From Flammeovirgaceae bacterium 311 (GTDB taxonomy: Bacteria > Bacteroidota > Bacteroidia > Cytophagales > Cyclobacteriaceae), in contig CP004371.1 in assembly GCA_000597885.1 (NCBI GenBank), forward strand, positions 3,922,501 to 3,986,500: a stretch of DNA of 64,000 nt, in the 5' to 3' direction. The first letter of the stretch is position 1, and every line of letters begins with the position of its first letter. The notes below the pieces were generated by a model. It made no database searches. It had not been told where the DNA came from and saw nothing but the letters and a program-made list of their open reading frames with translations. The position numbers and the translations under genes are program-made. Shown in pieces: positions 1 to 64,000 of this stretch.

Positions 1-320
1 GCCATGCCGGAATGTACGCGGGCGGCAGCGATGCTGATGGCTTCTATGCCGGAGCCGCAGTAGCGGTTCACGATCATGCCGGGAACTTCCATGGGCAGCG
101 AGAGCAGGGCAATCATACGACCCATCTGCATGCCCTGTTCGGCCTCTGGTACGGCATTGCCCACAATCAGGTCGTCTACCTGCTTGGGATCTATGCCTGT
201 CTGACTCACCAGGTGTTTGATTACATCGGCAGCCAGATCATCGGGCCGTGTAAAGCGGAACCCGCCCTTCTTGGCCCGGGTAACCGCTGTTCTATATCCA
301 TTTATTATATATGCGTTCAT
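1..320 (-). CDS. fadA: Acetyl-CoA acyltransferase (thiolase), N-terminal part only
   Basis: The last step of fatty-acid beta-oxidation: thiolytic cleavage of 3-ketoacyl-CoA to acetyl-CoA and a shortened acyl-CoA. The gene starts at the ATG complementary to 318-320 and runs off the left edge, so only about 106 residues are visible. They begin MNAYIINGYRTAV and contain the nucleophile region NRYCGSGIEAIS with the active-site Cys at residue 88, where thiolases carry it. It lies 85 bp downstream of the dehydrogenase/hydratase gene on the same strand, which fits a beta-oxidation operon. The C-terminal His and Cys of the active site lie outside the window. A biosynthetic acetyl-CoA acetyltransferase is the alternative; the neighbour argues for the degradative enzyme. 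Confidence 0.9.
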   Translation of the reverse strand, partial: MNAYIINGYRTAVTRAKKGGFRFTRPDDLAADVIKHLVSQTGIDPKQVDDLIVGNAVPEAEQGMQMGRMIALLSLPMEVPGMIVNRYCGSGIEAISIAAARVHSGM

Positions 321-405
321 AATTTAGTATTGAGTAGTGGGTATTTAGATGCTGTGGCCTAACCTTCCGAAGATTTCGAATCTCAGGAGCATTTTTAGGC
401 CTCCT

Positions 406-2808
406 CTAATTTCTAAGTGGTTTTCCGCCTTGAATAATGCTCTGTATCCGCTCCAGGGTTTTGCGTTCGCCGCAGAGGCTTACAAAGGCTTCGCGCTCCA
501 GATCCAGCAGGTACTGCTCGCTTACTTCCTGCGGATAGCTTAGGTCGCCGCCGCACATCACGTAGGCAATTTTGCTGGCAATCTTCTGGTCGTGGTCGGA
601 GATGTAGTTACCTGCACGCATACCGTGTATGCCTGCCAGGAAGAGCGCCATGGCGCCCCGGCCCTGCACCTTTACATTGGTGCGCTGGATAGGCTTAACA
701 TAGCCGGCTTCTGCCAGGGCGATGGCAGCAGCTTTGGCTTCGGCAATCTGGCGGTCTTTGTTTACCACCACCCGGTCTTTTTTGCGGATGATGTTCATGT
801 CCATGGCTTCGTAGGCAGAGGTGGCCACCTTAGCCGTAGCGATGTTCATAAAGGAGTTTTGCAGGGCATTATACTCTACGTCGCCAGACTCCAGCTTATC
901 GCTTACGCGCAGTGTGAGCTCTTTGGTGCCACCACCGGCAGGAATCAGGCCAACACCTACCTCTACAAGGCCAATGTATGTTTCGGCAGCGGCTACTACC
1001 TGGTCGGCATGCATGGTAAGCTCACAGCCGCCACCCAGGGTCATGCCATGCGGGGCTACCACCACCGGCACACTGCTGTAGCGGGCACGCATAATGGTTT
1101 GCTGAAACTGACGCACCATAAACTCCACCTCATCGAACTCCTGCTCAATAGCATACATAAACAGCATGCCAAGGTTAGCGCCGGCTGAGAAGTTATCACC
1201 CTCGTTGGCAATTACCAGGCCGCGGTACCCTTCTTCTGCCAGGCTAATGGCTTTGTTAATGCCTTCTATTACGCCGGCACCCATGGTGTTCATTTTGCTG
1301 TGGAACTCCAGGTTCAGGATACCATCGCCCAGGTCCAGTACGGTAGCTTCGGCATTGCCCCACACTTTGTTGGAGCTGCGCAGGGTATCGAGCAGAATAA
1401 ACTCTTCCGTGCCCGGTATGCCTTTGTAGCCTTTACTCTGAATATCATAGTAGAGCCTGCGGCCGCCTTCGGTTTTGTAGAAGCTGTTGTTGCCTCCTTC
1501 CAGCATATCGTACACCCACTGGTTAGGCTTGTAGCCCAGCTCTTCCATTTTCTGTGCTGTTTTTTGCACACCCAGTATATCCCAGGTTTCGAAGGGGCCC
1601 AGTTTCCAGCCAAAGCCGGTTTTCAGGGCATCATCGATCTTGTAAAGCTCGTCGGCAATTTCAGGAATACGGTTGCTGCTGTACTGGAAAAGGCCGTAGA
1701 AGCTGTGGCGGTAAAACTCACCTGCTTTGTCTTTACCGCCAAGCAGCACCGGCATGCGCTCCTTCAGATTTTCAATAGGCTTGGTTTGCTCCAGGGTGGC
1801 AAATTTGGGGCGCTGCTTTTCGCCATACTCCATGGTGCTGAGGTCCAGCGTCAGGATCTCGGTCTGGCCCTTGTCATCCTTTGTTTTCTTGTAGAAGCCC
1901 TGGCCGGTTTTGTCGCCAAGCCATTTGCGTTCCACCATATCGTTTACCTGTGGGGGCAGGTTAAAGACTTCGCGCTGCTCGTCATTGGGCAGGCCCTGAT
2001 AAAGACCATTGGCTACTTTTACCAGTGTATCCAGGCCTACCACATCGGAGGTGCGGAAGGTAGCAGATTTTGGGCGGCCAATTACCGGGCCGGTGAGGCG
2101 GTCTACCTCATCTACATTCAGCTCTAGTTTCTGCATGGTATCTACCACCTTCAGAATGGCATAAATACCTACGCGGTTGGCGATAAAGGCAGGAGTGTCT
2201 TTGGCCAGTACAGTGGTTTTACCCAGGTACTGTGAGCCATACTTCATTAAAAAGTTTACTACTTCCGGATCGGTTTTAGGCGTCGGGATGATCTCCAGCA
2301 ACTTCAGGTAGCGGGGCGGGTTAAAAAAGTGTGTGCCGCAGAAGTGCTGGGCGAAATCATCAGAGCGGCCGTCCAGCATCAGGTGAATGGGAATACCTGA
2401 AGTGTTGGAGGTGATGAGGGTTCCCTTTTTGCGGTACTGTTCAACTTCGTCAAAAACCTGCTTTTTGATCTTCAGATTTTCCACCACCACTTCAATCACC
2501 CAGTCGCTGTCGCCGATATCCTTCATGTTATCTTTGAAATTCCCCAGCTCTACACGGCTGGCAAAATCAGGAGTATAGAGCGATGCTGGTTTATTCTTAA
2601 GCGTGTTTTCCCAGCTTTGGGTCACAATACGCATTTTCACGCGCGGGTCGTCCAGGCTTAGGCCTTTCTTTTTTTCATCCTCGGTTAGCTCAAAAGGGGC
2701 TATGTCAAGTAAGCGCACTTTAACGCCAATATTGGCAAAATGTGCCGCAATGCGCGAGCCCATGATGCCCGACCCCAGAACGGTAACCTTGTTGATGGTT
2801 CGTTTCAT
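406..2808 (-). CDS. fadN: Bifunctional 3-hydroxyacyl-CoA dehydrogenase / enoyl-CoA hydratase (FadN type)
   Basis: Cytoplasmic enzyme catalysing the hydration and NAD-dependent oxidation steps of beta-oxidation. The 800 residues carry the dehydrogenase first: a Rossmann motif GSGIMG at 12-17, and the catalytic His in GTHFFNPP (His160). A second dehydrogenase C-terminal-like segment lies around 350-450. A crotonase domain follows from about residue 490, with GDNFSAGANL, LGGGCELTM and GLVEVGVGLIPAGGG, which hold the oxyanion-hole and Glu positions. This order (dehydrogenase, then hydratase) and length match Bacillus FadN rather than E. coli FadB, where the hydratase comes first. It sits between the MarR regulator and the thiolase on the same strand. 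No truncation or frameshift is seen. Confidence 0.93.
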   Translation of the reverse strand: MKRTINKVTVLGSGIMGSRIAAHFANIGVKVRLLDIAPFELTEDEKKKGLSLDDPRVKMRIVTQSWENTLKNKPASLYTPDFASRVELGNFKDNMKDIGDSDWVIEVVVENLKIKKQVFDEVEQYRKKGTLITSNTSGIPIHLMLDGRSDDFAQHFCGTHFFNPPRYLKLLEIIPTPKTDPEVVNFLMKYGSQYLGKTTVLAKDTPAFIANRVGIYAILKVVDTMQKLELNVDEVDRLTGPVIGRPKSATFRTSDVVGLDTLVKVANGLYQGLPNDEQREVFNLPPQVNDMVERKWLGDKTGQGFYKKTKDDKGQTEILTLDLSTMEYGEKQRPKFATLEQTKPIENLKERMPVLLGGKDKAGEFYRHSFYGLFQYSSNRIPEIADELYKIDDALKTGFGWKLGPFETWDILGVQKTAQKMEELGYKPNQWVYDMLEGGNNSFYKTEGGRRLYYDIQSKGYKGIPGTEEFILLDTLRSSNKVWGNAEATVLDLGDGILNLEFHSKMNTMGAGVIEGINKAISLAEEGYRGLVIANEGDNFSAGANLGMLFMYAIEQEFDEVEFMVRQFQQTIMRARYSSVPVVVAPHGMTLGGGCELTMHADQVVAAAETYIGLVEVGVGLIPAGGGTKELTLRVSDKLESGDVEYNALQNSFMNIATAKVATSAYEAMDMNIIRKKDRVVVNKDRQIAEAKAAAIALAEAGYVKPIQRTNVKVQGRGAMALFLAGIHGMRAGNYISDHDQKIASKIAYVMCGGDLSYPQEVSEQYLLDLEREAFVSLCGERKTLERIQSIIQGGKPLRN

Positions 2809-2933
2809 ATAGCTTGGTGTATGGGTTTTGGTGTTTGGGTTTAATTAAAACTAAAGGTTGGAAGAAAGAGGTGAGAATCAGCGTCTGCCAGAAAGAGCTA
2901 CCGGCTTATAGCGCCAGGTAAGACTTGTTACTG

Positions 2934-3368
2934 CTATTTAAACTTGTGTTCCTCTACAAGCTTGTTAATAGTATTGATTACCTCAAAGAAGCACTGTAGC
3001 TTGTTGGCAGGTATGTTCTCCAGCACTGCCTGGTTAAAAGATTTAACGGTGCGGCGGGAGACTTCTTTTTTCATTTTTCCTTCTTCTGTCAGAAATATCC
3101 TGACCAGGCGCCGGTCTACCGGATCTGCCTGGCGGTAAATGAGCCCCTTTTCTTCCATGTTTTTCAGCATGCGGGTAAGGCTTCGTGCCTCAAGCCCTAG
3201 CAGCGGAGCAATTTTAGTAGCAGGCGTACCTTGTTCTGCATCGATGTTCAGGAGTACAAAACCAATAGAGGTAGTAATATCATACTTGCCTGCTTCTGTA
3301 TTGTACATACGTGATATGGCATGCCAGGCTGCCTTTATATTGTAATCTACAGTTTCTTCTCGCTTCAT
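2934..3368 (-). CDS. MarR-family transcriptional regulator
   Basis: A 144-residue winged-helix regulator. The DNA-binding part spans roughly residues 50-105: ATKIAPLLGLEARSLTRML reads as the helix-turn-helix and DRRLVRIFLTEEGK as the wing, with the DRR signature common in MarR proteins. Flanking helices would form the dimer interface. It is the first gene of a minus-strand set, 125 bp upstream of the FadN-type enzyme, so a role as sensor-repressor of beta-oxidation, perhaps binding acyl-CoA, is inferred from position. A perfect 28-bp palindrome lies 78 bp before its start codon and overlaps the predicted promoter, which suggests autoregulation. Confidence 0.88.
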   Translation of the reverse strand: MKREETVDYNIKAAWHAISRMYNTEAGKYDITTSIGFVLLNIDAEQGTPATKIAPLLGLEARSLTRMLKNMEEKGLIYRQADPVDRRLVRIFLTEEGKMKKEVSRRTVKSFNQAVLENIPANKLQCFFEVINTINKLVEEHKFK

Positions 3369-3434
3369 AGATACTGGTTGGGTAGCTGCTTCTGCAACCG
3401 TTTGAAAATTGAGCAGGCTGCATTTACCTTAACT

Positions 3435-3442
3435 CAAATATA
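3435..3442 (-). promoter_or_regulatory. Predicted -7 promoter element of the MarR gene
   Basis: On the minus strand this reads TATATTTG, a full match to the Bacteroidota -7 consensus TAnnTTTG. Transcription would start near 3431, giving a leader of about 60 nt before the MarR start codon at 3368. A TTTG inside the palindrome lies 24 nt upstream, slightly far for the -33 element. Confidence 0.5.
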
Positions 3443-3445
3443 AAA

Positions 3446-3473
3446 AAATTTGTTATGCATGCATAACAAATTT
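3446..3473. promoter_or_regulatory. Perfect 28-bp palindrome, likely MarR operator
   Basis: Each half is AAATTTGTTATGCA and the two halves are exact reverse complements with no spacer. It begins 3 bp upstream of the predicted -7 element of the MarR gene and would cover its spacer and -33 region, a position that blocks RNA polymerase. MarR dimers typically bind palindromes of about 16-20 bp, so the core TTGTTATGCATGCATAACAA is the probable contact region. Confidence 0.6.
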
Positions 3474-3596
3474 GATAAATTTTACTGGCGCCCGATATTG
3501 TGAATTGGGGAGAAGGCCATCAATACGGGGCTATCTGTATAAAAGCGCGGAAGAAAATTTGTTTAATTTGCTGTGGTACAGTTGCCGGGCAAAGGG

Positions 3597-4016
3597 TTAA
3601 AGATGTGGCAGCCGGTAGTCAAGAGAAATTTTGCCGGGACCGGTAAGCATGAGGCATAGCGCAACAGCCAGCAGATTGATAGCCGGGAAGTTTTGTTCGT
3701 AGGGCAGGCCTATATGTACAATGATGAGTGCAGCAATAAAGTTGATTACCATAATGGCAGCGGCCAAGCGGGTTTGCCAGCCAATAATCCACAGGATGCC
3801 ACAAATAAACTGGGCGTAAGCCGAAACATGTGCAGCGATCAGAGGAGCGAGTACACCTCTTGCATCCAAAAAATCACGAAACTCCAGCATGCGCTCCCAG
3901 CTGAACACATTATCCTGTGTTCCCTGGATCAGCTGCACGGCAAATGCGATCCGCAATATCAGGAGTCCCCAGTGGGAGTAGGGGGCGAGTCTTTCAGAAT
4001 ACAGCGCTGCTTTCAT
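3597..4016 (-). CDS. DoxX-family membrane protein
   Basis: A 139-residue integral membrane protein with four predicted hydrophobic helices (about residues 15-32, 58-80, 84-104 and 110-130). WGLLILRIAFAVQLIQG at the N-terminus and GILWIIGWQTRLAA in the middle resemble the DoxX family. DoxX-like proteins have been linked to membrane redox complexes and thiol stress, but no reaction is settled for this branch. It stands alone: the MarR promoter region lies on one side and the terminator of the phosphatase gene on the other, so it probably has its own promoter in the short gap 4017-4059. Confidence 0.72.
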   Translation of the reverse strand: MKAALYSERLAPYSHWGLLILRIAFAVQLIQGTQDNVFSWERMLEFRDFLDARGVLAPLIAAHVSAYAQFICGILWIIGWQTRLAAAIMVINFIAALIIVHIGLPYEQNFPAINLLAVALCLMLTGPGKISLDYRLPHL

Positions 4017-4059
4017 ATATATTATATAGTATGGCCCTATAATATAGCAAGGGGATGGG

Positions 4060-4090
4060 AAAAGAAAAAGCCGCCCACAGATGGGGCGGC
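4060..4090 (-). terminator. Rho-independent terminator of the phosphatase gene
   Basis: On the minus strand GCCGCCC, a 7-nt loop and GGGCGGC (4070-4090) are followed by TTTTTCTTTT. It lies 28 bp past the stop of the PP2C gene. Confidence 0.75.
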
Positions 4091-4117
4091 CTGGGTGTGA
4101 AAGAAGAAGATTGATTT

Positions 4118-5713
4118 TTATTTTCCCTTCAGGATAATCATCGACAAATCGTCCCTGAAACCTGAGGGATCGTTTATCCAGGCTTTGCCATATTGGATCA
4201 ACTGCTCACAGATATCTGCTGTTGTTAAGTGGGTCAGTTCCTTTAATTTTTCTGCAACACGCTGAATGCCCAATGCTTCCCGTGCAGGATCTTTTGATTC
4301 AAGCAAGCCATCTGTAAGTGCCAGCAGTATATCTCCCTCCTGAAGCTGGAGCTGCGTCTCACAGAAGCGCTGCTGCTCATGAAAGCCTAAAAACATGCCA
4401 GGCAGCTTAATGATCTCTACATGCCCGTCAGCTTTTTTAAAATGCAGCAGCGGGGGCATTCCTGCTCCGGTAACGGTAAAACAGTTTCCTTTTTGCTGCA
4501 GCACCATCATGCCCATATACATACCACGCAGTTTAAGGCCACGGATGCCTGCAGATGTTTTCTGAAGGATAAACTCGCCGGACTGATCCCAAATATTTTG
4601 AAAATAACTTTTTGCTGTAGCAACCAGGATGCCTGCTCTAAGTCCATGCCCGGTTACATCACCAATGGCAAAAGTAAAGTTTCCTTCTGCATCCACGCGG
4701 TAATCGTAATAATCGCCACCTACCTCAGATGCCGATTCCAGGTATAGCTTCAGGTCCAGGTGAGGAAGGGCCGGAGGCGCATCTGGCAGCATGGAGAGTT
4801 GCAGTTCACGTGCTTCTTCCAATTCTGCAGATTTTCGGGCATTTTCACTTTCCAGTTGTTTATAGGCTTCCTGCAGACGTGCCTGCTGCCGCTCCAGTTC
4901 TTCCTGTGTGGTATTGAGATTATCTACATAGGCAGTTAGTTCTTCATTTCCTGCCAGCAGCTCTTCATTAGCGGCATGGAGTTCTTCGGTTTGTTTTTGT
5001 ACCTCGGCGCCAAGTCCTTTTGCCAGTAATTCTTCTTTAGAGAGCATGCTGCGAAGCGACACATAGGTAATGAAGAGCAGTAAAATACTGATAAAGCCGC
5101 CCGACATGCCATACATACTGGCTTGCAGACGGGCTGTAGAAGTGACTGTTTTCTGATCGTGCAGCAGGTTTTTGAAGGCAGTCTCAAGCTGGCGAACGTC
5201 GGTGCGCAGGCTGTCCATCAGGCTTTTACCAGACTCCTGCTTTACCAGCTGTATGGCTTCTTCATGGCTTTTGTATCTGCTTATGCTAATGCTTTCATGC
5301 AAATAAGCCTGAAGCCGCACCACCCTCTGCTCTATTCCGGCAAGGGATTTCTGTTGATCGTGATAGTGTAGCGTTAATCCTTTAAGCTGCTGAATTAACT
5401 CCGGTACCTGCTTATTTGCTTCGTTAAAAGGCTCCAGAAAATCTGAATTTTGGGTGAGGATGTATCCCCGCTGGCTGGTTTGAGCGTCTTTCAGGGTTGA
5501 AATCAGCTGTTCGGAAGCGTGGAGCAGCTCGTAGGTAGCAATGATCTCCTTGTTTTCTGCGGAATACTCTTGTAAACTACTGTAAGTAGTATACATTTCT
5601 ATAGCAACCAGCAATAGTGCCAACATAAAGCCAGCCTGCATGAGTGATTTTTTACTAACTGCCTTTCTGCCCGCAGAAAAACGCTGTTCTAAGATTTGCA
5701 AACTGAGCTGCAC
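4118..5713 (-). CDS. Membrane-anchored CHASE3 / SpoIIE-type PP2C serine phosphatase
   Basis: 531 residues with a transmembrane helix at about 26-46, a CHASE3-like extracytoplasmic helical sensor at about 47-195 (including the segment TLKDAQTSQRGYILT), a second transmembrane helix at about 203-222, a long coiled coil at about 225-305 and a C-terminal SpoIIE/RsbU phosphatase domain from about 318. The phosphatase metal-binding motifs are present: GGDYYDY, GDVTGHG, TDGLLES and RDDLSMIIL. RsbU-like enzymes dephosphorylate anti-sigma-factor antagonists, so this should link an envelope signal to a partner-switching pathway. No antagonist or anti-sigma kinase gene is adjacent, so the target is elsewhere. 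The gene is monocistronic, with its own terminator. Confidence 0.88.
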   Translation of the reverse strand: MQLSLQILEQRFSAGRKAVSKKSLMQAGFMLALLLVAIEMYTTYSSLQEYSAENKEIIATYELLHASEQLISTLKDAQTSQRGYILTQNSDFLEPFNEANKQVPELIQQLKGLTLHYHDQQKSLAGIEQRVVRLQAYLHESISISRYKSHEEAIQLVKQESGKSLMDSLRTDVRQLETAFKNLLHDQKTVTSTARLQASMYGMSGGFISILLLFITYVSLRSMLSKEELLAKGLGAEVQKQTEELHAANEELLAGNEELTAYVDNLNTTQEELERQQARLQEAYKQLESENARKSAELEEARELQLSMLPDAPPALPHLDLKLYLESASEVGGDYYDYRVDAEGNFTFAIGDVTGHGLRAGILVATAKSYFQNIWDQSGEFILQKTSAGIRGLKLRGMYMGMMVLQQKGNCFTVTGAGMPPLLHFKKADGHVEIIKLPGMFLGFHEQQRFCETQLQLQEGDILLALTDGLLESKDPAREALGIQRVAEKLKELTHLTTADICEQLIQYGKAWINDPSGFRDDLSMIILKGK

Positions 5714-5980
5714 AAAATCTAAATTACAGTGGCTGAACGTTGAATTTTCACTTTTTATGGAAAATGCTGTTAATGAATATAATACTTATTGTTTTAACAA
5801 TACTAAATTACCTCTCTATTTTATCTTCCAATACAGAAATATTTTTCTGCTTTAGCAGCTTGGTAGTGTTTGTGCAGGACTTCAGGAAAGCGCAATGCGG
5901 TATGATCCTGATTTTTATCCATTCAGGAAAAGAAATGCGAAATTTTGAAGCACAACATATTTTCTTCTAATTAGAGGATC

Positions 5981-7219
5981 GTGCAGTATAAGAATAACAT
6001 TTGCATTGTTGGGGCCGGTCCGGCGGGCTGTGCTGCTGCCCTTTTTCTGGCAAAGGCAGGTATTCCCTCCCTGCTGGTCGATAAAGCCCGTTTTCCAAGA
6101 GATAAAGTTTGTGGTGATGGCCTTAGTGGCTGGTCGGTTGCGATGCTGAACAGGCTGAACCCACAGCTAAAGGAACAGCTTGCTGCAGCACCTGCCGCAT
6201 TGCCCAGCTGGGGTGCTCGTTTTGTAGCGCCCAACAGGCAGGTGCTGGATGTTCCTTTTGTAGACCGCCATCTGCCGCAGGCACAACCCCCCGGCTATGT
6301 AGCCCCCCGGCTCTGGTTCGATAATTTTTTAATGGAGCAATGCAAACAGCACCCCCTGATAGAAGTAGTGGAAGGTGTGGCACTGGAAAAGTGGGAGCGG
6401 CTTTCGGAAGATAGTGTGCGCCTGGAGGATAAAAAAGGTGCCCTGCAGGTAGAAGCAAAACTGGCCATATTTGCCAATGGTGCCCATTCGCAGCAGGCAA
6501 AGACTTTGGGGGGTATCCATGCAGAAAAAAAGCACTATGTTGCCGGCATCAGGGCCTATTACGAGGGGGTGGAGGGCATGCACCCCGATGGCCACATCGA
6601 GCTGCATTTTCTGAAGGAATTTCTGCCGGGCTATTTCTGGATATTTCCGCTGCCAGGTGGCGGGGCTAATGTAGGTGCCGGCATGCGCAGCGATATGGTG
6701 GCTAAAAAGAGGGTGAACCTGCGTAATGCCATGCTGCAGCTTATAGAGCAGGACCCCCAGCTGCGGCTGCGCTTTAAAAATGCCCGCCGCCTGGATGAAG
6801 TAAAAGGCTTTGGATTACCGCTGGGTTCCAAAAAGCGAAGCATTAGTGGCGATAACTTTATGCTGGCTGGCGATGCTGCTTCCCTGATAGATCCTTTTAC
6901 GGGAGAGGGCATAGGCAATGCGCTGGCCAGTGGCGAGCTGGCAGCCCGGTGGGCACAAAAAGCCCTGGAGACACAAAAATACAGCAGCACTTTTTTTAAA
7001 GGCTATGATGGGGCTATTTATAATAGGCTCTGGAAAGAACTAAGGCTTAGTAAAACGCTGCAGGACCTGCTCAATTATCCCTGGCTTTTCAGCATGGTGG
7101 TAAACAAAGCCACGGCCAACGAAACCCTTCGCCAGACCATCAGCTGCATGCTAACCGATATGGATGTACGCCAGCAGCTTAAAAAGCCTTCCTTTTACCT
7201 AAAGGTGCTTTTTGGTTAG
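5981..7219 (+). CDS. FAD-dependent oxidoreductase, geranylgeranyl-reductase-like
   Basis: A 412-residue flavoprotein of the geranylgeranyl reductase / FixC-like superfamily. The dinucleotide-binding motif VGAGPAGCAAALF sits at about residues 10-22, VCGDGLSG at about 43-50 is the conserved substrate-side motif of this family, and GDAASLIDPFTGEGIG at about 290 is the second FAD contact. Members saturate isoprenoid or lipid double bonds or act as halogenase-like monooxygenases; the substrate cannot be read here. The chosen start is GTG at 5981, preceded by AGAGGA; the Rossmann strand begins seven residues later, so little can be missing. It is followed 42 bp later by an aldehyde dehydrogenase on the same strand, a likely operon partner. 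Confidence 0.82.
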   Translation: MQYKNNICIVGAGPAGCAAALFLAKAGIPSLLVDKARFPRDKVCGDGLSGWSVAMLNRLNPQLKEQLAAAPAALPSWGARFVAPNRQVLDVPFVDRHLPQAQPPGYVAPRLWFDNFLMEQCKQHPLIEVVEGVALEKWERLSEDSVRLEDKKGALQVEAKLAIFANGAHSQQAKTLGGIHAEKKHYVAGIRAYYEGVEGMHPDGHIELHFLKEFLPGYFWIFPLPGGGANVGAGMRSDMVAKKRVNLRNAMLQLIEQDPQLRLRFKNARRLDEVKGFGLPLGSKKRSISGDNFMLAGDAASLIDPFTGEGIGNALASGELAARWAQKALETQKYSSTFFKGYDGAIYNRLWKELRLSKTLQDLLNYPWLFSMVVNKATANETLRQTISCMLTDMDVRQQLKKPSFYLKVLFG

Positions 7220-7261
7220 TATCCATTCCTTTATTGAGCCGTAGACTAGAAGAAAAGATTT

Positions 7262-8710
7262 ATGGAAATAGCAGCTACTACTCCTGCTTACAATACAGAT
7301 GCACCTGCACAAATGGAGCAGGTATTCCAGCAACAGCGAATTACCAGCCAGACCTGGCGCAGAAGCACCGCCGAAGAGCGTATAGCACGCCTGAAAAAAA
7401 TGCAGCGATGGATGGACATAAACCGCAACGCCATTCACGAAGCACTGCAGAGAGACTTTGGCAAGCCCAATCCGGAAACTGACCTGACTGAAATTTATCC
7501 TGTGCAGGGAGAAATCAAGCATGCCATCAAGCATTTAAAAGACTGGATGAAGCCCCGGCGGGTAAAAACACCGCTTACTTTCTTGGGCACACGTTCCTAT
7601 ATTCAGTACGAGCCAAAGGGTGTAAGCCTAATCATTGCCCCCTGGAATTATCCTTTTAACCTGATGCTGGTACCCCTGGTAAGCTGTCTGGCAGCAGGCT
7701 GTACTGCCATGCTAAAGCCATCAGAAGAAACGCCTCACACTTCGGAGCTGCTTGGGCGCATGATCAGTGAAATTTTCCGGCCGGAAGAAGTAGCGCTCTT
7801 TAAGGGAGGTAAAGAAGTGGCGGAGGAGTTGCTGAAGCTGCCTTTCGATCATATTTTCTTTACAGGAAGCCCGCAGGTAGGTAAAATCATCATGAAAGCA
7901 GCTGCCGAAAACCTCTCGTCGGTTACGCTGGAGCTGGGAGGTAAATCGCCAGCCCTTGTAGATTATACTACTAACCTGAAAGAAGCAGCCCAGCGTATTG
8001 CCTTTGGCAAATGGCTCAATGCCGGACAAACCTGCATTGCGCCAGATTACGTGCTGGTACACGAGCGGGTGTTTGAGCACCTGGTACAGGAGCTGAAAAA
8101 GACGATTAGCAGCATGTATGGCGGCGAGGGAGAATTAGCAAAGGAAAGCCATGATTATGCCCGCATTATCAACAAGCGGCATTTTAACAGGCTGCAAAAG
8201 GCTTTGCAGGAGGCTACAGAGGCAGGCGCTGTGGTAGAAACAGGCGGTGCTTTCGATGCAGCCCAGCATTTTATAGCTCCTACCGTGGTAACAGATGTGC
8301 CAGAAGAAGCCAGCCTGATGCAGGAAGAAATATTCGGACCTATTCTGCCCATTAGGCGCTACAGCGATCTGGCAGAAGCCATCAGCTATGTAAATGCAAA
8401 GCCAAAGCCCCTGGCGCTTTACCTGTTTACCACACGTAAAGAGGTTGAGCAGCAGGTGCTACAGCGAACTTCTGCCGGTGGTGTATGCCTGAACGATACT
8501 GCCCTCCATTACCTGCAGCCTAACCTGCCCTTTGGCGGCGTAAACTGGAGTGGCATAGGCAAAGCCCATGGCCACTGGGGCTTTATGGATTTCAGCAACG
8601 AAAAACCAGTTATGCGGCAGCGCAGCGGTTTAACCTCTTCAGGCAACATCAAGCCCCCCTATACACCACAGGTGCAAAAGTTTATTAATCTGATGTTAAA
8701 GTACTTATAA
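7262..8710 (+). CDS. NAD(P)-dependent aldehyde dehydrogenase
   Basis: 482 residues, normal for the family. It oxidises an aldehyde to the acid. The segments SLIIAPWNYPFNL, FFTGSPQVGKI, LELGGKSPALV (general-base Glu near residue 225) and NAGQTCIAPDYVL (catalytic Cys near residue 258) are all intact. The spacing and the short N-terminus resemble class-3 / fatty-aldehyde dehydrogenases, which act on long-chain or aromatic aldehydes. The flavoenzyme upstream points to a lipid or isoprenoid aldehyde, but this is inference. No signal peptide; cytoplasmic or loosely membrane-associated. Confidence 0.92.
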   Translation: MEIAATTPAYNTDAPAQMEQVFQQQRITSQTWRRSTAEERIARLKKMQRWMDINRNAIHEALQRDFGKPNPETDLTEIYPVQGEIKHAIKHLKDWMKPRRVKTPLTFLGTRSYIQYEPKGVSLIIAPWNYPFNLMLVPLVSCLAAGCTAMLKPSEETPHTSELLGRMISEIFRPEEVALFKGGKEVAEELLKLPFDHIFFTGSPQVGKIIMKAAAENLSSVTLELGGKSPALVDYTTNLKEAAQRIAFGKWLNAGQTCIAPDYVLVHERVFEHLVQELKKTISSMYGGEGELAKESHDYARIINKRHFNRLQKALQEATEAGAVVETGGAFDAAQHFIAPTVVTDVPEEASLMQEEIFGPILPIRRYSDLAEAISYVNAKPKPLALYLFTTRKEVEQQVLQRTSAGGVCLNDTALHYLQPNLPFGGVNWSGIGKAHGHWGFMDFSNEKPVMRQRSGLTSSGNIKPPYTPQVQKFINLMLKYL

Positions 8711-8793
8711 GGGGAACTTTAGAAATCTGGCCTTTTTTATGCAAATTAGGGGCTGCCAATACTAAAAAAGAGGGCATATCGGTTAATTGTATA

Positions 8794-9777
8794 ATGAAAC
8801 ATCTACTGCTTCTTGTAATTGCTGTGTGTCTGCTGTTGCCGGTACAGGCGCAAAACAATCCTGCTTCCCAGCTGAGTATCAACCAGCAGCTGCCGTCAGA
8901 GCTGCTCAAAAGCCGCAGTGTGGTAATTGTAGATGTAGCCGGCAGACAGGAAAGTTGGGAAAAAGTAGCCGCAGCGCTGCATCCCGGCCTTAGAAAAGCA
9001 GGTATCGATGCAGTAGCCTACTATGAGCTGGGCAATGTACTCTCCGGCCCCGATGCAACTACTGGTTTTTTGAAAGATTTTCAGCAGCGCGAAATACAAA
9101 ATATTATTTTAGTTAACAAAGCCGGCAATATTACCCTTACCGTAGCGCCAATTGGTAAAAAAGCACTGGTAGATGCCGGTACTGCTGCCTGGCAAACGAA
9201 AAATGCCACTCCGGCCGATGCGGCACAAGCCCTTTATCTGGCAGCAAATGAAGCCAAGCTGCACCTAAGTAATTTTCTAATACCGGATTTTCCCGAGCTT
9301 TTTTATACTACCGACAACGTCAGCATCAAGAAGCGTTTCTTCTCCTATCCGCTTGATCTGAAATTTGATAAGTTAGCTGTGCCCCGCTATGCCTTCCTGA
9401 CAAGCAGTGGCAGCGATAGTTTATCGGCGCTTAAAAACATCATGCAGCTTTATCCATACGACTGGGGTGTTACAGAACCCGGAACTACGGAGGAGGTACT
9501 GCGCATGAAGCAGGGCTATCCCTATGTATTACTCTACCTGCACTCAACACAGGATAACCTGCGCCGCTTTCTTACCTATGCGCCTAATGAAGAGTCGCCC
9601 CTGGAGTTGCAGGCAGGGCCTGAAACTGGCCAACCGCTCTATAAATTCTATATTCGCCATATTCCCAGTGGCGAAGTGTATGCCGGCTCCAGCTGGGATG
9701 CCGCCGCAGACTGGCAAACTTCCTTAAATAATTTTTTGCAGGGCCTTCGCAAAGAGCAGGCATCTAACATAAAGTAA
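8794..9777 (+). CDS. Secreted protein of unknown function
   Basis: 327 residues beginning with a signal peptide (hydrophobic stretch LLLLVIAVCLLLPV, likely cleavage after VQAQ). I do not recognise the rest. Residues 45-110 read like an alpha/beta fold (VVIVDVAGRQESWEKVA, then NIILVNKAGNITLTVA). The C-terminal half contains PYDWGV and ends with a hydrophilic helix. No repeat, metal motif or sorting domain is evident. It follows the aldehyde dehydrogenase by 83 bp on the same strand and converges on the DUF2267 gene. Base composition is like the neighbours, so it looks native. Confidence 0.65.
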   Translation: MKHLLLLVIAVCLLLPVQAQNNPASQLSINQQLPSELLKSRSVVIVDVAGRQESWEKVAAALHPGLRKAGIDAVAYYELGNVLSGPDATTGFLKDFQQREIQNIILVNKAGNITLTVAPIGKKALVDAGTAAWQTKNATPADAAQALYLAANEAKLHLSNFLIPDFPELFYTTDNVSIKKRFFSYPLDLKFDKLAVPRYAFLTSSGSDSLSALKNIMQLYPYDWGVTEPGTTEEVLRMKQGYPYVLLYLHSTQDNLRRFLTYAPNEESPLELQAGPETGQPLYKFYIRHIPSGEVYAGSSWDAAADWQTSLNNFLQGLRKEQASNIK

Positions 9778-9854
9778 AGCCGGTGTATTTCCTGCTGTAG
9801 TATATAGAGGGACCTTCTGCGAAAGGCTGTAAATAATTAACAGCAGATTAAGGC

Positions 9855-9891
9855 AAAAAAAGCAGTGCATCTGCTAACAGATACACTGCTT
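9855..9891 (-). terminator. Rho-independent terminator of the DUF2267 gene
   Basis: A 14-bp stem with one wobble pair (9860-9873 with 9878-9891) and a 4-nt loop, followed on the minus strand by a run of T. It lies 37 bp past the stop of the minus-strand gene. The run of T is on the minus side only, so it serves that gene best. Confidence 0.75.
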
Positions 9892-9927
9892 CTCAAAATT
9901 ATAATGGAGTAAGTGCTTAAAAGCCCA

Positions 9928-10368
9928 TTAGCCCATTAGCTCCTGTACCTCTTTTGGCAGCTGGCCCATTACATGAATAGCCTCGCCAAGGGTAATATAT
10001 TCCTTGAGTGATTCTATGGTAATGCGTACAATCTGGTCTGTACCCTTACCCCAGTCAAAGTTCTGTTCACCATAAAGGCGCTGGTAGGATTTTACAATAT
10101 CCTCGAATTCCTCTATGCTGCGCGGACGATGCGGCTTTTCCTTATACTCCCACTGATCGACCCATACAGCCTTCAGGGCCATTGGTAGCTGGGAAATAAC
10201 ATGCAGGTTTTCATGAAACTCCAGGCTATCACGCAGGGTGTGCATCACAGCCTTAAGGATGCGGGTAACCTGTCCTCTGTCCTCCTGGCTGGTGTGCCCC
10301 AGGTTTTCTGAAAGTTTATTGATGAATGTATTTCCTTCTTGTGCGAATTTATTGAAATCTAATGCCAT
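9928..10368 (-). CDS. DUF2267 family protein
   Basis: A 146-residue helical soluble protein. The repeated pattern of DUF2267 is visible twice: HTLRDSLEFHENLHVISQLPMALKAVWVD (shown here only as the span 46-74) and a second copy near the C-terminus with LGEAIHVMGQLPKEVQEL. The family is widespread and often stress-induced, but its biochemical role is unknown. No signal peptide. It has its own terminator and a divergent upstream region shared with the giant signalling protein. Confidence 0.8.
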   Translation of the reverse strand: MALDFNKFAQEGNTFINKLSENLGHTSQEDRGQVTRILKAVMHTLRDSLEFHENLHVISQLPMALKAVWVDQWEYKEKPHRPRSIEEFEDIVKSYQRLYGEQNFDWGKGTDQIVRITIESLKEYITLGEAIHVMGQLPKEVQELMG

Positions 10369-10719
10369 ATTCTTAAAAATTAAGGGGTTACAAAAAATAT
10401 TTACTCTATTAAAAGCTACGATGGTATGGTAAGTGTGTTACTATATTTCTACCTTAATTTTAAAAGATTAAGTATTTATCCTTTGTAACACTTTACAAAT
10501 GCAGGGATATTGAATTGGTAGACTTTTAAATGAGGCACATGTAAAGCACTTTGGTCTTTTAGCATGAACAAAAGAAGGGATGATCCTTTTTAAACATTGT
10601 TTTTATAGCAAATACCGTACACCATGCAGGTGCCTGGGCGACTTATTTTTTTCACCTGTTATTTTTTTTATGAGTATTGCTATATATTTTTATTGATATT
10701 ATATGATGAGAACGCCAGT
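10369..10719. other. AT-rich divergent intergenic region with an inverted repeat
   Basis: Separates the DUF2267 gene from the giant signalling gene. An 18-bp inverted repeat at 10482-10499 has arms TTTGTAA and TTACAAA around CACT and could be a regulator site. The longest frame of the next gene extends back to 10624, but 10624-10719 is AT-rich, encodes an odd aromatic-rich stretch and looks non-coding. Confidence 0.4.
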
Positions 10720-13700
10720 ATGGCAGGCAAAGATGTTCTGGAAGGGGCTACTCTTTTACACAATGGCAAACACACACAGCTCTATGTGGCAGATCTTCCT
10801 GCCTATGGAGGTACTGTTGTAGTAAAGCTGGTAAAAGATGAAGAAGATTCAGACACCATCAGGCAGCTGGAAAATGAGTTTCAGTGTCTGCGGCTTATCT
10901 CATCTAAAAAGGTACGTTCTGTACTGGGCAAGCTTACAGTTGATTACCGAAGCGGGCTTGTTTTACAATATGTAGAAGGCCTGAATTTAAAGGAGTACCT
11001 GCTTCAGCACCATCCTGTACTATCGGAAAAGGTAATAATTGCCATTAGCCTGTGCCAGTTACTGGATGTGCTACACAGAAGAGGGCTGCTGCACGGAAAT
11101 TTTTGCAGCGAAAATATCATCGTACACCCAACCATTCTCTCCACCACTCTTCTTGATTTTAAACTGGCCAGCCCTATTCCAAAGGAGGTGCATGGAACAG
11201 ACTTGCCTACCAGCCTTGCACTGGCTTATATGGCTCCGGAATTAAGCGGCAATGTAACAGATAATGCAGATGAGCGGGCGGATTTGTATAGTCTTGGCAT
11301 AGTGTTTTATGAGCTTTTTGGCGAAATGCTTCCCTTTCGGAATCTTCAGAGCCCACAGGCGCTCATTCATGCCCAAATAGCTGTTGCGCCTCCATTTCTG
11401 CTGCAGGTAAACCCCGAGGTGCCTGCTACAATTGCCCATATCGTACACAAACTGCTCACCAAAGCACCCGAATCGCGCTACCAGTCGGCAGCCGGGGTAC
11501 AGGCCGACCTGGAGCAGTGTACGGCCCTGTTAGGGCAAAAGGGGGAGATTCCCATCTTTAGCCTTGCCCGCTTCGATACTGCCCCGCGCCTGCAGTTTCC
11601 TGTTCCTCTCTTTGGGCGTGAAAATGAAATTAACCAGCTTCGCCAGGTCTGGCAGCGTATTAACAGAGGTGCTGCCGAGCAGGTGTGGATATACGGGCAT
11701 GCAGGCATAGGCAAAACAAGTCTTTCGGAACAGGTGCACGCCTGGGCCAGACAGGATAATGCCAGCATTGCCAGGGGTAAATTTAATTTGCTGTCTGCAA
11801 ACAAGCCTTACGATGGAATTGTACAGGCACTGGGCGGACTTATTGAGCTGTGGCTTACCAGAAAGGAAGAAGAACTGATCTACTGGCGGGAAAAGGTGAG
11901 AGAAGCTGTTGGTAAAGAAGTGAAGATCTTAACAGGCCTTATTCCGCATTTGAGTCTGCTGATGGGCAGCCAGTCGCCCGGTCCTCAGTTGGAGGGGCCA
12001 GAGGCGCAGTACCGTTTCCATTTTGTGCTAAGAAACTTTATTAAAGCACTTGCCGACGAGCAGCACCCGCTGGTATTTCAGCTGGATGATTTGCAATGGG
12101 CCGATAGCGCTACCCTTAACCTGCTGCAGGAAATTTTATCTGATGAAGATTTCACTTATTTTCTGTTTCTGGGCATTTACCGACATGGAGAAATAGGAGA
12201 GGATCACCCGCTTATTCCGCTGCTGCAGGACCGAAAGTCCGGATTAGGAAGGCTGGAACTGGAGCTCTCAAACCTTAAGCTGGAAGAGGTAAACGAATTT
12301 CTGGCCGAAACCTTTAAGCAGAGTCTCGCGGCAACCGGGCAGCTGGCCGATGTACTCTTCGCTAAAACAAATGGAAACCCGCTGTTCCTGACTCAGTTTT
12401 TACGTACGGCTTTTCAGTCAGGCCTGCTTTCCAAAGAAGCAAAAAAAGGTGCAGTATCTGCAGATATGTGGTGCTGGGACATAAAAGGTATTCAGCAGTT
12501 GCCGCAAACAGAGAACGTACTAAGCTTTATGATATCCTGCTTTAATCAGCTGGATAAGGAAACCCAGGCCCTGCTGCTGATAGCCGCCTGTATAGGTAAA
12601 AGGTTTAGTAAAAGCCTGATACTGGAGCTGGTAGGGGATGGGGTGGAATATCCGCAGGCTGTGTTAAAGAGGGCAATAAGCGAAGGATACATTATTGCAG
12701 AACCATCAACTGAAGGACTGGGAAAAGATACCATATACCGGTTTTTACACGATCGCCTGCTGCAGGCAGTATATTCTACCCTGGAGGAAGGGCATAAATT
12801 GCATCTTCACCAGCAGATAGGCAGCTTACTCCTGGCTAAGCTGCAGGAGGATGGTGATGTACTGTTTGATGTAGTAACGCATTTCAGCCTGGCAGGGGCG
12901 CTGCTTAATCCTGATGAGCAGCTCAAACTTGTAAATTTAAACCTGCAGGCAGGCCGGAAAGCCATGAATGCCACCGGCTATGTGGTAGCGCTAAAGTACT
13001 TTCAGGATGGCATTGGGCTGTTGCCGCAACAAAGCTGGCAATTACATTATCGCCTCATATTAAATCTTTATACAGAAGCTGCTAATGCTGCCTATTTAAC
13101 CGGCGCATTCAATGAGCTTGAGGATTATTTACAGGCAATTGAGGAAAATGCATTGGATGTTGTAGACAAAGCCAGGGCCATCGATACCAAAATTCAGGCC
13201 CTGATTGCCAGAAATGATGGTTCTGCAGCTGTAGAGACAGCCCTGACGATTTTAGCAGAGCTGGGGGTAAAGCTATCCCGCAATCCTTCTAAAGCAGCAA
13301 TACTGGCAAGTTTATTAAAAACCGAGTGGATGCTAAAGCGCAAAGGCATGCACAAGCTGGCTGGTTTACCTGCCATGCAAGATCCGCGGGCCCTTGCTAT
13401 TACACAAATAATGGGCAGTGTAGGTGCTGCAGTATCGCGCTGTGCCCCCATGCTGTTTCCCATCTTTGTGTGCAAACTGGTACAGCTTTCAATCAAAAAT
13501 GGTAACACCCTTGCTTCTATCCCTGCCTATAGTGGTTATGGGGTTTTGCAGACAGCGCTGTTCAATAAGGTGCAGAAAGGCTATGCCTATGGTACACTGG
13601 CTGTAGCACTGCTGGATTTGTTGCAGGCAGAGGCCGCGGCGGCTAAAACTTATGTGGTAGTAGCTGCATTTCTCGATTTTTGGGTTAATCCCCTCCGCAA

Positions 13701-15894
13701 TTCAATAGAAATAGCCCAAAAAGGGTATGAGGCAGGACTTAAGAACGGAGATCTGGAGTTTGCCGCCTCTGGTTTAATGATCCAGTGTACGCACGGCTAC
13801 CTGGCCGGGGAGTCCTTACCTCAGCTGGCGGCAAAGATGGCGGTTTACAGCCAGCAAATTCTGCAGTTAAAACAAGAACTGCTCTACCAGCAAACACAGC
13901 TTTTTCATCAGGCAGTGCTGAACCTGATGCAGGAGGATGAGATATCCATAAGCCTGCAGGGCAATGTGTTCGATGAAAGGAGCGTTGTAACCCCGACGTT
14001 TGAAGAGAGCAGCAAAGCGGGTGTTTATTACCTGAACCTCCAAAAACTCATACTGGCCTATTTGGCGGGGCAGTACCATATTGCACAGGAGTGCAGCAGC
14101 TTGCTGGCCGATAAAAGTGAACATGTAATGGGCAGTGCGGTGTTGCCGGCCTATCTGTTTTACGATGCACTTCTGCAGGCAGCCAGGTACAGTAGTCTGC
14201 TGCCTGCAGAGCAAAGAAAAGCTTTTTCAAGATTAGAAAAGGCTATTGGCAGCATGAATAAATGGGCGCGCCATGCTCCCATGAACTTCGGGCACAAGTA
14301 TAACCTGCTTAGAGCAGAAATGTACAGAATAAAAGGAGATTTCCTGAAGGCTCGCATAACGTATGAGAATGCTGCGCAGGGTGCTCATGAGCAGGGGTAC
14401 TTACAGGAAAAAGCCCTGGCTTTTGAACTGGCCGGACAATGCCTGCTGGAGCAGCGGAAGCAGGAAGCCGCTCATGATTTTCTGCTCAAGGCCTATAAAG
14501 CTTACCTGCAGTGGGGTGCTAAAGCAAAAGCCAGCCAACTGCTCAGGCAATATCCCGTGCTGCAGCCCCTCATTGCAGGAAATACCAGTGGGCCCTCAAC
14601 ATTTTCCAATAAGGGTATAAATGTTGAGGGCCTGTTAAAGGCTGCAACGGCACTATCCAGCGAAATGAGGCTGGATAAAATGCTTGAAAATCTGCTAAGC
14701 ATTGTGCTGCAACAGGCCGGGGCGCAGGAAGGCTACATACTCATTAACAGAGATGATGTCCTGGAGGTGATGGCTAAAGGCAGGGCCGGGCAGGGAGAGG
14801 TAGAGTTGCTGGCTGGCTTACCCATAGAAGAGTACAATGAGCTGCCTTCTTCCATTATTAATTTTACCTACCGCGTAAAAGAAGAGCTGGTGCTGTCGGA
14901 TGCCCAGACGGATAAGCGTTTTGCTTCCGATGCCGTGGTTGCTATTCGTTACATACGCTCTGTTTTGTGTTTCCCGGTTATCAGGCAGCAGCGGGTTTTA
15001 GGGATTATTTATTTACACAATACCCTTACAACAGGTGCTTTTACAGTAACCCAGCTACAGCTGCTCAGGCTTTTATCCGGACAGATTGCCGTTGCACTGG
15101 AAAATGCCCTGCTGTATACCCAAATGGAGCGCCGGGTGGAGGAGCGTACCAGCCAGCTAAAAGTGCAGCAGCAAATACTGGAAGATAAAAACAAGGAACT
15201 GCAGCTGCTCAATCAGGAAAAAGATGAGCTGGTGAACATTGTAGCCCATGATTTGCGCAGCCCCCTGAACCAGATAAGAGGCATGCTTAATCTTATTAAG
15301 CTGGCATCTGAGAAGCTTACTGCCGACCAGCAGCAGTTCCTGGATCTGAGCCTTAAATCATCTGATCGTTTAAGCGATATGATTGCCCGCATTCTGGATA
15401 CCAATGCCATGGATTCGCAGGAAATCGCGCTTCACCTGGAAGTGGTAGATATGGAAATTCTGCTGGAAGAAGTGGTAACGAATTTCAGAATACAGGCTGC
15501 TAACAAGAACATTGCCCTCCAGGTGGTTCTGCCCGAACAGCCTATTGAAATAGAGATCGACAGGAATTACACCATACAGATCCTTGAAAACCTGATCAGC
15601 AATGCTCTTAAATTTTCTCCCCCGGGATCGCAGGTGCAGGTAATCCTGTACGAGGATGGTGATATAGCCCGTATTGAAATAAAGGATCAGGGTCCGGGTA
15701 TCAGTAAAAGAGATCAGAAACGTCTGTTCAGTAAATTCCAAACCCTTACAGCCCGGCCTACCGGTGGCGAAGATTCTACCGGCCTTGGTCTTTCCATCGC
15801 CAAAAGATATGTAGAAGCCATGGGCGGCCAGATAGGCTGCGACAGCGAGGTAGGCGAAGGCTCTGTTTTCTTCGTAGAATTTGTGTTGGTGTAA
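10720..15894 (+). CDS. Giant hybrid sensor: kinase-like domain, AAA ATPase, helical repeats, GAF, histidine kinase
   Basis: About 1724 residues from the ATG at 10720. Order: a Ser/Thr protein kinase-like domain (about 1-270; Lys36 in VVVKLVK); an AAA_16-type ATPase (about 290-600) with Walker A GHAGIGKT at 326-333 and Walker B LVFQLDDLQWAD; a helical, TPR-like region (about 700-1280); a GAF domain (about 1310-1465); a coiled linker; and a histidine kinase with His1510 in VAHDLRSPLN, N-box ENLISNAL (Asn1624 and Asn1628), DQGPGI and TGLGLSIAK. The histidine kinase appears competent. The Ser/Thr domain reads HGNFCSEN where HRDxKxxN is expected and DFK in place of DFG, so it may be catalytically dead. 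There is no receiver domain and no adjacent response regulator, so its partner is unknown. The architecture is a known type in bacteria. Confidence 0.9.
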   Translation: MAGKDVLEGATLLHNGKHTQLYVADLPAYGGTVVVKLVKDEEDSDTIRQLENEFQCLRLISSKKVRSVLGKLTVDYRSGLVLQYVEGLNLKEYLLQHHPVLSEKVIIAISLCQLLDVLHRRGLLHGNFCSENIIVHPTILSTTLLDFKLASPIPKEVHGTDLPTSLALAYMAPELSGNVTDNADERADLYSLGIVFYELFGEMLPFRNLQSPQALIHAQIAVAPPFLLQVNPEVPATIAHIVHKLLTKAPESRYQSAAGVQADLEQCTALLGQKGEIPIFSLARFDTAPRLQFPVPLFGRENEINQLRQVWQRINRGAAEQVWIYGHAGIGKTSLSEQVHAWARQDNASIARGKFNLLSANKPYDGIVQALGGLIELWLTRKEEELIYWREKVREAVGKEVKILTGLIPHLSLLMGSQSPGPQLEGPEAQYRFHFVLRNFIKALADEQHPLVFQLDDLQWADSATLNLLQEILSDEDFTYFLFLGIYRHGEIGEDHPLIPLLQDRKSGLGRLELELSNLKLEEVNEFLAETFKQSLAATGQLADVLFAKTNGNPLFLTQFLRTAFQSGLLSKEAKKGAVSADMWCWDIKGIQQLPQTENVLSFMISCFNQLDKETQALLLIAACIGKRFSKSLILELVGDGVEYPQAVLKRAISEGYIIAEPSTEGLGKDTIYRFLHDRLLQAVYSTLEEGHKLHLHQQIGSLLLAKLQEDGDVLFDVVTHFSLAGALLNPDEQLKLVNLNLQAGRKAMNATGYVVALKYFQDGIGLLPQQSWQLHYRLILNLYTEAANAAYLTGAFNELEDYLQAIEENALDVVDKARAIDTKIQALIARNDGSAAVETALTILAELGVKLSRNPSKAAILASLLKTEWMLKRKGMHKLAGLPAMQDPRALAITQIMGSVGAAVSRCAPMLFPIFVCKLVQLSIKNGNTLASIPAYSGYGVLQTALFNKVQKGYAYGTLAVALLDLLQAEAAAAKTYVVVAAFLDFWVNPLRNSIEIAQKGYEAGLKNGDLEFAASGLMIQCTHGYLAGESLPQLAAKMAVYSQQILQLKQELLYQQTQLFHQAVLNLMQEDEISISLQGNVFDERSVVTPTFEESSKAGVYYLNLQKLILAYLAGQYHIAQECSSLLADKSEHVMGSAVLPAYLFYDALLQAARYSSLLPAEQRKAFSRLEKAIGSMNKWARHAPMNFGHKYNLLRAEMYRIKGDFLKARITYENAAQGAHEQGYLQEKALAFELAGQCLLEQRKQEAAHDFLLKAYKAYLQWGAKAKASQLLRQYPVLQPLIAGNTSGPSTFSNKGINVEGLLKAATALSSEMRLDKMLENLLSIVLQQAGAQEGYILINRDDVLEVMAKGRAGQGEVELLAGLPIEEYNELPSSIINFTYRVKEELVLSDAQTDKRFASDAVVAIRYIRSVLCFPVIRQQRVLGIIYLHNTLTTGAFTVTQLQLLRLLSGQIAVALENALLYTQMERRVEERTSQLKVQQQILEDKNKELQLLNQEKDELVNIVAHDLRSPLNQIRGMLNLIKLASEKLTADQQQFLDLSLKSSDRLSDMIARILDTNAMDSQEIALHLEVVDMEILLEEVVTNFRIQAANKNIALQVVLPEQPIEIEIDRNYTIQILENLISNALKFSPPGSQVQVILYEDGDIARIEIKDQGPGISKRDQKRLFSKFQTLTARPTGGEDSTGLGLSIAKRYVEAMGGQIGCDSEVGEGSVFFVEFVLV

Positions 15895-15898
15895 AAAG

Positions 15899-16000
15899 GT
15901 ATGGGGTATCGGGTATGAGGTATGAGCTTTAGCTGGTCTTAACGCCAGCTGTAGCATCGCTATGAGCCCTCATACCTTATAACCCATAGCTCATACCCCC
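15899..16000. repeat. Palindromic GGTATGAG-type repeat between convergent genes
   Basis: The gap between the giant sensor and the nhaC-like gene is filled by words GGTATGAGG and GGTATGAGCT on the left and their complements CCTCATACC and AGCTCATACC on the right, with an inner AGCTGG...CCAGCT pair. The transcript could fold into a long branched hairpin from either strand. This may serve as a two-way terminator, or be a copy of a small dispersed palindrome. Confidence 0.5.
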
Positions 16001-16001
16001 C

Positions 16002-17492
16002 TCACACCATCAACCAGCCAAATACCAGGTAAAGCACGAGTGCGCCGGCAGCGGCGGTAAGGGCGTAGGGGAGCTGGGTGCGTACGTGGTCAATATGATC
16101 GGAAGCGGAGGCCATGGATGCCAGAATACTGGTATCTGAAATAGGAGAGCAGTGATCGCCAAACACGCCACCACCTAAGGCTGCTGCCAGAGTGAGGGCC
16201 AGCGGAGCATCAAGATTTTGAGCCATGGGAATGGCAATGGAAATCATAATGGCAAAGGTGCCCCAGGAGGTGCCTGTAGAAAAAGCAATAAAGCCGCTTA
16301 CAATAAAGACAATGGCCGGTACCAGTGCCGGGCTGAGCCAGCCTTTTACAGCCTCAGCAGCATAGAGGCCGGTACCCAGGGCGTTACACACATTCCCAAT
16401 AGCAAATGCCAGCAGCATCAGCAGTGCCAGCGGCATCAGGTCTGAGATGCCCCGCAGGGTTAAGTCAATCAGCTCCCCCAGTTTTAAGATGCCCTGTGCC
16501 CGGTAAAGGAGCATGGAAAACAGCAGGGTAATGCTGATGGAATATAGTACAGCCGAAGAACCTGAGCCCTGGCCAATGGCAAAAATCACATGCCGGCCCC
16601 AGCTAATTCCGCTTTCTTCTACAGTATTCCAGCCGGTATAGGCCAGCATCAGCGGCATTAGCAGTACCATTAGCACTATGGGCAGCAGCATATTGCGCAT
16701 GCGGGGCGGAGCACCGGGTTTGGGCTCCAATGCTGTTACCTCTGCAGAAAGCAGGGGCTTGGCATCAGGGCTCAGTACCTGGCCGGTTTCACTAGCCCTT
16801 TTCTCAGCCTTTTGCATAGGGCCAAAATTTCGGCCTGTTACAATCAGGATGATGGCTAGTAATACTGCCAGTATCGGGTAAAAATTCCAGGGAAATGCTT
16901 GTACCAGCGTAGCAAACGGCCGTTCGAACCCCTGCAGGGCAAGCAGCCCCATTATGTATGCGCCCCAGGCGTTAAAGGGAATCAGGATACAGGAAGGTGC
17001 CGAGGAGGTATCGGCCAGGTATGCCAGCTTTTCTCTGGAAATTTTAAGGCGGTCGAAAACAGGGCGGAACAGGGCACCTACTGTTAATACCGAAATACTG
17101 GACTCTACAAACACCAGCATGCCACTGAGGAATGCCAGGCCTTCTACGCGCCTGCGGATGCGCGAACCGGAGGCATTGTTTGCTGCCTTTTTCTGCAGCC
17201 ATGCATCCAGCCGCAGTACAAAGCCGGCCACACCACCAGAGCGTTGTACAAAGGCAATCAGGGCTCCAACCAGTGCACTGAAGAGGATGGTGCGGGTATT
17301 GGATGGCTCCTCAAAAACGGCTACCAAACCCTGCAGTGTTGCAAAGAAGCCTGTTACTGGATTGCCACCGCTAAGGATTACCCAGCCTAAAAAAATACCA
17401 GTGAGCAGCGAGAGGTACACCTGCTTTGTGCGGATGGCCAAAACAATGGCAATAACAGGTGGCAGCAGCGACCAAAACCCAAAGTGTTCCAT
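16002..17492 (-). CDS. NhaC-family Na+/H+ antiporter
   Basis: 496 residues with about a dozen hydrophobic helices, typical of the NhaC/ArsB-like antiporter group. Family-like segments include SSISVLTVGALFRPV, SSAPSCILIPFNAWGAYI, FIAFSTGTSWGTFAIMISI and GDHCSPISDTSIL; the last two are characteristic of NhaC proteins. It would exchange external protons for internal Na+ (related members exchange malate/lactate). The first residues MEHFGFWSLLPPVIAI already enter helix 1, supporting the start at 17492. Divergent from the M14 peptidase and convergent with the giant sensor. No regulator is adjacent. Confidence 0.88.
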   Translation of the reverse strand: MEHFGFWSLLPPVIAIVLAIRTKQVYLSLLTGIFLGWVILSGGNPVTGFFATLQGLVAVFEEPSNTRTILFSALVGALIAFVQRSGGVAGFVLRLDAWLQKKAANNASGSRIRRRVEGLAFLSGMLVFVESSISVLTVGALFRPVFDRLKISREKLAYLADTSSAPSCILIPFNAWGAYIMGLLALQGFERPFATLVQAFPWNFYPILAVLLAIILIVTGRNFGPMQKAEKRASETGQVLSPDAKPLLSAEVTALEPKPGAPPRMRNMLLPIVLMVLLMPLMLAYTGWNTVEESGISWGRHVIFAIGQGSGSSAVLYSISITLLFSMLLYRAQGILKLGELIDLTLRGISDLMPLALLMLLAFAIGNVCNALGTGLYAAEAVKGWLSPALVPAIVFIVSGFIAFSTGTSWGTFAIMISIAIPMAQNLDAPLALTLAAALGGGVFGDHCSPISDTSILASMASASDHIDHVRTQLPYALTAAAGALVLYLVFGWLMV

Positions 17493-17730
17493 AGAAGGAT
17501 TTAGCGGCGTGTAGATTTTAGATGAAGAATCAATACCTTTATCATAAAACTAATAGTATCGTACTAAGACTGAAGACTTTCCCGGTGGTTGGCTCTGCCC
17601 TGCCCGGCTGCCGGACTTCCGCCTTTACTGCAGGGTGTGATTCTACGTCTGTAGATAAACCTTCAATCAATGCAGGCAGTATATTACATAATTAGCTTAA
17701 AAAGGCCTAATTAATTCTATTTCTCTGTTT
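17493..17730. other. Divergent intergenic region with a GC-rich hairpin block
   Basis: Within this otherwise AT-rich gap, 17590-17640 is GC-rich and self-complementary: CCCTGC at 17598-17603 pairs with GCAGGG at 17630-17635 around an inner CCGG-CTG-CCGG. I could not match it to a known riboswitch. It could be a structured leader of either neighbour or a leftover repeat. Confidence 0.3.
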
Positions 17731-19218
17731 ATGCGACTGTATGCGTGCTACTTCTTTTTTGCTATACTTGCCTTTATGATCAACTGTGTTCCCCTTAAAG
17801 AGCAGGCCGTTCCTAATATATGGCAAATTCTTTACCAGCAGCATGATAATTTTAAAGAAGAGCGCATTGCTCACCGCAGGTTTACCCCATCAGAAATAGA
17901 GGTTCTGATCAGGGAACTTGAGGAAGATAGCCGCTTTACGGTAAAAAAAGCAGGCGAATCGGTAGAAGGCCGCCCTATTTACCTGGTAAAGCTGGGAACA
18001 GGCCCCAGAAAAGTGCTGCTCTGGTCGCAGATGCATGGCGATGAAGCCACCGCCACGGCTGCCCTGATCGATCTTTTTAATTTCTTTCAGGCCGAAGGCG
18101 ATGCTTTTGATTCGCTGCGGGAAAATATATTGCAAAACACCACGCTCTATTTTTTGCCCATGCTCAATCCGGATGGCGCTGAAAGGCACCAGAGACGTAA
18201 CGCACTTGAAATAGACCTGAACCGCGATGCCCAGCGCCTGGCCTCTCCGGAAAGCCGGCTGCTCAAAAATATTCGAGACAGCCTGCAGGCCAACTGGGGC
18301 TTTAACCTGCACGACCAGAGCCATCTTTATGCAGCCGGTCCTAAAGGCCCGCCTGCCACCATAGCTCTCCTGGCGCCCCCGGTAGATGATGCCGGCACTG
18401 TAAATGGGGTTCGGCGGCCGGCCATGCAAATGGTGGTGAGGCTTAATGAGGTATTACAGCCCTTTATTCCCCAGGGAGTAGCCAAGTGGAATGATGATTT
18501 TGAGCCTCGTGCATTTGGCGAAAACATGCAGATCTGGGGCACCAGTACGATACTCATAGAATCCGGAGGCTTTCTGGGTGATCCGGAGAAGCAGGAGATC
18601 CGCAGGCTTAATTTTGTTGCCCTGCTCGCTGCTTTCCAAAGCATAGCCACCAGTTCCTGGCAGGAAAAGAGCATCATTGACTATGATAAAATACCTGAAA
18701 ATGCCCGTTTCTTTTATGATCTGGTGATACGCAATGTACAGCTACAAAAAGACGGGTACAGCTATACTGCCGATATAGGCATTAACAGAACTGAAAAAGA
18801 GCATCACCAGCCCGGTGAGCGGCTCTTTTACTACGAGTCTTCTATTGAGGACCTGGGCGATCTTTCTGTTTTTCGCGGTTTTGAAGACCTGGATGTAAAA
18901 GGCTTGCGGCTGCAGCCGGGCAGGGTGTACCCTTTTGCCTTTGAGGATATGCAGCAGCTGGAGTTGTATGGCGTAGATAAATTGCTGGCAGATGGCTACA
19001 CCAGTATCATGATGACAAGGCTGCCGCCAGAGCAGAAATTCAGCGCACTGCCCATCAACATACAGGCATCTAAGACAGCAGCCAGCTTTGGGCTGGACGA
19101 GCCCGCCGACTTTGTGCTGATGAAGGGCGACCGGGTACGTTATGCAATTGTCAATGGATTTGTGTACGACCTTCAGAAAGGAGAAAATAGGGTAAAAAAC
19201 GCACGGGTAGAGCAGTAA
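17731..19218 (+). CDS. M14-family zinc carboxypeptidase, exported
   Basis: 495 residues. A hydrophobic N-terminus (LYACYFFFAILAFMINC) suggests export; Cys19 might be lipidated but the lipobox is poor. The zinc site HGDEAT (His102, Glu105), the substrate-binding LNRDAQRL, the third zinc ligand in LHDQSH and the catalytic Glu in ILIESGGF are all present, so the enzyme should be active. It removes C-terminal residues from peptides or cleaves murein-type amide bonds. A C-terminal extension of about 170 residues follows the catalytic domain and is not recognised; it may be a beta-sandwich. The stop lies 18 bp from the end of the convergent VIT gene. Confidence 0.87.
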   Translation: MRLYACYFFFAILAFMINCVPLKEQAVPNIWQILYQQHDNFKEERIAHRRFTPSEIEVLIRELEEDSRFTVKKAGESVEGRPIYLVKLGTGPRKVLLWSQMHGDEATATAALIDLFNFFQAEGDAFDSLRENILQNTTLYFLPMLNPDGAERHQRRNALEIDLNRDAQRLASPESRLLKNIRDSLQANWGFNLHDQSHLYAAGPKGPPATIALLAPPVDDAGTVNGVRRPAMQMVVRLNEVLQPFIPQGVAKWNDDFEPRAFGENMQIWGTSTILIESGGFLGDPEKQEIRRLNFVALLAAFQSIATSSWQEKSIIDYDKIPENARFFYDLVIRNVQLQKDGYSYTADIGINRTEKEHHQPGERLFYYESSIEDLGDLSVFRGFEDLDVKGLRLQPGRVYPFAFEDMQQLELYGVDKLLADGYTSIMMTRLPPEQKFSALPINIQASKTAASFGLDEPADFVLMKGDRVRYAIVNGFVYDLQKGENRVKNARVEQ

Positions 19219-19236
19219 TCAGGCTCTAATAGAATC

Positions 19237-20001
19237 TTACCCGAGCCAGCTCTCCAGCAGGGAGCCTACATAATAGGCCAGGATTGCTGCTGCGCCGCCT
19301 AGTAAAAGGGTTTCCAGCATGGCGCGCCAGCGGTTGGTTTGGGTCACATAGCTTTTCAGGTAGCCAATGCCAATAAAAGCAAGTGCTGTCAGGAAAGAAG
19401 CCAACCAGAAAGGATCTGCCTGCAGCTGTATGCCGGAAAATTCAAATACATAGGTGATGAGTGGAATAAGACCCACCAGCACAAAAGAAGCAAAAGTTAC
19501 CGCACCCATGGTGAAAGGAGACTTGGTTTCACGCATCATACCCAGCTCCTCCTTCATCATCAGGTCTACCCAGCGGTCTTTATCGGCGGTAAGTACCTCA
19601 ACTACTTTTTCCAGCAGCTCGCCTTCAAAGCCCTTTGCCTGCATAATTTCACGTACCTCTTCCCGCTCCCGCTCAGGTAAGTTGTCTACTTCCCAGTATT
19701 CGGTACGCTCGTGCATGGCATAATTATCCTGCTCACTTTTATTGCTGAGGTAGCTGCCAACGCTCATGGCAAAACCATCGGCAATCAGGTTGGCAAACCC
19801 CAGGATCAAAATCACATCTGCACCCAGCCCGCCACCCGCTGCGCCGGCTACAACGGCAAAAGTAGTAACGGAGCCATCTATACCGCCATAGACAAATTCT
19901 CCCAGGTAATCCTGCACAGACCTGATCCACCGCGGACCTGTGTTATGAAGGTTAGTTTCGTGGTGCTTCACCGGAGGGTAGTTTGTACTCATGGGCTCCA
20001 A
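19237..20001 (-). CDS. VIT1/CCC1-family iron/manganese transporter
   Basis: A 254-residue membrane protein. The N-terminal motif [19 protein letters not shown] and the following [19 protein letters not shown] are diagnostic of the vacuolar-iron-transporter family, and the middle acidic helical stretch ([19 protein letters not shown]) is the metal-binding cytoplasmic region between helices 2 and 3. The C-terminal part carries three more hydrophobic helices. It likely exports Fe2+ or Mn2+ from the cytoplasm. Convergent with the carboxypeptidase; divergent from the TetR gene with 243 bp between start codons. Confidence 0.9.
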
Positions 20002-20231
20002 TTTACTGTACAGGAATTGCTTTTGCTATTAAGCCTGCTACTGATTTGCTCCGGAATGCATGGGTTGAAAATTTTGTAGATCTTTACTTCTGGTAATGCC
20101 CTTGCTGCTATCAAAAAATAGTGATTAGCAACAGTAAGTAATAGAAAGGCTTTATGAGTAGCCACTGCTCATGGTACAACCGTACTAAATATCAACTTTA
20201 GCACAAGTGTACCAGCAAAGGTTTTTTTTCG

Positions 20232-20239
20232 TATGTTTG
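20232..20239 (+). promoter_or_regulatory. Predicted -7 element of the TetR gene
   Basis: TATGTTTG, a full TAnnTTTG match. Transcription would begin near 20243, 2 nt before the ATG at 20245, implying an almost leaderless mRNA. The element overlaps an in-frame upstream ATG at 20233, which argues for the later start. Confidence 0.45.
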
Positions 20240-20244
20240 TGATT

Positions 20245-20865
20245 ATGAGGACACGAGACAGGATTTTAGATGCAGCCTTATCCCTGTTTAATGAAAAAGG
20301 GGTAGCCCTGGTAAGCTTGCGGGCAGTTGCTGCACAGGCCAATATGAGTGTGGGTAATCTTACATATCACTTTCCCAGCCGCGATAGTTTGGTACAGGCA
20401 CTGCTCAACAGACTTATTCATGAACTGAACAGCAAAATAGATGAAGATGAGCAGCCAGACGTCTGGCTGGCCCTCATCTGGCAGGCCCTGTTGCACAGCT
20501 ATAAAATTCAGCAGCGCTACCAGTTTATCATGCTGGATCTTGTGCACCTGCTGCGGCAGTTTCCGGATACCCTTGAGAAGTTCAGGTTAAACTATGATCA
20601 CCGCCGCCAGGAGTTTTCCTATATCCTGAAAGCCCTGGTGCAGCTGGGAGACCTGAAGCCGGAGCTGGTAGAGGGATTCTATGACGAATACATTCTGCCA
20701 CAGCTCTACTGCATCAGCGATTTCTGGTTATCCGAAGCTGCGCTCTTGTATAAGGGTCCAGAAGAGGAGAAAGCAGAATACTACGCACGCCTCTGCCTGG
20801 GGCTCCTCTATCCGCACCTCACCAAAAAAGGACTGGAGAGCTGGAATGCCCTGTTTAAGGAGTAG
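20245..20865 (+). CDS. TetR-family transcriptional regulator
   Basis: 206 residues from MRTRDRILDAAL. The N-terminal helix-turn-helix is clear: ALSLFNEKGVALVSLRAVAA then ANMSVGNLTYHFPSRDSLV, the classic TetR recognition segment with the YHF signature. The C-terminal 140 residues are helical ligand-binding domain with no recognisable ligand motif. An ATG four codons earlier (20233) is in frame but is overlapped by a predicted promoter element. It stands alone; the VIT transporter is divergent and could be its target, though the intergenic sequence shows no obvious palindrome. Confidence 0.88.
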   Translation: MRTRDRILDAALSLFNEKGVALVSLRAVAAQANMSVGNLTYHFPSRDSLVQALLNRLIHELNSKIDEDEQPDVWLALIWQALLHSYKIQQRYQFIMLDLVHLLRQFPDTLEKFRLNYDHRRQEFSYILKALVQLGDLKPELVEGFYDEYILPQLYCISDFWLSEAALLYKGPEEEKAEYYARLCLGLLYPHLTKKGLESWNALFKE

Positions 20866-20981
20866 CAGCAGAAATAGGCTATAGCTATATCAACAGGATG
20901 CTTTTAAGTAACCAAATTTATCAATGTTATTCTTTTTTAGGTTGAGGGAGTACAATATAAAGCTTATAAGAAGTATTTCAT

Positions 20982-21542
20982 TTAGAAACTTTTGCCAATG
21001 CTAATGCCACCATACACCAGGTTCCATGGCTGGTGTCTATCCGGATGAAAATCCATAGTCGGCATATAGCCAACCCGGAATAAAAATCCTCCATCAGGGT
21101 TTTGATACCTGTAACCAATGCGAAAGGGCACAATAGCGGTAAATCGATAACGATCAAACTCAAAGCCCCTGCTTCCTACTTCAAATTTAGTATCGGCATA
21201 GTAATAAGGCGTATAGCCAACACCAAATTCCAGATGATGTTTGCTGCGGCCAATCAATCCTAACAGCTCCAGGGGGAGCGCTGCATTCCAATAGGTTTTA
21301 GTTTCAGTCTCTATTTTTTTAGGAAATGTTGAAAAACCTATACGTGCCGCAGATTTGAACATTCCTTTCTGATAAACCATTCTTTCATAGTTGAGGGAGT
21401 AAAATACACCATTACCCCCCAGCTCAAGATAAACAGCATTTTTTGCAGTAAAGGGCGCAGCTTCTTTTTGTGCCAGTAGCTGCAGGCTAACAGCCAGCAC
21501 AAGAAAAGTGGTGCAGATGATGGGTTTTAAAGCATTGAGCAT
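20982..21542 (-). CDS. Small outer-membrane barrel-like protein
   Basis: 186 residues with a signal peptide (TTFLVLAVSLQLLAQ, cleavage near residue 25). The mature part alternates polar and aromatic residues in short strands (AVYLELGGNGVFYSLNYERM, HLEFGVGYTPYYYA, FRIGYRYQN, FLFRVGYMPTM) and ends in Phe, as outer-membrane barrels often do. At about 160 mature residues it could form an eight-stranded barrel. It lies 23 bp downstream of the T9SS client on the same strand and is probably co-transcribed. It is too short for a PorP/SprF protein, the usual partner of type B clients. Function unknown. Confidence 0.68.
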   Translation of the reverse strand: MLNALKPIICTTFLVLAVSLQLLAQKEAAPFTAKNAVYLELGGNGVFYSLNYERMVYQKGMFKSAARIGFSTFPKKIETETKTYWNAALPLELLGLIGRSKHHLEFGVGYTPYYYADTKFEVGSRGFEFDRYRFTAIVPFRIGYRYQNPDGGFLFRVGYMPTMDFHPDRHQPWNLVYGGISIGKSF

Positions 21543-21565
21543 GATAGTGTTATGGTTAAATAAAA

Positions 21566-24280
21566 CTAATGTAAATCTTTGTTGGTCGTTACAATCATTA
21601 CCCAGCCTTTATAATGCTTTTGCCTGCTATCTAATGTTAAGGAATAGAAATATACCCCTGGTGTAGCCCCTGACCCATCCCAATCATTGTTGTATCCCTG
21701 TTTTTTGAAAACCACCTGGCCCCATCTGTTGTAAATGGTCAGCTCATTATCGGGATACATCTCCAGCTTTTTAATGGCAAAAGTGGCATTGAACTCATCG
21801 CCATTGGGGGTGAAAACATTGGGAATCATGAGATCATGTGTAAAGCTGAGGCTGATCTCATTCGACCAGGAAGTGTAACCACTGCCCCTTTCCACAGCTT
21901 TGATCCTGTAGTGATGGGTAAAGCCATCGGCAGCATTTGTAGCCATAAACTGTTGGTTTTGCGCATCAGTAACAGCCAGGAGCTGATAATGCTCCTGCTC
22001 ATCCAGCTTTCTCCAGACTTCGTACTTCTCTACGCCTTCCGGCCATCCCTGGTAAGGGTTCCATTCCAGGTACACTTTATCAGTTAAAGGATCGGGTTCT
22101 CCCTTTAGCAGCATGGTTCTGTGGGGAGGGCTGGTGATGGACTGGTTGCAGGGGTTTTGAGAGGAAAGCAGGTATTCATAGCTGTACAGATCAGACTCCA
22201 GCGGCCCATCGGTATAGGAAATATGGTCTTTTACCGCGCTTCCCACTTCAAGCCAGGTTTCGCTGCCCCAGGGGCGGCGGTAAAGGGTAAATCCAGATGA
22301 GGCCAGGGCGCCAAGCGCCAGGTTTCCCTGCGCTTCAGCCTGTGTATCATCCTCCAGGCTTAGGCTCACCCAATCCAGCGCAATTTTAGTAGTGTCCTGA
22401 TACACCAGCACCTCCAGCTGATCGGAAGTGCCAAAACAGATGGTATCCCTGGTAATGCTCCTTTCCTGTAGCCAGAGCTGATGGATACCCAGCCCCTGCC
22501 AGTCTACCAGCACCTGGTGAGTGCCCTGGCCGGCAGTAATCACGCCGCCGGCTATGTCCCAGGTATAGACAGAGCCCGCGGTATTGGTAACGCTGTACAC
22601 CACCTGCTCACGCTCGTTCAGGCACACCTGCTCAGGCCCCTGGGGCGTTTCCGTATCCAGCTCCACATTAATGCGCACGGGCAACGTAAGCACTGCAGTT
22701 TCGCAACCTTTGCTGCTGGTGCTGGTGAGTGTAACTTTGGCATCAGGATTCGTGGGTCCCCAGTCGATCAATATTGTATTGGTGCCCTGCCCGGCGGTAA
22801 TGGTGCCGCCCTCTACCTGCCACTGATAGCTGTAAAACTCTTTTTGCTGCACGCTGTAGGCTACGCCTTCTACCCCCGGACAAACAGATTTGGTGCCCAG
22901 GATTTTATCGGGCGGGGCAGGATATACCTGCAGCTTTAGGGTATCTTTCCTGATACAGTGTTCATTTGTGGCTGTTAAGATATATTCAAACTCCTGCACC
23001 TCAGCTCCTGTGTTGTGAAACTGGAAGAAGGGATTGGCAACTGTGCTGCTGCTCAAATGGGTGCCCGGAGACCAATGGTAGGTAGTGCCATTCTGTGGCT
23101 GTGCGCCTATGGCAAGCCTCTGACTGGAACAGACAATAGTATCTGCACCTGCATCGGCAATAAGGCCATTGTAAAAATAGCTTCTTATAAAATTGGGCAG
23201 GCCCAGGCCAGGCTTTCGCCCCCCTAAAGCAACAGCCTGTTCTACATAATTTTTCTGAAACTCCTCTTCATTTGGATTTCTTATCATGGATAAGATGCTT
23301 CCGTCTATCCCATAGCCTGTATTTATGTAAAGGTTGCCATCAGGAGCCAGCTGAAAGTCGCCGATAACACCCATGCTGATTTCCAATACATTCTTAACCG
23401 GATAATCGGGGAGGCTTAAATCAACTTGCAGTATCTTATTTCCGCTACTGGCATAAAGGTATTTGCCATCGGGAGAGAATTCTGCCTGGTTAAAATGTGT
23501 AGTTCCATCTACTTTTAGATACTTAGGACTAAATATTTTACCATCTGTAAAATCAAATTCAGCAATAATTAGTGTAGCACTTTCACTAGCGCTCAATTCA
23601 TCAGCGATCATGATTACTTTATTGCCTGCAGGAGAAAATTTAATGTAATTGATCATCTGGTTTACAGTGAGGGAAGAAGTAACAGGGTTTTTATGGATTC
23701 CGCCCTGATCGATTTTATAGGCAAAAATTTTGCCCAGCTCATCTTTACTGGCTGAAAGTGCCCAGTACTCGCGATCCTCACCATCCATGCAGCTGCCTAT
23801 AACTGATAAGCCTTCTGACCCTGGTGCATGTAGCTGTACCCCTTTTTCAATTACCCTGCCCAATCCGCCATTAGCAGTCAGGTCTATCACAGAATATGTC
23901 AATCCATTTCTGAAACCTCGTTCAAGCGCATCAACGGTTAAGATGTAGTAAATACCTGCTGCCGCAGGCTTAGGCACAATTACGGCAGATTGGCGGGCAG
24001 AATGATGGCCACCCAGCTCGTCTCCAGCTTCCATCACCTGGTGATTTTTGTTCCAGACAGTTATGCCATTGGTATAAAACAGCAGCCTGCCATTTCCATC
24101 AGCCATGGCTGCAGAACCCTCGTGTGAACCCAAGGCGCCATCTAAAAGTGGTTTAGGTGGGTTATAATTAAAGTCTAATCCTGCCAGTTGACCAAAATAC
24201 CAGATATTGGCTTGCTTTTGAGCAAGGGCATTGAGGCTAAAAAAAATAATAAGTACACAAAGCGCTCTGAAAAATTTCAT
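21566..24280 (-). CDS. Type IX secretion client with gliding-motility-type (type B) C-terminal domain
   Basis: 904 residues. Signal peptide at 1-20 (LCVLIIFFSLNALAQ). Residues 25-370 form WD40-like beta-propeller repeats (ANIWYFGQLAGLDFN, KFSPAGNKVIMI, QAEFSPDGKYLYASS). Residues 370-620 hold PKD/Ig-like modules (YHWSPGTHL, YSYQWQVEGGTITAGQGTN and a second VYTWDIAGGVITAGQGTH). Residues 630-810 look like fibronectin-III-type modules. The last 85 residues are the type B sorting domain: IPNVFTPNGDEFNATF, LTIYNRWGQVVF and DWDGSGATPGVYFYSL. The protein should cross the outer membrane through the type IX system to the surface or medium. The two 'GGxITAGQGT' modules show an internal duplication. Confidence 0.88.
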   Translation of the reverse strand: MKFFRALCVLIIFFSLNALAQKQANIWYFGQLAGLDFNYNPPKPLLDGALGSHEGSAAMADGNGRLLFYTNGITVWNKNHQVMEAGDELGGHHSARQSAVIVPKPAAAGIYYILTVDALERGFRNGLTYSVIDLTANGGLGRVIEKGVQLHAPGSEGLSVIGSCMDGEDREYWALSASKDELGKIFAYKIDQGGIHKNPVTSSLTVNQMINYIKFSPAGNKVIMIADELSASESATLIIAEFDFTDGKIFSPKYLKVDGTTHFNQAEFSPDGKYLYASSGNKILQVDLSLPDYPVKNVLEISMGVIGDFQLAPDGNLYINTGYGIDGSILSMIRNPNEEEFQKNYVEQAVALGGRKPGLGLPNFIRSYFYNGLIADAGADTIVCSSQRLAIGAQPQNGTTYHWSPGTHLSSSTVANPFFQFHNTGAEVQEFEYILTATNEHCIRKDTLKLQVYPAPPDKILGTKSVCPGVEGVAYSVQQKEFYSYQWQVEGGTITAGQGTNTILIDWGPTNPDAKVTLTSTSSKGCETAVLTLPVRINVELDTETPQGPEQVCLNEREQVVYSVTNTAGSVYTWDIAGGVITAGQGTHQVLVDWQGLGIHQLWLQERSITRDTICFGTSDQLEVLVYQDTTKIALDWVSLSLEDDTQAEAQGNLALGALASSGFTLYRRPWGSETWLEVGSAVKDHISYTDGPLESDLYSYEYLLSSQNPCNQSITSPPHRTMLLKGEPDPLTDKVYLEWNPYQGWPEGVEKYEVWRKLDEQEHYQLLAVTDAQNQQFMATNAADGFTHHYRIKAVERGSGYTSWSNEISLSFTHDLMIPNVFTPNGDEFNATFAIKKLEMYPDNELTIYNRWGQVVFKKQGYNNDWDGSGATPGVYFYSLTLDSRQKHYKGWVMIVTTNKDLH

Positions 24281-24604
24281 GCTGATGCTTCACATGTGTT
24301 TAAGCTGGAGTGGATATAAGTTAAGCACTTTTGTTGTAACATAACATAGTTGTACTGGATATTATAGCTGTATATCCTGATGCGACAGGGGGTATGGGTA
24401 AAGATTCAGGTAGTTAACATTTATTCGCTGCAGGTTTAGCAGTGCGCAAAGAGGCAGGCAGGTGATATCAACCCAAATAGTGGCTCTTCGCAAACAGTTC
24501 ATCCCACTATTCCACAGCTCATCCCATCTATTCAACAGCTCGGGCAGATAAAATTTTATGGGGGTACCCAAAAGGCCAATTTAGCAGAAACAAACCCGAA
24601 AGCT
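24281..24604. repeat. Intergenic region with a short tandem repeat
   Basis: Upstream of the TonB receptor. 24495-24541 holds two near-identical units of 20-21 bp (CAGTTCATCCCACTATTCCA, then a copy starting CAGCTCATCCCATCTATTC) and a third partial CAGCTC. Such phased direct repeats can be regulator sites. A short minus-strand frame (24362-24571) is produced by the repeat and is not credible as a gene. Confidence 0.45.
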
Positions 24605-26770
24605 ATGAAGCCTATTTTTTACCTCCTGTTCTTTTTCGCAAGCCTGCAGGCTGCCGCACAACCCAGCCTGAGCGGACGTGTAAGTACCCTAAAAGGGGAG
24701 ACCCTGCCGGGTGCCAATGTATTTCTGGAAGGTACCTTTGAGGGGGCCACCACTTCAGCAGCAGGAGATTTTAGTTTTAACGCCCCTGAAGCCGGTGCTT
24801 ATACCCTGGTGGTACGCTATATTGGCTACAGGGAATTTAAAAAGCCTCTAACGCTTACTGAGAAAGACAGCGTTTGGGTGGAGGTGCTGCTGAAAGAAGA
24901 GCCTGCACAGCTGGGGGAGGTGGTCATCACGGCCGGTACCTTCGAGGCTTCTGATGTAAGCAGGGCAGCCTCTCTCAGCACCCAGGATGTGCTGACCACT
25001 GCATCGGCCCTGGGCGATGTGATAGGTGCCATCCAGACCCTGCCAGGTGTAAGTGCTGTTTCTGAAGATGGACGCCTCTTTATACGGGGCGGCAGCGCCG
25101 GCGAAAGCCGCTTCTACATCAATGGGATGGCAGTGCAAAATCCTTACGGCGCCAGTGTACAGAACCTGCCGGCGAGAGGCCGTTTTTCTCCCGCCATGTT
25201 CCAGGGCTTTAAGTTCAGCAGCGGAGCCTATTCTGCAGAATGGGGCGAGGCGCTCTCGGCTGTGCTGGGCATGGATAACCGTAATTTTATAGGAGCAGCC
25301 GAGCAGACAGATTTTAGCCTGATGACGGTGGGCGGATCTGTGGCCCACCAGCGCCAGCTAGGAAAGGGTGGCATGGCCGCGCAGCTGGAGTACACCAACC
25401 TGGCACCCTATATGTCGCTGATGCCGCAGGAGTACAATTTTCACAAGGCGCCGGAGAATATTGGCGGAGCCCTGGTGTGGCAGCAGCCCCTGGGCGGTGG
25501 CAAGCTACAGCTCATGATGGACAGCCGCCGTGGTGGCCTGCACCTTAGCCAACCCGATATTACCCGGGAAAGTGGTGAGCTGGAGCTGGAGATGAAAAAT
25601 GAGAATCATTACGGGCAACTGAAATTAATACAGCCCCTGAATAAAAACTGGGTGGTAACGAATGGTGCGGCACTTTCACTCGACAAAACAGAGCTGATTC
25701 CTAATGGATCCCGCCTCCATCAGCAAAGCAGCCTACTGCACCTGAAAAGTAAGCTGGAGGGCGACCTGAGCCGCAGCTTTAGAATCAATGGCGGAATGGA
25801 GCTGGAGCGCCCACAGGTAGATGAAAGCTTTCTGCAGGCGGGAGAGCAGGAGAAATTAAGCCGCAGCCAAAGCTGGTGGCGCCGCGCAGCCTGGACCGAA
25901 GCCGACTGGCAGGCAGGCCGAAAGCTGGTGCTGCGGGCAGGTGTGCGGGTAAACAACAGCAGCCGTACAGAAACAGTAGAAATACTGCCCCGCCTTTCCA
26001 TGGCCTATCAACTAAGCAAGGAACAACAGCTTTCGCTGGCCGGGGGTGTTTACTCCCAGGAGGCGGAGCAGGAGTGGCTGTGGCAGGCACCACAGTTGCA
26101 GGAGGGAAAAAGCCAGCACCTGGTGCTTAACTATCAGTACCAGCCCAAAAGTCGTATTTTAAGAGCCGAGGCTTACTATAAAAATTACAGCCAGCTGCCC
26201 CTTTTTACAGCAAATGCAGAAGGTGCCACAGCACTTGCGGCAACAGGTACTGGCTATGCCACAGGCCTGGAGGTTTTCTGGAGGGATAGAAAATCCCTGA
26301 AGGGCACCGACTACTGGATCAGCTACTCTTTTGTGGACAGCCGCCGCCAGTGGGCCAATTATCCGGAAGCGGTAACTCCGCCCTTTGCAGTAAAACATTC
26401 ACTGGGTATAGTGTACAAATACTTTATCAGCAGTTTACGCAGCCAGGTGGGAGGTTCTTTTGCCATCAACAGCGGCCGCCGCTACGAAAACCCCAATACC
26501 CCGGGCTTTATGAACGAAACTGCGCCCCTGCAGCAGAACCTTAGCCTGAACTGGGCCTGGCTCTGGAAGCAAAATCTTATTCTTTATACGGCAGTAACCA
26601 ATGTGCTGGGGGGTGGCGAGGCCTATACTTACCAATATGCAAACGAGCCGGGAACTAACGGTTTGTACCAGGAACAGGCCATTGGCACCGCAGCAAAACG
26701 CTTCGTTTTTGTAGGCTTGTTTCTTACCCTGAGCCACGATAAGCAGAAGAATCAGTTAGATAATCTTTAA
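24605..26770 (+). CDS. TonB-dependent receptor with carboxypeptidase-regulatory-like domain
   Basis: 721 residues, an outer-membrane gated importer. Signal peptide at 1-20 (LLFFFASLQAAAQ); a carboxypeptidase-D regulatory-like domain at about 22-105 (LSGRVSTLKGETLPGANVFL); a plug at about 115-220 (LGDVIGAIQTLPGVSAV, RLFIRGGSAGESRFYINGM); then a barrel to the C-terminus. Length is short for a SusC protein and no SusD follows, so it belongs with siderophore/cofactor-type receptors; the substrate is unknown. The protein downstream is a secreted helical-repeat protein 108 bp later on the same strand. Confidence 0.88.
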   Translation: MKPIFYLLFFFASLQAAAQPSLSGRVSTLKGETLPGANVFLEGTFEGATTSAAGDFSFNAPEAGAYTLVVRYIGYREFKKPLTLTEKDSVWVEVLLKEEPAQLGEVVITAGTFEASDVSRAASLSTQDVLTTASALGDVIGAIQTLPGVSAVSEDGRLFIRGGSAGESRFYINGMAVQNPYGASVQNLPARGRFSPAMFQGFKFSSGAYSAEWGEALSAVLGMDNRNFIGAAEQTDFSLMTVGGSVAHQRQLGKGGMAAQLEYTNLAPYMSLMPQEYNFHKAPENIGGALVWQQPLGGGKLQLMMDSRRGGLHLSQPDITRESGELELEMKNENHYGQLKLIQPLNKNWVVTNGAALSLDKTELIPNGSRLHQQSSLLHLKSKLEGDLSRSFRINGGMELERPQVDESFLQAGEQEKLSRSQSWWRRAAWTEADWQAGRKLVLRAGVRVNNSSRTETVEILPRLSMAYQLSKEQQLSLAGGVYSQEAEQEWLWQAPQLQEGKSQHLVLNYQYQPKSRILRAEAYYKNYSQLPLFTANAEGATALAATGTGYATGLEVFWRDRKSLKGTDYWISYSFVDSRRQWANYPEAVTPPFAVKHSLGIVYKYFISSLRSQVGGSFAINSGRRYENPNTPGFMNETAPLQQNLSLNWAWLWKQNLILYTAVTNVLGGGEAYTYQYANEPGTNGLYQEQAIGTAAKRFVFVGLFLTLSHDKQKNQLDNL

Positions 26771-26878
26771 GCTGCAGCAGGCCTAGCAAACGCGCCTCTC
26801 CCTTAGCAAGTATGCTCATTACCTCTACACTCTTCATCACCTAATCATCAATCTATCAACACATAAACATTTATAATT

Positions 26879-27547
26879 ATGAAAAATGTAATATTTATCC
26901 TGGCCTTTCTTTTCCTTCCCTTCCTCTATGTAACAGCACAGGAGGGCGCTGCTTATGCAAAAGCCATGCAGAAAGGGCTGGCACAGCTGCAGCAGGCAAA
27001 ATCGGCAGATGATTATAACGCCACTGCCAATACTTTTTCCCGGATTGTGGATGCTGCTCCCGGCGAATGGCTGCCTGGCTATTATAAAACCTTCGCCCAG
27101 CTGAATAGCATAAGCAAATTGCCAGCCGGCAGGGAAAAAGACCAGCAGCTGGAGGGGGTTCTGGCAGATATTGAACAACAGCTAAAGCAGCAGCCCGGAA
27201 ATAGTGAGTTGTTAACTCTCAAGGGTTTCCAGCACATCCTGTACATGTCGGCCGATCCTGCCAGCAGGGGGCCACAGTGGTCGCCAAAGATCTACCAGCT
27301 CCTGCAGCAGGCGCTTGCCGCAGATCCCCGGAATCCCAGGGCTTTGCTGCTGATGGGGCAAATGCAATGGGGGGCCGCCCAGTTCATGAAATCCTCCACC
27401 GACGAGGCCTGCAGGCTCATCAGCAAAGCCAGTGAACTATACGAGGCAGAGGCAAAGGCAATGGAGGAAAAATCATTCAGGCCAGCCTGGGGAGCATCAA
27501 CAGCAGCACATATGCAGCTTCAGTGCCAGTCCGCTACAGCAGAATAG
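26879..27547 (+). CDS. Secreted helical-repeat (TPR-like) protein
   Basis: 222 residues with a signal peptide (FILAFLFLPFLYVTAQ). The mature part is alpha-helical, with pairs resembling tetratricopeptide units: YAKAMQKGLAQLQQAKSAD, LLTLKGFQHILYMSAD and ALAADPRNPRALLLMGQMQ. The 'ADPRNPRALLLMG' pattern is a good TPR helix-A match. Homologous-looking proteins occur next to TonB receptors in this phylum; a periplasmic accessory role is inferred only from position. It ends 31 bp before the first kinase of the LytS-type cluster. Confidence 0.68.
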   Translation: MKNVIFILAFLFLPFLYVTAQEGAAYAKAMQKGLAQLQQAKSADDYNATANTFSRIVDAAPGEWLPGYYKTFAQLNSISKLPAGREKDQQLEGVLADIEQQLKQQPGNSELLTLKGFQHILYMSADPASRGPQWSPKIYQLLQQALAADPRNPRALLLMGQMQWGAAQFMKSSTDEACRLISKASELYEAEAKAMEEKSFRPAWGASTAAHMQLQCQSATAE

Positions 27548-27567
27548 CAATTTAATCTATAAAAATT

Positions 27568-27575
27568 TACCTTTG
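27568..27575 (+). promoter_or_regulatory. Predicted -7 element for the kinase cluster
   Basis: TACCTTTG, a full TAnnTTTG match. The predicted start of transcription (about 27579) coincides with the ATG chosen for the first kinase, so the mRNA would be leaderless and separate from the upstream gene. Confidence 0.45.
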
Positions 27576-27578
27576 GTC

Positions 27579-28595
27579 ATGTGGCTGGCAATGCGCAAAT
27601 CGGTTTGGACTAAAAAAATTGGAGTAATTGCGCTCTTAAGTTTTGCGCTCACCTTTGTGGTGGCGGGTAGTGATTGGAGAAGTTACCAGTGGATTGTGTC
27701 CTTTGTGGTTACGCTCATCCTTACCGCTGCCTTGTGGCTGGGCCTTACAAACATTAACCGCTTGCTGAACAAGTATCTCAGCTGGACACAGCAGCCTGCC
27801 CTGCGCTTAACACTGGGAATCATCTCTTTTATTTCGTACACCTTGCTGGTTAACATTGTTGTGATGGAACTGCTGGAGTGGTACCTCAATTGGGAGATCA
27901 GCAGACAGGATTACCAGCGAAATCTGTTTATTTCTATTGCTGTTTCTGCCTTTATTTCTCCGTTTCAGCATGCACGTACATTTCTGATTAACTGGCGGCA
28001 AACGGCTATTGATAAGGAGCAGCTGGAAAAGGAGCATATTGTGGGCCAGTACCAGAGCCTGCGAAACCAGGTTAATCCGCAGTTTCTCTTTAACAGCCTC
28101 GATGTGCTGGCAGAGCTGGTGCACCAGGATGCCGATAGGGCAGAACAATTTGTAAGCAAACTTAGCCGCGTGTACCGTTATGTGCTGGAAAAGCGTGATG
28201 CAGAGCTGGTTTCGCTGCAGGAGGAACTGGATTTTATAAAGCGATTTGTTTTTTTGCAGGATAGCCTGCAGCCCTATAAGCTGCAGCTGCAATGTCCGGA
28301 ATTGCTAAGTGAGACGCATGCACTGCCACCCCTGGCCCTGCAGCTGCTGGTAGAAAACGCCATCCAAAACCATGTAGCAGCAGCCGGGCAGCCCCTATCT
28401 CTTAGCTTTAAGGTGGATAATGATTACCTGCTGTTCGGCTACAGCCTGCAGGCCGGCCAGCAGGCTGCCGATGGGCCCGACCTGGGCAGCCTGATTAACC
28501 GCTATAAATATTTAACAACCAAAGCTGTAGCGGTGGAGCAAAGCGATACGCATTTCAGGGTAGGCTTACCACTTTTAAAATTGCCGGCCACTTGA
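27579..28595 (+). CDS. LytS-like sensor with lost phospho-acceptor His (probable pseudo-histidine kinase)
   Basis: About 338 residues from the ATG at 27579 (12 nt later is another ATG). Four hydrophobic helices at about 10-130 are followed by a coiled segment and a His_kinase / HATPase pair of the LytS/YehU type. The H-box reads QVNPQFLFNSLD: Gln168 (codon CAG at 28080-28082) replaces the His found in the neighbouring paralogue and the family. The N-box reads LVENAIQNHV rather than the usual ENAIKHG, and the C-terminal GxGxGL loop is lost (DGPDLGSLINRY). All three changes point to a protein that neither binds ATP normally nor autophosphorylates. The reading frame is intact and similar to the next gene throughout, so it is a maintained paralogue, not a pseudogene. 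Confidence 0.85.
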   Translation: MWLAMRKSVWTKKIGVIALLSFALTFVVAGSDWRSYQWIVSFVVTLILTAALWLGLTNINRLLNKYLSWTQQPALRLTLGIISFISYTLLVNIVVMELLEWYLNWEISRQDYQRNLFISIAVSAFISPFQHARTFLINWRQTAIDKEQLEKEHIVGQYQSLRNQVNPQFLFNSLDVLAELVHQDADRAEQFVSKLSRVYRYVLEKRDAELVSLQEELDFIKRFVFLQDSLQPYKLQLQCPELLSETHALPPLALQLLVENAIQNHVAAAGQPLSLSFKVDNDYLLFGYSLQAGQQAADGPDLGSLINRYKYLTTKAVAVEQSDTHFRVGLPLLKLPAT

Positions 28596-28679
28596 TGCTT
28601 TTAAGAAGAACAGGCAACAAAGGTTTCTGCCGGAGTAGCTGCAGCAGCATGAACAAATCAGCAGTACCTTGCTTACATT

Positions 28680-29708
28680 ATGTCACTCGAAGCTGTAAAT
28701 AAAACCAACTGGCGCTCTCATTTACTAGGCATGTTTTTGCTTAGCCTGGGCCTTACCATTCTCAACGTATGGGGCAGGGTAGAGGAGCCTGCTGGCATCC
28801 TGCGCAATTTTATGTACACCTTCACGGTGGTGGCTGCCATGTGGATTGGTAACGGCTGGATCACCGATTGGCTTGATGCCCGAATCAGCTGGGTAGAGAA
28901 GCCAAGCCTGCGCTTTTCTGCCGGGGTGCTGCTCATGGTGCTTTACACCACCGGCATTTACGTGCTAATTATTGAAACTATAGAATGGGTGAATGAGCAG
29001 GAGTTTTCGCGGCGAACCTATTTGCAGTCCCTGCTGGTAACCATGTCTATTACGGCTATTATTTCTGTGGTGCTGCACGCCCGTGAATTTTTACTGAACT
29101 GGCGGCAGGCAGCCATTGATAAAGAACGGCTGGAGAAAGCGCATGTGGCCAGCCAGTATGATTCGCTGCGCAACCAGGTTAATCCTCATTTTTTATTTAA
29201 CAGCCTGAATGTACTAAGCGAACTGGTGCACCAGGATGCCGATGAAGCCGAGCGATTTGTACGCCAGCTGGGCCGGGTGTACCGCTATGTGCTGGAGAAG
29301 CGCGAGGTGGAGGTAGTGCCCCTGCAGGAGGAGCTTGAATTTCTGCGCAGCTACCTGTTCCTGCATGAAATTCGTCAACCAAATACCCTGCAGGTAGAGT
29401 GGCCGCAGCAGGTAGGAGAAGAAGAGGGAGTGCCGCCCCTGGCCCTGCAGTTGCTGGCCGAAAATGCCCTGAAGCACAATGTGCTGGATGCTAAGCAGCC
29501 CCTGCGGCTGGTACTGCGAAAGGAAAACAGCTGGCTGGTGGTGGAGAACAAACTGCAGCGGCGCACTATTCCCGCCTCCGGAACAGGAGTAGGGCTAAGT
29601 AATCTTACCAACCGCTACAAATATTTAACCGATAGAGCAGTAGGCATAGAGGAAACAGAGGGGTGTTTTAAGGTAAGCCTCCCCCTGCTTAAACTACCAA
29701 AAGCATGA
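28680..29708 (+). CDS. LytS/YehU-type membrane sensor histidine kinase
   Basis: 342 residues. Four hydrophobic helices at about 15-140, then the kinase core. The H-box QVNPHFLFNSLNVLSEL carries the acceptor His170; the N-box is LAENALKHNV and the glycine loop GTGVGLSNLTNRY is intact, so it should be active. It shares order, length and many identical stretches (ARFFLNWRQ-like linker, RVYRYVLEKR, NRYKYLT) with the upstream gene, showing tandem duplication. The stop overlaps the response-regulator start by 4 bp (ATGA), indicating translational coupling. Confidence 0.93.
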   Translation: MSLEAVNKTNWRSHLLGMFLLSLGLTILNVWGRVEEPAGILRNFMYTFTVVAAMWIGNGWITDWLDARISWVEKPSLRFSAGVLLMVLYTTGIYVLIIETIEWVNEQEFSRRTYLQSLLVTMSITAIISVVLHAREFLLNWRQAAIDKERLEKAHVASQYDSLRNQVNPHFLFNSLNVLSELVHQDADEAERFVRQLGRVYRYVLEKREVEVVPLQEELEFLRSYLFLHEIRQPNTLQVEWPQQVGEEEGVPPLALQLLAENALKHNVLDAKQPLRLVLRKENSWLVVENKLQRRTIPASGTGVGLSNLTNRYKYLTDRAVGIEETEGCFKVSLPLLKLPKA

Positions 29709-30502
29709 GAGTACTTATAGTAGAAGATGAAAAGCTGGCCGCCGACCGGCTGGAGAAGCTCATCAGGCGGCTGGAGCCCAGGGCCGAAGTGGCCGGAAGG
29801 GCCGCCAGTGTAAAGGCTGCATGCCACTGGCTTGAGGAGCATGGTGCGCCCGACCTGGCTTTTCTGGATATTCAGCTGGGTGATGGACTTAGCTTTGAAA
29901 TTTTCGAGCACTGTCCGCTGCAGTTTCCGGTAATTTTTACCACCGCTTTCGATGCCTACGCCCTTCGGGCCTTTAAGCTTAACAGCATCCATTACCTGCT
30001 TAAGCCCATTGAGGAAGAAGAGCTGGGGGCTGCCCTGCAGAAGTATCATCAGATCCGGGGAACTGTGCGACAGCCATTCTCAGACAGCCGTGTGCAGCAG
30101 GAGCAGTCGATTTTTCCCGAACCTGTCACCTATGAGCGCCTGCGCCAGCAGCTTACACAGCAGTACAAGCAGCGTTTTCTGATTCGCCTGGGGGAGCAGC
30201 TGCATACCGTGCAGGTAGACGATGTCCTCTATTTCTGGAATGAAGAAAAAGTAACCTTTCTCACTACTACAGCGGGAAAGCGGTACCTGGTAGATTATTC
30301 GCTTAACCAGCTGGAGGAGTTACTTGATTCGGCCCTGTTTTTTCGTATTAACAGGCAGGTAATGCTGCGGGTGGAGGCCATCAAAAACATAGTTGCCTAC
30401 AGTGGCAGCCGCCTGAAAGTAGTGCTGCAGCATGCAGAGGATAAAGAAGCCCTGGTGAGCCGGGAGCGGGTAAATGAATTTAAGGCCTGGCTGGATGCTT
30501 GA
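29705..30502 (+). CDS. LytTR-family response regulator
   Basis: 265 residues. Receiver domain at about 1-120: acidic pocket VEDEK (Glu7, Asp8), phospho-acceptor Asp55 in FLDIQLGDG, switch Thr in FTTAFDAY and the Lys in YLLKPIEEEE. Linker at about 120-160. LytTR DNA-binding domain at about 165-265 with DVLYFWNEEKVTFL, FRINRQVMLRVEAIKNI and LVSRERVNEFKAWL, all typical of the family. Start overlaps the kinase stop by 4 bp. Targets are not evident; the lipoprotein 147 bp downstream is a candidate by position. Confidence 0.94.
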   Translation: MRVLIVEDEKLAADRLEKLIRRLEPRAEVAGRAASVKAACHWLEEHGAPDLAFLDIQLGDGLSFEIFEHCPLQFPVIFTTAFDAYALRAFKLNSIHYLLKPIEEEELGAALQKYHQIRGTVRQPFSDSRVQQEQSIFPEPVTYERLRQQLTQQYKQRFLIRLGEQLHTVQVDDVLYFWNEEKVTFLTTTAGKRYLVDYSLNQLEELLDSALFFRINRQVMLRVEAIKNIVAYSGSRLKVVLQHAEDKEALVSRERVNEFKAWLDA

Positions 30503-30649
30503 TAAATGGGTGAATGAATGAATATAGACCAGCTAATTGGTTGCAGTGGCTTTTTGTGAATGCTCTTGTTGCCGGCATATACTATTTTATCAGGATTGAG
30601 AAAGTAAAAGCTTTTGCTGGTATGTGCAGCATTTTTTGTAGCTTTTACC

Positions 30650-31405
30650 ATGAAAAAGCTGCTTTTAATTCTTTTGCCGCTGGCATTGCTGGGGTGTGGC
30701 GACAATAACAACACTAACCAGGGGGGTGATAATCCTGCTGCAGATGGCTTCGACCAAGAGGGTTCCGACCCGCAGGCTATTATGTGGGCCGATGCTGTGA
30801 TGAGGGCACAGGGAGGCCGGGAGGCCTGGGATAATACCCGCTACATCGGCTGGAATTTTTTTGGCAACCGTAAACTGCTGTGGGATAAGCACACCGGCAG
30901 GGTACGTATAGAAGTACCAAAAGATAGTAGCATTTACCTCATTAACATTAATGAGGATAGTGGCCGGGTACAAACAGCAGGGAAAGAGATAACAGACGAG
31001 CAGGAGCGTAAAGAGTGGATAGAAAAGGGTAAACAGATTTGGGTAAACGACAGCTACTGGCTTGTTATGCCTTATAAGCTTAAAGACAGCGGGGTTACCC
31101 TCACCTACGCCGGTAAAGATACGCTGACAGGAGGAAAAGAGGCCGAAGTGCTGGAGTTGCGCTTTAAAGAAGTTGGTTACACACCTCAGAACAAATACCG
31201 TGTTTATATAGATCCTGCCGATAGCCTGGTAAAAGCCTGGGCTTATTACGAAAACGCTGCAATGGATACACCTAATTTCAGGTCGCCCTGGCAGGATTAT
31301 CAACAGCATGGTGATATACTTCTTTCCGGCGATAGAGGCGAACGCCAGATCAGCGATATCAGGGTAGCCGAAAACGTAGATGGAAAGCTTTTTGAGGAGT
31401 TTTAG
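30650..31405 (+). CDS. Putative lipoprotein of unknown function
   Basis: 251 residues from MKKLLLILLPLALLGC, with a good lipobox (Leu-Leu-Gly-Cys16) followed by Asp/Asn-rich residues. An upstream in-frame ATG at 30614 would put extra residues before the signal peptide and is unlikely. The mature part contains AQGGREAWDNTRYIGWNFFGNRKLLWDK and ends with DIRVAENVDGKLFEEF; this Trp/Gly-rich layout resembles the LolA-like, outer-membrane-associated lipoproteins of this phylum often left as 'hypothetical'. Function unknown. Confidence 0.72.
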   Translation: MKKLLLILLPLALLGCGDNNNTNQGGDNPAADGFDQEGSDPQAIMWADAVMRAQGGREAWDNTRYIGWNFFGNRKLLWDKHTGRVRIEVPKDSSIYLININEDSGRVQTAGKEITDEQERKEWIEKGKQIWVNDSYWLVMPYKLKDSGVTLTYAGKDTLTGGKEAEVLELRFKEVGYTPQNKYRVYIDPADSLVKAWAYYENAAMDTPNFRSPWQDYQQHGDILLSGDRGERQISDIRVAENVDGKLFEEF

Positions 31406-31642
31406 ACAAGACTCTCCCTTCTACTATACATCAAACTATTTCATAATAACGCTTTTGCGGAGTGCATGCTCCTGCCAGCGCGTTAGTGGCGGAAAAGCGC
31501 AACAGGATCTGGTTGTTGGTAGGTGCAGCTTTAATAGTACAGAATTGATTTTTTGTAATATTATTATTCTTCTTACACGCCTGCACATTTGATGCTACTT
31601 TACTCCTATAATTGTACCATCAAACTACTCAACAATAACTAT

Positions 31643-32356
31643 ATGAAAAAGGTATTTCTAACGCTGGCGCTGCTTGGAACAGCAGCACTGGCTCAGGCTC
31701 AGGTGCAAATTGGGCCCAGGGTGGGTGTAAACGTTGCTACCATGGACCTGGGAGACAGGGAAGATAAAGTAGCAGATGGAGTAGGCTATGCAGCAGGTTT
31801 AAATATTGGTGTAGCCTCAAATATTAAGTTTACTGAAATGTTCTCCTTTGCACCCGAAATATCTTTTTCGCAAAAAGGATATAAATATGCTTTAGGCAGC
31901 TCAACCATTAGCGGTACAGAAGAAGAAACCTTCAGTACCAATTACATAGATATGCCATTGCTTCTTAGGGGCACTTTTGGCAGTGCCGTGAAAGGCTATG
32001 TAAACGCAGGTCCTGCCTTAAGTTACTGGTTAAGTGGCAGGTACAAGGGTAATGGCAACTACACTGAAAATGAAGTAACCCAGCCATTCAGCTACGATCT
32101 GAAAGTAAAGTTTGTGGATGAATACGATCAGATCAAAACAGAGGAATTTGTAGAGGTAAGCAAAGAGCATGCTAATCGTTTTGAGGTAGGAGCCTCATTC
32201 GGTGGGGGTGTTATGCTTCCGGTAGCCGGGCACAACATTTTAGTAGATGCAAGATATACGCTTGTTTGGAAGGATCTCTACAAAGAAATGGATGCAAATA
32301 AAAAGGAGCGCAATAAATTCCTTACGTTTTCAGTCATTTACCTCTTAGGCAAATAG
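31643..32356 (+). CDS. PorT-type outer-membrane beta-barrel protein
   Basis: 237 residues from MKKVFLTLALLGTAALAQAQ, a clear signal peptide; the longer frame from 31589 adds an implausible leader. The mature part begins VQIGPRVGVNVATMDLG and continues with alternating strands (FSFAPEISFSQKGYKY, YIDMPLLLRGTF, AGPALSYWLSGRY, FGGGVMLPVAGHN), the layout of the outer-membrane-beta-barrel (PorT-like) family. Probably an eight-stranded barrel; role unknown. No partner is close, and the next gene is another barrel 224 bp away. Confidence 0.8.
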   Translation: MKKVFLTLALLGTAALAQAQVQIGPRVGVNVATMDLGDREDKVADGVGYAAGLNIGVASNIKFTEMFSFAPEISFSQKGYKYALGSSTISGTEEETFSTNYIDMPLLLRGTFGSAVKGYVNAGPALSYWLSGRYKGNGNYTENEVTQPFSYDLKVKFVDEYDQIKTEEFVEVSKEHANRFEVGASFGGGVMLPVAGHNILVDARYTLVWKDLYKEMDANKKERNKFLTFSVIYLLGK

Positions 32357-32580
32357 TCTTGTGCTAAAGCAGTTTCCGGATACAATTTATCTCTGTATCA
32401 GGAGTGCTGTAACCAGGTAGCACCATTAGAAGCAGTTCCGGATCTGATATCCCAGATGAAAAGCTAAAAAATAAGGCAATTGATGCTTTAACCTTACGTA
32501 GCTATTTTTTAGGATATTTACGATTCATTCAGTACTTACAATACTCATATACTTGCGCCATCAAACTTTATTATTTACAC

Positions 32581-33231
32581 ATGAAAAAGATGTTGGTTGC
32601 AACGTTGGTGGCCATGCTTGGCATTACCAGCGCTTATGGGCAGTTTAGTGCAGGTACGCTTAGTGTTGGAGGAGGAGTTGCTTTTTCTTCTGAGAAGTCT
32701 AAGTACGAGTATGACAACAACAGAACTGTAGAGGGTGACCTAGGCACTTATTTTAAACTTTCTCCATCGGTTGGCTATTTCTTTGCCGATGATCTTGAAG
32801 CAGGCCTGACACTGGGCATTACAAGACAGGCCTGGTCCAGTAGTTTCAACAGCGACCTGAGGTATATCACTGGCCAGACTACTTTTGAACCTTATGTGAG
32901 AAAGTATTTCTCTCTTGCTGAAACAGTTGCCTTCTTTGGCGAAGCCGGTTTAGGAATCGGTGGCGGAAAAACAACAAGAATAGACGACGATAATAATACT
33001 ACTGTAAAGTATAATCAGGCATCGGTATTCAATCTTGGCTTAAGGCCTGGTGTAGTGTTTAGACCAGCCGACAGATTTGGTGTTGAGTTAACCGCCGGAT
33101 ACTTTGGCTACAGATCAACCAGGACTGAGAATCCTGATAATAATGGAGACGTAGATATGAGAAAAGACAGCTCATTCGGTTTGTCTCTGGATATGAGCAA
33201 CGTACAATTAGGTCTGAAGCTGTTTTTCTGA
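32581..33231 (+). CDS. Outer-membrane beta-barrel protein
   Basis: 216 residues with a signal peptide (ATLVAMLGITSAYGQ). Strand pattern: AGTLSVGGGVAFSSEKS, LSPSVGYFFADDLEAGLTLGI, FFGEAGLGIGGGKT, LRPGVVFRPADRFGVELTAGYFGY, and a terminal NVQLGLKLFF ending in Phe-Phe, the expected signal for barrel assembly. Resembles the small OmpW/OmpX-like barrels of Bacteroidota. Its body is similar in plan to the preceding barrel but sequence likeness is low. A strong terminator follows. Confidence 0.8.
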   Translation: MKKMLVATLVAMLGITSAYGQFSAGTLSVGGGVAFSSEKSKYEYDNNRTVEGDLGTYFKLSPSVGYFFADDLEAGLTLGITRQAWSSSFNSDLRYITGQTTFEPYVRKYFSLAETVAFFGEAGLGIGGGKTTRIDDDNNTTVKYNQASVFNLGLRPGVVFRPADRFGVELTAGYFGYRSTRTENPDNNGDVDMRKDSSFGLSLDMSNVQLGLKLFF

Positions 33232-33253
33232 TCAGGAGCCTCAATAATTTCAG

Positions 33254-33283
33254 AAGCCACCCATTGATGGGTGGCTTTTTTTT
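33254..33283 (+). terminator. Rho-independent terminator after the barrel gene
   Basis: AAGCCACCCAT pairs with ATGGGTGGCTT, followed by eight T. Confidence 0.85.
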
Positions 33284-33318
33284 ATAACCATAGTCTATCA
33301 AAGGGCGTAAAAAAGGGC

Positions 33319-33897
33319 ATGCCGGCTACAGAAAATTTATATTTCATTGCGCTTGTACCTCCTGAGCCCCTCCGCTCGGAAGCCTGGGCCCTGAAGGAGC
33401 ACATGCGCGATACTTACGGCAGCAAAGCTTCCCTGAATTCCCCGGCACACATTACCCTGCACATGCCATTTGAGCTAAAGCAAAACAGGGAGCGGGCCGT
33501 AATAGAAGCGCTGCAGGAGCTGGCAGAAGGCTACAATACTTTCAATACAGAGATAGATGGCTTTGGCGCTTTTCCGCCCCGGGTACTTTTTCTGCATGTA
33601 GTGCCCAATGCTATACTTAGTCGCCTGCAGTCAGATGTGCATGAACTGATGAAGCGCAGCTTCAATGTTTTTAATGCCGATTACAAAAAAAAGCCTTTCC
33701 ACCCACACATAACGCTTGCTTTCAGAGACTTAAAGAAAGAACGGTTTAAGGAAGCCTGGGAGATCTATCAGGAAAAAGAATTTAAAGCCAGCTGGCCCGT
33801 TCAGGGCATTACGCTGCTGCGGCACGATGCCAGAAAATGGCATGAATTAGCCCAGGCGCCCTTTGCCAATGCTGATGGATATAAGGAAGAAGAATAA
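33319..33897 (+). CDS. 2H phosphoesterase (2'-5' RNA ligase family)
   Basis: 192 residues from the ATG at 33319; an upstream in-frame ATG at 33271 lies inside the terminator hairpin and is rejected. Two H-x-[ST] signatures of the 2H superfamily are present: HITLHMPF at about 48-55 and HPHITLAFRD at about 130-139, with symmetric spacing. These enzymes hydrolyse cyclic phosphodiester bonds in RNA or nucleotides. The related ThpR also ligates tRNA halves in vitro, but the native substrate is not deducible. Soluble, cytoplasmic. Confidence 0.86.
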   Translation: MPATENLYFIALVPPEPLRSEAWALKEHMRDTYGSKASLNSPAHITLHMPFELKQNRERAVIEALQELAEGYNTFNTEIDGFGAFPPRVLFLHVVPNAILSRLQSDVHELMKRSFNVFNADYKKKPFHPHITLAFRDLKKERFKEAWEIYQEKEFKASWPVQGITLLRHDARKWHELAQAPFANADGYKEEE

Positions 33898-33992
33898 GTA
33901 TCAATACATCAGGCGCAACGGGTATGCACTCCGGCCATTCCGTCACATTTAATATTTAGCACGTTAGCCCATTGCGGCATTAGCATATTAAA

Positions 33993-34472
33993 CTACCATT
34001 TAAGCGTACCGTTATCATTATCGGCCTGCAGACGCATGCTTTTAATTTTATTGCCCACGGTTACATTTACCAGGTTTACCTGGTCGTTAAAACGCTTAAA
34101 GAAAAGCCTGTTTTGCACATTGATGCTGGATACCTGCCTGACTTTAGGCACCTCCATATAGGCCCAGATTGCCTCTTCTTCAATTTCAAAGCCCAGGTAA
34201 CGGGCCTGTACAGCTTTGCCGTTTACCTGTATTCTGAAATGCTGTTCCAGGTAATTGCCTACGAGCTCCTGTACAAACTCCGGGTCGGCAGGATTGATCA
34301 GGTCAATCTGTTTTCCATACCGCTCCTGCAGGTCTGCTTCCAGATCATCTAAAAAAATTCGGTGAGAAATTTCAAGGCTGCCACTTTTGGGATTCAGCAC
34401 CACCTCGCTTACGCTAAGATGTAGAGGGTGGAACCAGCCAACGATCAGCAGAAGCAAGTAATTAGGTATCAT
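33993..34472 (-). CDS. DUF6702 family secreted protein
   Basis: 159 residues from the ATG at 34472; the longer frame from 34559 would run through the divergent promoter. Signal peptide MIPNYLLLLIVGWFHPLHLS, then LSVSEVVLNPKSGSLEISHRIFLDDLEADL, the hallmark of DUF6702. Mostly beta-strands. In Bacteroidota this family is regularly found beside a HupE/UreJ membrane protein and an M1 peptidase, exactly the neighbours here. No function is established. Confidence 0.82.
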   Translation of the reverse strand: MIPNYLLLLIVGWFHPLHLSVSEVVLNPKSGSLEISHRIFLDDLEADLQERYGKQIDLINPADPEFVQELVGNYLEQHFRIQVNGKAVQARYLGFEIEEEAIWAYMEVPKVRQVSSINVQNRLFFKRFNDQVNLVNVTVGNKIKSMRLQADNDNGTLKW

Positions 34473-34548
34473 GCAGGGTTTATTTACAAAAAAAGGACCA
34501 AACTCAACTTTAACGCAGAAAATAGGTACTGAAATTCCACGAAAGCCG

Positions 34549-34556
34549 TAATTTTG
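34549..34556 (+). promoter_or_regulatory. Predicted -7 element of the HupE/UreJ gene
   Basis: TAATTTTG, a full TAnnTTTG match 31 bp before the start codon, giving a leader of about 28 nt. Confidence 0.4.
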
Positions 34557-34587
34557 CAAATTCCTTTTAAAAATACGAGTTTGGTGT

Positions 34588-35178
34588 ATGAGTACTTTTC
34601 AAATGTACTTTCAGCTGGGGATTGGGCATATTTTAAATTTCAGGGCATTAGATCATATTTTATTCATTCTGGCACTTAGTGCCTTGTATACCCTGCGGGA
34701 TTGGAGAAAGGTGCTGATTCTGGTAACAGCCTTTACCCTTGGCCACTCGGTAACCCTGGCGCTGGCTGCTTTTGATGTGTTCAGGGCTAACCCTGCCTGG
34801 GTGGAATTTCTTATTCCTGTAACCATTCTTATCACGGCTGCCAGCAATATTTTTCGGCGGCAGCCCGATTTTTCTTCCGGCAGCGGAAGGTTGCATTTAA
34901 ATTATTTTTATGCATTTGCTTTTGGCCTGATTCATGGGTTAGGCCTGGCAAGAGACCTGGTGGCTATGGTTGGCCGGAGAGCCTCTATTATTGAGCCGCT
35001 GCTGGCCTATAATATTGGTATAGAGGTAGGCCAGGTGGTGATTGTACTGTTCTTCTTGCTGATTGCCGGCCTGATTGTGGTGGTAGCCGGGGTGAATAAA
35101 CGGGAGTGGATCCTGGGAGTATCGGCCACCATTGTGGGCATGGCTATTATGCTTATCCTCCAAAATAAAATTTGGTAA
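34588..35178 (+). CDS. HupE/UreJ-family membrane protein
   Basis: 196 residues with six or so hydrophobic helices. Motifs of the HupE/UreJ_2 family: LGIGHILNFRALDHILFILAL, LVTAFTLGHSVTLALA and FAFGLIHGLGLA, where the repeated His residues could bind metal. HupE and UreJ are nickel permeases, yet this branch occurs without hydrogenase or urease, as here, so the transported metal (if any) is open. Divergent from the DUF6702 gene and 51 bp upstream of the M1 peptidase. Confidence 0.85.
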   Translation: MSTFQMYFQLGIGHILNFRALDHILFILALSALYTLRDWRKVLILVTAFTLGHSVTLALAAFDVFRANPAWVEFLIPVTILITAASNIFRRQPDFSSGSGRLHLNYFYAFAFGLIHGLGLARDLVAMVGRRASIIEPLLAYNIGIEVGQVVIVLFFLLIAGLIVVVAGVNKREWILGVSATIVGMAIMLILQNKIW

Positions 35179-35229
35179 TCCTTAATTCGTTACTAAATTG
35201 GTTATTGTGAATAATTATTTAACATTGGT

Positions 35230-37560
35230 ATGATAAAAAAATGGGCAGTTCTGGCCCTGATGATGAGTGCAGGCCTGATGGCTTTTGCGCAGGAGCAACA
35301 GGAAGAGAATGTATATAAAAGAAAATTTGAGCAGCTGGATAGCGAACTGCGCTCTCCAAACGTGTACCGCACCGCCTCTGGTGCACCTGGTCATCAGTAC
35401 TGGCAGCAACGGGCCGACTACGACATAGAAGTTACCCTGCACGACGATAACCAGCGAATAACGGGTAAAGAATCCATTACTTATTTTAACAATTCGCCTG
35501 ATGAACTGCACTACCTCTGGCTGCAGCTCGATCAGAACATGCGTGCCTCAGATTCTGATACCTACAGCACCGAAACCAACAGCATAGAAGATAAAATGAC
35601 CATCGGCAGCCTGCGCAAAATTATAGGCTATGGCTTCGATGGTGGTTTTAAAATACAGAAGGTTACCTCCGCGAATGGTGAGGCGCTGACCTACACAGTG
35701 AATAAAACCATGATGCGTGTAGACCTGGCCAAACCCCTGAAGCCGGGTGAAAAGATGAGCTTTAACGTGGAGTGGTGGTACAATATTAACGACCGCGGTA
35801 TTTTGAGCGATCGTGGTGGCTTTGAGTTTTTTCCTGAAGATGGCAATTACCTCTACACCATTGCCCAGTGGTTTCCACGCATGGCCGTTTATTCCGATTT
35901 TCAGGGCTGGCAACATAAGCAGTTTTTAGGCAGTGGTGAGTTTGCGCTTCCTTTCGGTAACTACAAGGTGCGCATCACGGTGCCTTCAGATCATATTGTG
36001 GCATCTACTGGCGTGTTGCAAAACCCCGAAGAAGTGCTTACCAAAGAGCAGCACCAACTGTTCCAGAGGGCCCGGACTTCTGCAAAGCCTGTGGTGATTG
36101 TAAGCCAGAAAGAGGCTGAAAGAAAAGAGAAAAATAGGGCTAAAGAAACCAAAACCTGGGTATACCATGCCGATAGCGTGCGCGACTTTGCCTTTGGCAG
36201 CAGCCGCAAATACATTTGGGATGCCATGGGTGTGGAAGTAGGCGGTAAAACGGTTATGGCCATGAGCTATTATCCCAAAGAAGCCAACCCCTTGTACGAA
36301 CAGTACTCTACCGAAGCCGTGGTGCACACGCTGCGGGTGTACAGCAGGTATACTGTTCCTTATCCTTACCCGGTTGCAATTTCCGTAGAGGCCAGCAATG
36401 GCATGGAATACCCCATGATCTGCTTTAACTACGGCAGGCCTGCAAAAGACGGCACCTACAGCGAGCGCATCAAGTACGGCATGATCTCGGTGATCATCCA
36501 CGAGGTGGGTCACAACTTCTTCCCCATGATCATCAACTCGGATGAGCGCCAGTGGACCTGGATGGACGAAGGCCTGAATACCTTTGTGCAGTTTTTGGCA
36601 GAGCAGGAGTGGCAGCGCGATTACCCCAGCAGCCGCGGTCCTGCCCATAAAATTGTGCCTTACATGAAGAGCGCCAAAGATACCCAGCGCCCTATCATGA
36701 CCAACTCTGAACAGATCCTGCAGTTTGGCAACAACGCCTACGGCAAGCCTGCCACAGCCCTCAATATTTTACGCGAGACGGTAATGGGCCGGGAGTTGTT
36801 CGATTTTGCTTTTAAAACCTATGCACAGCGCTGGGCTTTCAAGCACCCAACGCCTGAAGATTTCTTCCGCACCATGGAAGATGCCTCTGGTGTAGACCTG
36901 GACTGGTTCTGGAAAGGCTGGTTCTACACCACCGATCATGTGGATATTGCCCTGGAGGACGTGAGGTACTTCCAGATGGATACCAAAGACCCCCGGGTAG
37001 AAAATGTGCTGAAGCAGGAGCTGGCACTGCGCGAGGCCAACCACATTGCCCGTAGCCGTAACGAAAAAGAGGTGCCTAAAACAGCTGTAGAAAACAATCC
37101 GGCCCTGCGCGATTTCTACAACAACTACAATGAGTTCGAAGTAAACAGGCAGGATGTTGAAGCTTATGAGCGTTACCGCAAATCGCTTACCAAAGAAGAG
37201 CGGGAGGCGATGGATGCCCAGTGGCATTTTTATGAGCTGAACCTCCGCAATAAAGGCGGGCTCATCATGCCGGTGGTGGTACAGTGGAACTTTACCGACG
37301 GTACCAATGAGATACAGTACATGCCGGCAGAGATCTGGCGCAAAAACGAAAACAAAGTAAGCAAGGTGTTTGCCAAGAGTAAACCAGTAAAAAGCATTGT
37401 GCTCGATCCGTTCCGCGAAACCGCTGACATTGACGAAGACAACAACTACTGGCCTGCTCAGGACCGGCCGAGCCGTTTCGAACTGTTCAAGCAGCAGCAG
37501 GCACCACGTGGCAGCTCTGGCGCTAACCCCATGCAGCGCAGCAGCAACAGCCGCCGTTAG
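35230..37560 (+). CDS. M1-family zinc metallopeptidase
   Basis: 776 residues with a signal peptide (LALMMSAGLMAFAQ). N-terminal beta-domain (DYDIEVTLHDDNQRITGKES), then the catalytic domain with ASNGMEYPMICFNYG (the exopeptidase GAMEN-like site), IIHEVGHNFFPM (HEVGH at about 424-428) and the third ligand in MDEGLNTF 18 residues on, so zinc binding is complete. The C-terminal 150 residues are less conserved and end in an Arg/Ser/Gln-rich tail. An aminopeptidase acting on peptides in the periplasm or at the surface. Follows HupE/UreJ closely and is followed by a strong terminator. Confidence 0.92.
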   Translation: MIKKWAVLALMMSAGLMAFAQEQQEENVYKRKFEQLDSELRSPNVYRTASGAPGHQYWQQRADYDIEVTLHDDNQRITGKESITYFNNSPDELHYLWLQLDQNMRASDSDTYSTETNSIEDKMTIGSLRKIIGYGFDGGFKIQKVTSANGEALTYTVNKTMMRVDLAKPLKPGEKMSFNVEWWYNINDRGILSDRGGFEFFPEDGNYLYTIAQWFPRMAVYSDFQGWQHKQFLGSGEFALPFGNYKVRITVPSDHIVASTGVLQNPEEVLTKEQHQLFQRARTSAKPVVIVSQKEAERKEKNRAKETKTWVYHADSVRDFAFGSSRKYIWDAMGVEVGGKTVMAMSYYPKEANPLYEQYSTEAVVHTLRVYSRYTVPYPYPVAISVEASNGMEYPMICFNYGRPAKDGTYSERIKYGMISVIIHEVGHNFFPMIINSDERQWTWMDEGLNTFVQFLAEQEWQRDYPSSRGPAHKIVPYMKSAKDTQRPIMTNSEQILQFGNNAYGKPATALNILRETVMGRELFDFAFKTYAQRWAFKHPTPEDFFRTMEDASGVDLDWFWKGWFYTTDHVDIALEDVRYFQMDTKDPRVENVLKQELALREANHIARSRNEKEVPKTAVENNPALRDFYNNYNEFEVNRQDVEAYERYRKSLTKEEREAMDAQWHFYELNLRNKGGLIMPVVVQWNFTDGTNEIQYMPAEIWRKNENKVSKVFAKSKPVKSIVLDPFRETADIDEDNNYWPAQDRPSRFELFKQQQAPRGSSGANPMQRSSNSRR

Positions 37561-37611
37561 GAGAAGGGCTGCCGGAGGTTAGATTAGAAGAAAGAAGTTA
37601 GAAGATAGATA

Positions 37612-37647
37612 AAGCCGCTGCCCGTGTTGATGGGTAGTGGCTTTTTT
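37612..37647 (+). terminator. Rho-independent terminator after the M1 peptidase
   Basis: A 12-bp stem with two wobble pairs (37612-37623 with 37632-37643), an 8-nt loop and a T run. Confidence 0.8.
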
Positions 37648-37736
37648 ATGCAGGCCACTTCAATAGCGGCTGAATAGTAGTAGTGGCAGAAGGTTAGGTT
37701 GTTTGGCTACTTGCCTGCCCGCTAAAGCTGGCTAAA

Positions 37737-38450
37737 TCATACCTTCAATCCCATCCGTACAGCAATGGGTGAGCCTTCTGCCAGAATTATGGAATTAGGC
37801 TTTGTGTTCGTCAGAAAGTTGAACTGTTGCCCGTATAACAAACCAAAGTCAGCATCGATATCATGCGCAGTAACGGGATATTGCTCCCAGACCGGATGCA
37901 CTACTTCATACTCGCTTGTGTGCTGTTCACCCCTTTTTGTATAGCCCCAGTAATGTTCGGTTATAAACTCTGCCTCGCTGCCCTTTTCTATAGCACTGGC
38001 TTTGTTTTTAGCTGCTACAGAAAGGTGGTGCCAGCGCTGGTACTTCCAGCTATAGCTTGCCTGGAGTAAATCTGATTTTTCTTCCAGGCAGTATTGCATA
38101 GGCATGGTTTGGTAAGGTTCCCCGTAAAAGGTACGGGCCACCAGTGTAAGTGCCGGGCGGGGTACTATCTCTTTGATGAACACCACGCCCCTGCGCCAGC
38201 CCTCCCCACTTTTGAAGCGCACATAAAAGCGCAGGTTTACCTCCGGGAAAGTGGTGTGAAAGGGAACAGGAATGCCCTTTAAACGTACTTTCTGAAATAA
38301 AAAGCCTACCAGGCTCACGTAACATTGTCCCTGCCATAAATCCAGCTCGGTACCATAGGGCAGGTAGGGTTCCAGCAGTTTAGGATTTACGGCATAATTA
38401 GCCATGATTAGCTTGCGCCATTCGGCTGTCAGAAATGTTTTAGCAGGCAT
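37737..38450 (-). CDS. DUF2071 (YqjF-like) protein
   Basis: 237 residues, soluble. FLTAEWRKLIMANYAVNPKLLEPYLPYGTELD and WQGQCYVSLVGFLFQKVR are the start of the DUF2071 family fold, an acetoacetate-decarboxylase-like beta-barrel; its reaction is unknown. It is the last of the minus-strand GbsR group; a 112-bp gap separates it from the DUF4166 gene, so it may have its own promoter. Confidence 0.82.
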   Translation of the reverse strand: MPAKTFLTAEWRKLIMANYAVNPKLLEPYLPYGTELDLWQGQCYVSLVGFLFQKVRLKGIPVPFHTTFPEVNLRFYVRFKSGEGWRRGVVFIKEIVPRPALTLVARTFYGEPYQTMPMQYCLEEKSDLLQASYSWKYQRWHHLSVAAKNKASAIEKGSEAEFITEHYWGYTKRGEQHTSEYEVVHPVWEQYPVTAHDIDADFGLLYGQQFNFLTNTKPNSIILAEGSPIAVRMGLKV

Positions 38451-38562
38451 GATGATTAGTTTATAGATAAAAGGACGAACTTAAGGGGGCAGATTCGCTA
38501 TGATTTTAATTTTTTTGCTTCCGTAGTAAACTACATGCAGTACAAGCTACTATGTAGGAGCC

Positions 38563-39246
38563 CTACTCACGTGCCTCTTCCCGTACCGGTAGCACATGCC
38601 GGGGTATTTCTGCCTTATCTGTAATCGGGACATACTCCACATCAAAGCTGCCCCGGTAGCCAAAAAGCCTGCCCCAGGCTTTGTTGCTGACCGATACTGA
38701 TATTTTATATTTCTCTTCGGCATCATCATACCACTCACACACATCGGCATAGCCCGAAAAAAGCATGGGAAAGCGAAAGCCCAGCAGGCCTTCATAAAAG
38801 CGCTGATCTCCGGAGATAAGGCGTAGCCCCCCGTTTTGGGCTACCTCCAGGTGTATGTCTACAGCAAGGTGCTGATGGGTGCCCAGGTAATCAATTATTC
38901 TCTGCCGCTGTTTACTGTAGATCATGGTTGCATCAAAGCGCCTTTTGTTTAGCGGAAACTGGTAGCTGCGTACCCAGGTAACGGTTTCTCTGCCAAAGGA
39001 ATCCTGGTAGGCATAATTTTCGATGGTGAAGGGAACATTGCGGCCCCTTTGCGGAAACATAATGTTGCGCCAGGTGCCGATATAGAGGAAGGGGAGGGTG
39101 TAGAATTTTCCCAGCCATACCTCTTCCATGATACCTATGCCCACAGAGGCTATTTTGTTTTCGCTGCTAAAGCCGAAACGCTTTTGTATTTTAGGATGAA
39201 GCTTACTAAAATCTTCTCCCAGCACTTTTTGGTAGATAGAGCTCAT
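38563..39246 (-). CDS. DUF4166 domain protein
   Basis: 227 residues, no signal peptide. YQKVLGEDFSKLHPKIQKRF at the start and LLGFRFPMLFSGYADVCEWYDD in the C-terminal half match the DUF4166 layout. This domain is often fused or adjacent to short-chain dehydrogenase-type proteins; here it stands alone behind a DoxX-SRPBCC fusion. The start overlaps the upstream stop by 4 bp, so they are translationally coupled. Function unknown. Confidence 0.8.
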   Translation of the reverse strand: MSSIYQKVLGEDFSKLHPKIQKRFGFSSENKIASVGIGIMEEVWLGKFYTLPFLYIGTWRNIMFPQRGRNVPFTIENYAYQDSFGRETVTWVRSYQFPLNKRRFDATMIYSKQRQRIIDYLGTHQHLAVDIHLEVAQNGGLRLISGDQRFYEGLLGFRFPMLFSGYADVCEWYDDAEEKYKISVSVSNKAWGRLFGYRGSFDVEYVPITDKAEIPRHVLPVREEARE

Positions 39247-40145
39247 AATGGTTTGGTTTTACAGTTTGCGGCATAGGGCAGGTCTTTGAGGTGGATCAGA
39301 CATATAAGCGAAAGACCTATAAGTGCCAGGTTGAGGGTGGCAGGATTGAAGGGAGCCAGCAATACCTGGGGATTACTAAAAGCAGCTCCGGCACCCAGCA
39401 CACCCAGCGCCAGCATGTTGAGGTAATGAACAGGCTTGTTGCGAAACAGAAGTAAACAGCATCCAAACAGAATTTCCATCAGCCCTATTCCTATGATTAC
39501 CCCATACTCAAATCCCGGAAACAGGCCGGATTGCTCCAGCAGACTAAGCTCCCCAGTATGGGGAAAAAGCAGTTTAGGCACCAGCCCCTGGTAGATCCAC
39601 ACCAGGCCAAGTACTGCAGAGGCAATGGCTACACTTGCTTGTGCCCGCAGGGCCTGCAACGGGTGGATCTCCTTTTCCAGCCAGTTCTTGAGGCAGTCGA
39701 AGCTCCAGGCAGTGGCCCACAGCATAAGGGGGCGGAACAGGTAGCGGTCTATGGTACGTCCTGCCCATCCCCAGCGGGTTTGGTAATCGTAGCCCGTGAA
39801 GAAGCGGACACCATCTTTCTGTGGTTGGTATTTCCAGTAACCTGACCCTGACCTGATGAGCGATAGAGGGCTGTTGGACCAGAATTTTAGCACAGATGTA
39901 CAATCGCCAGCTGCAGTGGTTTTGGTGGCGATGCTTTCTCCGGTACCATTCACTGATATGCCAAATCCAATTTTGGTGCTGTACAAAAATCGTTGCGGAT
40001 CATGAGCCCTGGGCTTTGGCAAATAGGTAATCTGGGTAAAACGCAGGTCCCATAGCTGATGTAGTGCAGGGTCTTGGGTGTGTTCCCAAAGCGCTTCCAG
40101 CGGACAGTCTATGTGGGTTTCGATGTATAGAGGCTTTGGTTTCAT
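39243..40145 (-). CDS. SRPBCC (cyclase/dehydrase-like) domain fused to a DoxX-like membrane domain
   Basis: 300 residues. Residues 1-150 form a START/SRPBCC-type hydrophobic-ligand fold (YIETHIDCPLEALWEHTQDP, PQRFLYSTKIGFGISVNG, FFTGYDYQTRWGWAG). Residues 175-290 carry four hydrophobic helices of the DoxX-like kind (IASAVLGLVWIYQGLVPKLLF, GVIIGIGLMEILFGCCLLL, LALIGLSLICLIHL). The fusion of a lipid-binding domain to a membrane domain suggests handling of a hydrophobic or membrane-embedded metabolite. Overlaps both neighbours by 4 bp. The operon order argues that all four products act together. Confidence 0.8.
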   Translation of the reverse strand: MKPKPLYIETHIDCPLEALWEHTQDPALHQLWDLRFTQITYLPKPRAHDPQRFLYSTKIGFGISVNGTGESIATKTTAAGDCTSVLKFWSNSPLSLIRSGSGYWKYQPQKDGVRFFTGYDYQTRWGWAGRTIDRYLFRPLMLWATAWSFDCLKNWLEKEIHPLQALRAQASVAIASAVLGLVWIYQGLVPKLLFPHTGELSLLEQSGLFPGFEYGVIIGIGLMEILFGCCLLLFRNKPVHYLNMLALGVLGAGAAFSNPQVLLAPFNPATLNLALIGLSLICLIHLKDLPYAANCKTKPL

Positions 40146-41110
40146 ACGCCTGTGGGTTGAGCATAAAATTTATTTATGTTGGTTGCAGCAGCGCTGGTTT
40201 TAGAAAGCAAGTCCTGTAGTGCTTCTTCAGCCCTGCTATACTGAAATCGAAATCCCAGCTCCTGCAGGCGGCTGGGAACTACACAGCGGCTTTTCAGGAT
40301 CAGCTCAGTTTCGGTGCGGATGAGCAGGGCGCCCAATGACAGCAGAGGATTAGGGAGAGGGAGGCCGAAGGGCGTACCCATTGCCCTGCGCATGGCTTTC
40401 AGGAATGGACGGTTGGGAATAGGCTGCGGAGCGGTGGCATTGATGTTGCCTTCTGCTGCAGGAGTATCAATGATGAAACTTAATATGCGCAGGTAATCCT
40501 GCTGGTGCAGCCAGCTCATGTACTGAGTACCCCGCCCGAACCACCCACCAAGCCCTAGCTGTACCAGCTGCTTCATGGGCACTAAGGCTCCAGCGTTCCT
40601 GCCAAGCACGATGCCCATTCTGAGTGCTACTTTGCGTACACCAGGCAGCGGCTTTTCATAAAATGCTTTTTCCCACTGCTGGCAAACTGCTACGGAAAAG
40701 CCCTTACCGGCTTCTCCTCTGTATTCATCCTGCGGCTCGTAGCTGTGGCGGTAAATTGTAGCAGAGGAGGCATTGATCCAGAGCCGGGGCGGATTTTTAC
40801 AGGCGGCAACAGCTTCTGCCAGGCAGCGGGTGCTGTCAAGACGGGAAGAAAGGATCTCTTGCCTGTTTGCTTTGGTGTAGCGGCAGTCTACAGAGCGGCC
40901 ACTGAGGTTAAGCAGTACCTCGGCATCTTCCAGCTCCTGCTGCCATGGGCCAATACTTTTGCCATCCCAGAGCAGGTGTTTAATCAATCTGCTCCTTTTT
41001 TGCCTGGAGCGGCTTAACACTACTACTCTCCAGCCCTGCGATAAAAAGTAGCGGGCGGAAAGGCTGCCTAAAAATCCACTGCCACCGGCTATCATTATTT
41101 TGCGTGTCAT
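40142..41110 (-). CDS. TIGR01777-type NAD(P)-dependent epimerase
   Basis: 322 residues. Extended short-chain dehydrogenase fold with IAGGSGFLGSLSARYFL at about residues 6-22 binding the cofactor, VLLNLSGRSVDCRYTK, and ASSATIYRHS holding the Ser and Tyr of the active site. Closest to the YfcH/SDR39U1 'epimerase family' (TIGR01777), whose reaction is undefined. First gene of the coupled set; a 22-bp operator-like palindrome lies 34 bp before its start codon. It overlaps the SRPBCC-DoxX gene by 4 bp. Confidence 0.88.
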   Translation of the reverse strand: MTRKIMIAGGSGFLGSLSARYFLSQGWRVVVLSRSRQKRSRLIKHLLWDGKSIGPWQQELEDAEVLLNLSGRSVDCRYTKANRQEILSSRLDSTRCLAEAVAACKNPPRLWINASSATIYRHSYEPQDEYRGEAGKGFSVAVCQQWEKAFYEKPLPGVRKVALRMGIVLGRNAGALVPMKQLVQLGLGGWFGRGTQYMSWLHQQDYLRILSFIIDTPAAEGNINATAPQPIPNRPFLKAMRRAMGTPFGLPLPNPLLSLGALLIRTETELILKSRCVVPSRLQELGFRFQYSRAEEALQDLLSKTSAAATNINKFYAQPTGV

Positions 41111-41143
41111 AGAGCTACATTTGGGTTAAACATTGTTTACAGA

Positions 41144-41165
41144 ACTTTCAAAAAATATTGAAAGT
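41144..41165. promoter_or_regulatory. Putative GbsR operator before the epimerase gene
   Basis: ACTTTCAA-N6-TTGAAAGT, perfect 8-bp arms, 33 bp upstream of the epimerase start codon (counting the bases between). Identical in 21 of 22 positions to the element before the GbsR-type gene. Confidence 0.7.
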
Positions 41166-41182
41166 AAATGAATAAATTTTTT

Positions 41183-41689
41183 TTATTTTTTGCCTGCCAG
41201 TTTTAAAAGGGCTTTCATGAACCAGTTTTGCTGTGAATTGATAAAGAGGTTGAGCATGCTTTCCGACTGCCTGGCAAAGCCATCTATTTCATTGATCATA
41301 GCTCTGAACTGTTCGGTTTCCGCATCCTTACCATCAACTGCCTGTACCTCCTGCAGGGCTCTGAGCATAGGCTCCAGTTCACGCTTTTTCCGCTGAATTG
41401 CTACCTGTTTTGCCATATACATAGTGTCTTTAGGTGCCCTGAAAAACTCTTTGCGTTCGCCCATATGTACTTCTTTCTCCACCAGCCCCCAGTCCAGCAA
41501 ATTACGCAGACTCATATTGGCATTACCCCGGCTAATTTGCAGTGCCTCCATAACCTCTTCAGTAGTAAGTGCCTGTGGCGATACCAACAGCAGTGCATGT
41601 ATCTGTGCCATGGTGCGGGGTACTCCCCAGCTGGAGCCTAGTGCACCCCATGCCTGAATAAACCTGTTTTTTGCTTCGTCTAGTTGCAT
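41183..41689 (-). CDS. GbsR/MarR-type transcriptional regulator
   Basis: 168 residues. The winged-helix region has TTEEVMEALQISRGNANMSLRNLLDWGLVEKEV, the GbsR-like recognition helix and wing (positions about 37-69), preceded by SSWGVPRTMAQIHALLLVSP, characteristic of GbsR proteins. The C-terminal half is helical. In Bacillus, GbsR is a choline-sensing repressor; here the target genes are an epimerase, an SRPBCC-DoxX fusion and DUF4166/DUF2071 proteins, so the ligand is different. It has the same operator before itself and before the epimerase gene (see those entries), which suggests autoregulation and direct control of the neighbouring operon. Confidence 0.9.
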   Translation of the reverse strand: MQLDEAKNRFIQAWGALGSSWGVPRTMAQIHALLLVSPQALTTEEVMEALQISRGNANMSLRNLLDWGLVEKEVHMGERKEFFRAPKDTMYMAKQVAIQRKKRELEPMLRALQEVQAVDGKDAETEQFRAMINEIDGFARQSESMLNLFINSQQNWFMKALLKLAGKK

Positions 41690-41720
41690 TGTAAAGGCAA
41701 GATAAAAAAAATATTTCTAA

Positions 41721-41742
41721 ACTTTCAAAAAATATTGAAAAT
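41721..41742. promoter_or_regulatory. Putative GbsR operator before the gbsR-type gene
   Basis: ACTTTCAA-N6-TTGAAAAT, 31 bp upstream of the regulator start codon. It differs from the copy before the epimerase by one base in 22, in the outer right arm. Confidence 0.7.
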
Positions 41743-41759
41743 AAAATAAGTTGTGGCTC

Positions 41760-42680
41760 TTAATCCTTTATGCCTGTCAACTCCATCAGCAGCCGGCTGC
41801 CGTCAATATTTAAATATTGCAGCTTTAAAAAGCCATAGTTGGTATTATAGTGCAGTGTCAGAAAAGTAGATCCAAGGGTACTTCTGCCTTCTGCTTCAAC
41901 CACAAGGCATTTGAGGAAACCAAAGGCTGTAGCAATAGTTTCCTCGCGGCTAATAGTATAGCTGTAGTGGCTGGTAAGAGGATTTTTCCATTCAGCCCAG
42001 CGCAAGTCGCTCCAGTGGGGCGCCACAACCTGCCGCCAAACCCAGATGTTGCCCACCTGAAAAGGTGCCTGGATAAAGGGGAAAGGGTTGAGGGCAAGTA
42101 TGCGGAACATGCGTGCGTGTGGCGGCTGCATCCAGATATTTTTCCGGTTTTCTACCAGACTGCTGCGCTCCAGAAAATGGAGTTGTCCGGCGGGGGCAAA
42201 ATATTCCCACCGAAAGGGCGTATGGTTAGCGCCGGGGGTTTGTGCATCCACCCCCTGGAGGTCAGTTTCTACAATGAGTTGCAGCCGGTCGTTGGTGAGA
42301 GAGTCTTTTTCTGATAGCGGCACCAGTTTCCAGCCTTTTTCACGGTCCAGGCTAAGCTTTGGATCTACTTTTTGCAGGTACTTGTTACCATCCTTATCCA
42401 GGTAATAGTAACGGTAGGTAAAACGTCTTCCCTGTTTGAACAGGTGGTTATTTTCAGTGTACCGGTTTTCCTTTATAAGGGTGCTGTTGAAGTGTTCTAC
42501 CCAAATCCCGTTTTGTAGTACCAGCGAGTAATCAGCAGAAGTTTGTGCAGGGCAGGTAAAGGTGGTGAGATAGAAAAACAGGAAAAAGAACAGGCATTGT
42601 AATAGTGCTTTCTGTACTATTTTATTACCTGGCAGCGTTAACAGGCAAGTAACCAAGTATAAAGAATTTCGTATTTGCAT
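41760..42680 (-). CDS. Exported protein of unknown function
   Basis: 306 residues with a long N-terminus and a strong hydrophobic stretch (LLQCLFFFLFFYLTTFTCPAQ), so probably secreted with cleavage near residue 46. The remainder is rich in aromatic residues: FKQGRRFTYRYYYLDKDG, WMQPPHARMFRILALNPFPF, VGNIWVWRQVVAPHWSDLRW. No known motif is recognised. The start codon lies only 36 bp from the start of the divergent gene, and no other in-frame ATG lies before the signal helix. It precedes gbsR by 70 bp on the same strand. Confidence 0.65.
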   Translation of the reverse strand: MQIRNSLYLVTCLLTLPGNKIVQKALLQCLFFFLFFYLTTFTCPAQTSADYSLVLQNGIWVEHFNSTLIKENRYTENNHLFKQGRRFTYRYYYLDKDGNKYLQKVDPKLSLDREKGWKLVPLSEKDSLTNDRLQLIVETDLQGVDAQTPGANHTPFRWEYFAPAGQLHFLERSSLVENRKNIWMQPPHARMFRILALNPFPFIQAPFQVGNIWVWRQVVAPHWSDLRWAEWKNPLTSHYSYTISREETIATAFGFLKCLVVEAEGRSTLGSTFLTLHYNTNYGFLKLQYLNIDGSRLLMELTGIKD

Positions 42681-42716
42681 TTATTTTATATGTTGCAGAT
42701 ACTGGTTTTTAGAACA

Positions 42717-43469
42717 ATGATACTGCTGAAAATAAACAACTCTTCGCTGATTAGTGCTGTGATATTTTGTTTTGCCCTGTTCTTTTACACCCACAGCAGC
42801 GCCCAGAGCAATTCGGATCAGCCAGATTCTGCTCTGGTTGCCTACCCAAAGATGCTGTCCCTGATCAATGATACCATTGAGGGAGAAAATGCCAACTACC
42901 TGCTGCAGGTGCAGTGGATGGATACTACCTTTCAGCTGGACAGAAAGTACGACGAATTTATTACCAACGTTCCCATTCCTAAAAAAGATAATCCCTACTA
43001 TACCATCTATCGGGAGGAGCCCTGGGATGGCGAAGGTTATGTGCTGCCGCATGCCAATTGCCACACCTTTGGGCTGGCACAATCTTTTTCTTACGCAGGC
43101 ATAGATCCCATGCCCTGGTTTAGCCCAACTACATTTCTGGACCCTCAAATGCTGGAGGTAGTGCTGGCAACAGCCTATGAAAAGCAATATAGCCTGGATG
43201 CTACTTTTATGGGAGACCTGAAACAGCCTATTGCTACTGGTAGTTTACTGATTTTCCGCGACAGCACCGGCCATGCCCTGCACACTGCTTTTCAGGGAGA
43301 GGAAGGCTTGTTGTCGAAAAACGGACGTTTTGAACCCCGCATTTACAACCGGCTGGAGTACCTGAAAAAAGTATACTATAATGCCGTTACCATCGACATC
43401 TACCATATGGATGCCGATAAGGTGAGGAGCTTTTTAGAAGAGCGCCAGCTGCAAGCTATGAAGGAATAG
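42717..43469 (+). CDS. Exported protein, possible papain-like (NlpC/P60-type) hydrolase
   Basis: 250 residues from the ATG at 42717 (an earlier ATG at 42675 overlaps the divergent gene). Signal peptide around AVIFCFALFFYTHSSAQ. The central part holds NCHTFGLAQSFSYAG at about residue 118 and HALHTAFQG near residue 190: a Cys at a helix start and a His on a later strand, the layout of a papain-like thiol hydrolase. This is only a pattern reading, with no third residue identified. Divergent from the other exported unknown. Confidence 0.6.
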   Translation: MILLKINNSSLISAVIFCFALFFYTHSSAQSNSDQPDSALVAYPKMLSLINDTIEGENANYLLQVQWMDTTFQLDRKYDEFITNVPIPKKDNPYYTIYREEPWDGEGYVLPHANCHTFGLAQSFSYAGIDPMPWFSPTTFLDPQMLEVVLATAYEKQYSLDATFMGDLKQPIATGSLLIFRDSTGHALHTAFQGEEGLLSKNGRFEPRIYNRLEYLKKVYYNAVTIDIYHMDADKVRSFLEERQLQAMKE

Positions 43470-43580
43470 TTGCTGTGTGTTAGAAGTCTGCTTCTTACCC
43501 TCTAACCACTATGGCTATTACTGAAATAAGAAACGCATGAGTATTTTCGATTACAAAGTATGGGCCGGCAGTAGCATGCC

Positions 43581-44045
43581 CTAAAACTGCTTGACCATGA
43601 TAGCTGCCGAAGCCGGGCAGATGCCATTAAACTGGCCGGATACCAAGACAGCTTCCGGAACTTCAGCGCGTACCACATTACTGTAACCGAGTTTGCGGAA
43701 AAAGCTTTCGGCAGTGGTGGTGACCAGGTAGAGCTCGTCTATGCCCTCCTGCTGAGCGAGCTTTTCAATTTCATGGCTGATAAATTTGCCCCAGCCCCTG
43801 CCTTTGCCGCTATCTGCTACACTTACAGAGCGTAACAGGGCTTTGTTGCCATACAGCTCAAGCCCGGCAGAGCCTGCCAGCTTACCCCTATATAGTAATG
43901 CATAAAGCTTTATCCCCTCTGCCAGATCATCGACCGGCAGTTTATTGGCAATAAGCAATGCTGCTATTTCCTGTCTTTCGCTGGCGCTGGCTTCCCGGAG
44001 CAATAATGTATTGTTCTGGATAGTGTTTTTATTAGTTAAGGCCAT
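43581..44045 (-). CDS. GNAT acetyltransferase, ArsN2-like
   Basis: 154 residues. Acetyl-CoA-binding region: LLRSVSVADSGKGRGWGKFI, with the R/Q-x-x-G-x-G/A-like loop, followed by ELYLVTTTAESFFRKLGYSNV and ending CPASAAIMVKQ, which matches the arsenic-resistance-associated ArsN2 branch. No ars operon is nearby, so an arsenic role is not supported by context; a general small-molecule or amino-acid acetyltransferase is equally likely. Confidence 0.78.
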   Translation of the reverse strand: MALTNKNTIQNNTLLLREASASERQEIAALLIANKLPVDDLAEGIKLYALLYRGKLAGSAGLELYGNKALLRSVSVADSGKGRGWGKFISHEIEKLAQQEGIDELYLVTTTAESFFRKLGYSNVVRAEVPEAVLVSGQFNGICPASAAIMVKQF

Positions 44046-44295
44046 GGTTTTTAGTGTTGTGTCCTGATGACGTTATTAAGTTAAGAAAGACGCAGCAGCC
44101 GGCTTTTTTTTGCTGAATTTTTTATTTTTCGGATCAGGGAGTTCGAATGAAAAGAAAATTTCTCCAGCTTAGGCAATCAGCCAACAATTCAAACAACAAA
44201 TCATATATAAAGCAAAGTCAAGGCAGCTGGGCAAACATTCTATGCTGATGCTGCTGAAAGGCAGTGCTTTTTCCGGCTCATTTCGTAAAAAACCT

Positions 44296-44303
44296 TAACT
44301 TTG
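44296..44303 (+). promoter_or_regulatory. Predicted -7 element of tpiA
   Basis: TAACTTTG, a full TAnnTTTG match; predicted leader about 20 nt. Confidence 0.5.
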
Positions 44304-44326
44304 GCACCCAAACGATTTTTTTTCGC

Positions 44327-45091
44327 ATGAGAACAAAACTAGTAGCCGGTAACTGGAAAATGAACACCACACCTGAAGAAGGCCAGAAGCTGGCCTCTGA
44401 AGTGGTGAATATGGTAAAAGACGAGCTGAACCATGAGGTACAGGTTGTTTTAGCGCCGCCCTTTACACACCTGCATCAGGTGAGCCGCCTTGTTGGCGAT
44501 GCAAAGAACATAAGTCTGGCCGCACAAAACGTAAGCGAGTATGATAAAGGCGCTTACACCGGCGAGGTTTCTGTAAGTATGCTGAAAGCCGTTGGGGTAA
44601 AATGGGTAATTCTGGGTCATAGCGAACGCCGCGAATACTTTAAAGAGAGCAATCAGCAGCTGGCAAAGAAGCTTGATGCTGTGCTGGCCGGAGGGCTTCT
44701 GCCAATCTTCTGTTGTGGTGAGCCACTGGAAATTCGCGAAAAAGAGGAGCAAAATGGGTATGTGCAGCGCCAGCTGGAGGAAAGTCTCTTTCACCTAAGC
44801 GAGGAGCAAATGCGCAAGGTGGTAATAGCCTACGAACCTATCTGGGCTATCGGTACCGGCAAAACCGCCTCCGACGATCAGGCACAGGAAATGCATGCCC
44901 ACATTCGCCAGCAGCTGGCAGGCAAGTGGGGCCAGAACCTGGCCAATGAGATCCGCATCCTGTACGGTGGCAGCGTGAAGCCCGATAATGCCAAAAATCT
45001 TTTCTCCAAGCCCGATGTAGACGGTGGCTTGGTAGGTGGTGCCTCCTTAAAGAGCCGCGATTTTATGGACATCATCAAAGGAGCTGTTTAA
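44327..45091 (+). CDS. tpiA: Triosephosphate isomerase
   Basis: 254 residues from MRTKLVAGNWKMN; a frame extending to 44264 is upstream of the promoter element. Interconverts dihydroxyacetone phosphate and glyceraldehyde 3-phosphate in glycolysis. The catalytic residues are present: Lys in GNWKMN, His in LGHSERRE, Glu in AYEPIWAIGTGKTA; the phosphate loop VGGASL is at the C-terminus. Length is normal for the bacterial enzyme. Its stop overlaps the stop of a convergent small gene. Confidence 0.98.
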   Translation: MRTKLVAGNWKMNTTPEEGQKLASEVVNMVKDELNHEVQVVLAPPFTHLHQVSRLVGDAKNISLAAQNVSEYDKGAYTGEVSVSMLKAVGVKWVILGHSERREYFKESNQQLAKKLDAVLAGGLLPIFCCGEPLEIREKEEQNGYVQRQLEESLFHLSEEQMRKVVIAYEPIWAIGTGKTASDDQAQEMHAHIRQQLAGKWGQNLANEIRILYGGSVKPDNAKNLFSKPDVDGGLVGGASLKSRDFMDIIKGAV

Positions 45092-45303
45092 GCAGTATCT
45101 GGTGTATAGATGTAGGCGGTGATCCATTCATTGCCATCATACTGCGCTCTAAGGCGCCGGGCTTCTTCAAGGCTGTCGGTATGGGCAATCAGAAACAGGG
45201 CCTCATCACTGCCGGGTATTTCATAATGATCTACCCCCACTAAATTGTAACCACACTGGGGCACAAACTTTTTCTTTTGTTCCAGAATCTTTTGTATAGT
45301 CAT
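45088..45303 (-). CDS. Small conserved-looking protein, unknown function
   Basis: 71 residues from the ATG at 45303 (an upstream ATG at 45342 would read through the hairpin). It is hydrophilic with an alternating charged pattern: SLEEARRLRAQYDG and EWITAYIYTPDTA. Codon use and lack of stop-like gaps look like a real gene. It overlaps the tpiA stop by 4 bp on the opposite strand and is encoded wholly between the tpiA stop and the terminator-like hairpin that would end tpiA transcription, so the two transcripts could be antisense. No family recognised. Confidence 0.55.
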   Translation of the reverse strand: MTIQKILEQKKKFVPQCGYNLVGVDHYEIPGSDEALFLIAHTDSLEEARRLRAQYDGNEWITAYIYTPDTA

Positions 45304-45328
45304 ATACATTCTATTGATATTGATAAAG

Positions 45329-45360
45329 AAGAGCCCCTGCAAGGGGCTCTTTTCTCTTTT
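45329..45360 (+). terminator. Terminator-like hairpin downstream of tpiA
   Basis: GAGCCCCT pairs with AGGGGCTC around a 3-nt loop, followed by TTTTCTCTTTT. It lies between two divergent start codons, so it most likely ends tpiA transcription after the antisense small gene. Confidence 0.6.
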
Positions 45361-45421
45361 AAGCTATGGAAAACGGAGCTTTTTTAAAAGAAAGCAGCCC
45401 TTCCATTTATATTGTATTTCG

Positions 45422-45429
45422 TACTTTTG
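45422..45429 (+). promoter_or_regulatory. Predicted -7 element of the Cys-rich gene
   Basis: TACTTTTG, a full TAnnTTTG match 5 bp before the chosen ATG; nearly leaderless. Confidence 0.45.
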
Positions 45430-45434
45430 CAGGA

Positions 45435-45764
45435 ATGAGGCTGTTATCGCTCCTATTATTGCTACAGGTAATGCTTTTAAGCTCGGCACCGGCACTTGCC
45501 CATTTGCCGTTGCTTTCCTGTTGTGCAGAAAATTGCGAAGAGCAGAAAAATAATTCTGCTGATGAGGAGGAGCATGATGGTGAAGCAGCCGAACAGTGTA
45601 ATCCTTTTGCCTGTGCAGGCTGTTGTTTGCTTATTCAGGCCGCACCACAACTAACACCTGGAGCAAATCCTGTTGCGCCACATCATCAGCAGCTTTGTAT
45701 ACTGATAGAAAATCCTTCTGTACAGCCACAGTACGGTATTTGGCACCCGCCCCGCTGGAACTAA
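45435..45764 (+). CDS. Small exported Cys-rich protein
   Basis: 109 residues from MRLLSLLLLLQVML; a longer frame begins at 45366 but would place a promoter inside the gene. Signal peptide to about residue 23 (SSAPALAH). The mature part is acidic (DEEEHDGEAAEQ) and Cys-rich: CCAENC, then CNPFACAGCCLL, and later a lone Cys in QLCILIEN. It ends WHPPRWN. The CC, CxxC-like and HPP features recall small secreted metal-associated proteins encoded just before TonB receptors in this phylum. It is 59 bp before the receptor on the same strand. Metal binding is inferred, not shown. Confidence 0.6.
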   Translation: MRLLSLLLLLQVMLLSSAPALAHLPLLSCCAENCEEQKNNSADEEEHDGEAAEQCNPFACAGCCLLIQAAPQLTPGANPVAPHHQQLCILIENPSVQPQYGIWHPPRWN

Positions 45765-45823
45765 CCTTTTCCTTCAGGCTTTACAGCCTGTTTTTCAGTT
45801 TAGTTTCATTTTAAAGCAATTCA

Positions 45824-48007
45824 ATGAAAAGGTTATTTCTATTTCTATACCTGTGCCTCATTTACACCTCTGTTAGTTATGCACAGCACACACTTAGAGC
45901 ACGTATTGTAGATCATGATTCCGGGGAGCCACTGCCCGGCGCTACCGCACAGCTCAGGGGCACTACCATAGGCGCAACTGCCGATGCCGATGGGCTGGTA
46001 GAGGTTGAGAGCATTCCTGCAGGCCGGCAGACTATTGTTTTTTCCTTTGTGGGCTACGAGTCGCAGCAACGCAGCCTGCAGTTTCCCATGCCCGGTGCTG
46101 AACCATTGCTGGTGGAGCTGGAGCCCGAAGAAGAACTGGAGGCCGTGGTGGTGAGTGCTACCCGCAGCAGCCGCACCATTGAGGATATTCCCACCCGTGT
46201 AGAAGCCATCTCGGGCGAGGAACTGGGCGAAAAGGCTGTGATGAACTCTACCAACATAGCCATGCTGCTGCGCGAGAGTACAGGTATCCAGATGCAGCAA
46301 ACCTCTGCCAACTCTGCCAACCAGAGCATCCGCATACAGGGTCTCGATGGCCGTTATACCCAGCTGCTGCGCGATGGCTTTCCGCTATATAGTGGTTTTG
46401 CCAGTGGACTAAGCATTATGCAGGTGCCGCCGCTGGATTTGCAGCAGGTAGAGGTGATCAAGGGAAGTGCCTCTACCCTCTATGGCGGCGGGGCCATTGC
46501 CGGCCTGGTAAACCTGGTAACCAAAAAGCCTGGAGAAGAGCCGGAGCTAAGCCTGATGCTGAATCAGACCAGTGCCATGGGCACTACCCTCAACACCTTT
46601 TACAGCGGGAGAAATGAAAAATGGGGCTCCACCATTTACGCCTCCGGCAACCTGCAACAGCCCTACGATCCCAACGATGATGGTTTCTCTGATATTCCCC
46701 AGGTGCGCAGCCTGACGCTGAATCCACGGCTGTTCCGTTATTTTGGCGAAGATGCCACCCTGTGGGTAGGTGTTAATGCGTCGCTGGAAGAGCGTATTGG
46801 TGGCGATATCGTAGCCATCGAGTCTGGATCCACCATCCGTAATCCTTTTACGGAGCAGAATAACTCAAAACGTGTTTCCTCGCAGCTTGCTTTCGAAAAG
46901 CAGTATGCAGACGAGTCGGCCCTGATGATCAAAAACAGCATTAGTTACTTCGACAGGGATATTCTAGTACCGGATTACAGCTTTGCCGGCGAACAGTGGG
47001 CCAGTTTTACTGAGGCCAGCTACAGCTTTGGCGAAGAAAACAGCCGATGGATCGGTGGGCTTAACCTCTTCACTGATCAATTTTCTGAGCAGAGTCCGGC
47101 TACAGAGGCCCGTGATTACAGCAACACCACGATAGGGGCATTTGCGCAGCATACCTGGCAGCTACAGGAGCAACTGGCACTGGAGAGCGGCCTTCGTACT
47201 GACTACAACACCAATTATGGTACATTCGTATTGCCACGGCTTTCCTTTATGTACAAGCCTGTACGTAAATTTACAGCCCGTTTAGGAGGCGGTTTAGGCT
47301 ATAAACTGCCAACCGTTTTTACGGAAGAAGCCGAGGCTATGGTGTTCCGGAATGTACTGCCCATCACGGCTGCCGATGCAAAAGCCGAGCGTAGCTATGG
47401 TGGTAATTTCGACATCAATTACTCCACAGGCATTGGCGAAAATATAACCTTCTCGCTTAATCAGCTCTTTTTTTACACCCAGTTGCAGGATGCACTGGTG
47501 CTAAACGAAGTCTATGGGCAATACAGCTTCAACAATGCCGATGGCCCTGTAAGAAGCAGGGGATCAGAAACAAATGCCCGCTTTACCTGGGGAGATTTTA
47601 AGCTCTTCCTGCAGTATGCCTTTACCGATGTGGAGCTGCAGTACCAAAATTTAAATCGCCAGAAGCCACTCACCCCCCGCCACACGGCTGGTGCAGTGCT
47701 TATGTTTGAGCAGCATGGCAAGTGGCGTATTGGCTATGAAGCGTATTACACCGGGCAGCAGTATCTGAGCGACTTTAGCCAGACACGCGATTATTGGATC
47801 ATGGGCCTTATGGCCCTTCGGGAGATGGAAAGCTTTAGCCTGTTCCTGAACTTTGAGAATTTTGTAGACGCCCGTCAGTCACGCTACAGCGATATAGTAT
47901 ATCCGCCCTACACCAATCCAAGCTTTGCCCAGATTTGGGCACCTACGGATGGATTTGTTATAAACGGAGGCTTTATCTGGAAGATCTTTGGCGGAGAGCA
48001 TCATTAA
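45824..48007 (+). CDS. TonB-dependent outer-membrane receptor
   Basis: 727 residues. Signal peptide (LFLYLCLIYTSVSYAQ); carboxypeptidase-regulatory-like domain at about 22-105 (VDHDSGEPLPGATAQLRG); a TonB-box-like AVVVSATRSSR near residue 110; plug at about 115-230 (QSIRIQGLDGRYTQLLRDGFPLY shows the plug core, IKGSASTLYGGGAIAGLVNL the end); then a 22-stranded-type barrel ending WKIFGGEHH. The plug resembles colicin-I/vitamin-type and metal-complex receptors. The small Cys-rich gene upstream suggests a metal ligand. No periplasmic-binding or ABC genes adjacent. Confidence 0.92.
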   Translation: MKRLFLFLYLCLIYTSVSYAQHTLRARIVDHDSGEPLPGATAQLRGTTIGATADADGLVEVESIPAGRQTIVFSFVGYESQQRSLQFPMPGAEPLLVELEPEEELEAVVVSATRSSRTIEDIPTRVEAISGEELGEKAVMNSTNIAMLLRESTGIQMQQTSANSANQSIRIQGLDGRYTQLLRDGFPLYSGFASGLSIMQVPPLDLQQVEVIKGSASTLYGGGAIAGLVNLVTKKPGEEPELSLMLNQTSAMGTTLNTFYSGRNEKWGSTIYASGNLQQPYDPNDDGFSDIPQVRSLTLNPRLFRYFGEDATLWVGVNASLEERIGGDIVAIESGSTIRNPFTEQNNSKRVSSQLAFEKQYADESALMIKNSISYFDRDILVPDYSFAGEQWASFTEASYSFGEENSRWIGGLNLFTDQFSEQSPATEARDYSNTTIGAFAQHTWQLQEQLALESGLRTDYNTNYGTFVLPRLSFMYKPVRKFTARLGGGLGYKLPTVFTEEAEAMVFRNVLPITAADAKAERSYGGNFDINYSTGIGENITFSLNQLFFYTQLQDALVLNEVYGQYSFNNADGPVRSRGSETNARFTWGDFKLFLQYAFTDVELQYQNLNRQKPLTPRHTAGAVLMFEQHGKWRIGYEAYYTGQQYLSDFSQTRDYWIMGLMALREMESFSLFLNFENFVDARQSRYSDIVYPPYTNPSFAQIWAPTDGFVINGGFIWKIFGGEHH

Positions 48008-48316
48008 GGTGACGGTCGCTTGGGGCTACGCACCTTGGGCCGCGTAGCCGCTACGACTAATGTGCTGATTTCGGTCCGCCGTAGCGGTCAGTGTGCTTGT
48101 GCTGCTTAGGAGGTTTGTGTAATGTGGTGCACCTGCAAATGGATACCAGGTTAATTAAATTTTACTGCCAGACCCGCAGACTTTGGTCAATATTACTATA
48201 CACTTTGTATGCTATACAAACTGTAAATACCGGTTACGAAATAAATAATCAGCAAAATCTATTAAATTGAGAGGCTGTTGCAATGTTCAGTCCTTTTTTT
48301 CAGTTAAGAAAGCAAG
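48008..48316. repeat. Intergenic region with nested GC-rich inverted repeats
   Basis: 48024-48049 holds GGCTACGC paired with GCGTAGCC, and CCGCTACG at 48048-48055 pairs with CGTAGCGG at 48080-48087. The rest is AT-rich and contains nothing I recognise. The block is unlike the flanking composition. Confidence 0.4.
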
Positions 48317-48652
48317 ATGGAAATACTACTGATAGGATTACTCTGGCTCTTTGGAGGTACTCCGGCAGAGCAGCAGCCTCCCTCTGAACTGTGCAGGCTG
48401 CGTGGTTCGGTGTATGTAACCAACAGACCCGAAGAGGCACATTTCAGGGTGTATGTAGAGGAGTACGAAACATCTGCCGACCTGGTGGTGTATTCAGAAG
48501 AAAATAAGCTCTATGCCGATCAGCCCGGCCACTGGTACTTTACAGATAAACCGGCTTTTGCCGATTTCAGAATATACCTGGCAGACAGCAGGGCTTTTGC
48601 AGATTTTACCATTGCCTATACCGATGTAGCTTCTTTTGCAGGCTGCCGCTAA
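48317..48652 (+). CDS. DUF6150-like short-repeat protein
   Basis: 111 residues. After a short hydrophobic N-terminus (LLIGLLWLFGG, perhaps an export signal) come about six units of 11-15 residues with the pattern Val/Ile-Tyr, five or six residues, Ala-Asp/His-Phe/Leu: VYVTNRPEEAHFR, VYVEEYETSADLV, VYSEENKLYADQ, YFTDKPAFADFR, IYLADSRAFADFT, and AYTDVASFAG. This is the layout of the DUF6150 repeat proteins. Cys residues flank the repeat block (start of unit 1 and the last residues, CR), which could close it. Function unknown. Confidence 0.65.
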   Translation: MEILLIGLLWLFGGTPAEQQPPSELCRLRGSVYVTNRPEEAHFRVYVEEYETSADLVVYSEENKLYADQPGHWYFTDKPAFADFRIYLADSRAFADFTIAYTDVASFAGCR

Positions 48653-48694
48653 AAAACAAAGCACCGCCCCTTTCAAGGGGCGATACTTTGTTTT
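48653..48694. terminator. Two-way terminator
   Basis: GCCCCTT pairs with AAGGGGC, and outer ACAAAG pairs with CTTTGT. T runs follow on both strands, serving the repeat protein and the convergent lipoprotein gene. Confidence 0.75.
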
Positions 48695-48706
48695 GTGCTG
48701 ATTCTG

Positions 48707-49390
48707 CTACTCGTAGCCTTCTATATAGTAATCATCCTGAACAATTTTATCACCTTTTACCCTCATCTCTGCTTCAATGGGCTTAAAGGTAGCTTTCTGC
48801 ACCCCAAGCAGGCCATATACCGTTTCTCCAGGTTTAATTGCCTTATCCTGCAGATTGTATTCTTTTAGCTCCTTTAAAAACTTTTTGTTGTTTGAGTGCG
48901 CTTTGAACATATTGCCAAAGCTAAGAATAGGGCCTACAATTAGCCCAACGGGATAAAATCGCTGTTTGTACCCGCTGTTGGTTTGTTCAATAGTAGTAAC
49001 GTTGAGATGTACGAGTGGCAGGTATAGTAGAAAGAGAGGGGTCTTATGTTTTAAGGTGCGGAAGGTTCTCATGTGACTTACCGGAGAAATCAACTGGCCT
49101 TCTGTACGAAATAAGATGTCTTTGCCGAAGATAAGTGTGCGGTCGGTATTATTGGTTATTTTTACCGCTACCAGGTTCAGGTTCTTTTTTTTCTCTTTGC
49201 GGGCAAATTTTTTGTTCCCTAATTCTGTCAGTATATTATAGTGATAACCAACCTCTACAGCCGCATCGAGATTCTCGGGCTGCTGCTGATAGGGGATCCT
49301 GTCAGGATTGATGGTGCGGTAGGAGCCGGCGCAGCCGCTGAATAATACAGCAATACACAGAACACAAAAGAGTGCTTTTAGCTGGTACAT
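48707..49390 (-). CDS. Putative lipoprotein of unknown function
   Basis: 227 residues. The signal sequence LFCVLCIAVLFSGCAGS has a good lipobox with Cys20. The mature part includes VAVKITNNTDRTLIFGKDILF, a beta-sandwich-like stretch seen in proteins that follow chaperone-like folds, and a hydrophobic central segment (FLLYLPLVHLNV, then VGLIVGPILSFGNMF) that could contact membrane. The C-terminus is charged. No known family. It has the two-way terminator and diverges from prmA. Confidence 0.68.
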   Translation of the reverse strand: MYQLKALFCVLCIAVLFSGCAGSYRTINPDRIPYQQQPENLDAAVEVGYHYNILTELGNKKFARKEKKKNLNLVAVKITNNTDRTLIFGKDILFRTEGQLISPVSHMRTFRTLKHKTPLFLLYLPLVHLNVTTIEQTNSGYKQRFYPVGLIVGPILSFGNMFKAHSNNKKFLKELKEYNLQDKAIKPGETVYGLLGVQKATFKPIEAEMRVKGDKIVQDDYYIEGYE

Positions 49391-49548
49391 GATAGAAAGA
49401 GGTGAATAATTAGTGCAAATATGAGTATTGTTCCTGTGCTCTCCTAAAAGATGTAAGTTAAAAAATTAAGATTCATCAATTAAGCCAAATAGCTGGTCTC
49501 CAGCCTTTAGTATATTTTTTAAAATGTTAAGTTAAAACTGATTGCCCA

Positions 49549-50382
49549 ATGGATTATATCGAATTACTGGTTCGTTGCGATGGAACCTACTGTGACATTA
49601 TTCAGGCCGAGCTAGCCGAATTAGGATTCGAAGCTTTTGCAGAAGAAGAACGTGGTTTTGCTGCTTATGCTCCCGCGAAATCTTATAACAAAGATGCCAC
49701 AGAATCTATCCTGAAGGAATATATGATGGATGCTGCCCTGGAGTGGGAGGTAAAAACCCTGGACAAAAAGAACTGGAATGAGGAGTGGGAGAAAAACTAC
49801 GATCTGATAGAGATAGGAGATGAGTGTGTGGTACGGGCCTCTTTTCATCCACCACGGCCCGATGTTCCCTATGAGATCATCATTACTCCTAAAATGTCAT
49901 TTGGTACCGGCCACCACCAGACTACAAAGCTTATGCTAAAACAGCAGCTCCAGCTTAACCACCAGGGCATGCGTGTGCTCGATGTTGGCTGTGGTACGGC
50001 TATTCTGGCCATTATGGCTTTTAAGCGCGGTGCTGCCGTGGTATGGGCCTGCGATATAGACGAGTGGTGTGTTGAGAACGGCCAGGAAAACTGCCTGCTG
50101 AATAAGTGTCCGGAAATTCAGGTGCGCCAGGGCACGCTGGCCGAAAGCGGCATTGGTGGACGCTATGATATCATTCTGGCCAACATTAACAAAAATGTGC
50201 TGCTGGAAGAGATGGACCTCTATGCGGAATTTTTACAGCCTGATGGCCATTTACTGTTGAGCGGGTTCTATGAAGAAGATATTGCAGACCTGCTGGACTT
50301 GGCCCATGAGCTTGGTTTTGAAGAGGTTGCACGCTTTACAGATGGTAAATGGGCAAGCCTGCAACTGTTAAAGCAGCCCTGA
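49549..50382 (+). CDS. prmA: Ribosomal protein L11 methyltransferase
   Basis: 277 residues. SAM-dependent trimethylation of L11. The N-terminal substrate-binding domain (about 1-70) is followed by a class I methyltransferase fold: FGTGHHQTTKLML, the SAM motif LDVGCGTAILAIMA, the acidic DIDEWCVEN loop and LANINKNVLLEE, which carries the NINK/NILA-type motif of PrmA. Length is a little short compared with E. coli PrmA, as in other Bacteroidota. Standard housekeeping enzyme. Confidence 0.93.
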   Translation: MDYIELLVRCDGTYCDIIQAELAELGFEAFAEEERGFAAYAPAKSYNKDATESILKEYMMDAALEWEVKTLDKKNWNEEWEKNYDLIEIGDECVVRASFHPPRPDVPYEIIITPKMSFGTGHHQTTKLMLKQQLQLNHQGMRVLDVGCGTAILAIMAFKRGAAVVWACDIDEWCVENGQENCLLNKCPEIQVRQGTLAESGIGGRYDIILANINKNVLLEEMDLYAEFLQPDGHLLLSGFYEEDIADLLDLAHELGFEEVARFTDGKWASLQLLKQP

Positions 50383-50587
50383 GAGGCAGTAAATTTGCCT
50401 TAAAACAAGCTGCCAAACAGCCATAATAAAAGAAAAATGAACGATTGCCCCATGCATGTAATTTACAATATACAATTAAGCGGCATGGCATCGTTTTATC
50501 CTGTAGGTTGTGCTGGTTTATGGAGTCTCCTGAAAAAGAGAGACTTCCTGTGATGTTAAGTAAGGTGTGTTTATAAGATTTTAGAGA

Positions 50588-53500
50588 ATGAAATTACAGT
50601 TACTGTGTACTGTGTGTGTTATGTCGCTGCTTTTGGCCGGACAGCAGTTGCAGGCACAAACCCTGCCTGCAGAGCCCTCGGCTTATGGAAAGGGTGTGGC
50701 AACAATGCTTGGTGGTACGGCCAATCAACAGGCGCGCAGCTGGGGCGTTAAGTTCGATTCTGCCTGGGCTGCCGGAGGTTTCTCTGGCGAGCAGCAAAAC
50801 CGAATTATGGCCCTGGCCAGCCAGATGGAGCAAAAGCGCTACAAGCCTGCTCCTCATTTTGCAGCTTATTTTGGTATGCTGGCAGGTGCTGCCGGCAAAG
50901 GCAGTTCTGTAAATGAGCTGCTGGAGATCAGCGAACGCCTGTTTAAGGAGGGCGATAGTAAAAACCTTACCCGCTTTATGGAGGGCGCTGCTCAGTTCCT
51001 GCAAAGCCGGGCACTCTATCATACTAACTACTCACGCCTGTATGCGCTTGGCGGCAGCTTTAACTTTCGCTATCCGCAGCCCGAGCCTGTAAAAGAGCAG
51101 CCAAAAGAAGAACCTAAAGAAGATACCAGCGCTTTTAGCGACTGGGATGTACCTGCCGACAAGGCCGATGATAACTGGAGCACCGGCTGGGACTCCTGGG
51201 ATACACCTGCTGCAGATACAAAATCAAAAGATACTAAAAAAGCCAAACCTGCTCCGGCACCGGTACCTGTTTATGTTCAGCAGGAGCTGCCTCCGGTAGT
51301 AGGTCCTGTTATTACCCTGAAGGGCGTTTCGCTGGTGTTTGTCAGCAACCAGGATTCTGTGCAGCTCAGAAATACCAAAGGCGACTTTATGGTGCTGAAT
51401 GAAGTATTTGTGGGCGATGGCGGTGTATTTGACTGGGTGAATGCCGGACTGCCAGCCGAAAATGTTTTTGCTACCTTCGGACCCTATTCTTTTAAAACCA
51501 GCCGTCCCGAGCTGGAGGCCGATGGTGTAAAGCTTACCTATAAAGGCAAACTGGATGCTCCGGTAGAGGGCGTGTTTGAGTACAAAGGTACCCGCTATGC
51601 AAATCCTGATCTGGCACAGTATCCACGTTTTAAATCTTACGACAGCAATATTAATGTAAAAGGCATCAGCGATAACTTAATTTACCGCGGTGGTTTTGCC
51701 CTATCAGGCAATAAAATATACAGCTCTTCGGTTAACGGAGGCATGGCTTCTATTGAGCTGAAACAGGGAGGAAAGCAGCGCTTTAACATACGGGCCCTAC
51801 AATTTAACCTGCAGGATACGGTAATCCGTGCCGATCGCTCTGCCGTTGTGCTCTATCATCAGAAAGATTCTATCTATCATCCGGCGGTACAGTCACGCTT
51901 TAACACGGCAACCGGTATGCTTACGCTGATCAAAGATGGCGGAGCTTTCAAGTATACACCATTTGTTTCTTCCTTCTTTCAGATGGATATCACGGCAGAC
52001 CTCATGCAGTGGGATACGAATGTTGACAGCATTAATATTTCCATACTAAGTGGAAAAGCCCAGGTGCCGGCGTATTTTACCTCACAAGAATTCTTTCACC
52101 CGCAGCGCTTCGATGAGCTGAAGGGTATCTATAACTTCCACCCGCTGCAAATGGTGGTGGGCTATGCCCGTAAGCTGCAGTCGTCAGAATTTTATGCTGA
52201 TGACATGGCAAAATCACTGCGGCAGGAGCCTGCTACAGTTCGCAGTGCCATGAAATTACTTATGCAGAATGGTTATATTGATTATGATGTAGCCACTGGC
52301 TGGGTAAAGATTAACCGGAAAGGCTTTCATTATGTGATGAGCCAAACCCGCAAAAAAGATTTTGATAACCTCCTGATTCCATCGCTTGAGTCCCGCTTGC
52401 CAAATGCAACCCTTTACCTGAAGAAGCAGGAACTTAAAGTGAGGGGTATCGAGCAGTTCTACCTCAGCAGGGCTAAAAACGTAGTAATTGAACCCACAAA
52501 CCGTGAAATAACGCTGCTGCAAAACCGCGATTTCCGCTTCGATGGCAAACTGCAGGCAGGTAGCTTTATTTTTGTAGGCGAGCAGATGCGTTTCGATTAC
52601 GACAGCTTCCTGGTAAACCTGCCTAAGATCCAGTCAATCCAGTTCGATGTAGATAACTTCAAAAACACCAAAGACGTTAAGAAGAAACGCCTTGACAACC
52701 AGCTGGCGCAAACATCCGGTAAGCTCTATATCGACTTGCCCTATAACAAGTCCAGTATGAGGGATTTTCCGGCGTACCCGGTTTTTGATGCCTTAACAGG
52801 TTCTACCGTGTTTTTCGACAGAAAAGAAGTTGCCGGCGGGGTATACAGTAAAAACGTTAGTTTTACCATTCCACCTTTCGGCATCGACAGCTTAAGCAGT
52901 AGTGACCCGGCGGCCATCTCATTTAAGGGTAAATTCTCCAGTGGCGGCATTGTGCCCGATTTTGAAGAAACCCTGGTGGTATTGCCCGATAACTCGCTTG
53001 GCTTCCAGCATTTGGTACCGCAGAATGGATATTCGCTCTACGGAGGTGCTGCTATGTTGTACGATACACTGGTGCTCGACCAGAAAGGCCTGCGTGGCAA
53101 GGGCAACATCAAGTACCTGACCAGCACGCTCTACTCCAGCGATTTCTATTTCTTTGAAGACTCCGTGAAAGCCGATGGCTATAAAATGGAGATGAAGCAG
53201 GGCGCGGTTGGCAATTCTAATTATCCAAAGGCAGAAGTAGCCGAATACAACATGAAGTGGCTGCCTAAAAGCGATAGCCTCAACATGTATAATAAGAAAA
53301 AGCCCTTCGAACTTTTCGACGGGGTGGCGCAGCTGAATGGCGAATTACTGCTTCGTAAGCAGGGCCTCTATGGCGGCGGTAAGCTGCTTACCAAAGGTGC
53401 AGAGGTAGAATCTAAGAAATATACCTTTACCCAGCGCGAATTCCAGGCGCAAAATGCCGACTTTAAAATCAACTCCTCTAATGCACAGAAACCAATTCTG

Positions 53501-55357
53501 GCAGCCAAAGACGTGCGCATAGGCTTTAACCTGGAGAATGGTACAGCCACTGTAAGCCCGGAAGTAGAAGGCGTGGCGGCACTGGACTTTCCTTTTGCCC
53601 AGTACCGTACCTCTATTCCTAAAGCTACCTGGAATTTCGAGGAAAAAACGGTTGTCATGAGCAAGCCTAAGGATGTGGATATCAGTACATCCTACTTCTA
53701 CACCACCCGCAAGGAGCTGGATTCGCTTGCTTTCAACGCTGAAAACGCTGTGTACGATATTGCAGCCCTAAAGCTTACCGTAAGTGGTATACCGTTTATT
53801 CGTGTGGCAGATGCCAAAATTACTCCTGAAAACAACAAGGTAGAGATTTTGGAAAATGCCCGTTTACAGGAGCTGGCCAATGCCACGATTGTGATGGATA
53901 CGCTTAACGAATATCACCACCTGGTGAATGGTGCCATAAAAATAGAAAGCAGAAATAAGTTTATGGGTAAGGCTACGTACCGCCTGGTAACTTCCACTGC
54001 CGATACCTTCAACATTCAGTTTAACAGCTTCCAGCTGGTTGAAGCAAATGAGGGGCGCCGTAAAAAAGAGATGCATACACTTTCCAGCGGTTTGGTGAAG
54101 GAAGAAGAAAAAATGGGTATTTCTCCCGGTATGATTTACCGTGGTAAGGTAACCATGTTTGCCCACAAGCCTGCGCTGGAGCTGGATGGTTCTGTAAAGC
54201 TTGATCTGAAGAATATTCCGAACTACAATACCTGGATCAAATACAAAAGCTCGGGCGAGCAGAAGGAAATTGCCTTTAACTTCAACAACAGCGTAACTGA
54301 AGATGACAAGCCGCTGATTGCCGGAATTCATTACGACAGCCGCACCAACGATCTTTACCCCAGCTTTGTAACGAAAAAACGGGCTGAGGAAGACCAGGAT
54401 CTGTTTGTGCCGGCGGGTATTCTTTCTTACGATGCTCAGAACAACGAGTACCGCATTGAGGAGATGAGCAAGAAAACTGGCAAATCTTATGTAGGCCGTA
54501 TTTTTGCCTACAACGAAGGTACCGGAGAGGTACGCTTTGAAGGCCCGCTTACCTTTATGCCAAATCTTAAAAACAGCCTGCAGGTAAAAGCAGCAGGTTT
54601 GGGCAAAGGTAGCTTCCAGAGCAGCGAGTTCGATATGAATACCCTGATGGTACTGGACTACCGCCTGCCGGTGCAGGCCGAAGATGCCATGGCAACAACG
54701 GTGGTAGAGGTGGTAAAACGTGTGGGCCTGCCACAGGCACATACTGAGCGCAGCCGCTTTATTTACAAACTTGCCGAAGTGGTAGGAGAGGCCCCGGTAA
54801 AAGCCTGGGAAGATAAGTCGCTGCTAACGTATACCCCGGTGGTTAGCATCAGCTCTGATCTGGCCAAAAGCCTGATGATTACAGATATGAACCTGAAGTG
54901 GTCTGAGCAGAAAAAAGCCTGGTACAGCATGGGCAAAATTGGCCTCTCCAACATAGGCACACATGATGTAAATGCCGTTGTAGACGGGTTTGTGGAGATC
55001 CGCAAATCAACAGAGCTTGGCAATGTGATCAATGTATTCCTGCAGGTTGCTCCAGGCGTTTGGTACTACTTTAACTACGAGAGCAACCGTCTGGCAGTGT
55101 TCTCTTCCGGCGAAGATTTCAACACGGCCATCCGTACCAAAGCTAAAAGAGGCAAAGCAGGAGAGTATGGTGTGGTAGAATCTGATGTTGCTGAAGCAAA
55201 AAGGTATGTAGGCCGTTTCCGCAAGGATTATCTGGGTCTGGATACCCCGTATGATTTCAGTGCACCAACACCAACACCTGCTGCAGAAAACGATCCTTTC
55301 AGCACAGGTACCCAAACTGTAGAGCCTACCGCAGCAGACGATAAAGACGGTTTTTAA
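50588..55357 (+). CDS. Very large exported protein of unknown function
   Basis: 1589 residues with a clear signal peptide (SLLLAGQQLQAQ). Residues 25-160 are helical; 165-235 form a Pro/Glu/Lys and Trp/Asp-rich linker; the rest is almost wholly beta-strand, with recurring units of about 40-60 residues ending in segments such as LYGGGKLL, LRGKGNIKYL and YLTSTLYSSDFYFF, as in beta-solenoid or multi-repeat surface proteins. An exception is about 533-582 (YADDMAKSLRQEPATVRSAM, MQNGYIDYDVATGWVKI), which reads like a winged-helix motif inside the beta region. The C-terminus is acidic and has no type IX sorting domain. No enzyme motif seen. A conserved assembly or envelope structural factor is one guess. 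Confidence 0.75.
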   Translation: MKLQLLCTVCVMSLLLAGQQLQAQTLPAEPSAYGKGVATMLGGTANQQARSWGVKFDSAWAAGGFSGEQQNRIMALASQMEQKRYKPAPHFAAYFGMLAGAAGKGSSVNELLEISERLFKEGDSKNLTRFMEGAAQFLQSRALYHTNYSRLYALGGSFNFRYPQPEPVKEQPKEEPKEDTSAFSDWDVPADKADDNWSTGWDSWDTPAADTKSKDTKKAKPAPAPVPVYVQQELPPVVGPVITLKGVSLVFVSNQDSVQLRNTKGDFMVLNEVFVGDGGVFDWVNAGLPAENVFATFGPYSFKTSRPELEADGVKLTYKGKLDAPVEGVFEYKGTRYANPDLAQYPRFKSYDSNINVKGISDNLIYRGGFALSGNKIYSSSVNGGMASIELKQGGKQRFNIRALQFNLQDTVIRADRSAVVLYHQKDSIYHPAVQSRFNTATGMLTLIKDGGAFKYTPFVSSFFQMDITADLMQWDTNVDSINISILSGKAQVPAYFTSQEFFHPQRFDELKGIYNFHPLQMVVGYARKLQSSEFYADDMAKSLRQEPATVRSAMKLLMQNGYIDYDVATGWVKINRKGFHYVMSQTRKKDFDNLLIPSLESRLPNATLYLKKQELKVRGIEQFYLSRAKNVVIEPTNREITLLQNRDFRFDGKLQAGSFIFVGEQMRFDYDSFLVNLPKIQSIQFDVDNFKNTKDVKKKRLDNQLAQTSGKLYIDLPYNKSSMRDFPAYPVFDALTGSTVFFDRKEVAGGVYSKNVSFTIPPFGIDSLSSSDPAAISFKGKFSSGGIVPDFEETLVVLPDNSLGFQHLVPQNGYSLYGGAAMLYDTLVLDQKGLRGKGNIKYLTSTLYSSDFYFFEDSVKADGYKMEMKQGAVGNSNYPKAEVAEYNMKWLPKSDSLNMYNKKKPFELFDGVAQLNGELLLRKQGLYGGGKLLTKGAEVESKKYTFTQREFQAQNADFKINSSNAQKPILAAKDVRIGFNLENGTATVSPEVEGVAALDFPFAQYRTSIPKATWNFEEKTVVMSKPKDVDISTSYFYTTRKELDSLAFNAENAVYDIAALKLTVSGIPFIRVADAKITPENNKVEILENARLQELANATIVMDTLNEYHHLVNGAIKIESRNKFMGKATYRLVTSTADTFNIQFNSFQLVEANEGRRKKEMHTLSSGLVKEEEKMGISPGMIYRGKVTMFAHKPALELDGSVKLDLKNIPNYNTWIKYKSSGEQKEIAFNFNNSVTEDDKPLIAGIHYDSRTNDLYPSFVTKKRAEEDQDLFVPAGILSYDAQNNEYRIEEMSKKTGKSYVGRIFAYNEGTGEVRFEGPLTFMPNLKNSLQVKAAGLGKGSFQSSEFDMNTLMVLDYRLPVQAEDAMATTVVEVVKRVGLPQAHTERSRFIYKLAEVVGEAPVKAWEDKSLLTYTPVVSISSDLAKSLMITDMNLKWSEQKKAWYSMGKIGLSNIGTHDVNAVVDGFVEIRKSTELGNVINVFLQVAPGVWYYFNYESNRLAVFSSGEDFNTAIRTKAKRGKAGEYGVVESDVAEAKRYVGRFRKDYLGLDTPYDFSAPTPTPAAENDPFSTGTQTVEPTAADDKDGF

Positions 55358-55385
55358 ACCTTAAGTATAGTCCTTTTAATAAGAT

Positions 55386-55418
55386 AGCCAGCTCCTCAAC
55401 AGGGGCTGGCTTTTTTTT
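55386..55418 (+). terminator. Rho-independent terminator after the large exported protein gene
   Basis: AGCCAGCTCC pairs with GGGGCTGGCT (one wobble), followed by eight T. Confidence 0.85.
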
Positions 55419-55534
55419 AATATGGGCCCCGCTGCCTGCATGATTCATTGTTAAAGAAACGCCTCGGCTGCAAAACATTTTTTTGCTGAAGTGCTTAAGA
55501 AATTACCCGCAGATACCCCTTTTATGAAAAAGTG

Positions 55535-55542
55535 TATATTTG
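55535..55542 (+). promoter_or_regulatory. Predicted -7 element of the M20 peptidase gene
   Basis: TATATTTG, a full TAnnTTTG match; predicted leader about 35 nt. Confidence 0.45.
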
Positions 55543-55580
55543 TGGCAACACATTTTTAGCCTACTATATTCTTAACTTAT

Positions 55581-56984
55581 ATGGAGAACAGAACCCTGCC
55601 TTCCTACCGGAATTATATTGATGAAAACAAAGATCGTTTTCTGGGCGAGCTTTTTGACCTGCTGCGCATTCCATCCGTAAGTGCTGATTCTAAATTTCAG
55701 GGCGATGTACGCCGTGCAGCTGAATACCTGTGCAATCGTTTACAAGAGGCTGGTGCCGATAAGGTTGAGCTTTTCGAGACCTCCGGCCACCCTATTGTTT
55801 TTGCAGAAAAAGTAGTAGACCCTGCTTTGCCAACCGTGCTGGTATACGGCCATTACGATGTGCAGCCTGCCGATCCGTATGAGCTGTGGGACAGCCCGCC
55901 CTTCGAGCCTGTGGTGAAGACCACACCCGAGCATCCGCAGGGAGCTATTTTTGCCCGTGGTGCCTGCGACGACAAGGGACAAGTGTACATGCACATTAAG
56001 GCTTTTGAAGCCATGATGCGTACCCGGAGCCTTAGCTGCAATGTTAAATTCATGATTGAAGGAGAGGAGGAAGTTGGTTCCTCGAACCTTGAGAAGTTTG
56101 TACGTGCCAACAAAGAGCTTTTAAAGGCAGATGTGATCCTGATTTCCGATACAGGTATTATCTCTAACCAGACTCCTTCCATTACGGTAGGGCTACGTGG
56201 CATGAGCTACCTGGAGGTAGAAGTGGCAGGCCCTAACCGCGACTTGCATTCCGGCCGTTATGGCGGTGCAGTGGCAAACCCGATTAATGTGCTCTGCACC
56301 ATGATCGCTTCCCTGCATGATGAAAAAAGGCATATCACCATTCCCGGCTTTTACGATAAAGTAAACGCCTTGAGCCTGGAAGAACGCAAGGCCCTGCACG
56401 AAGCCCCCTATGATGAAGCAGAATTTACCCAGGACCTGGGTATTTCCGAGGTGTATGGCGAAGAAGGCTACAGCACCATAGAGCGCGTTGGCATACGTCC
56501 TACCCTGGACGTAAATGGTATCTGGGGCGGTTACATAGGCGAAGGAGCCAAAACGGTACTGCCTTCCAAAGCATATGCTAAAATATCGATGCGGCTGGTA
56601 CCTAACCAGGAATCGGAAGAAATAACCCAGCTGTTTATAAAGCATTTTAAGGCCATAGCACCGGCAGGCGTAACGGTGAATATAAAGCCCCACCACGGTG
56701 GCGAAGCAGCTGTAGTGCCTACAGACTCTACAGAATACAGGGCTGCCAGTGCTGCTTTTGAAGAATGCTGGGGCAAAACTCCGGTACCTACCCGCGATGG
56801 CGGCAGTATTCCTATTGTTTCGCTCTTTCAGAAAGAGCTGGGCCTTGATTCTGTACTGCTGGGTTTTGGCCTTGATTCAGACAACATTCATTCACCGAAT
56901 GAAAAGTACGGTGTATTTAACTATCTGAAAGGCATCGAAACCATTGTTGCCTTTTATCAGCACTACAACAGCATGAAAAAGTAG
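55581..56984 (+). CDS. M20-family dipeptidase
   Basis: 467 residues, no signal peptide, so cytoplasmic. Zinc-site motifs: VYGHYDVQPADP (His and Asp), RGACDDKGQ (bridging Asp), the catalytic EGEEEVGSSN, and the ligand Asp in LISDTGI. A dimerisation domain lies in the middle and HSPNEKY near the C-terminus supplies the last zinc ligand. The layout is that of CNDP/PepV-like dipeptidases. Preceded by its own promoter element and followed by a terminator, so monocistronic. Confidence 0.93.
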   Translation: MENRTLPSYRNYIDENKDRFLGELFDLLRIPSVSADSKFQGDVRRAAEYLCNRLQEAGADKVELFETSGHPIVFAEKVVDPALPTVLVYGHYDVQPADPYELWDSPPFEPVVKTTPEHPQGAIFARGACDDKGQVYMHIKAFEAMMRTRSLSCNVKFMIEGEEEVGSSNLEKFVRANKELLKADVILISDTGIISNQTPSITVGLRGMSYLEVEVAGPNRDLHSGRYGGAVANPINVLCTMIASLHDEKRHITIPGFYDKVNALSLEERKALHEAPYDEAEFTQDLGISEVYGEEGYSTIERVGIRPTLDVNGIWGGYIGEGAKTVLPSKAYAKISMRLVPNQESEEITQLFIKHFKAIAPAGVTVNIKPHHGGEAAVVPTDSTEYRAASAAFEECWGKTPVPTRDGGSIPIVSLFQKELGLDSVLLGFGLDSDNIHSPNEKYGVFNYLKGIETIVAFYQHYNSMKK

Positions 56985-57037
56985 TAGATATTCGCTGCGG
57001 AATATATTCCACAGCTGTAGAGATTAACTACAATAAG

Positions 57038-57070
57038 AAAAGCCTCAATACAAGTTGTATTGGGGCTTTT
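57038..57070 (+). terminator. Rho-independent terminator after the dipeptidase gene
   Basis: A near-perfect 15-bp hairpin centred at 57054 (AAAGCCTCAATACAA and its complement with one wobble), followed by TTTTGTTG. Confidence 0.75.
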
Positions 57071-57220
57071 GTTGTTTATTATAAAAATACGTACTACTAC
57101 TTACAACTGGCAGCGTTTTTGTTGTGTCTATAGGGTAAGGGTTATGATAACAAAAGCTTAAAGTAAAATATGCAACAGCCTGTATCATACACCGTACTTT
57201 AGTAAAAACAAGAATAAGTT

Positions 57221-57445
57221 ATGCCAAAGTTATTACCCCATTGTTTCGGTACTACCGAATATGTACGGCTATCGGAGCTGCCAACCCCACAAGCCAGCTC
57301 GCTGCGTGAGTGGCTTCCAGAAAGCTATCTGACAAAGCTGGAAGAGGGCGGTTCTGTGGCAGAAGACTGTATTGAATATGAAGACTATGAATTCTGGTAT
57401 GAGTATTCCCGCGGTGACGAAGGATTGCTCGATGAGCAGTTGTAG
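57221..57445 (+). CDS. Small acidic protein, unknown function
   Basis: 74 residues, no signal peptide. Start MPKLLPHCFGTTEYVRLSEL; the C-terminal half is acidic and aromatic: DCIEYEDYEFWYEYSRGDEG. Single Cys residues at positions 8 and 49. Not recognised. It lies 384 bp before a radical SAM/SPASM gene on the same strand, separated by a long AT-rich gap, so any link is speculative. Confidence 0.5.
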   Translation: MPKLLPHCFGTTEYVRLSELPTPQASSLREWLPESYLTKLEEGGSVAEDCIEYEDYEFWYEYSRGDEGLLDEQL

Positions 57446-57828
57446 CTGTTAATCTGGCAAACCTTCTCTTTTCTATCTCTATTCTATATTTTTTTCAAAT
57501 TGCCGTTTTGGTATAACAGCTACCTGAATTCTGTACGGCTTCTATTTACTCACTTCATTGTTTAACCACAGTTATCCGGCTACGGATTCTCTTTATTCTT
57601 TCAAATCAGGTTAAACCTATTCTTTTCAAGCATAATTCAAATACCCCAATACTACAGGATGAAGCCGTAGAGCAGCAGTAGCAATGCACCGGCTCTAAGC
57701 ATTCTTAACGCAGCGGAAGCAGTGTTCTATTCCTGAAGCAGGTCCTTAGCCAGGTAAGTTTGAACATTAATACAGTGATTCCTTTTTGGGAATACAGGAT
57801 GGCCTGCGTAGCTTTAGGTCATATTGAT
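57446..57828. other. AT-rich intergenic region
   Basis: No gene or hairpin terminator seen. A near-match TAGCTTTA to the -7 consensus lies at 57809-57816, before the chosen start of the radical SAM gene. Two in-frame alternatives fall in this stretch: TTG at 57760 and ATG at 57799. Confidence 0.35.
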
Positions 57829-58848
57829 ATGAGTGCATTACAGGATAGTTATAATTTTTCCCGAACGTTAACGCCACGCAAGTTACGTAACGCCGCTCAG
57901 GTGCTGGGAAGTTATTACTACAGCAGGGCCAGCGGGAAAGCCGGTATATCGGGCATGCCTCTTAGTATTTCTTTTGAGCCCACCACCCATTGTAACCTGC
58001 GCTGCCCCGAATGCCCCAGCGGCATGCGCTCCTTTACCCGCCCTACCGGTATACTGCAGCACGAGGTGTACCAAAATGTAATCGATGAACTGCAGGATAC
58101 CCTGCTCTACCTGCTGCTTTATTTTCAGGGAGAGCCTTACCTGCATCCGCAGTTTCTGGACCTGGTGCAGTATGCCCACCAGCGGGGTATTTATACCGCC
58201 ACCTCTACCAATGCCCATTATCTAAGCGATGAGCGTGCCCGCCAGACGGTAGAAAGCGGGCTTAGCCGCCTGATCATATCACTAGATGGAACTACCCAGG
58301 AGGTATACGAGCAATACCGGGTGGGAGGTAAACTGGAGAAGGTGCTGGAGGGCACAAAGCGCCTGCTCCACTGGCGTAAACAGCTAAAGAGCCGTACTCC
58401 TTATGTTGTGTTCCAGTTTCTGGTGGTGCGCCCCAACGAACATCAGCTCGAAGATGCAAAAAGGCTGGCCAGACAGCTGGGTGTTGATGATGTCTGGTTC
58501 AAGACTGCCCAGATCTATGAATATGAAGAAGGATCGCCGCTGATCCCTACCATTGGCCGCTACAGCCGCTACCGCCAGGGCCTGGATGGGCGCTGGCACA
58601 TTAAAAACAAGCTGCTGGACCACTGCTGGAAAATGTGGCACAGCTGTGTGGTTACCTGGGATGGTAAGGTGGTGCCCTGCTGTTTCGATAAAGACGCCCA
58701 CCACCGCCTGGGCGATGCCCAAAAAAACAGCTTCCGGGAGATCTGGAAGAGCAGGGAGTATGAGCAGTTCCGCTCCCTTATCCTAAAGGGCCGGGATCAG
58801 ATTGAGATGTGCCGGAACTGCACAGAGGGCACAAAAGTCTGGGGCTGA
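57829..58848 (+). CDS. Radical SAM / SPASM-domain enzyme
   Basis: About 339 residues from the ATG at 57829. The SAM-cluster motif CNLRCPEC sits at about residues 56-63, followed by radical SAM strands including LLYFQGEPYLHP, ATSTNAHYLSD and LIISLDGTTQEVYEQY. The C-terminal SPASM region has CWKMWHSC, VVPCCFDKDAHH and MCRNCTEG, enough Cys residues for an auxiliary cluster. The family resembles SPASM proteins common in Bacteroidota whose substrates are not settled. In-frame starts at 57799 (ATG) and 57760 (TTG) would add 10 and 23 residues. Stop is 6 bp from the convergent NADH dehydrogenase stop. Confidence 0.85.
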   Translation: MSALQDSYNFSRTLTPRKLRNAAQVLGSYYYSRASGKAGISGMPLSISFEPTTHCNLRCPECPSGMRSFTRPTGILQHEVYQNVIDELQDTLLYLLLYFQGEPYLHPQFLDLVQYAHQRGIYTATSTNAHYLSDERARQTVESGLSRLIISLDGTTQEVYEQYRVGGKLEKVLEGTKRLLHWRKQLKSRTPYVVFQFLVVRPNEHQLEDAKRLARQLGVDDVWFKTAQIYEYEEGSPLIPTIGRYSRYRQGLDGRWHIKNKLLDHCWKMWHSCVVTWDGKVVPCCFDKDAHHRLGDAQKNSFREIWKSREYEQFRSLILKGRDQIEMCRNCTEGTKVWG

Positions 58849-58854
58849 GTACTG

Positions 58855-60195
58855 CTACTTCAGCCCGGGAATTTCAGCCTCCTGTTGCTTTAGTTTTTCC
58901 TCCCGGTCAAACGGACGAATGATCAGGCGTATGCCACGATCGTAGGTAAAGTAATTCCAGATCCAGTTGTTGAGCACCACAAGCTTGTTGCGGAAACCTA
59001 TAAGGTAAAGCAGGTGGACGAACATCCAGGCCATCCAGGCCATAAAGCCACCAAAGCTCCAGCCATTAGGCATATCTACTACCGCCCTGTTACGTCCCAC
59101 CGTAGCCATATAGCCTTTGTTGGTAAACTTAAAAGGCTTCATTGCTTTGCCCTGTACAAGGCGATTCAGGTTTTTGGCAAGCTGCTCTCCCTGCTGTATC
59201 GCCACAGGTGCCAGCATAGGCAGGCCTTTAGGAAATTTTTTCGTTGTCATCTGGGCAATATCTCCCACAGCAAACAGGGTTTCGTAACCCTTCACGCAGT
59301 TGAATTCATCTACCAGGATACGGTCTCGCTCTATTACTTCAGCGGGCAGGCCAGGTATGATGTTACCTTTAACACCAGCCGCCCATACCAGGGTTTGAGT
59401 AGGAATAATCTCCCCATTGTTCAGGCGCACCTCTTTACCATCGTAAGATTCTACCATGGTGTTGAGCATCAGGTTCACATCGAAATCTTTCAGGTACTTG
59501 GTGGCCTTTCTGCCGGCTTTGTCGCTCATGCCGCTGAGCAGGCGGGGCAGCCCCTCAACCAGGTAAATCTGCATGTGTCTGAAGTTAAGCTCCGGGTAAT
59601 CTTTGGGCAGTACGTGGCTGCGCAGTTCGCCCAGTGCTCCGGCTACTTCCACACCGGTAGGCCCGCCGCCTACAATCACTATATTGAGGAGGCTTCGTAG
59701 TTCGTAGCTATCTACCGTATTAACTGCTTTTTCAAAGTTCTGCAGAATGTGCGAGCGCATGTTCAGGGCCTGCGGAATTTGCTTGAGGGGCAAAGCCTCC
59801 CTGAATGCTTCGTCTTTGCCGAAGTAGTTGGTGCGGGAGCCGCAGGCAATGATGAGATAATCATACTTAAGCTCGCCAACGGGTGTGGTAATGGTTTTGC
59901 GTTCAGGGTTAATTTCTGATACCTTGGCCATACGGAAGAACACATGCTCGTTATCTTCTATAAAGTGCCGCAGAGGGCCTGCAATAGAACCTGGTTCCAG
60001 GCCGGCAGTGGCTACCTGGTACAGCAGTGGCTGAAAAGTATGGTAGTTGTGCCGGTCGAGCACCACTACCTGGTAGTAGCGGGTGTCGATCTCCTTCATA
60101 ATGTTGAGGCCGGCAAAACCTCCGCCTATGATTACCAAACGTGGCTTGTCGGTACGTGGTATCTGAATGTTTATCTCCTGAAAATCAGTGGTCAT
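58855..60195 (-). CDS. ndh: Type II NADH:quinone oxidoreductase (NDH-2)
   Basis: 446 residues. Two dinucleotide-binding motifs: FAD site LVIIGGGFAGLNIM at about 20-33 and NAD site IVIVGGGPTGVEVAGAL at about 173-189. FQPLLYQVATAGLEPGSIA and LFAVGDIAQM are further conserved elements of NDH-2, and the C-terminal hydrophobic stretch (WMFVHLLYLIGFRN) is the membrane anchor. It passes electrons from NADH to the quinone pool without pumping protons. Single gene with its own upstream region shared with the thioesterase. Confidence 0.92.
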   Translation of the reverse strand: MTTDFQEINIQIPRTDKPRLVIIGGGFAGLNIMKEIDTRYYQVVVLDRHNYHTFQPLLYQVATAGLEPGSIAGPLRHFIEDNEHVFFRMAKVSEINPERKTITTPVGELKYDYLIIACGSRTNYFGKDEAFREALPLKQIPQALNMRSHILQNFEKAVNTVDSYELRSLLNIVIVGGGPTGVEVAGALGELRSHVLPKDYPELNFRHMQIYLVEGLPRLLSGMSDKAGRKATKYLKDFDVNLMLNTMVESYDGKEVRLNNGEIIPTQTLVWAAGVKGNIIPGLPAEVIERDRILVDEFNCVKGYETLFAVGDIAQMTTKKFPKGLPMLAPVAIQQGEQLAKNLNRLVQGKAMKPFKFTNKGYMATVGRNRAVVDMPNGWSFGGFMAWMAWMFVHLLYLIGFRNKLVVLNNWIWNYFTYDRGIRLIIRPFDREEKLKQQEAEIPGLK

Positions 60196-60543
60196 ATCCC
60201 CTAAAAGTATGCTTTGCCTGCTGAAGGCAAATGTTTAAAAATCTATTATATCTGACGAATTACAGTGCCCATTGTTCGGGTAAACAGGCAACTAATAGCT
60301 GCATAATGCTTTATTCATGAACAATTTTTATGGCTGTGTTTTCAAATACCGCTGAATTTACAAAACTATGCCTTACCATCAGATACTATAACACAAAACA
60401 GCATAGTTTTCTCTTTAACTGGTACCCCTAATTTTATTTTATATCATGCGCAATAGTAATTATGTACTGCAGCGCAATAAGCAGTATTGAGAAAACGGGT
60501 ATATTTCAGATATTCAATTATTCATTCATGAACCTGTACAAGC
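60196..60543. other. Divergent intergenic region with duplicated TTCATGAAC
   Basis: The word ATTCATGAAC occurs at 60313-60322 and again at 60524-60533. Its core TTCATGAA is a palindrome. The second copy is 10 bp before the thioesterase start, the first 118 bp before the NADH dehydrogenase start. No gene or RNA recognised. Confidence 0.35.
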
Positions 60544-60915
60544 ATGAAATTCCATACCCGCAAATGGGTTAAACCCGAAGACCTCAATCCCAACGGCAGC
60601 CTGTTTGGAGGCAGCCTGCTGCGCTGGCTCGACGAAGAAGCTGCCATTTACGCAATTGCCCAGCTGGATAACAGCCATGTAGTAACCAAATACATTTCAG
60701 AAATCAACTTTGTTAGCTCTGCCCGCCAGGGTGATATCATAGAACTGGGACTGGCAGTGGCTTCTTTTGGCAATACTTCTATTACCCTTCGCTGCGAAGT
60801 ACGCAACCTGATTACCAGGAGCAGCATTCTTACCATTGATAAAATGGTATTTGTAAACCTGGGCAAGGATGGCAAACCTTTTCCCCATGGCCGCACCGAA
60901 GTAAAGGTGCTCTGA
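60544..60915 (+). CDS. Acyl-CoA thioesterase, YciA-like hotdog fold
   Basis: 123 residues, no signal peptide. Conserved hotdog elements: NPNGSLFGGSLLRWLDEEAAIYA (shown as the span 18-40), where Asn and the 'GG..L.W.DE' motif match YciA/Acot-type thioesterases and the Asp is the catalytic residue; SEINFVSSARQGDIIELG; and PFPHG at the end. It hydrolyses acyl-CoA to free acid and CoA. Divergent from NADH dehydrogenase. Confidence 0.86.
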   Translation: MKFHTRKWVKPEDLNPNGSLFGGSLLRWLDEEAAIYAIAQLDNSHVVTKYISEINFVSSARQGDIIELGLAVASFGNTSITLRCEVRNLITRSSILTIDKMVFVNLGKDGKPFPHGRTEVKVL

Positions 60916-61251
60916 CAAAAGCTTAAGGCTTCCGGAGTGAACATAAGGGGAGCTGAAAAGCAGCGGATACTGGTATAAGTATTTGTTGAGCAGGCTCAAA
61001 ATGTAGATCCACAGCTGTTTCTGTACCTGTACCTGCTTTACCCCATTGTTATTCAAAAACTAAAATCAAATAACCCTTTTTCAACAATCGTTTACTACTT
61101 TGCAATGTAGTAGCAGGATTGGAAGGTACTGTTTCGGGAAAAATGGCTTTTTAAGGTAATAAAAATCCACAGCATAAGCCGGTCAGTATAAGTTGAACTG
61201 TTTTCCAAGCCTGTTACCCTATACAGGATATCTATACCTATTACAACCAAT
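60916..61251. other. Intergenic region before the GH97 gene
   Basis: Mostly AT-rich. TACTAC at 61093-61098 and GTAGTA at 61107-61112 form a small hairpin around TTTGCAAT. Nothing else recognised. Confidence 0.35.
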
Positions 61252-63237
61252 ATGATGCGAAAAATATATCTCCTACTTGTGCTATTGCTTGGTGCAGGTC
61301 TGGTTTATGCACAAAATAACCAGCAGTTTCAGCTAAGCTCACCCAATAATAAAGTTCAGGTAACAGTAGATGCCGCCGGGCAGCTGCAGTGGTCGGTGCG
61401 CCATGGTGAGCAGCAGGTTATTGCGCCATCTGGAATTGCCATGCGCTTAGAAGGAGGCCAGACGCTGGGCGAAAATGTTAGGGTTTCTTCTTCCAAACCT
61501 GAAACAGTAAATACCACCATCAAAGCTCTTAATTACAAAAAAGATGTGATTGAAGATCGTTACAATCAGCTCACGCTTAACTTCAGGGGCGATTATGGGG
61601 TGATATTCAGGGCTTATGATGATGGCGTAGCTTACCGCTTTTTTACTAAAAAGAGAAAGCCCATTACAGTAACTTCAGAGGTGGCTGAATTTAATTTTCC
61701 GCAAGACCACATGGTTTACATACCCTATGCGAACGATCCGCATGTAGGCGATATGTACCAGATCTCTTTTGAAAATATCTACAACCACATCCGCCTTTCG
61801 GAGGTAAATAAAGATACGCTGGCTTTTGCCCCTGTGCTGGTGGTGCTGCCCAATGGTATAAAGGCAGCCATTACCGAGGCCGACCTGGAGAGCTACCCGG
61901 GCATGTTCCTGAAAACAGGTGCAAAGGATTTTTCCCTTACCGGCGAATTTGCGCCTTATCCGGTAGAAGAAAAGCAGGGTGGCCACAACAACTTGCAGTC
62001 GTACGTCATGAAACGGGCCAACTATATTGCTAAAACGTCCGGCAGCCGCAGCTTTCCATGGCGTGTGCTCATCATTAGCGAAGAGGACAAAGAACTCCTG
62101 AACAACGACATGGTGTACAAGCTGGCTTCCCCTTCCAGAATCAAGGACGTTTCCTGGATAGAACCTGGCAAAGTTGCCTGGGACTGGTGGAACGACTGGA
62201 ATATATCGGGGGTAGATTTCAGGGCTGGCATCAATACCGATACTTACAAGTACTACATAGACTTTGCTGCTGCCAACAATATTGAAAACGTGCTGCTGGA
62301 CGAGGGCTGGGCTGATAGCGAGGACATCATGAAGATAGTACCGGAGATCAACCTGCAGGAAATTATAGACTACGCAAAGCAGAAAGGGGTAGGTATATGG
62401 CTCTGGGGTGGCTGGCTGCCCCTTGACCGAAAAACCGATGAGGCACTTTCCACTTATTCCAGGATGGGCATCAAAGGTTTCAAAGTTGATTTTATGGACC
62501 GTGATGACCAGAAGATGGTAGACTTTTACTACCGCCTGGCCCAGAAAGCAGCTGAATATAAGCTAATGATCGATTATCATGGTGCCTACAAACCAACGGG
62601 ACTGCAGCGCACTTACCCAAATGTGGTCAATTTTGAGGGGGTGCATGGGCTGGAGCAGGCAAAATGGTCTAATCCTGATTTCCCGCTATACGACAGCACC
62701 ATTCCCTTTATCCGCATGCTGGCCGGCCCGATGGACTACACTCCAGGGGCTATGCGCAATGCCAACAAGCATAATTTCCGTGCCATCCACTCCACCCCCA
62801 TGAGCCAGGGTACACGTGTGCACCAGCTGGCGCTGTATGTCATGTACGAGTCGCCTTTCAACATGCTCGCTGATAGCCCAACCAATTATTTAGAGGAGCC
62901 GGAAAGTACCCGCTTTATTGCCTCGGTACCTACTACCTTTGATGAAACCGTTGCCCTCGCGGGTAAGGTATCGGAGTATGCAGCGATTGCCCGCAGAAAA
63001 GGAGATACCTGGTATGTGGGTGCCATTACCAACTGGGATGGCCATGATGTAAACATTGATCTTTCCTTTTTACCGGAAGGAGCCTACGAGGCTGAGATTT
63101 TCAAAGACGGCATCAATGCAGACCGGGAAGGATCTGATTATGTACGTGAGGTAGTGAAGGTAAGCTCAAAAGATCAGCTTAAGGCCGAAATGGCCGCTGG
63201 CGGTGGCTGGGCTGCTCGGATTTACCCTGTGAAATAA
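61252..63237 (+). CDS. GH97 glycoside hydrolase, retaining alpha-galactosidase type predicted
   Basis: 661 residues with signal peptide (LLVLLLGAGLVYAQ). N-terminal beta-sandwich (about 22-270), catalytic barrel (about 290-560) with AWDWWNDWNISG, VLLDEGWAD, GFKVDFMDRDDQ and NFEGVHGLEQAKW, and a C-terminal beta domain. Asp413 in KVDF and Glu468 in HGLE are 55 residues apart, the spacing I recall for the nucleophile (Asp415) and acid/base (Glu470) of the retaining Bacteroides GH97 alpha-galactosidase; SusB-type inverting enzymes have Gly at the first position. The calcium-site Glu residues are probably conserved but were not each traced. Followed 496 bp later by a GH43 gene. Confidence 0.88.
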   Translation: MMRKIYLLLVLLLGAGLVYAQNNQQFQLSSPNNKVQVTVDAAGQLQWSVRHGEQQVIAPSGIAMRLEGGQTLGENVRVSSSKPETVNTTIKALNYKKDVIEDRYNQLTLNFRGDYGVIFRAYDDGVAYRFFTKKRKPITVTSEVAEFNFPQDHMVYIPYANDPHVGDMYQISFENIYNHIRLSEVNKDTLAFAPVLVVLPNGIKAAITEADLESYPGMFLKTGAKDFSLTGEFAPYPVEEKQGGHNNLQSYVMKRANYIAKTSGSRSFPWRVLIISEEDKELLNNDMVYKLASPSRIKDVSWIEPGKVAWDWWNDWNISGVDFRAGINTDTYKYYIDFAAANNIENVLLDEGWADSEDIMKIVPEINLQEIIDYAKQKGVGIWLWGGWLPLDRKTDEALSTYSRMGIKGFKVDFMDRDDQKMVDFYYRLAQKAAEYKLMIDYHGAYKPTGLQRTYPNVVNFEGVHGLEQAKWSNPDFPLYDSTIPFIRMLAGPMDYTPGAMRNANKHNFRAIHSTPMSQGTRVHQLALYVMYESPFNMLADSPTNYLEEPESTRFIASVPTTFDETVALAGKVSEYAAIARRKGDTWYVGAITNWDGHDVNIDLSFLPEGAYEAEIFKDGINADREGSDYVREVVKVSSKDQLKAEMAAGGGWAARIYPVK

Positions 63238-63733
63238 GCTTTCAACCTCAGCGGGGCTTGTCATAGCGAGAGAAATAATTTTCCTGCTATGGCAAGCCTC
63301 GCTGTGCATTTATATATAGTTCTGATTGAGCAGCCAGTAGTGCTAAGCACCCCCAGGTTTAAGCTTCACGATACATAGTACCAGCCAGTGTAAATAAAAG
63401 TACTATAATTCATGCTTGTTAGATAATTGGGGCTTCAGAAGGTGAATTTCTGTCCTATAGCTGTACTAGAGGAGGTACATTGTTTCTTTGGATAAAAAAA
63501 ATCCGATCAAGCCAAAGCTTCAAAGTCTTTCAGCAACTGAAACAAATTGCATAAATTTAATGCAACAAGTTGCAGCAAATTTGCCATAAATTGCACAGGT
63601 TGTTGCAATAAAGCTTTGCTGCCAAAACTTTATGTAGTATAATTGACTGTTATCAATGTTATAAGTTTATACAAAAGTCCAGGGACTTTTATAGAGACCA
63701 TTTTTATAATTGCACCAACTATATTACAACCAT
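63238..63733. other. Intergenic region with a long hairpin and TTGCA cluster
   Basis: Spans the gap between the GH97 and GH43 genes. It holds a 19-bp near-perfect inverted repeat (63249-63267 with 63286-63304, two wobble pairs) and a cluster of TTGCA/TGCAA words from 63548 to 63609. A TATAATTG (7 of 8 to the -7 consensus) is at 63705-63712. No gene is apparent. Confidence 0.5.
63548..63609. promoter_or_regulatory. Cluster of TTGCA sites before the GH43 gene
   Basis: Contains TTGCAT-N7-ATGCAA at 63548-63566, then TTGCA at 63571, 63592 and TTGCAA at 63604. It lies 125-186 bp before the GH43 start. Arms and spacing suggest a dimeric regulator, perhaps a LacI- or AraC-type protein, but none is encoded here. 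Confidence 0.4.
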
Positions 63734-64000
63734 ATGCTCACTAACCTAAAGCTCAAACAAGCTGCTGTTCTGCTCATGTCCACTACTGTACTGGCCGGCG
63801 CATGCCAGAGCAGTAGTAACGAAGGCCAGGGTACCACTGCCGAAGCCGATACTGCAGCACAAACCACTACCGCTCAGGATCAGAAGTTTCTGTCGGAGCC
63901 ACTTGTAACCCATATGTATACAGCCGATCCTTCGGCACATGTGTTTGAGGGTAAAATTTACATCTACCCATCGCACGATGTGGACGCAGGTATCCCTGAA
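63734..64000 (+). CDS. GH43 glycoside hydrolase, N-terminal part (lipoprotein-like)
   Basis: The first 89 residues, running off the right edge. An N-terminal hydrophobic stretch ends LAGACQSSSNEGQ, so Cys24 could be lipidated although the residues at -3 to -1 (Ala-Gly-Ala) are a weak lipobox. A Thr/Ala/Gln-rich linker follows, then THMYTADPSAHVFEGKIYIY, which is the first blade of GH43 enzymes, with the catalytic-base Asp in TADPSAHV. GH43 enzymes act on arabinan, xylan or galactan side chains, fitting the GH97 neighbour. Activity and specificity cannot be told from the fragment. Confidence 0.82.
   Translation, partial: MLTNLKLKQAAVLLMSTTVLAGACQSSSNEGQGTTAEADTAAQTTTAQDQKFLSEPLVTHMYTADPSAHVFEGKIYIYPSHDVDAGIPE

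Follow-up and report, generated by a model that had tools for sequence, protein, structure and literature searches.

The window, a 64,000-nucleotide stretch of the genome of Flammeovirgaceae bacterium 311, contains two tandem genes for kinase-like membrane proteins, here called A and B, which lie together with the other members of a conserved gene cassette as follows:

24605 to 26770, forward strand: TonB-dependent receptor-like gene, first in the conserved cassette (Pfam CarboxypepD_reg and Plug domains)
26879 to 27547, forward strand: TPR-like protein gene, upstream cassette member (TPR matches weak, below the Pfam cut-offs)
27579 to 28595, forward strand: gene A, His-less kinase homologue of 338 aa, start ATG at 27579 (Pfam, alignment, structure model)
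28680 to 29708, forward strand: gene B, intact kinase of 342 aa, start ATG at 28680 (Pfam, residues, structure model)
29705 to 30502, forward strand: LytTR response regulator gene, its ATG overlapping the gene B stop codon (Pfam Response_reg and LytTR)

We compared this cassette across 103 loci, that is, 100 of the at least 150 matches listed, together with G038, G001, and the window (these hold 5 more). Here, a homologue of the TPR-like gene is found immediately 5' of the kinase in 88 loci and a TonB-dependent receptor-like homologue on the same strand in 82. A single kinase is present in 86, and an extra His-less kinase in front occurs in just the window and G038. A promoter and terminator scan gave a signal no higher than that of shuffles. 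Directly 5' of the ATG in both gene A and the G001 kinase is the motif TACCTTTG; as a shared promoter feature it was rejected, being not general, with TAnnTTTG preceding the start codon in 4 of 105 kinase frames, a count that applies within the reach of the script, beyond which the start of gene A lies.

A and B are 46% identical (156 of 336 aligned residues), and both exceed the 25.2-bit cut-off of Pfam His_kinase (PF06580, LytS superfamily), A with 71.6 and B with 84.6 bits, which bears out the common plan and sequence that an earlier note had described. The catalytic motifs of the two proteins align as follows:

28080 to 28082, forward strand: codon CAG for Gln168 of A, at the acceptor-His position (alignment, translation)
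29187 to 29189, forward strand: codon CAT for His170 of B (alignment, translation)
28353 to 28376, forward strand: altered N-box of A, ENAIQNHV (alignment)
29460 to 29483, forward strand: N-box of B, ENALKHNV (alignment)
28440 to 28442, forward strand: Tyr288 of A, where relatives have Asn (103 of 103; alignment)
28473 to 28487, forward strand: glycine-loop remnant of A, GPDLG and then a two-residue gap, 2 residues shorter than B (alignment)
29580 to 29597, forward strand: glycine loop of B, GTGVGL (alignment)

The earlier note's codon positions for Gln168 and His170 are correct, as are its changed N-box and its missing GTGVGL-like loop in A. The change from Asn290 of B (29547 to 29549) to its counterpart Tyr288 in A is an observation absent from that note's list. 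In the N-box, the E-N core (E261 and N262 in B numbering) is retained in A, and K-H-N is gone; at the ATP site, K265, H266, N267, N290, and G305 (B numbering) are all altered. B, on the other side of the pair, has the His_kinase domain, the histidine, the N-box, and the glycine loop. Going by these residues and the structure model, A is a pseudo-histidine kinase, i.e., a predicted histidine-kinase fold that lacks the acceptor histidine; its ATP site is very probably non-working, and, from residues alone, kinase activity would be absent.

At the position of His170, a histidine is found in 103 of the 103 His-bearing relatives compared. Moreover, A is off consensus at 10 of the 55 columns with at least 95% conservation, while the relatives themselves, treated by leave-one-out, reach a maximum of 5 departures and have two or fewer in 97 of 103 cases. 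Within the catalytic motifs, A departs at 8 of 19 columns, versus 2 of 36 elsewhere (p 0.0017, with motif borders fixed after the alignment was seen). In the dead copy of G038, which retains its glycine loop, the motif bias is not significant (p 0.17). The sensor and DHp anchor columns are unchanged in A; the DHp part is its best preserved (66% identity to B), and the ATP domain is the region of greatest similarity loss. The structure model predicts an intact fold for A. Four N-terminal helices were modelled for A and likewise for B, whereas the hydropathy scan gave three strong peaks in each. A structure search with A matched histidine kinases, the DivL kinase domain among them, with low TM-scores (0.25-0.36 of the query among the best rows).

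Because no orthologs of A suited to a direct dN/dS were recognised (three genomes of the genus, and 98 and 390 of the family, among the at least 150 matches listed), selection on A was read from a three-sequence codon model, in which synonymous change is close to saturation. This gave an omega of 0.20 on A, with omega 1 rejected for the whole gene (p 3e-4), and an omega of 0.044 for the DHp part (p 2.5e-5). Relaxed selection, named in the earlier note as a point against its view of A, is in this way rejected for the gene and for DHp, though the sensor part (p 0.17) and the ATP part (p 0.09), each taken alone, do not depart significantly from neutrality. Together with the motif losses, the omega of the gene agrees with that note's description of A as a non-catalytic paralogue under selection beside an intact kinase, as read from the sequences. 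Such data also bear on the reading that A is an independent sensor with another output, or else a pseudogene in early decay. While this would suit the faster evolution of A (end branch of 1.15 versus 0.49 for B) and the similarity loss in its ATP domain, we hold it to be very unlikely, given that A has an unbroken frame and bears the mark of purifying selection, that its departures cluster in catalytic motifs, and that none of the 11 His-less kinases surveyed below lies away from a live one.

As regards descent, A is missing from G001 and was not found in G002, both of the window's genus, so A is dispensable there; the dead copy of the cassette is confined to one of three species in this genus. 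A protein-level scan of genome contigs with A returned a single distant locus (29% identity). In the sole formal test of separate origin, a common origin of the His-less copies in the window and G038 was rejected (p-AU 0.0002). The placement of A and B as sisters, which bears on whether the A/B duplication came before or after the split from G001, was not rejected (p-AU 0.29).

Pattern searches of related genomes identified 11 full-length His-less kinases of the superfamily, in six groups, and each of the 11 adjoins an intact kinase. The patterns were exact (QxNPxF[L/F]F or NPxF[L/F]F[N/D]) and leave out changes of His to Leu, Pro, or Arg via CTN, CCN, and CGN codons, so more diverged dead kinases are missed. 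One search had 34 matches, 30 of them with loci and one kinase (A) among these, with G038 reached via L047 and with G327:C57, G218, and G109 left out. Another had 12 matches (7 full-length kinases, 5 not), a third had 6 (2 already-known kinases and 4 not, L201 being a 23-residue open stretch), and a fourth had 29, with 5 full-length kinases, 2 already known. Survey frames span stop to stop, some including non-coding residues at the start, and the live gene of L193 was taken as the last 390 residues (tree) or 1173 bases (dN/dS) of a longer frame. The glycine loop is missing from the dead copy in five of the six groups, and a regulator gene follows the dead-live pair in 9 of 11 cases; for the two g119 pairs, none was found within the stretch fetched. 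As a control, none of 67 His-bearing H-boxes lies within 2 kb of another in 11 contiguous assemblies of the same family picked by us, a figure that counts exact-pattern H-boxes only, whereas frame and profile served to locate the partners of dead kinases; since the control pattern would miss the g94 partner (QVHPHFLFN), the comparison is not quite like for like. A fairer check comes from frame-level counts, i.e., those of the 103 cassette loci and of the window's own genome, where 13 of 13 paralogue loci have one kinase frame only.

The tree implies at least six losses of the histidine, and comparable pairings of a dead with a live kinase apparently evolved on several occasions among related bacteria. 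Homologous pairs with a histidine in the first copy would have told against the earlier note; within the cassette, the first copy is His-less in both of the two pairs among 103 loci. As for the conservation of the pair in relatives, which that note had asked about, the arrangement does recur in other genomes of the order, but the two tandem pairs of G399 (another family) have His in both H-boxes of each, from which it follows that duplication does not always end in a dead copy. Alternatively, the pairing in genomes could be a mere birth pattern, in which one tandem duplicate has become inactive but still awaits loss or relocation, the two having no functional connection. Trees do place dead copies with or near their own partners, although in the 50-row tree the dead and live g94 copies group with paralogues without resolution, support for joining the g119 pair is just 90/78, long branches come together, and the g96 rows have an odd composition. 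The presence of the cassette's dead copy in one of three genus species and at 2 of 103 loci would fit as well. However, dead copies remain open frames across long divergence, with dN/dS between species (0.21-0.57) near that of their partners (0.15-0.56), the g96 pair is preserved in four species, and omega 1 is rejected on A, so that we find a mere birth pattern distinctly unlikely.

ComE-like regulators such as FasA have a LytTR domain. Sensor kinases are usually homodimers and reports of heterodimers are called rare (PMC12675982), with precedents described in PMC12675982 and PMC9491836; as far as these sources and PMC4211667 describe them, the closest ones are FasB/FasC, DivL, and RetS/GacS. 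In group A Streptococcus, two-hybrid contact was reported between FasB and FasC and for neither with itself, and FasC, proposed as a pseudokinase, requires its histidine H246 while its kinase domain is dispensable, which implies that the two chains complement each other (PMC12675982). As with FasB/FasC and their regulator FasA, termed ComE-like, A and B are two kinase-like membrane proteins encoded beside a single regulator gene, yet the Fas kinases are described with six transmembrane segments, against four N-terminal helices in A and B (PMC12675982). Moreover, the division of labour in which one chain brings the histidine and the other the ATP domain is not found here, as B has both and A neither; unlike FasC, A, with both its histidine and its ATP loop gone, has neither to contribute. 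RetS/GacS of Pseudomonas is a heterodimer of two sensor kinases, one modulating the other (PMC12675982, PMC9491836), though these are hybrid kinases of another architecture, whereas A falls in PF06580 (His_kinase) and its cassette encodes a LytTR regulator. The role proposed for A also resembles that of a Corynebacterium ChrS pseudokinase, which, without its catalytic domain, alters signalling by the paralogous kinase HrrS; that protein came from a frameshift in laboratory evolution, and the heterodimer signal given for truncated ChrS is not significant (PMC9491836). Closer to hand are the TPR, kinase, and LytTR cassettes of the same family, which share gene order and all other members with the window and G038, and from which, in their one-kinase form (86 of 103 loci), these two differ by the added His-less kinase in front.

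The DHp part of histidine kinases also bears regulator contacts. This raises the possibility that A docks the LytTR regulator, rather than B, on its DHp helices, in the manner of DivL and DivK, and would serve as a regulator sink or a reader of phosphorylation state. The DHp part as the best preserved of A (66% identity to B, omega 0.044) is in keeping with such docking, as is the regulator gene that follows 9 of 11 dead-live pairs, and DivL, which lacks the histidine, is reported to bind its own regulator (PMC4211667). In fact, DivL of Caulobacter (with CckA and DivK) resembles A in that its acceptor histidine is replaced, there by Tyr, and it is described as having no kinase activity and as regulating another kinase; DivL still has its N, G1, F, and G2 boxes, while A has lost several boxes, and DivL is, as far as described, no tandem copy of its partner (PMC4211667), whereas A adjoins a near twin. 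Regulator docking leaves the live-kinase adjacency in 11 of 11 unexplained, and for the two g119 pairs the retrieved stretch contains no regulator gene; we consider it fairly unlikely.

Instead, the account that we judge rather probable is that selection maintains A as a doubly dead subunit, which pairs with B via DHp and tunes the output of B on the regulator. Here, A would keep its membrane helices and DHp helices without the phospho-acceptor histidine, would join B in a heterodimer or hetero-oligomer through the DHp bundle, and, by bringing a second sensor input, would alter the phosphorylation or dephosphorylation by B of the LytTR regulator from the adjacent gene; of this, we infer the physical pairing, the sensing, and the direction of the effect. 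Since phosphate would be supplied by B only, the A:B dimer would hold a single acceptor histidine and a single functional ATP domain. It would be a half-strength, A-gated kinase provided that B acts within its own chain; with phosphorylation by B across the dimer, the complex would be silent and A a titrating inhibitor.

The recurrent pairs suggest, more generally, that the dead copy works as a tuning partner of its live twin. We would put at even balance the broader proposal that LytS-type kinases in this order have time and again taken on a duplicated sister, in most cases doubly dead, as a dedicated subunit, giving an asymmetric heterodimer with two different sensors and one phosphorylation site, a three-component system that would have converged about six times. 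Among the matches listed in a literature search, mostly of titles and abstract starts, there was no paper on dead-live pairs in Bacteroidetes-type bacteria. As the histidine is missing from every dead chain and the glycine loop from those of five of the six groups, each pair poses anew the question of within-chain versus across-dimer phosphorylation. If true, recurrent dead-live pairing would thus provide replicate natural experiments on the purpose of kinase heterodimers.

Gene A, a kinase homologue devoid of the acceptor His, and its intact neighbour gene B are followed in the window by a LytTR response regulator gene, on the one contig (6,665,617 bases) that makes up the genome, G000. The features are listed below, the Pfam His_kinase cut-off being 25.2 bits.

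27579-28595, + strand: gene A, 338 residues, Pfam His_kinase at 71.6 bits
28680-29708, + strand: gene B, 342 residues, Pfam His_kinase at 84.6 bits
29705-30502, + strand: response regulator gene, receiver and LytTR domains (Pfam)

A and B form a co-directional tandem with a gap of 84 bases and 156 of 336 aligned residues identical (46%), and the stop of B is overlapped by the regulator ATG. The replacement described in the earlier note, Gln168 of A (CAG, 28080-28082) opposite His170 of B (CAT, 29187-29189), holds in both coordinates and residues. Likewise, comparison with B bears out the claimed absence of the glycine loop and the change of the N-box, where K-H-N is gone with the preceding E and N retained, and it reveals a further loss, of the Asn at B position 290. 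In fact, the acceptor His is present in all 103 other kinases compared, and at the 55 columns conserved in at least 95% of these (B numbering), A departs at ten: H170Q, N177D, R232L, K265Q, H266N, N267H, N290Y, K295G, G305D, and N308S. Left out one at a time, the His-bearing kinases depart at 0–2 columns in 97 cases, at three in five, and at five in one. The departures of A cluster in the catalytic motifs (8/19 motif columns vs 2/36 others, Fisher p 0.0017), leaving it without most ATP-site residues as well as without the His. At its start (27567-27581), we noticed TACCTTTGGT(C/T)ATG, shared with the single such kinase of G001, a genome of the same genus (locus L048, just before 5808), and matched less well by the start of B. 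TACCTTTGGT is reminiscent of the Bacteroidetes promoter element TAnnTTTG, and the common motif suggests that A occupies the old promoter-near position.

Despite these losses, A retains its membrane helices, the core of the dimerisation (DHp) helices, and the predicted fold. Its AlphaFold model (mean pLDDT 83.3, pTM 0.58) has four N-terminal helices, the fourth extending into the cytoplasmic part, followed by the DHp helices and an alpha/beta domain, an architecture much like that of B (82.6 and 0.51). Structural matches are histidine kinases, including GanS, DesK, DivL, and RetS, at E 4e-7 to 3e-5 with low TM-scores. Codon modelling of A and B together with the G001 kinase gave an omega of 0.20 on A vs 0.145 on the others, a difference that is not significant (p 0.41); these figures are rough because synonymous change is near saturation (A–B dS 1.86). 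As to the claimed selection for a non-catalytic partner, purifying selection is upheld for A as a whole (omega 1 rejected, p 3e-4) and most strongly for its DHp part (omega 0.044, p 2.5e-5), though neutrality is not rejected for the sensor (p 0.17) or the ATP part (p 0.09) taken alone. With 100 other kinases as the reference, the similarity lost by A relative to B is greatest in the ATP domain (0.080), smaller in the DHp part (0.050), and slight in the sensor (0.014); from the same fork, the end branch of A is 1.15 vs 0.49 for B. That A is an independent sensor, or is in decay, we regard as improbable.

The pair sits in a four-gene cassette conserved in the family (24605-30502), composed of a TonB-receptor-like gene (24605-26770), a TPR-like gene (26879-27547), the kinase, and the LytTR regulator. 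Of 390 family genomes searched with a profile, 329 had a match with E no higher than 1e-55, and among the 150 matches listed only G000 and another genome, G038, occur twice, each as a tandem pair. We compared 103 loci, namely 100 of those 150 matches together with G038, G001, and the window. The order TPR gene–kinase–regulator is found in 86, kinase–regulator in 14, regulator–kinase–regulator in one, and TPR–kinase–kinase–regulator in two, the window and G038. Thus, when relatives' pairs with a His in the first copy were looked for, the only cassette pairs were these two, both with a His-less first kinase (H-boxes QVNPQFLFN and QVNPEFLFD, respectively). A TonB-receptor-like homologue lies on the same strand at 82 loci, and both upstream genes have homologues on the kinase strand at 81; the window is therefore the conserved cassette plus one extra gene. 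One kinase match, G025:C16:38036-39049, appears as an open frame of 866 residues with one TAG and, in another listing, as 341 residues without a stop; kinase and regulator are perhaps read as one across the TAG.

The G038 pair (L047, 5604-7696, minus strand) consists of genes overlapping by a few bases. Its dead copy has Glu for the His and Asp for the next Asn, keeps the glycine loop, and departs at six of the 55 columns (H170E, N174D, L228I, K265Q, N308K, and R312Q), without significant motif bias (4/19 vs 2/36, p 0.17); it is not faster than the live one (end branches 0.66 vs 0.74). Among 80 kinases placed on a tree, A, B, and the G001 kinase form one group (100/99) and the two G038 copies another (100/100). 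A single origin of both His-less copies is rejected, the constraint costing 85 log units (p-AU 0.00017). The orders of the A/B and G001 splits are not separated (p-AU 0.29). The G001 kinase is 66% identical to B, and its regulator 76% identical; in genome G002, nothing matched A at E 1e-40.

The dead-live arrangement recurs. H-box patterns with Q, E, or K at the His were searched in 390 family, 390 order, and 375 phylum genomes, and those with His-position codons starting A, G, or T in 336 order genomes; the four samples share genomes, and non-kinases make up most of the matches. Eleven full-length His-less kinases of the superfamily emerged, in six groups.

His-less kinases by group (residue at the His; position of the dead gene; genomes)
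Window: Q; first; one genome
G038: E; first; one genome
Genus g96: Q; first; four genomes (L192-L195)
Genus g119: E; second; two genomes (L196-L197)
Genus g94: D; second; two genomes (L227-L228)
Genome G040: S; second; L229

A His-bearing kinase directly adjoins the dead one in 11/11 cases, and a regulator gene follows the pair in nine; the exceptions are the two g119 pairs, where no regulator gene was detected nearby. The g96, g119, g94, and G040 pairs lie outside the window's cassette. Read by eye, the glycine loop is also gone in five groups, all except G038, and the N-box in g96 and g119. A 50-row tree requires at least six changes of the His. In the window, G038, G040, and g96, the dead copy is the sister or next-closest relative of the live one; support for joining the g119 copies is 90/78, and those of g94 fall within an unresolved group. 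In g96, both copies form parallel four-genome clades, so that the pair was inherited as a pair, with dN/dS between genomes of 0.33–0.57 for the dead and 0.27–0.56 for the live copy (six comparisons each). The corresponding values are 0.22 vs 0.18 in g119 and 0.21 vs 0.15 in g94. A 23-residue open stretch between stops in genome G810 (L201, 1486-1554) resembles an H-box with Lys at the His and may be what is left of a decayed kinase.

That such pairs are mere leftovers of tandem duplication appears unlikely to us. Our control, which detects exact H-boxes only, covered 17 genomes, six chosen for holding a dead-live pair and 11 for contiguity, with 122 His-bearing H-boxes. In the 11 contiguous genomes, 0/67 lie within 2 kb of another, vs a kinase neighbour in 6/6 dead groups (p 6e-9); across all 17 the live count is 9/122 (p 9e-7). 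By whole frames, a second kinase is absent from 101/103 cassette loci, and 13/13 paralogue loci in G000 show a single kinase frame. Together, these counts indicate that the dead kinases found are paired and live ones seldom. Pairs of two live kinases do exist, rare in this sample: both of those seen are in G399 (C6:148014/149093 and C34:170399/171575), a genome in which a dead-live pair occurs as well.

Among described systems, FasB/FasC/FasA of group A Streptococcus (PMC12675982) comes closest: by two-hybrid, FasB contacts FasC and neither contacts itself, and FasC is proposed as a pseudokinase whose kinase domain is dispensable and whose His is needed; A, in contrast, has lost the His as well. 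DivL (PMC4211667) is His-less like A yet retains the other boxes, and regulator docking by A in the manner of DivL is a doubtful alternative, if the least so of those raised here. ChrS turned pseudokinase via a frameshift in laboratory evolution (PMC9491836), and the searched text of PMC8895600, on LytTR-type systems, yielded no passage on heterodimers or degenerate kinases. We favour a reading in which A would tune B, pairing with it through the DHp bundle; activation or inhibition would then hinge on the mode of phosphorylation by B, cis or trans. Compared with FasB/FasC, DivL, and ChrS, the window pair is thus of a known sort, in which a kinase is accompanied by a kinase-like partner, but in a form where one chain is doubly dead; the new element is the recurrence of dead-live pairs.
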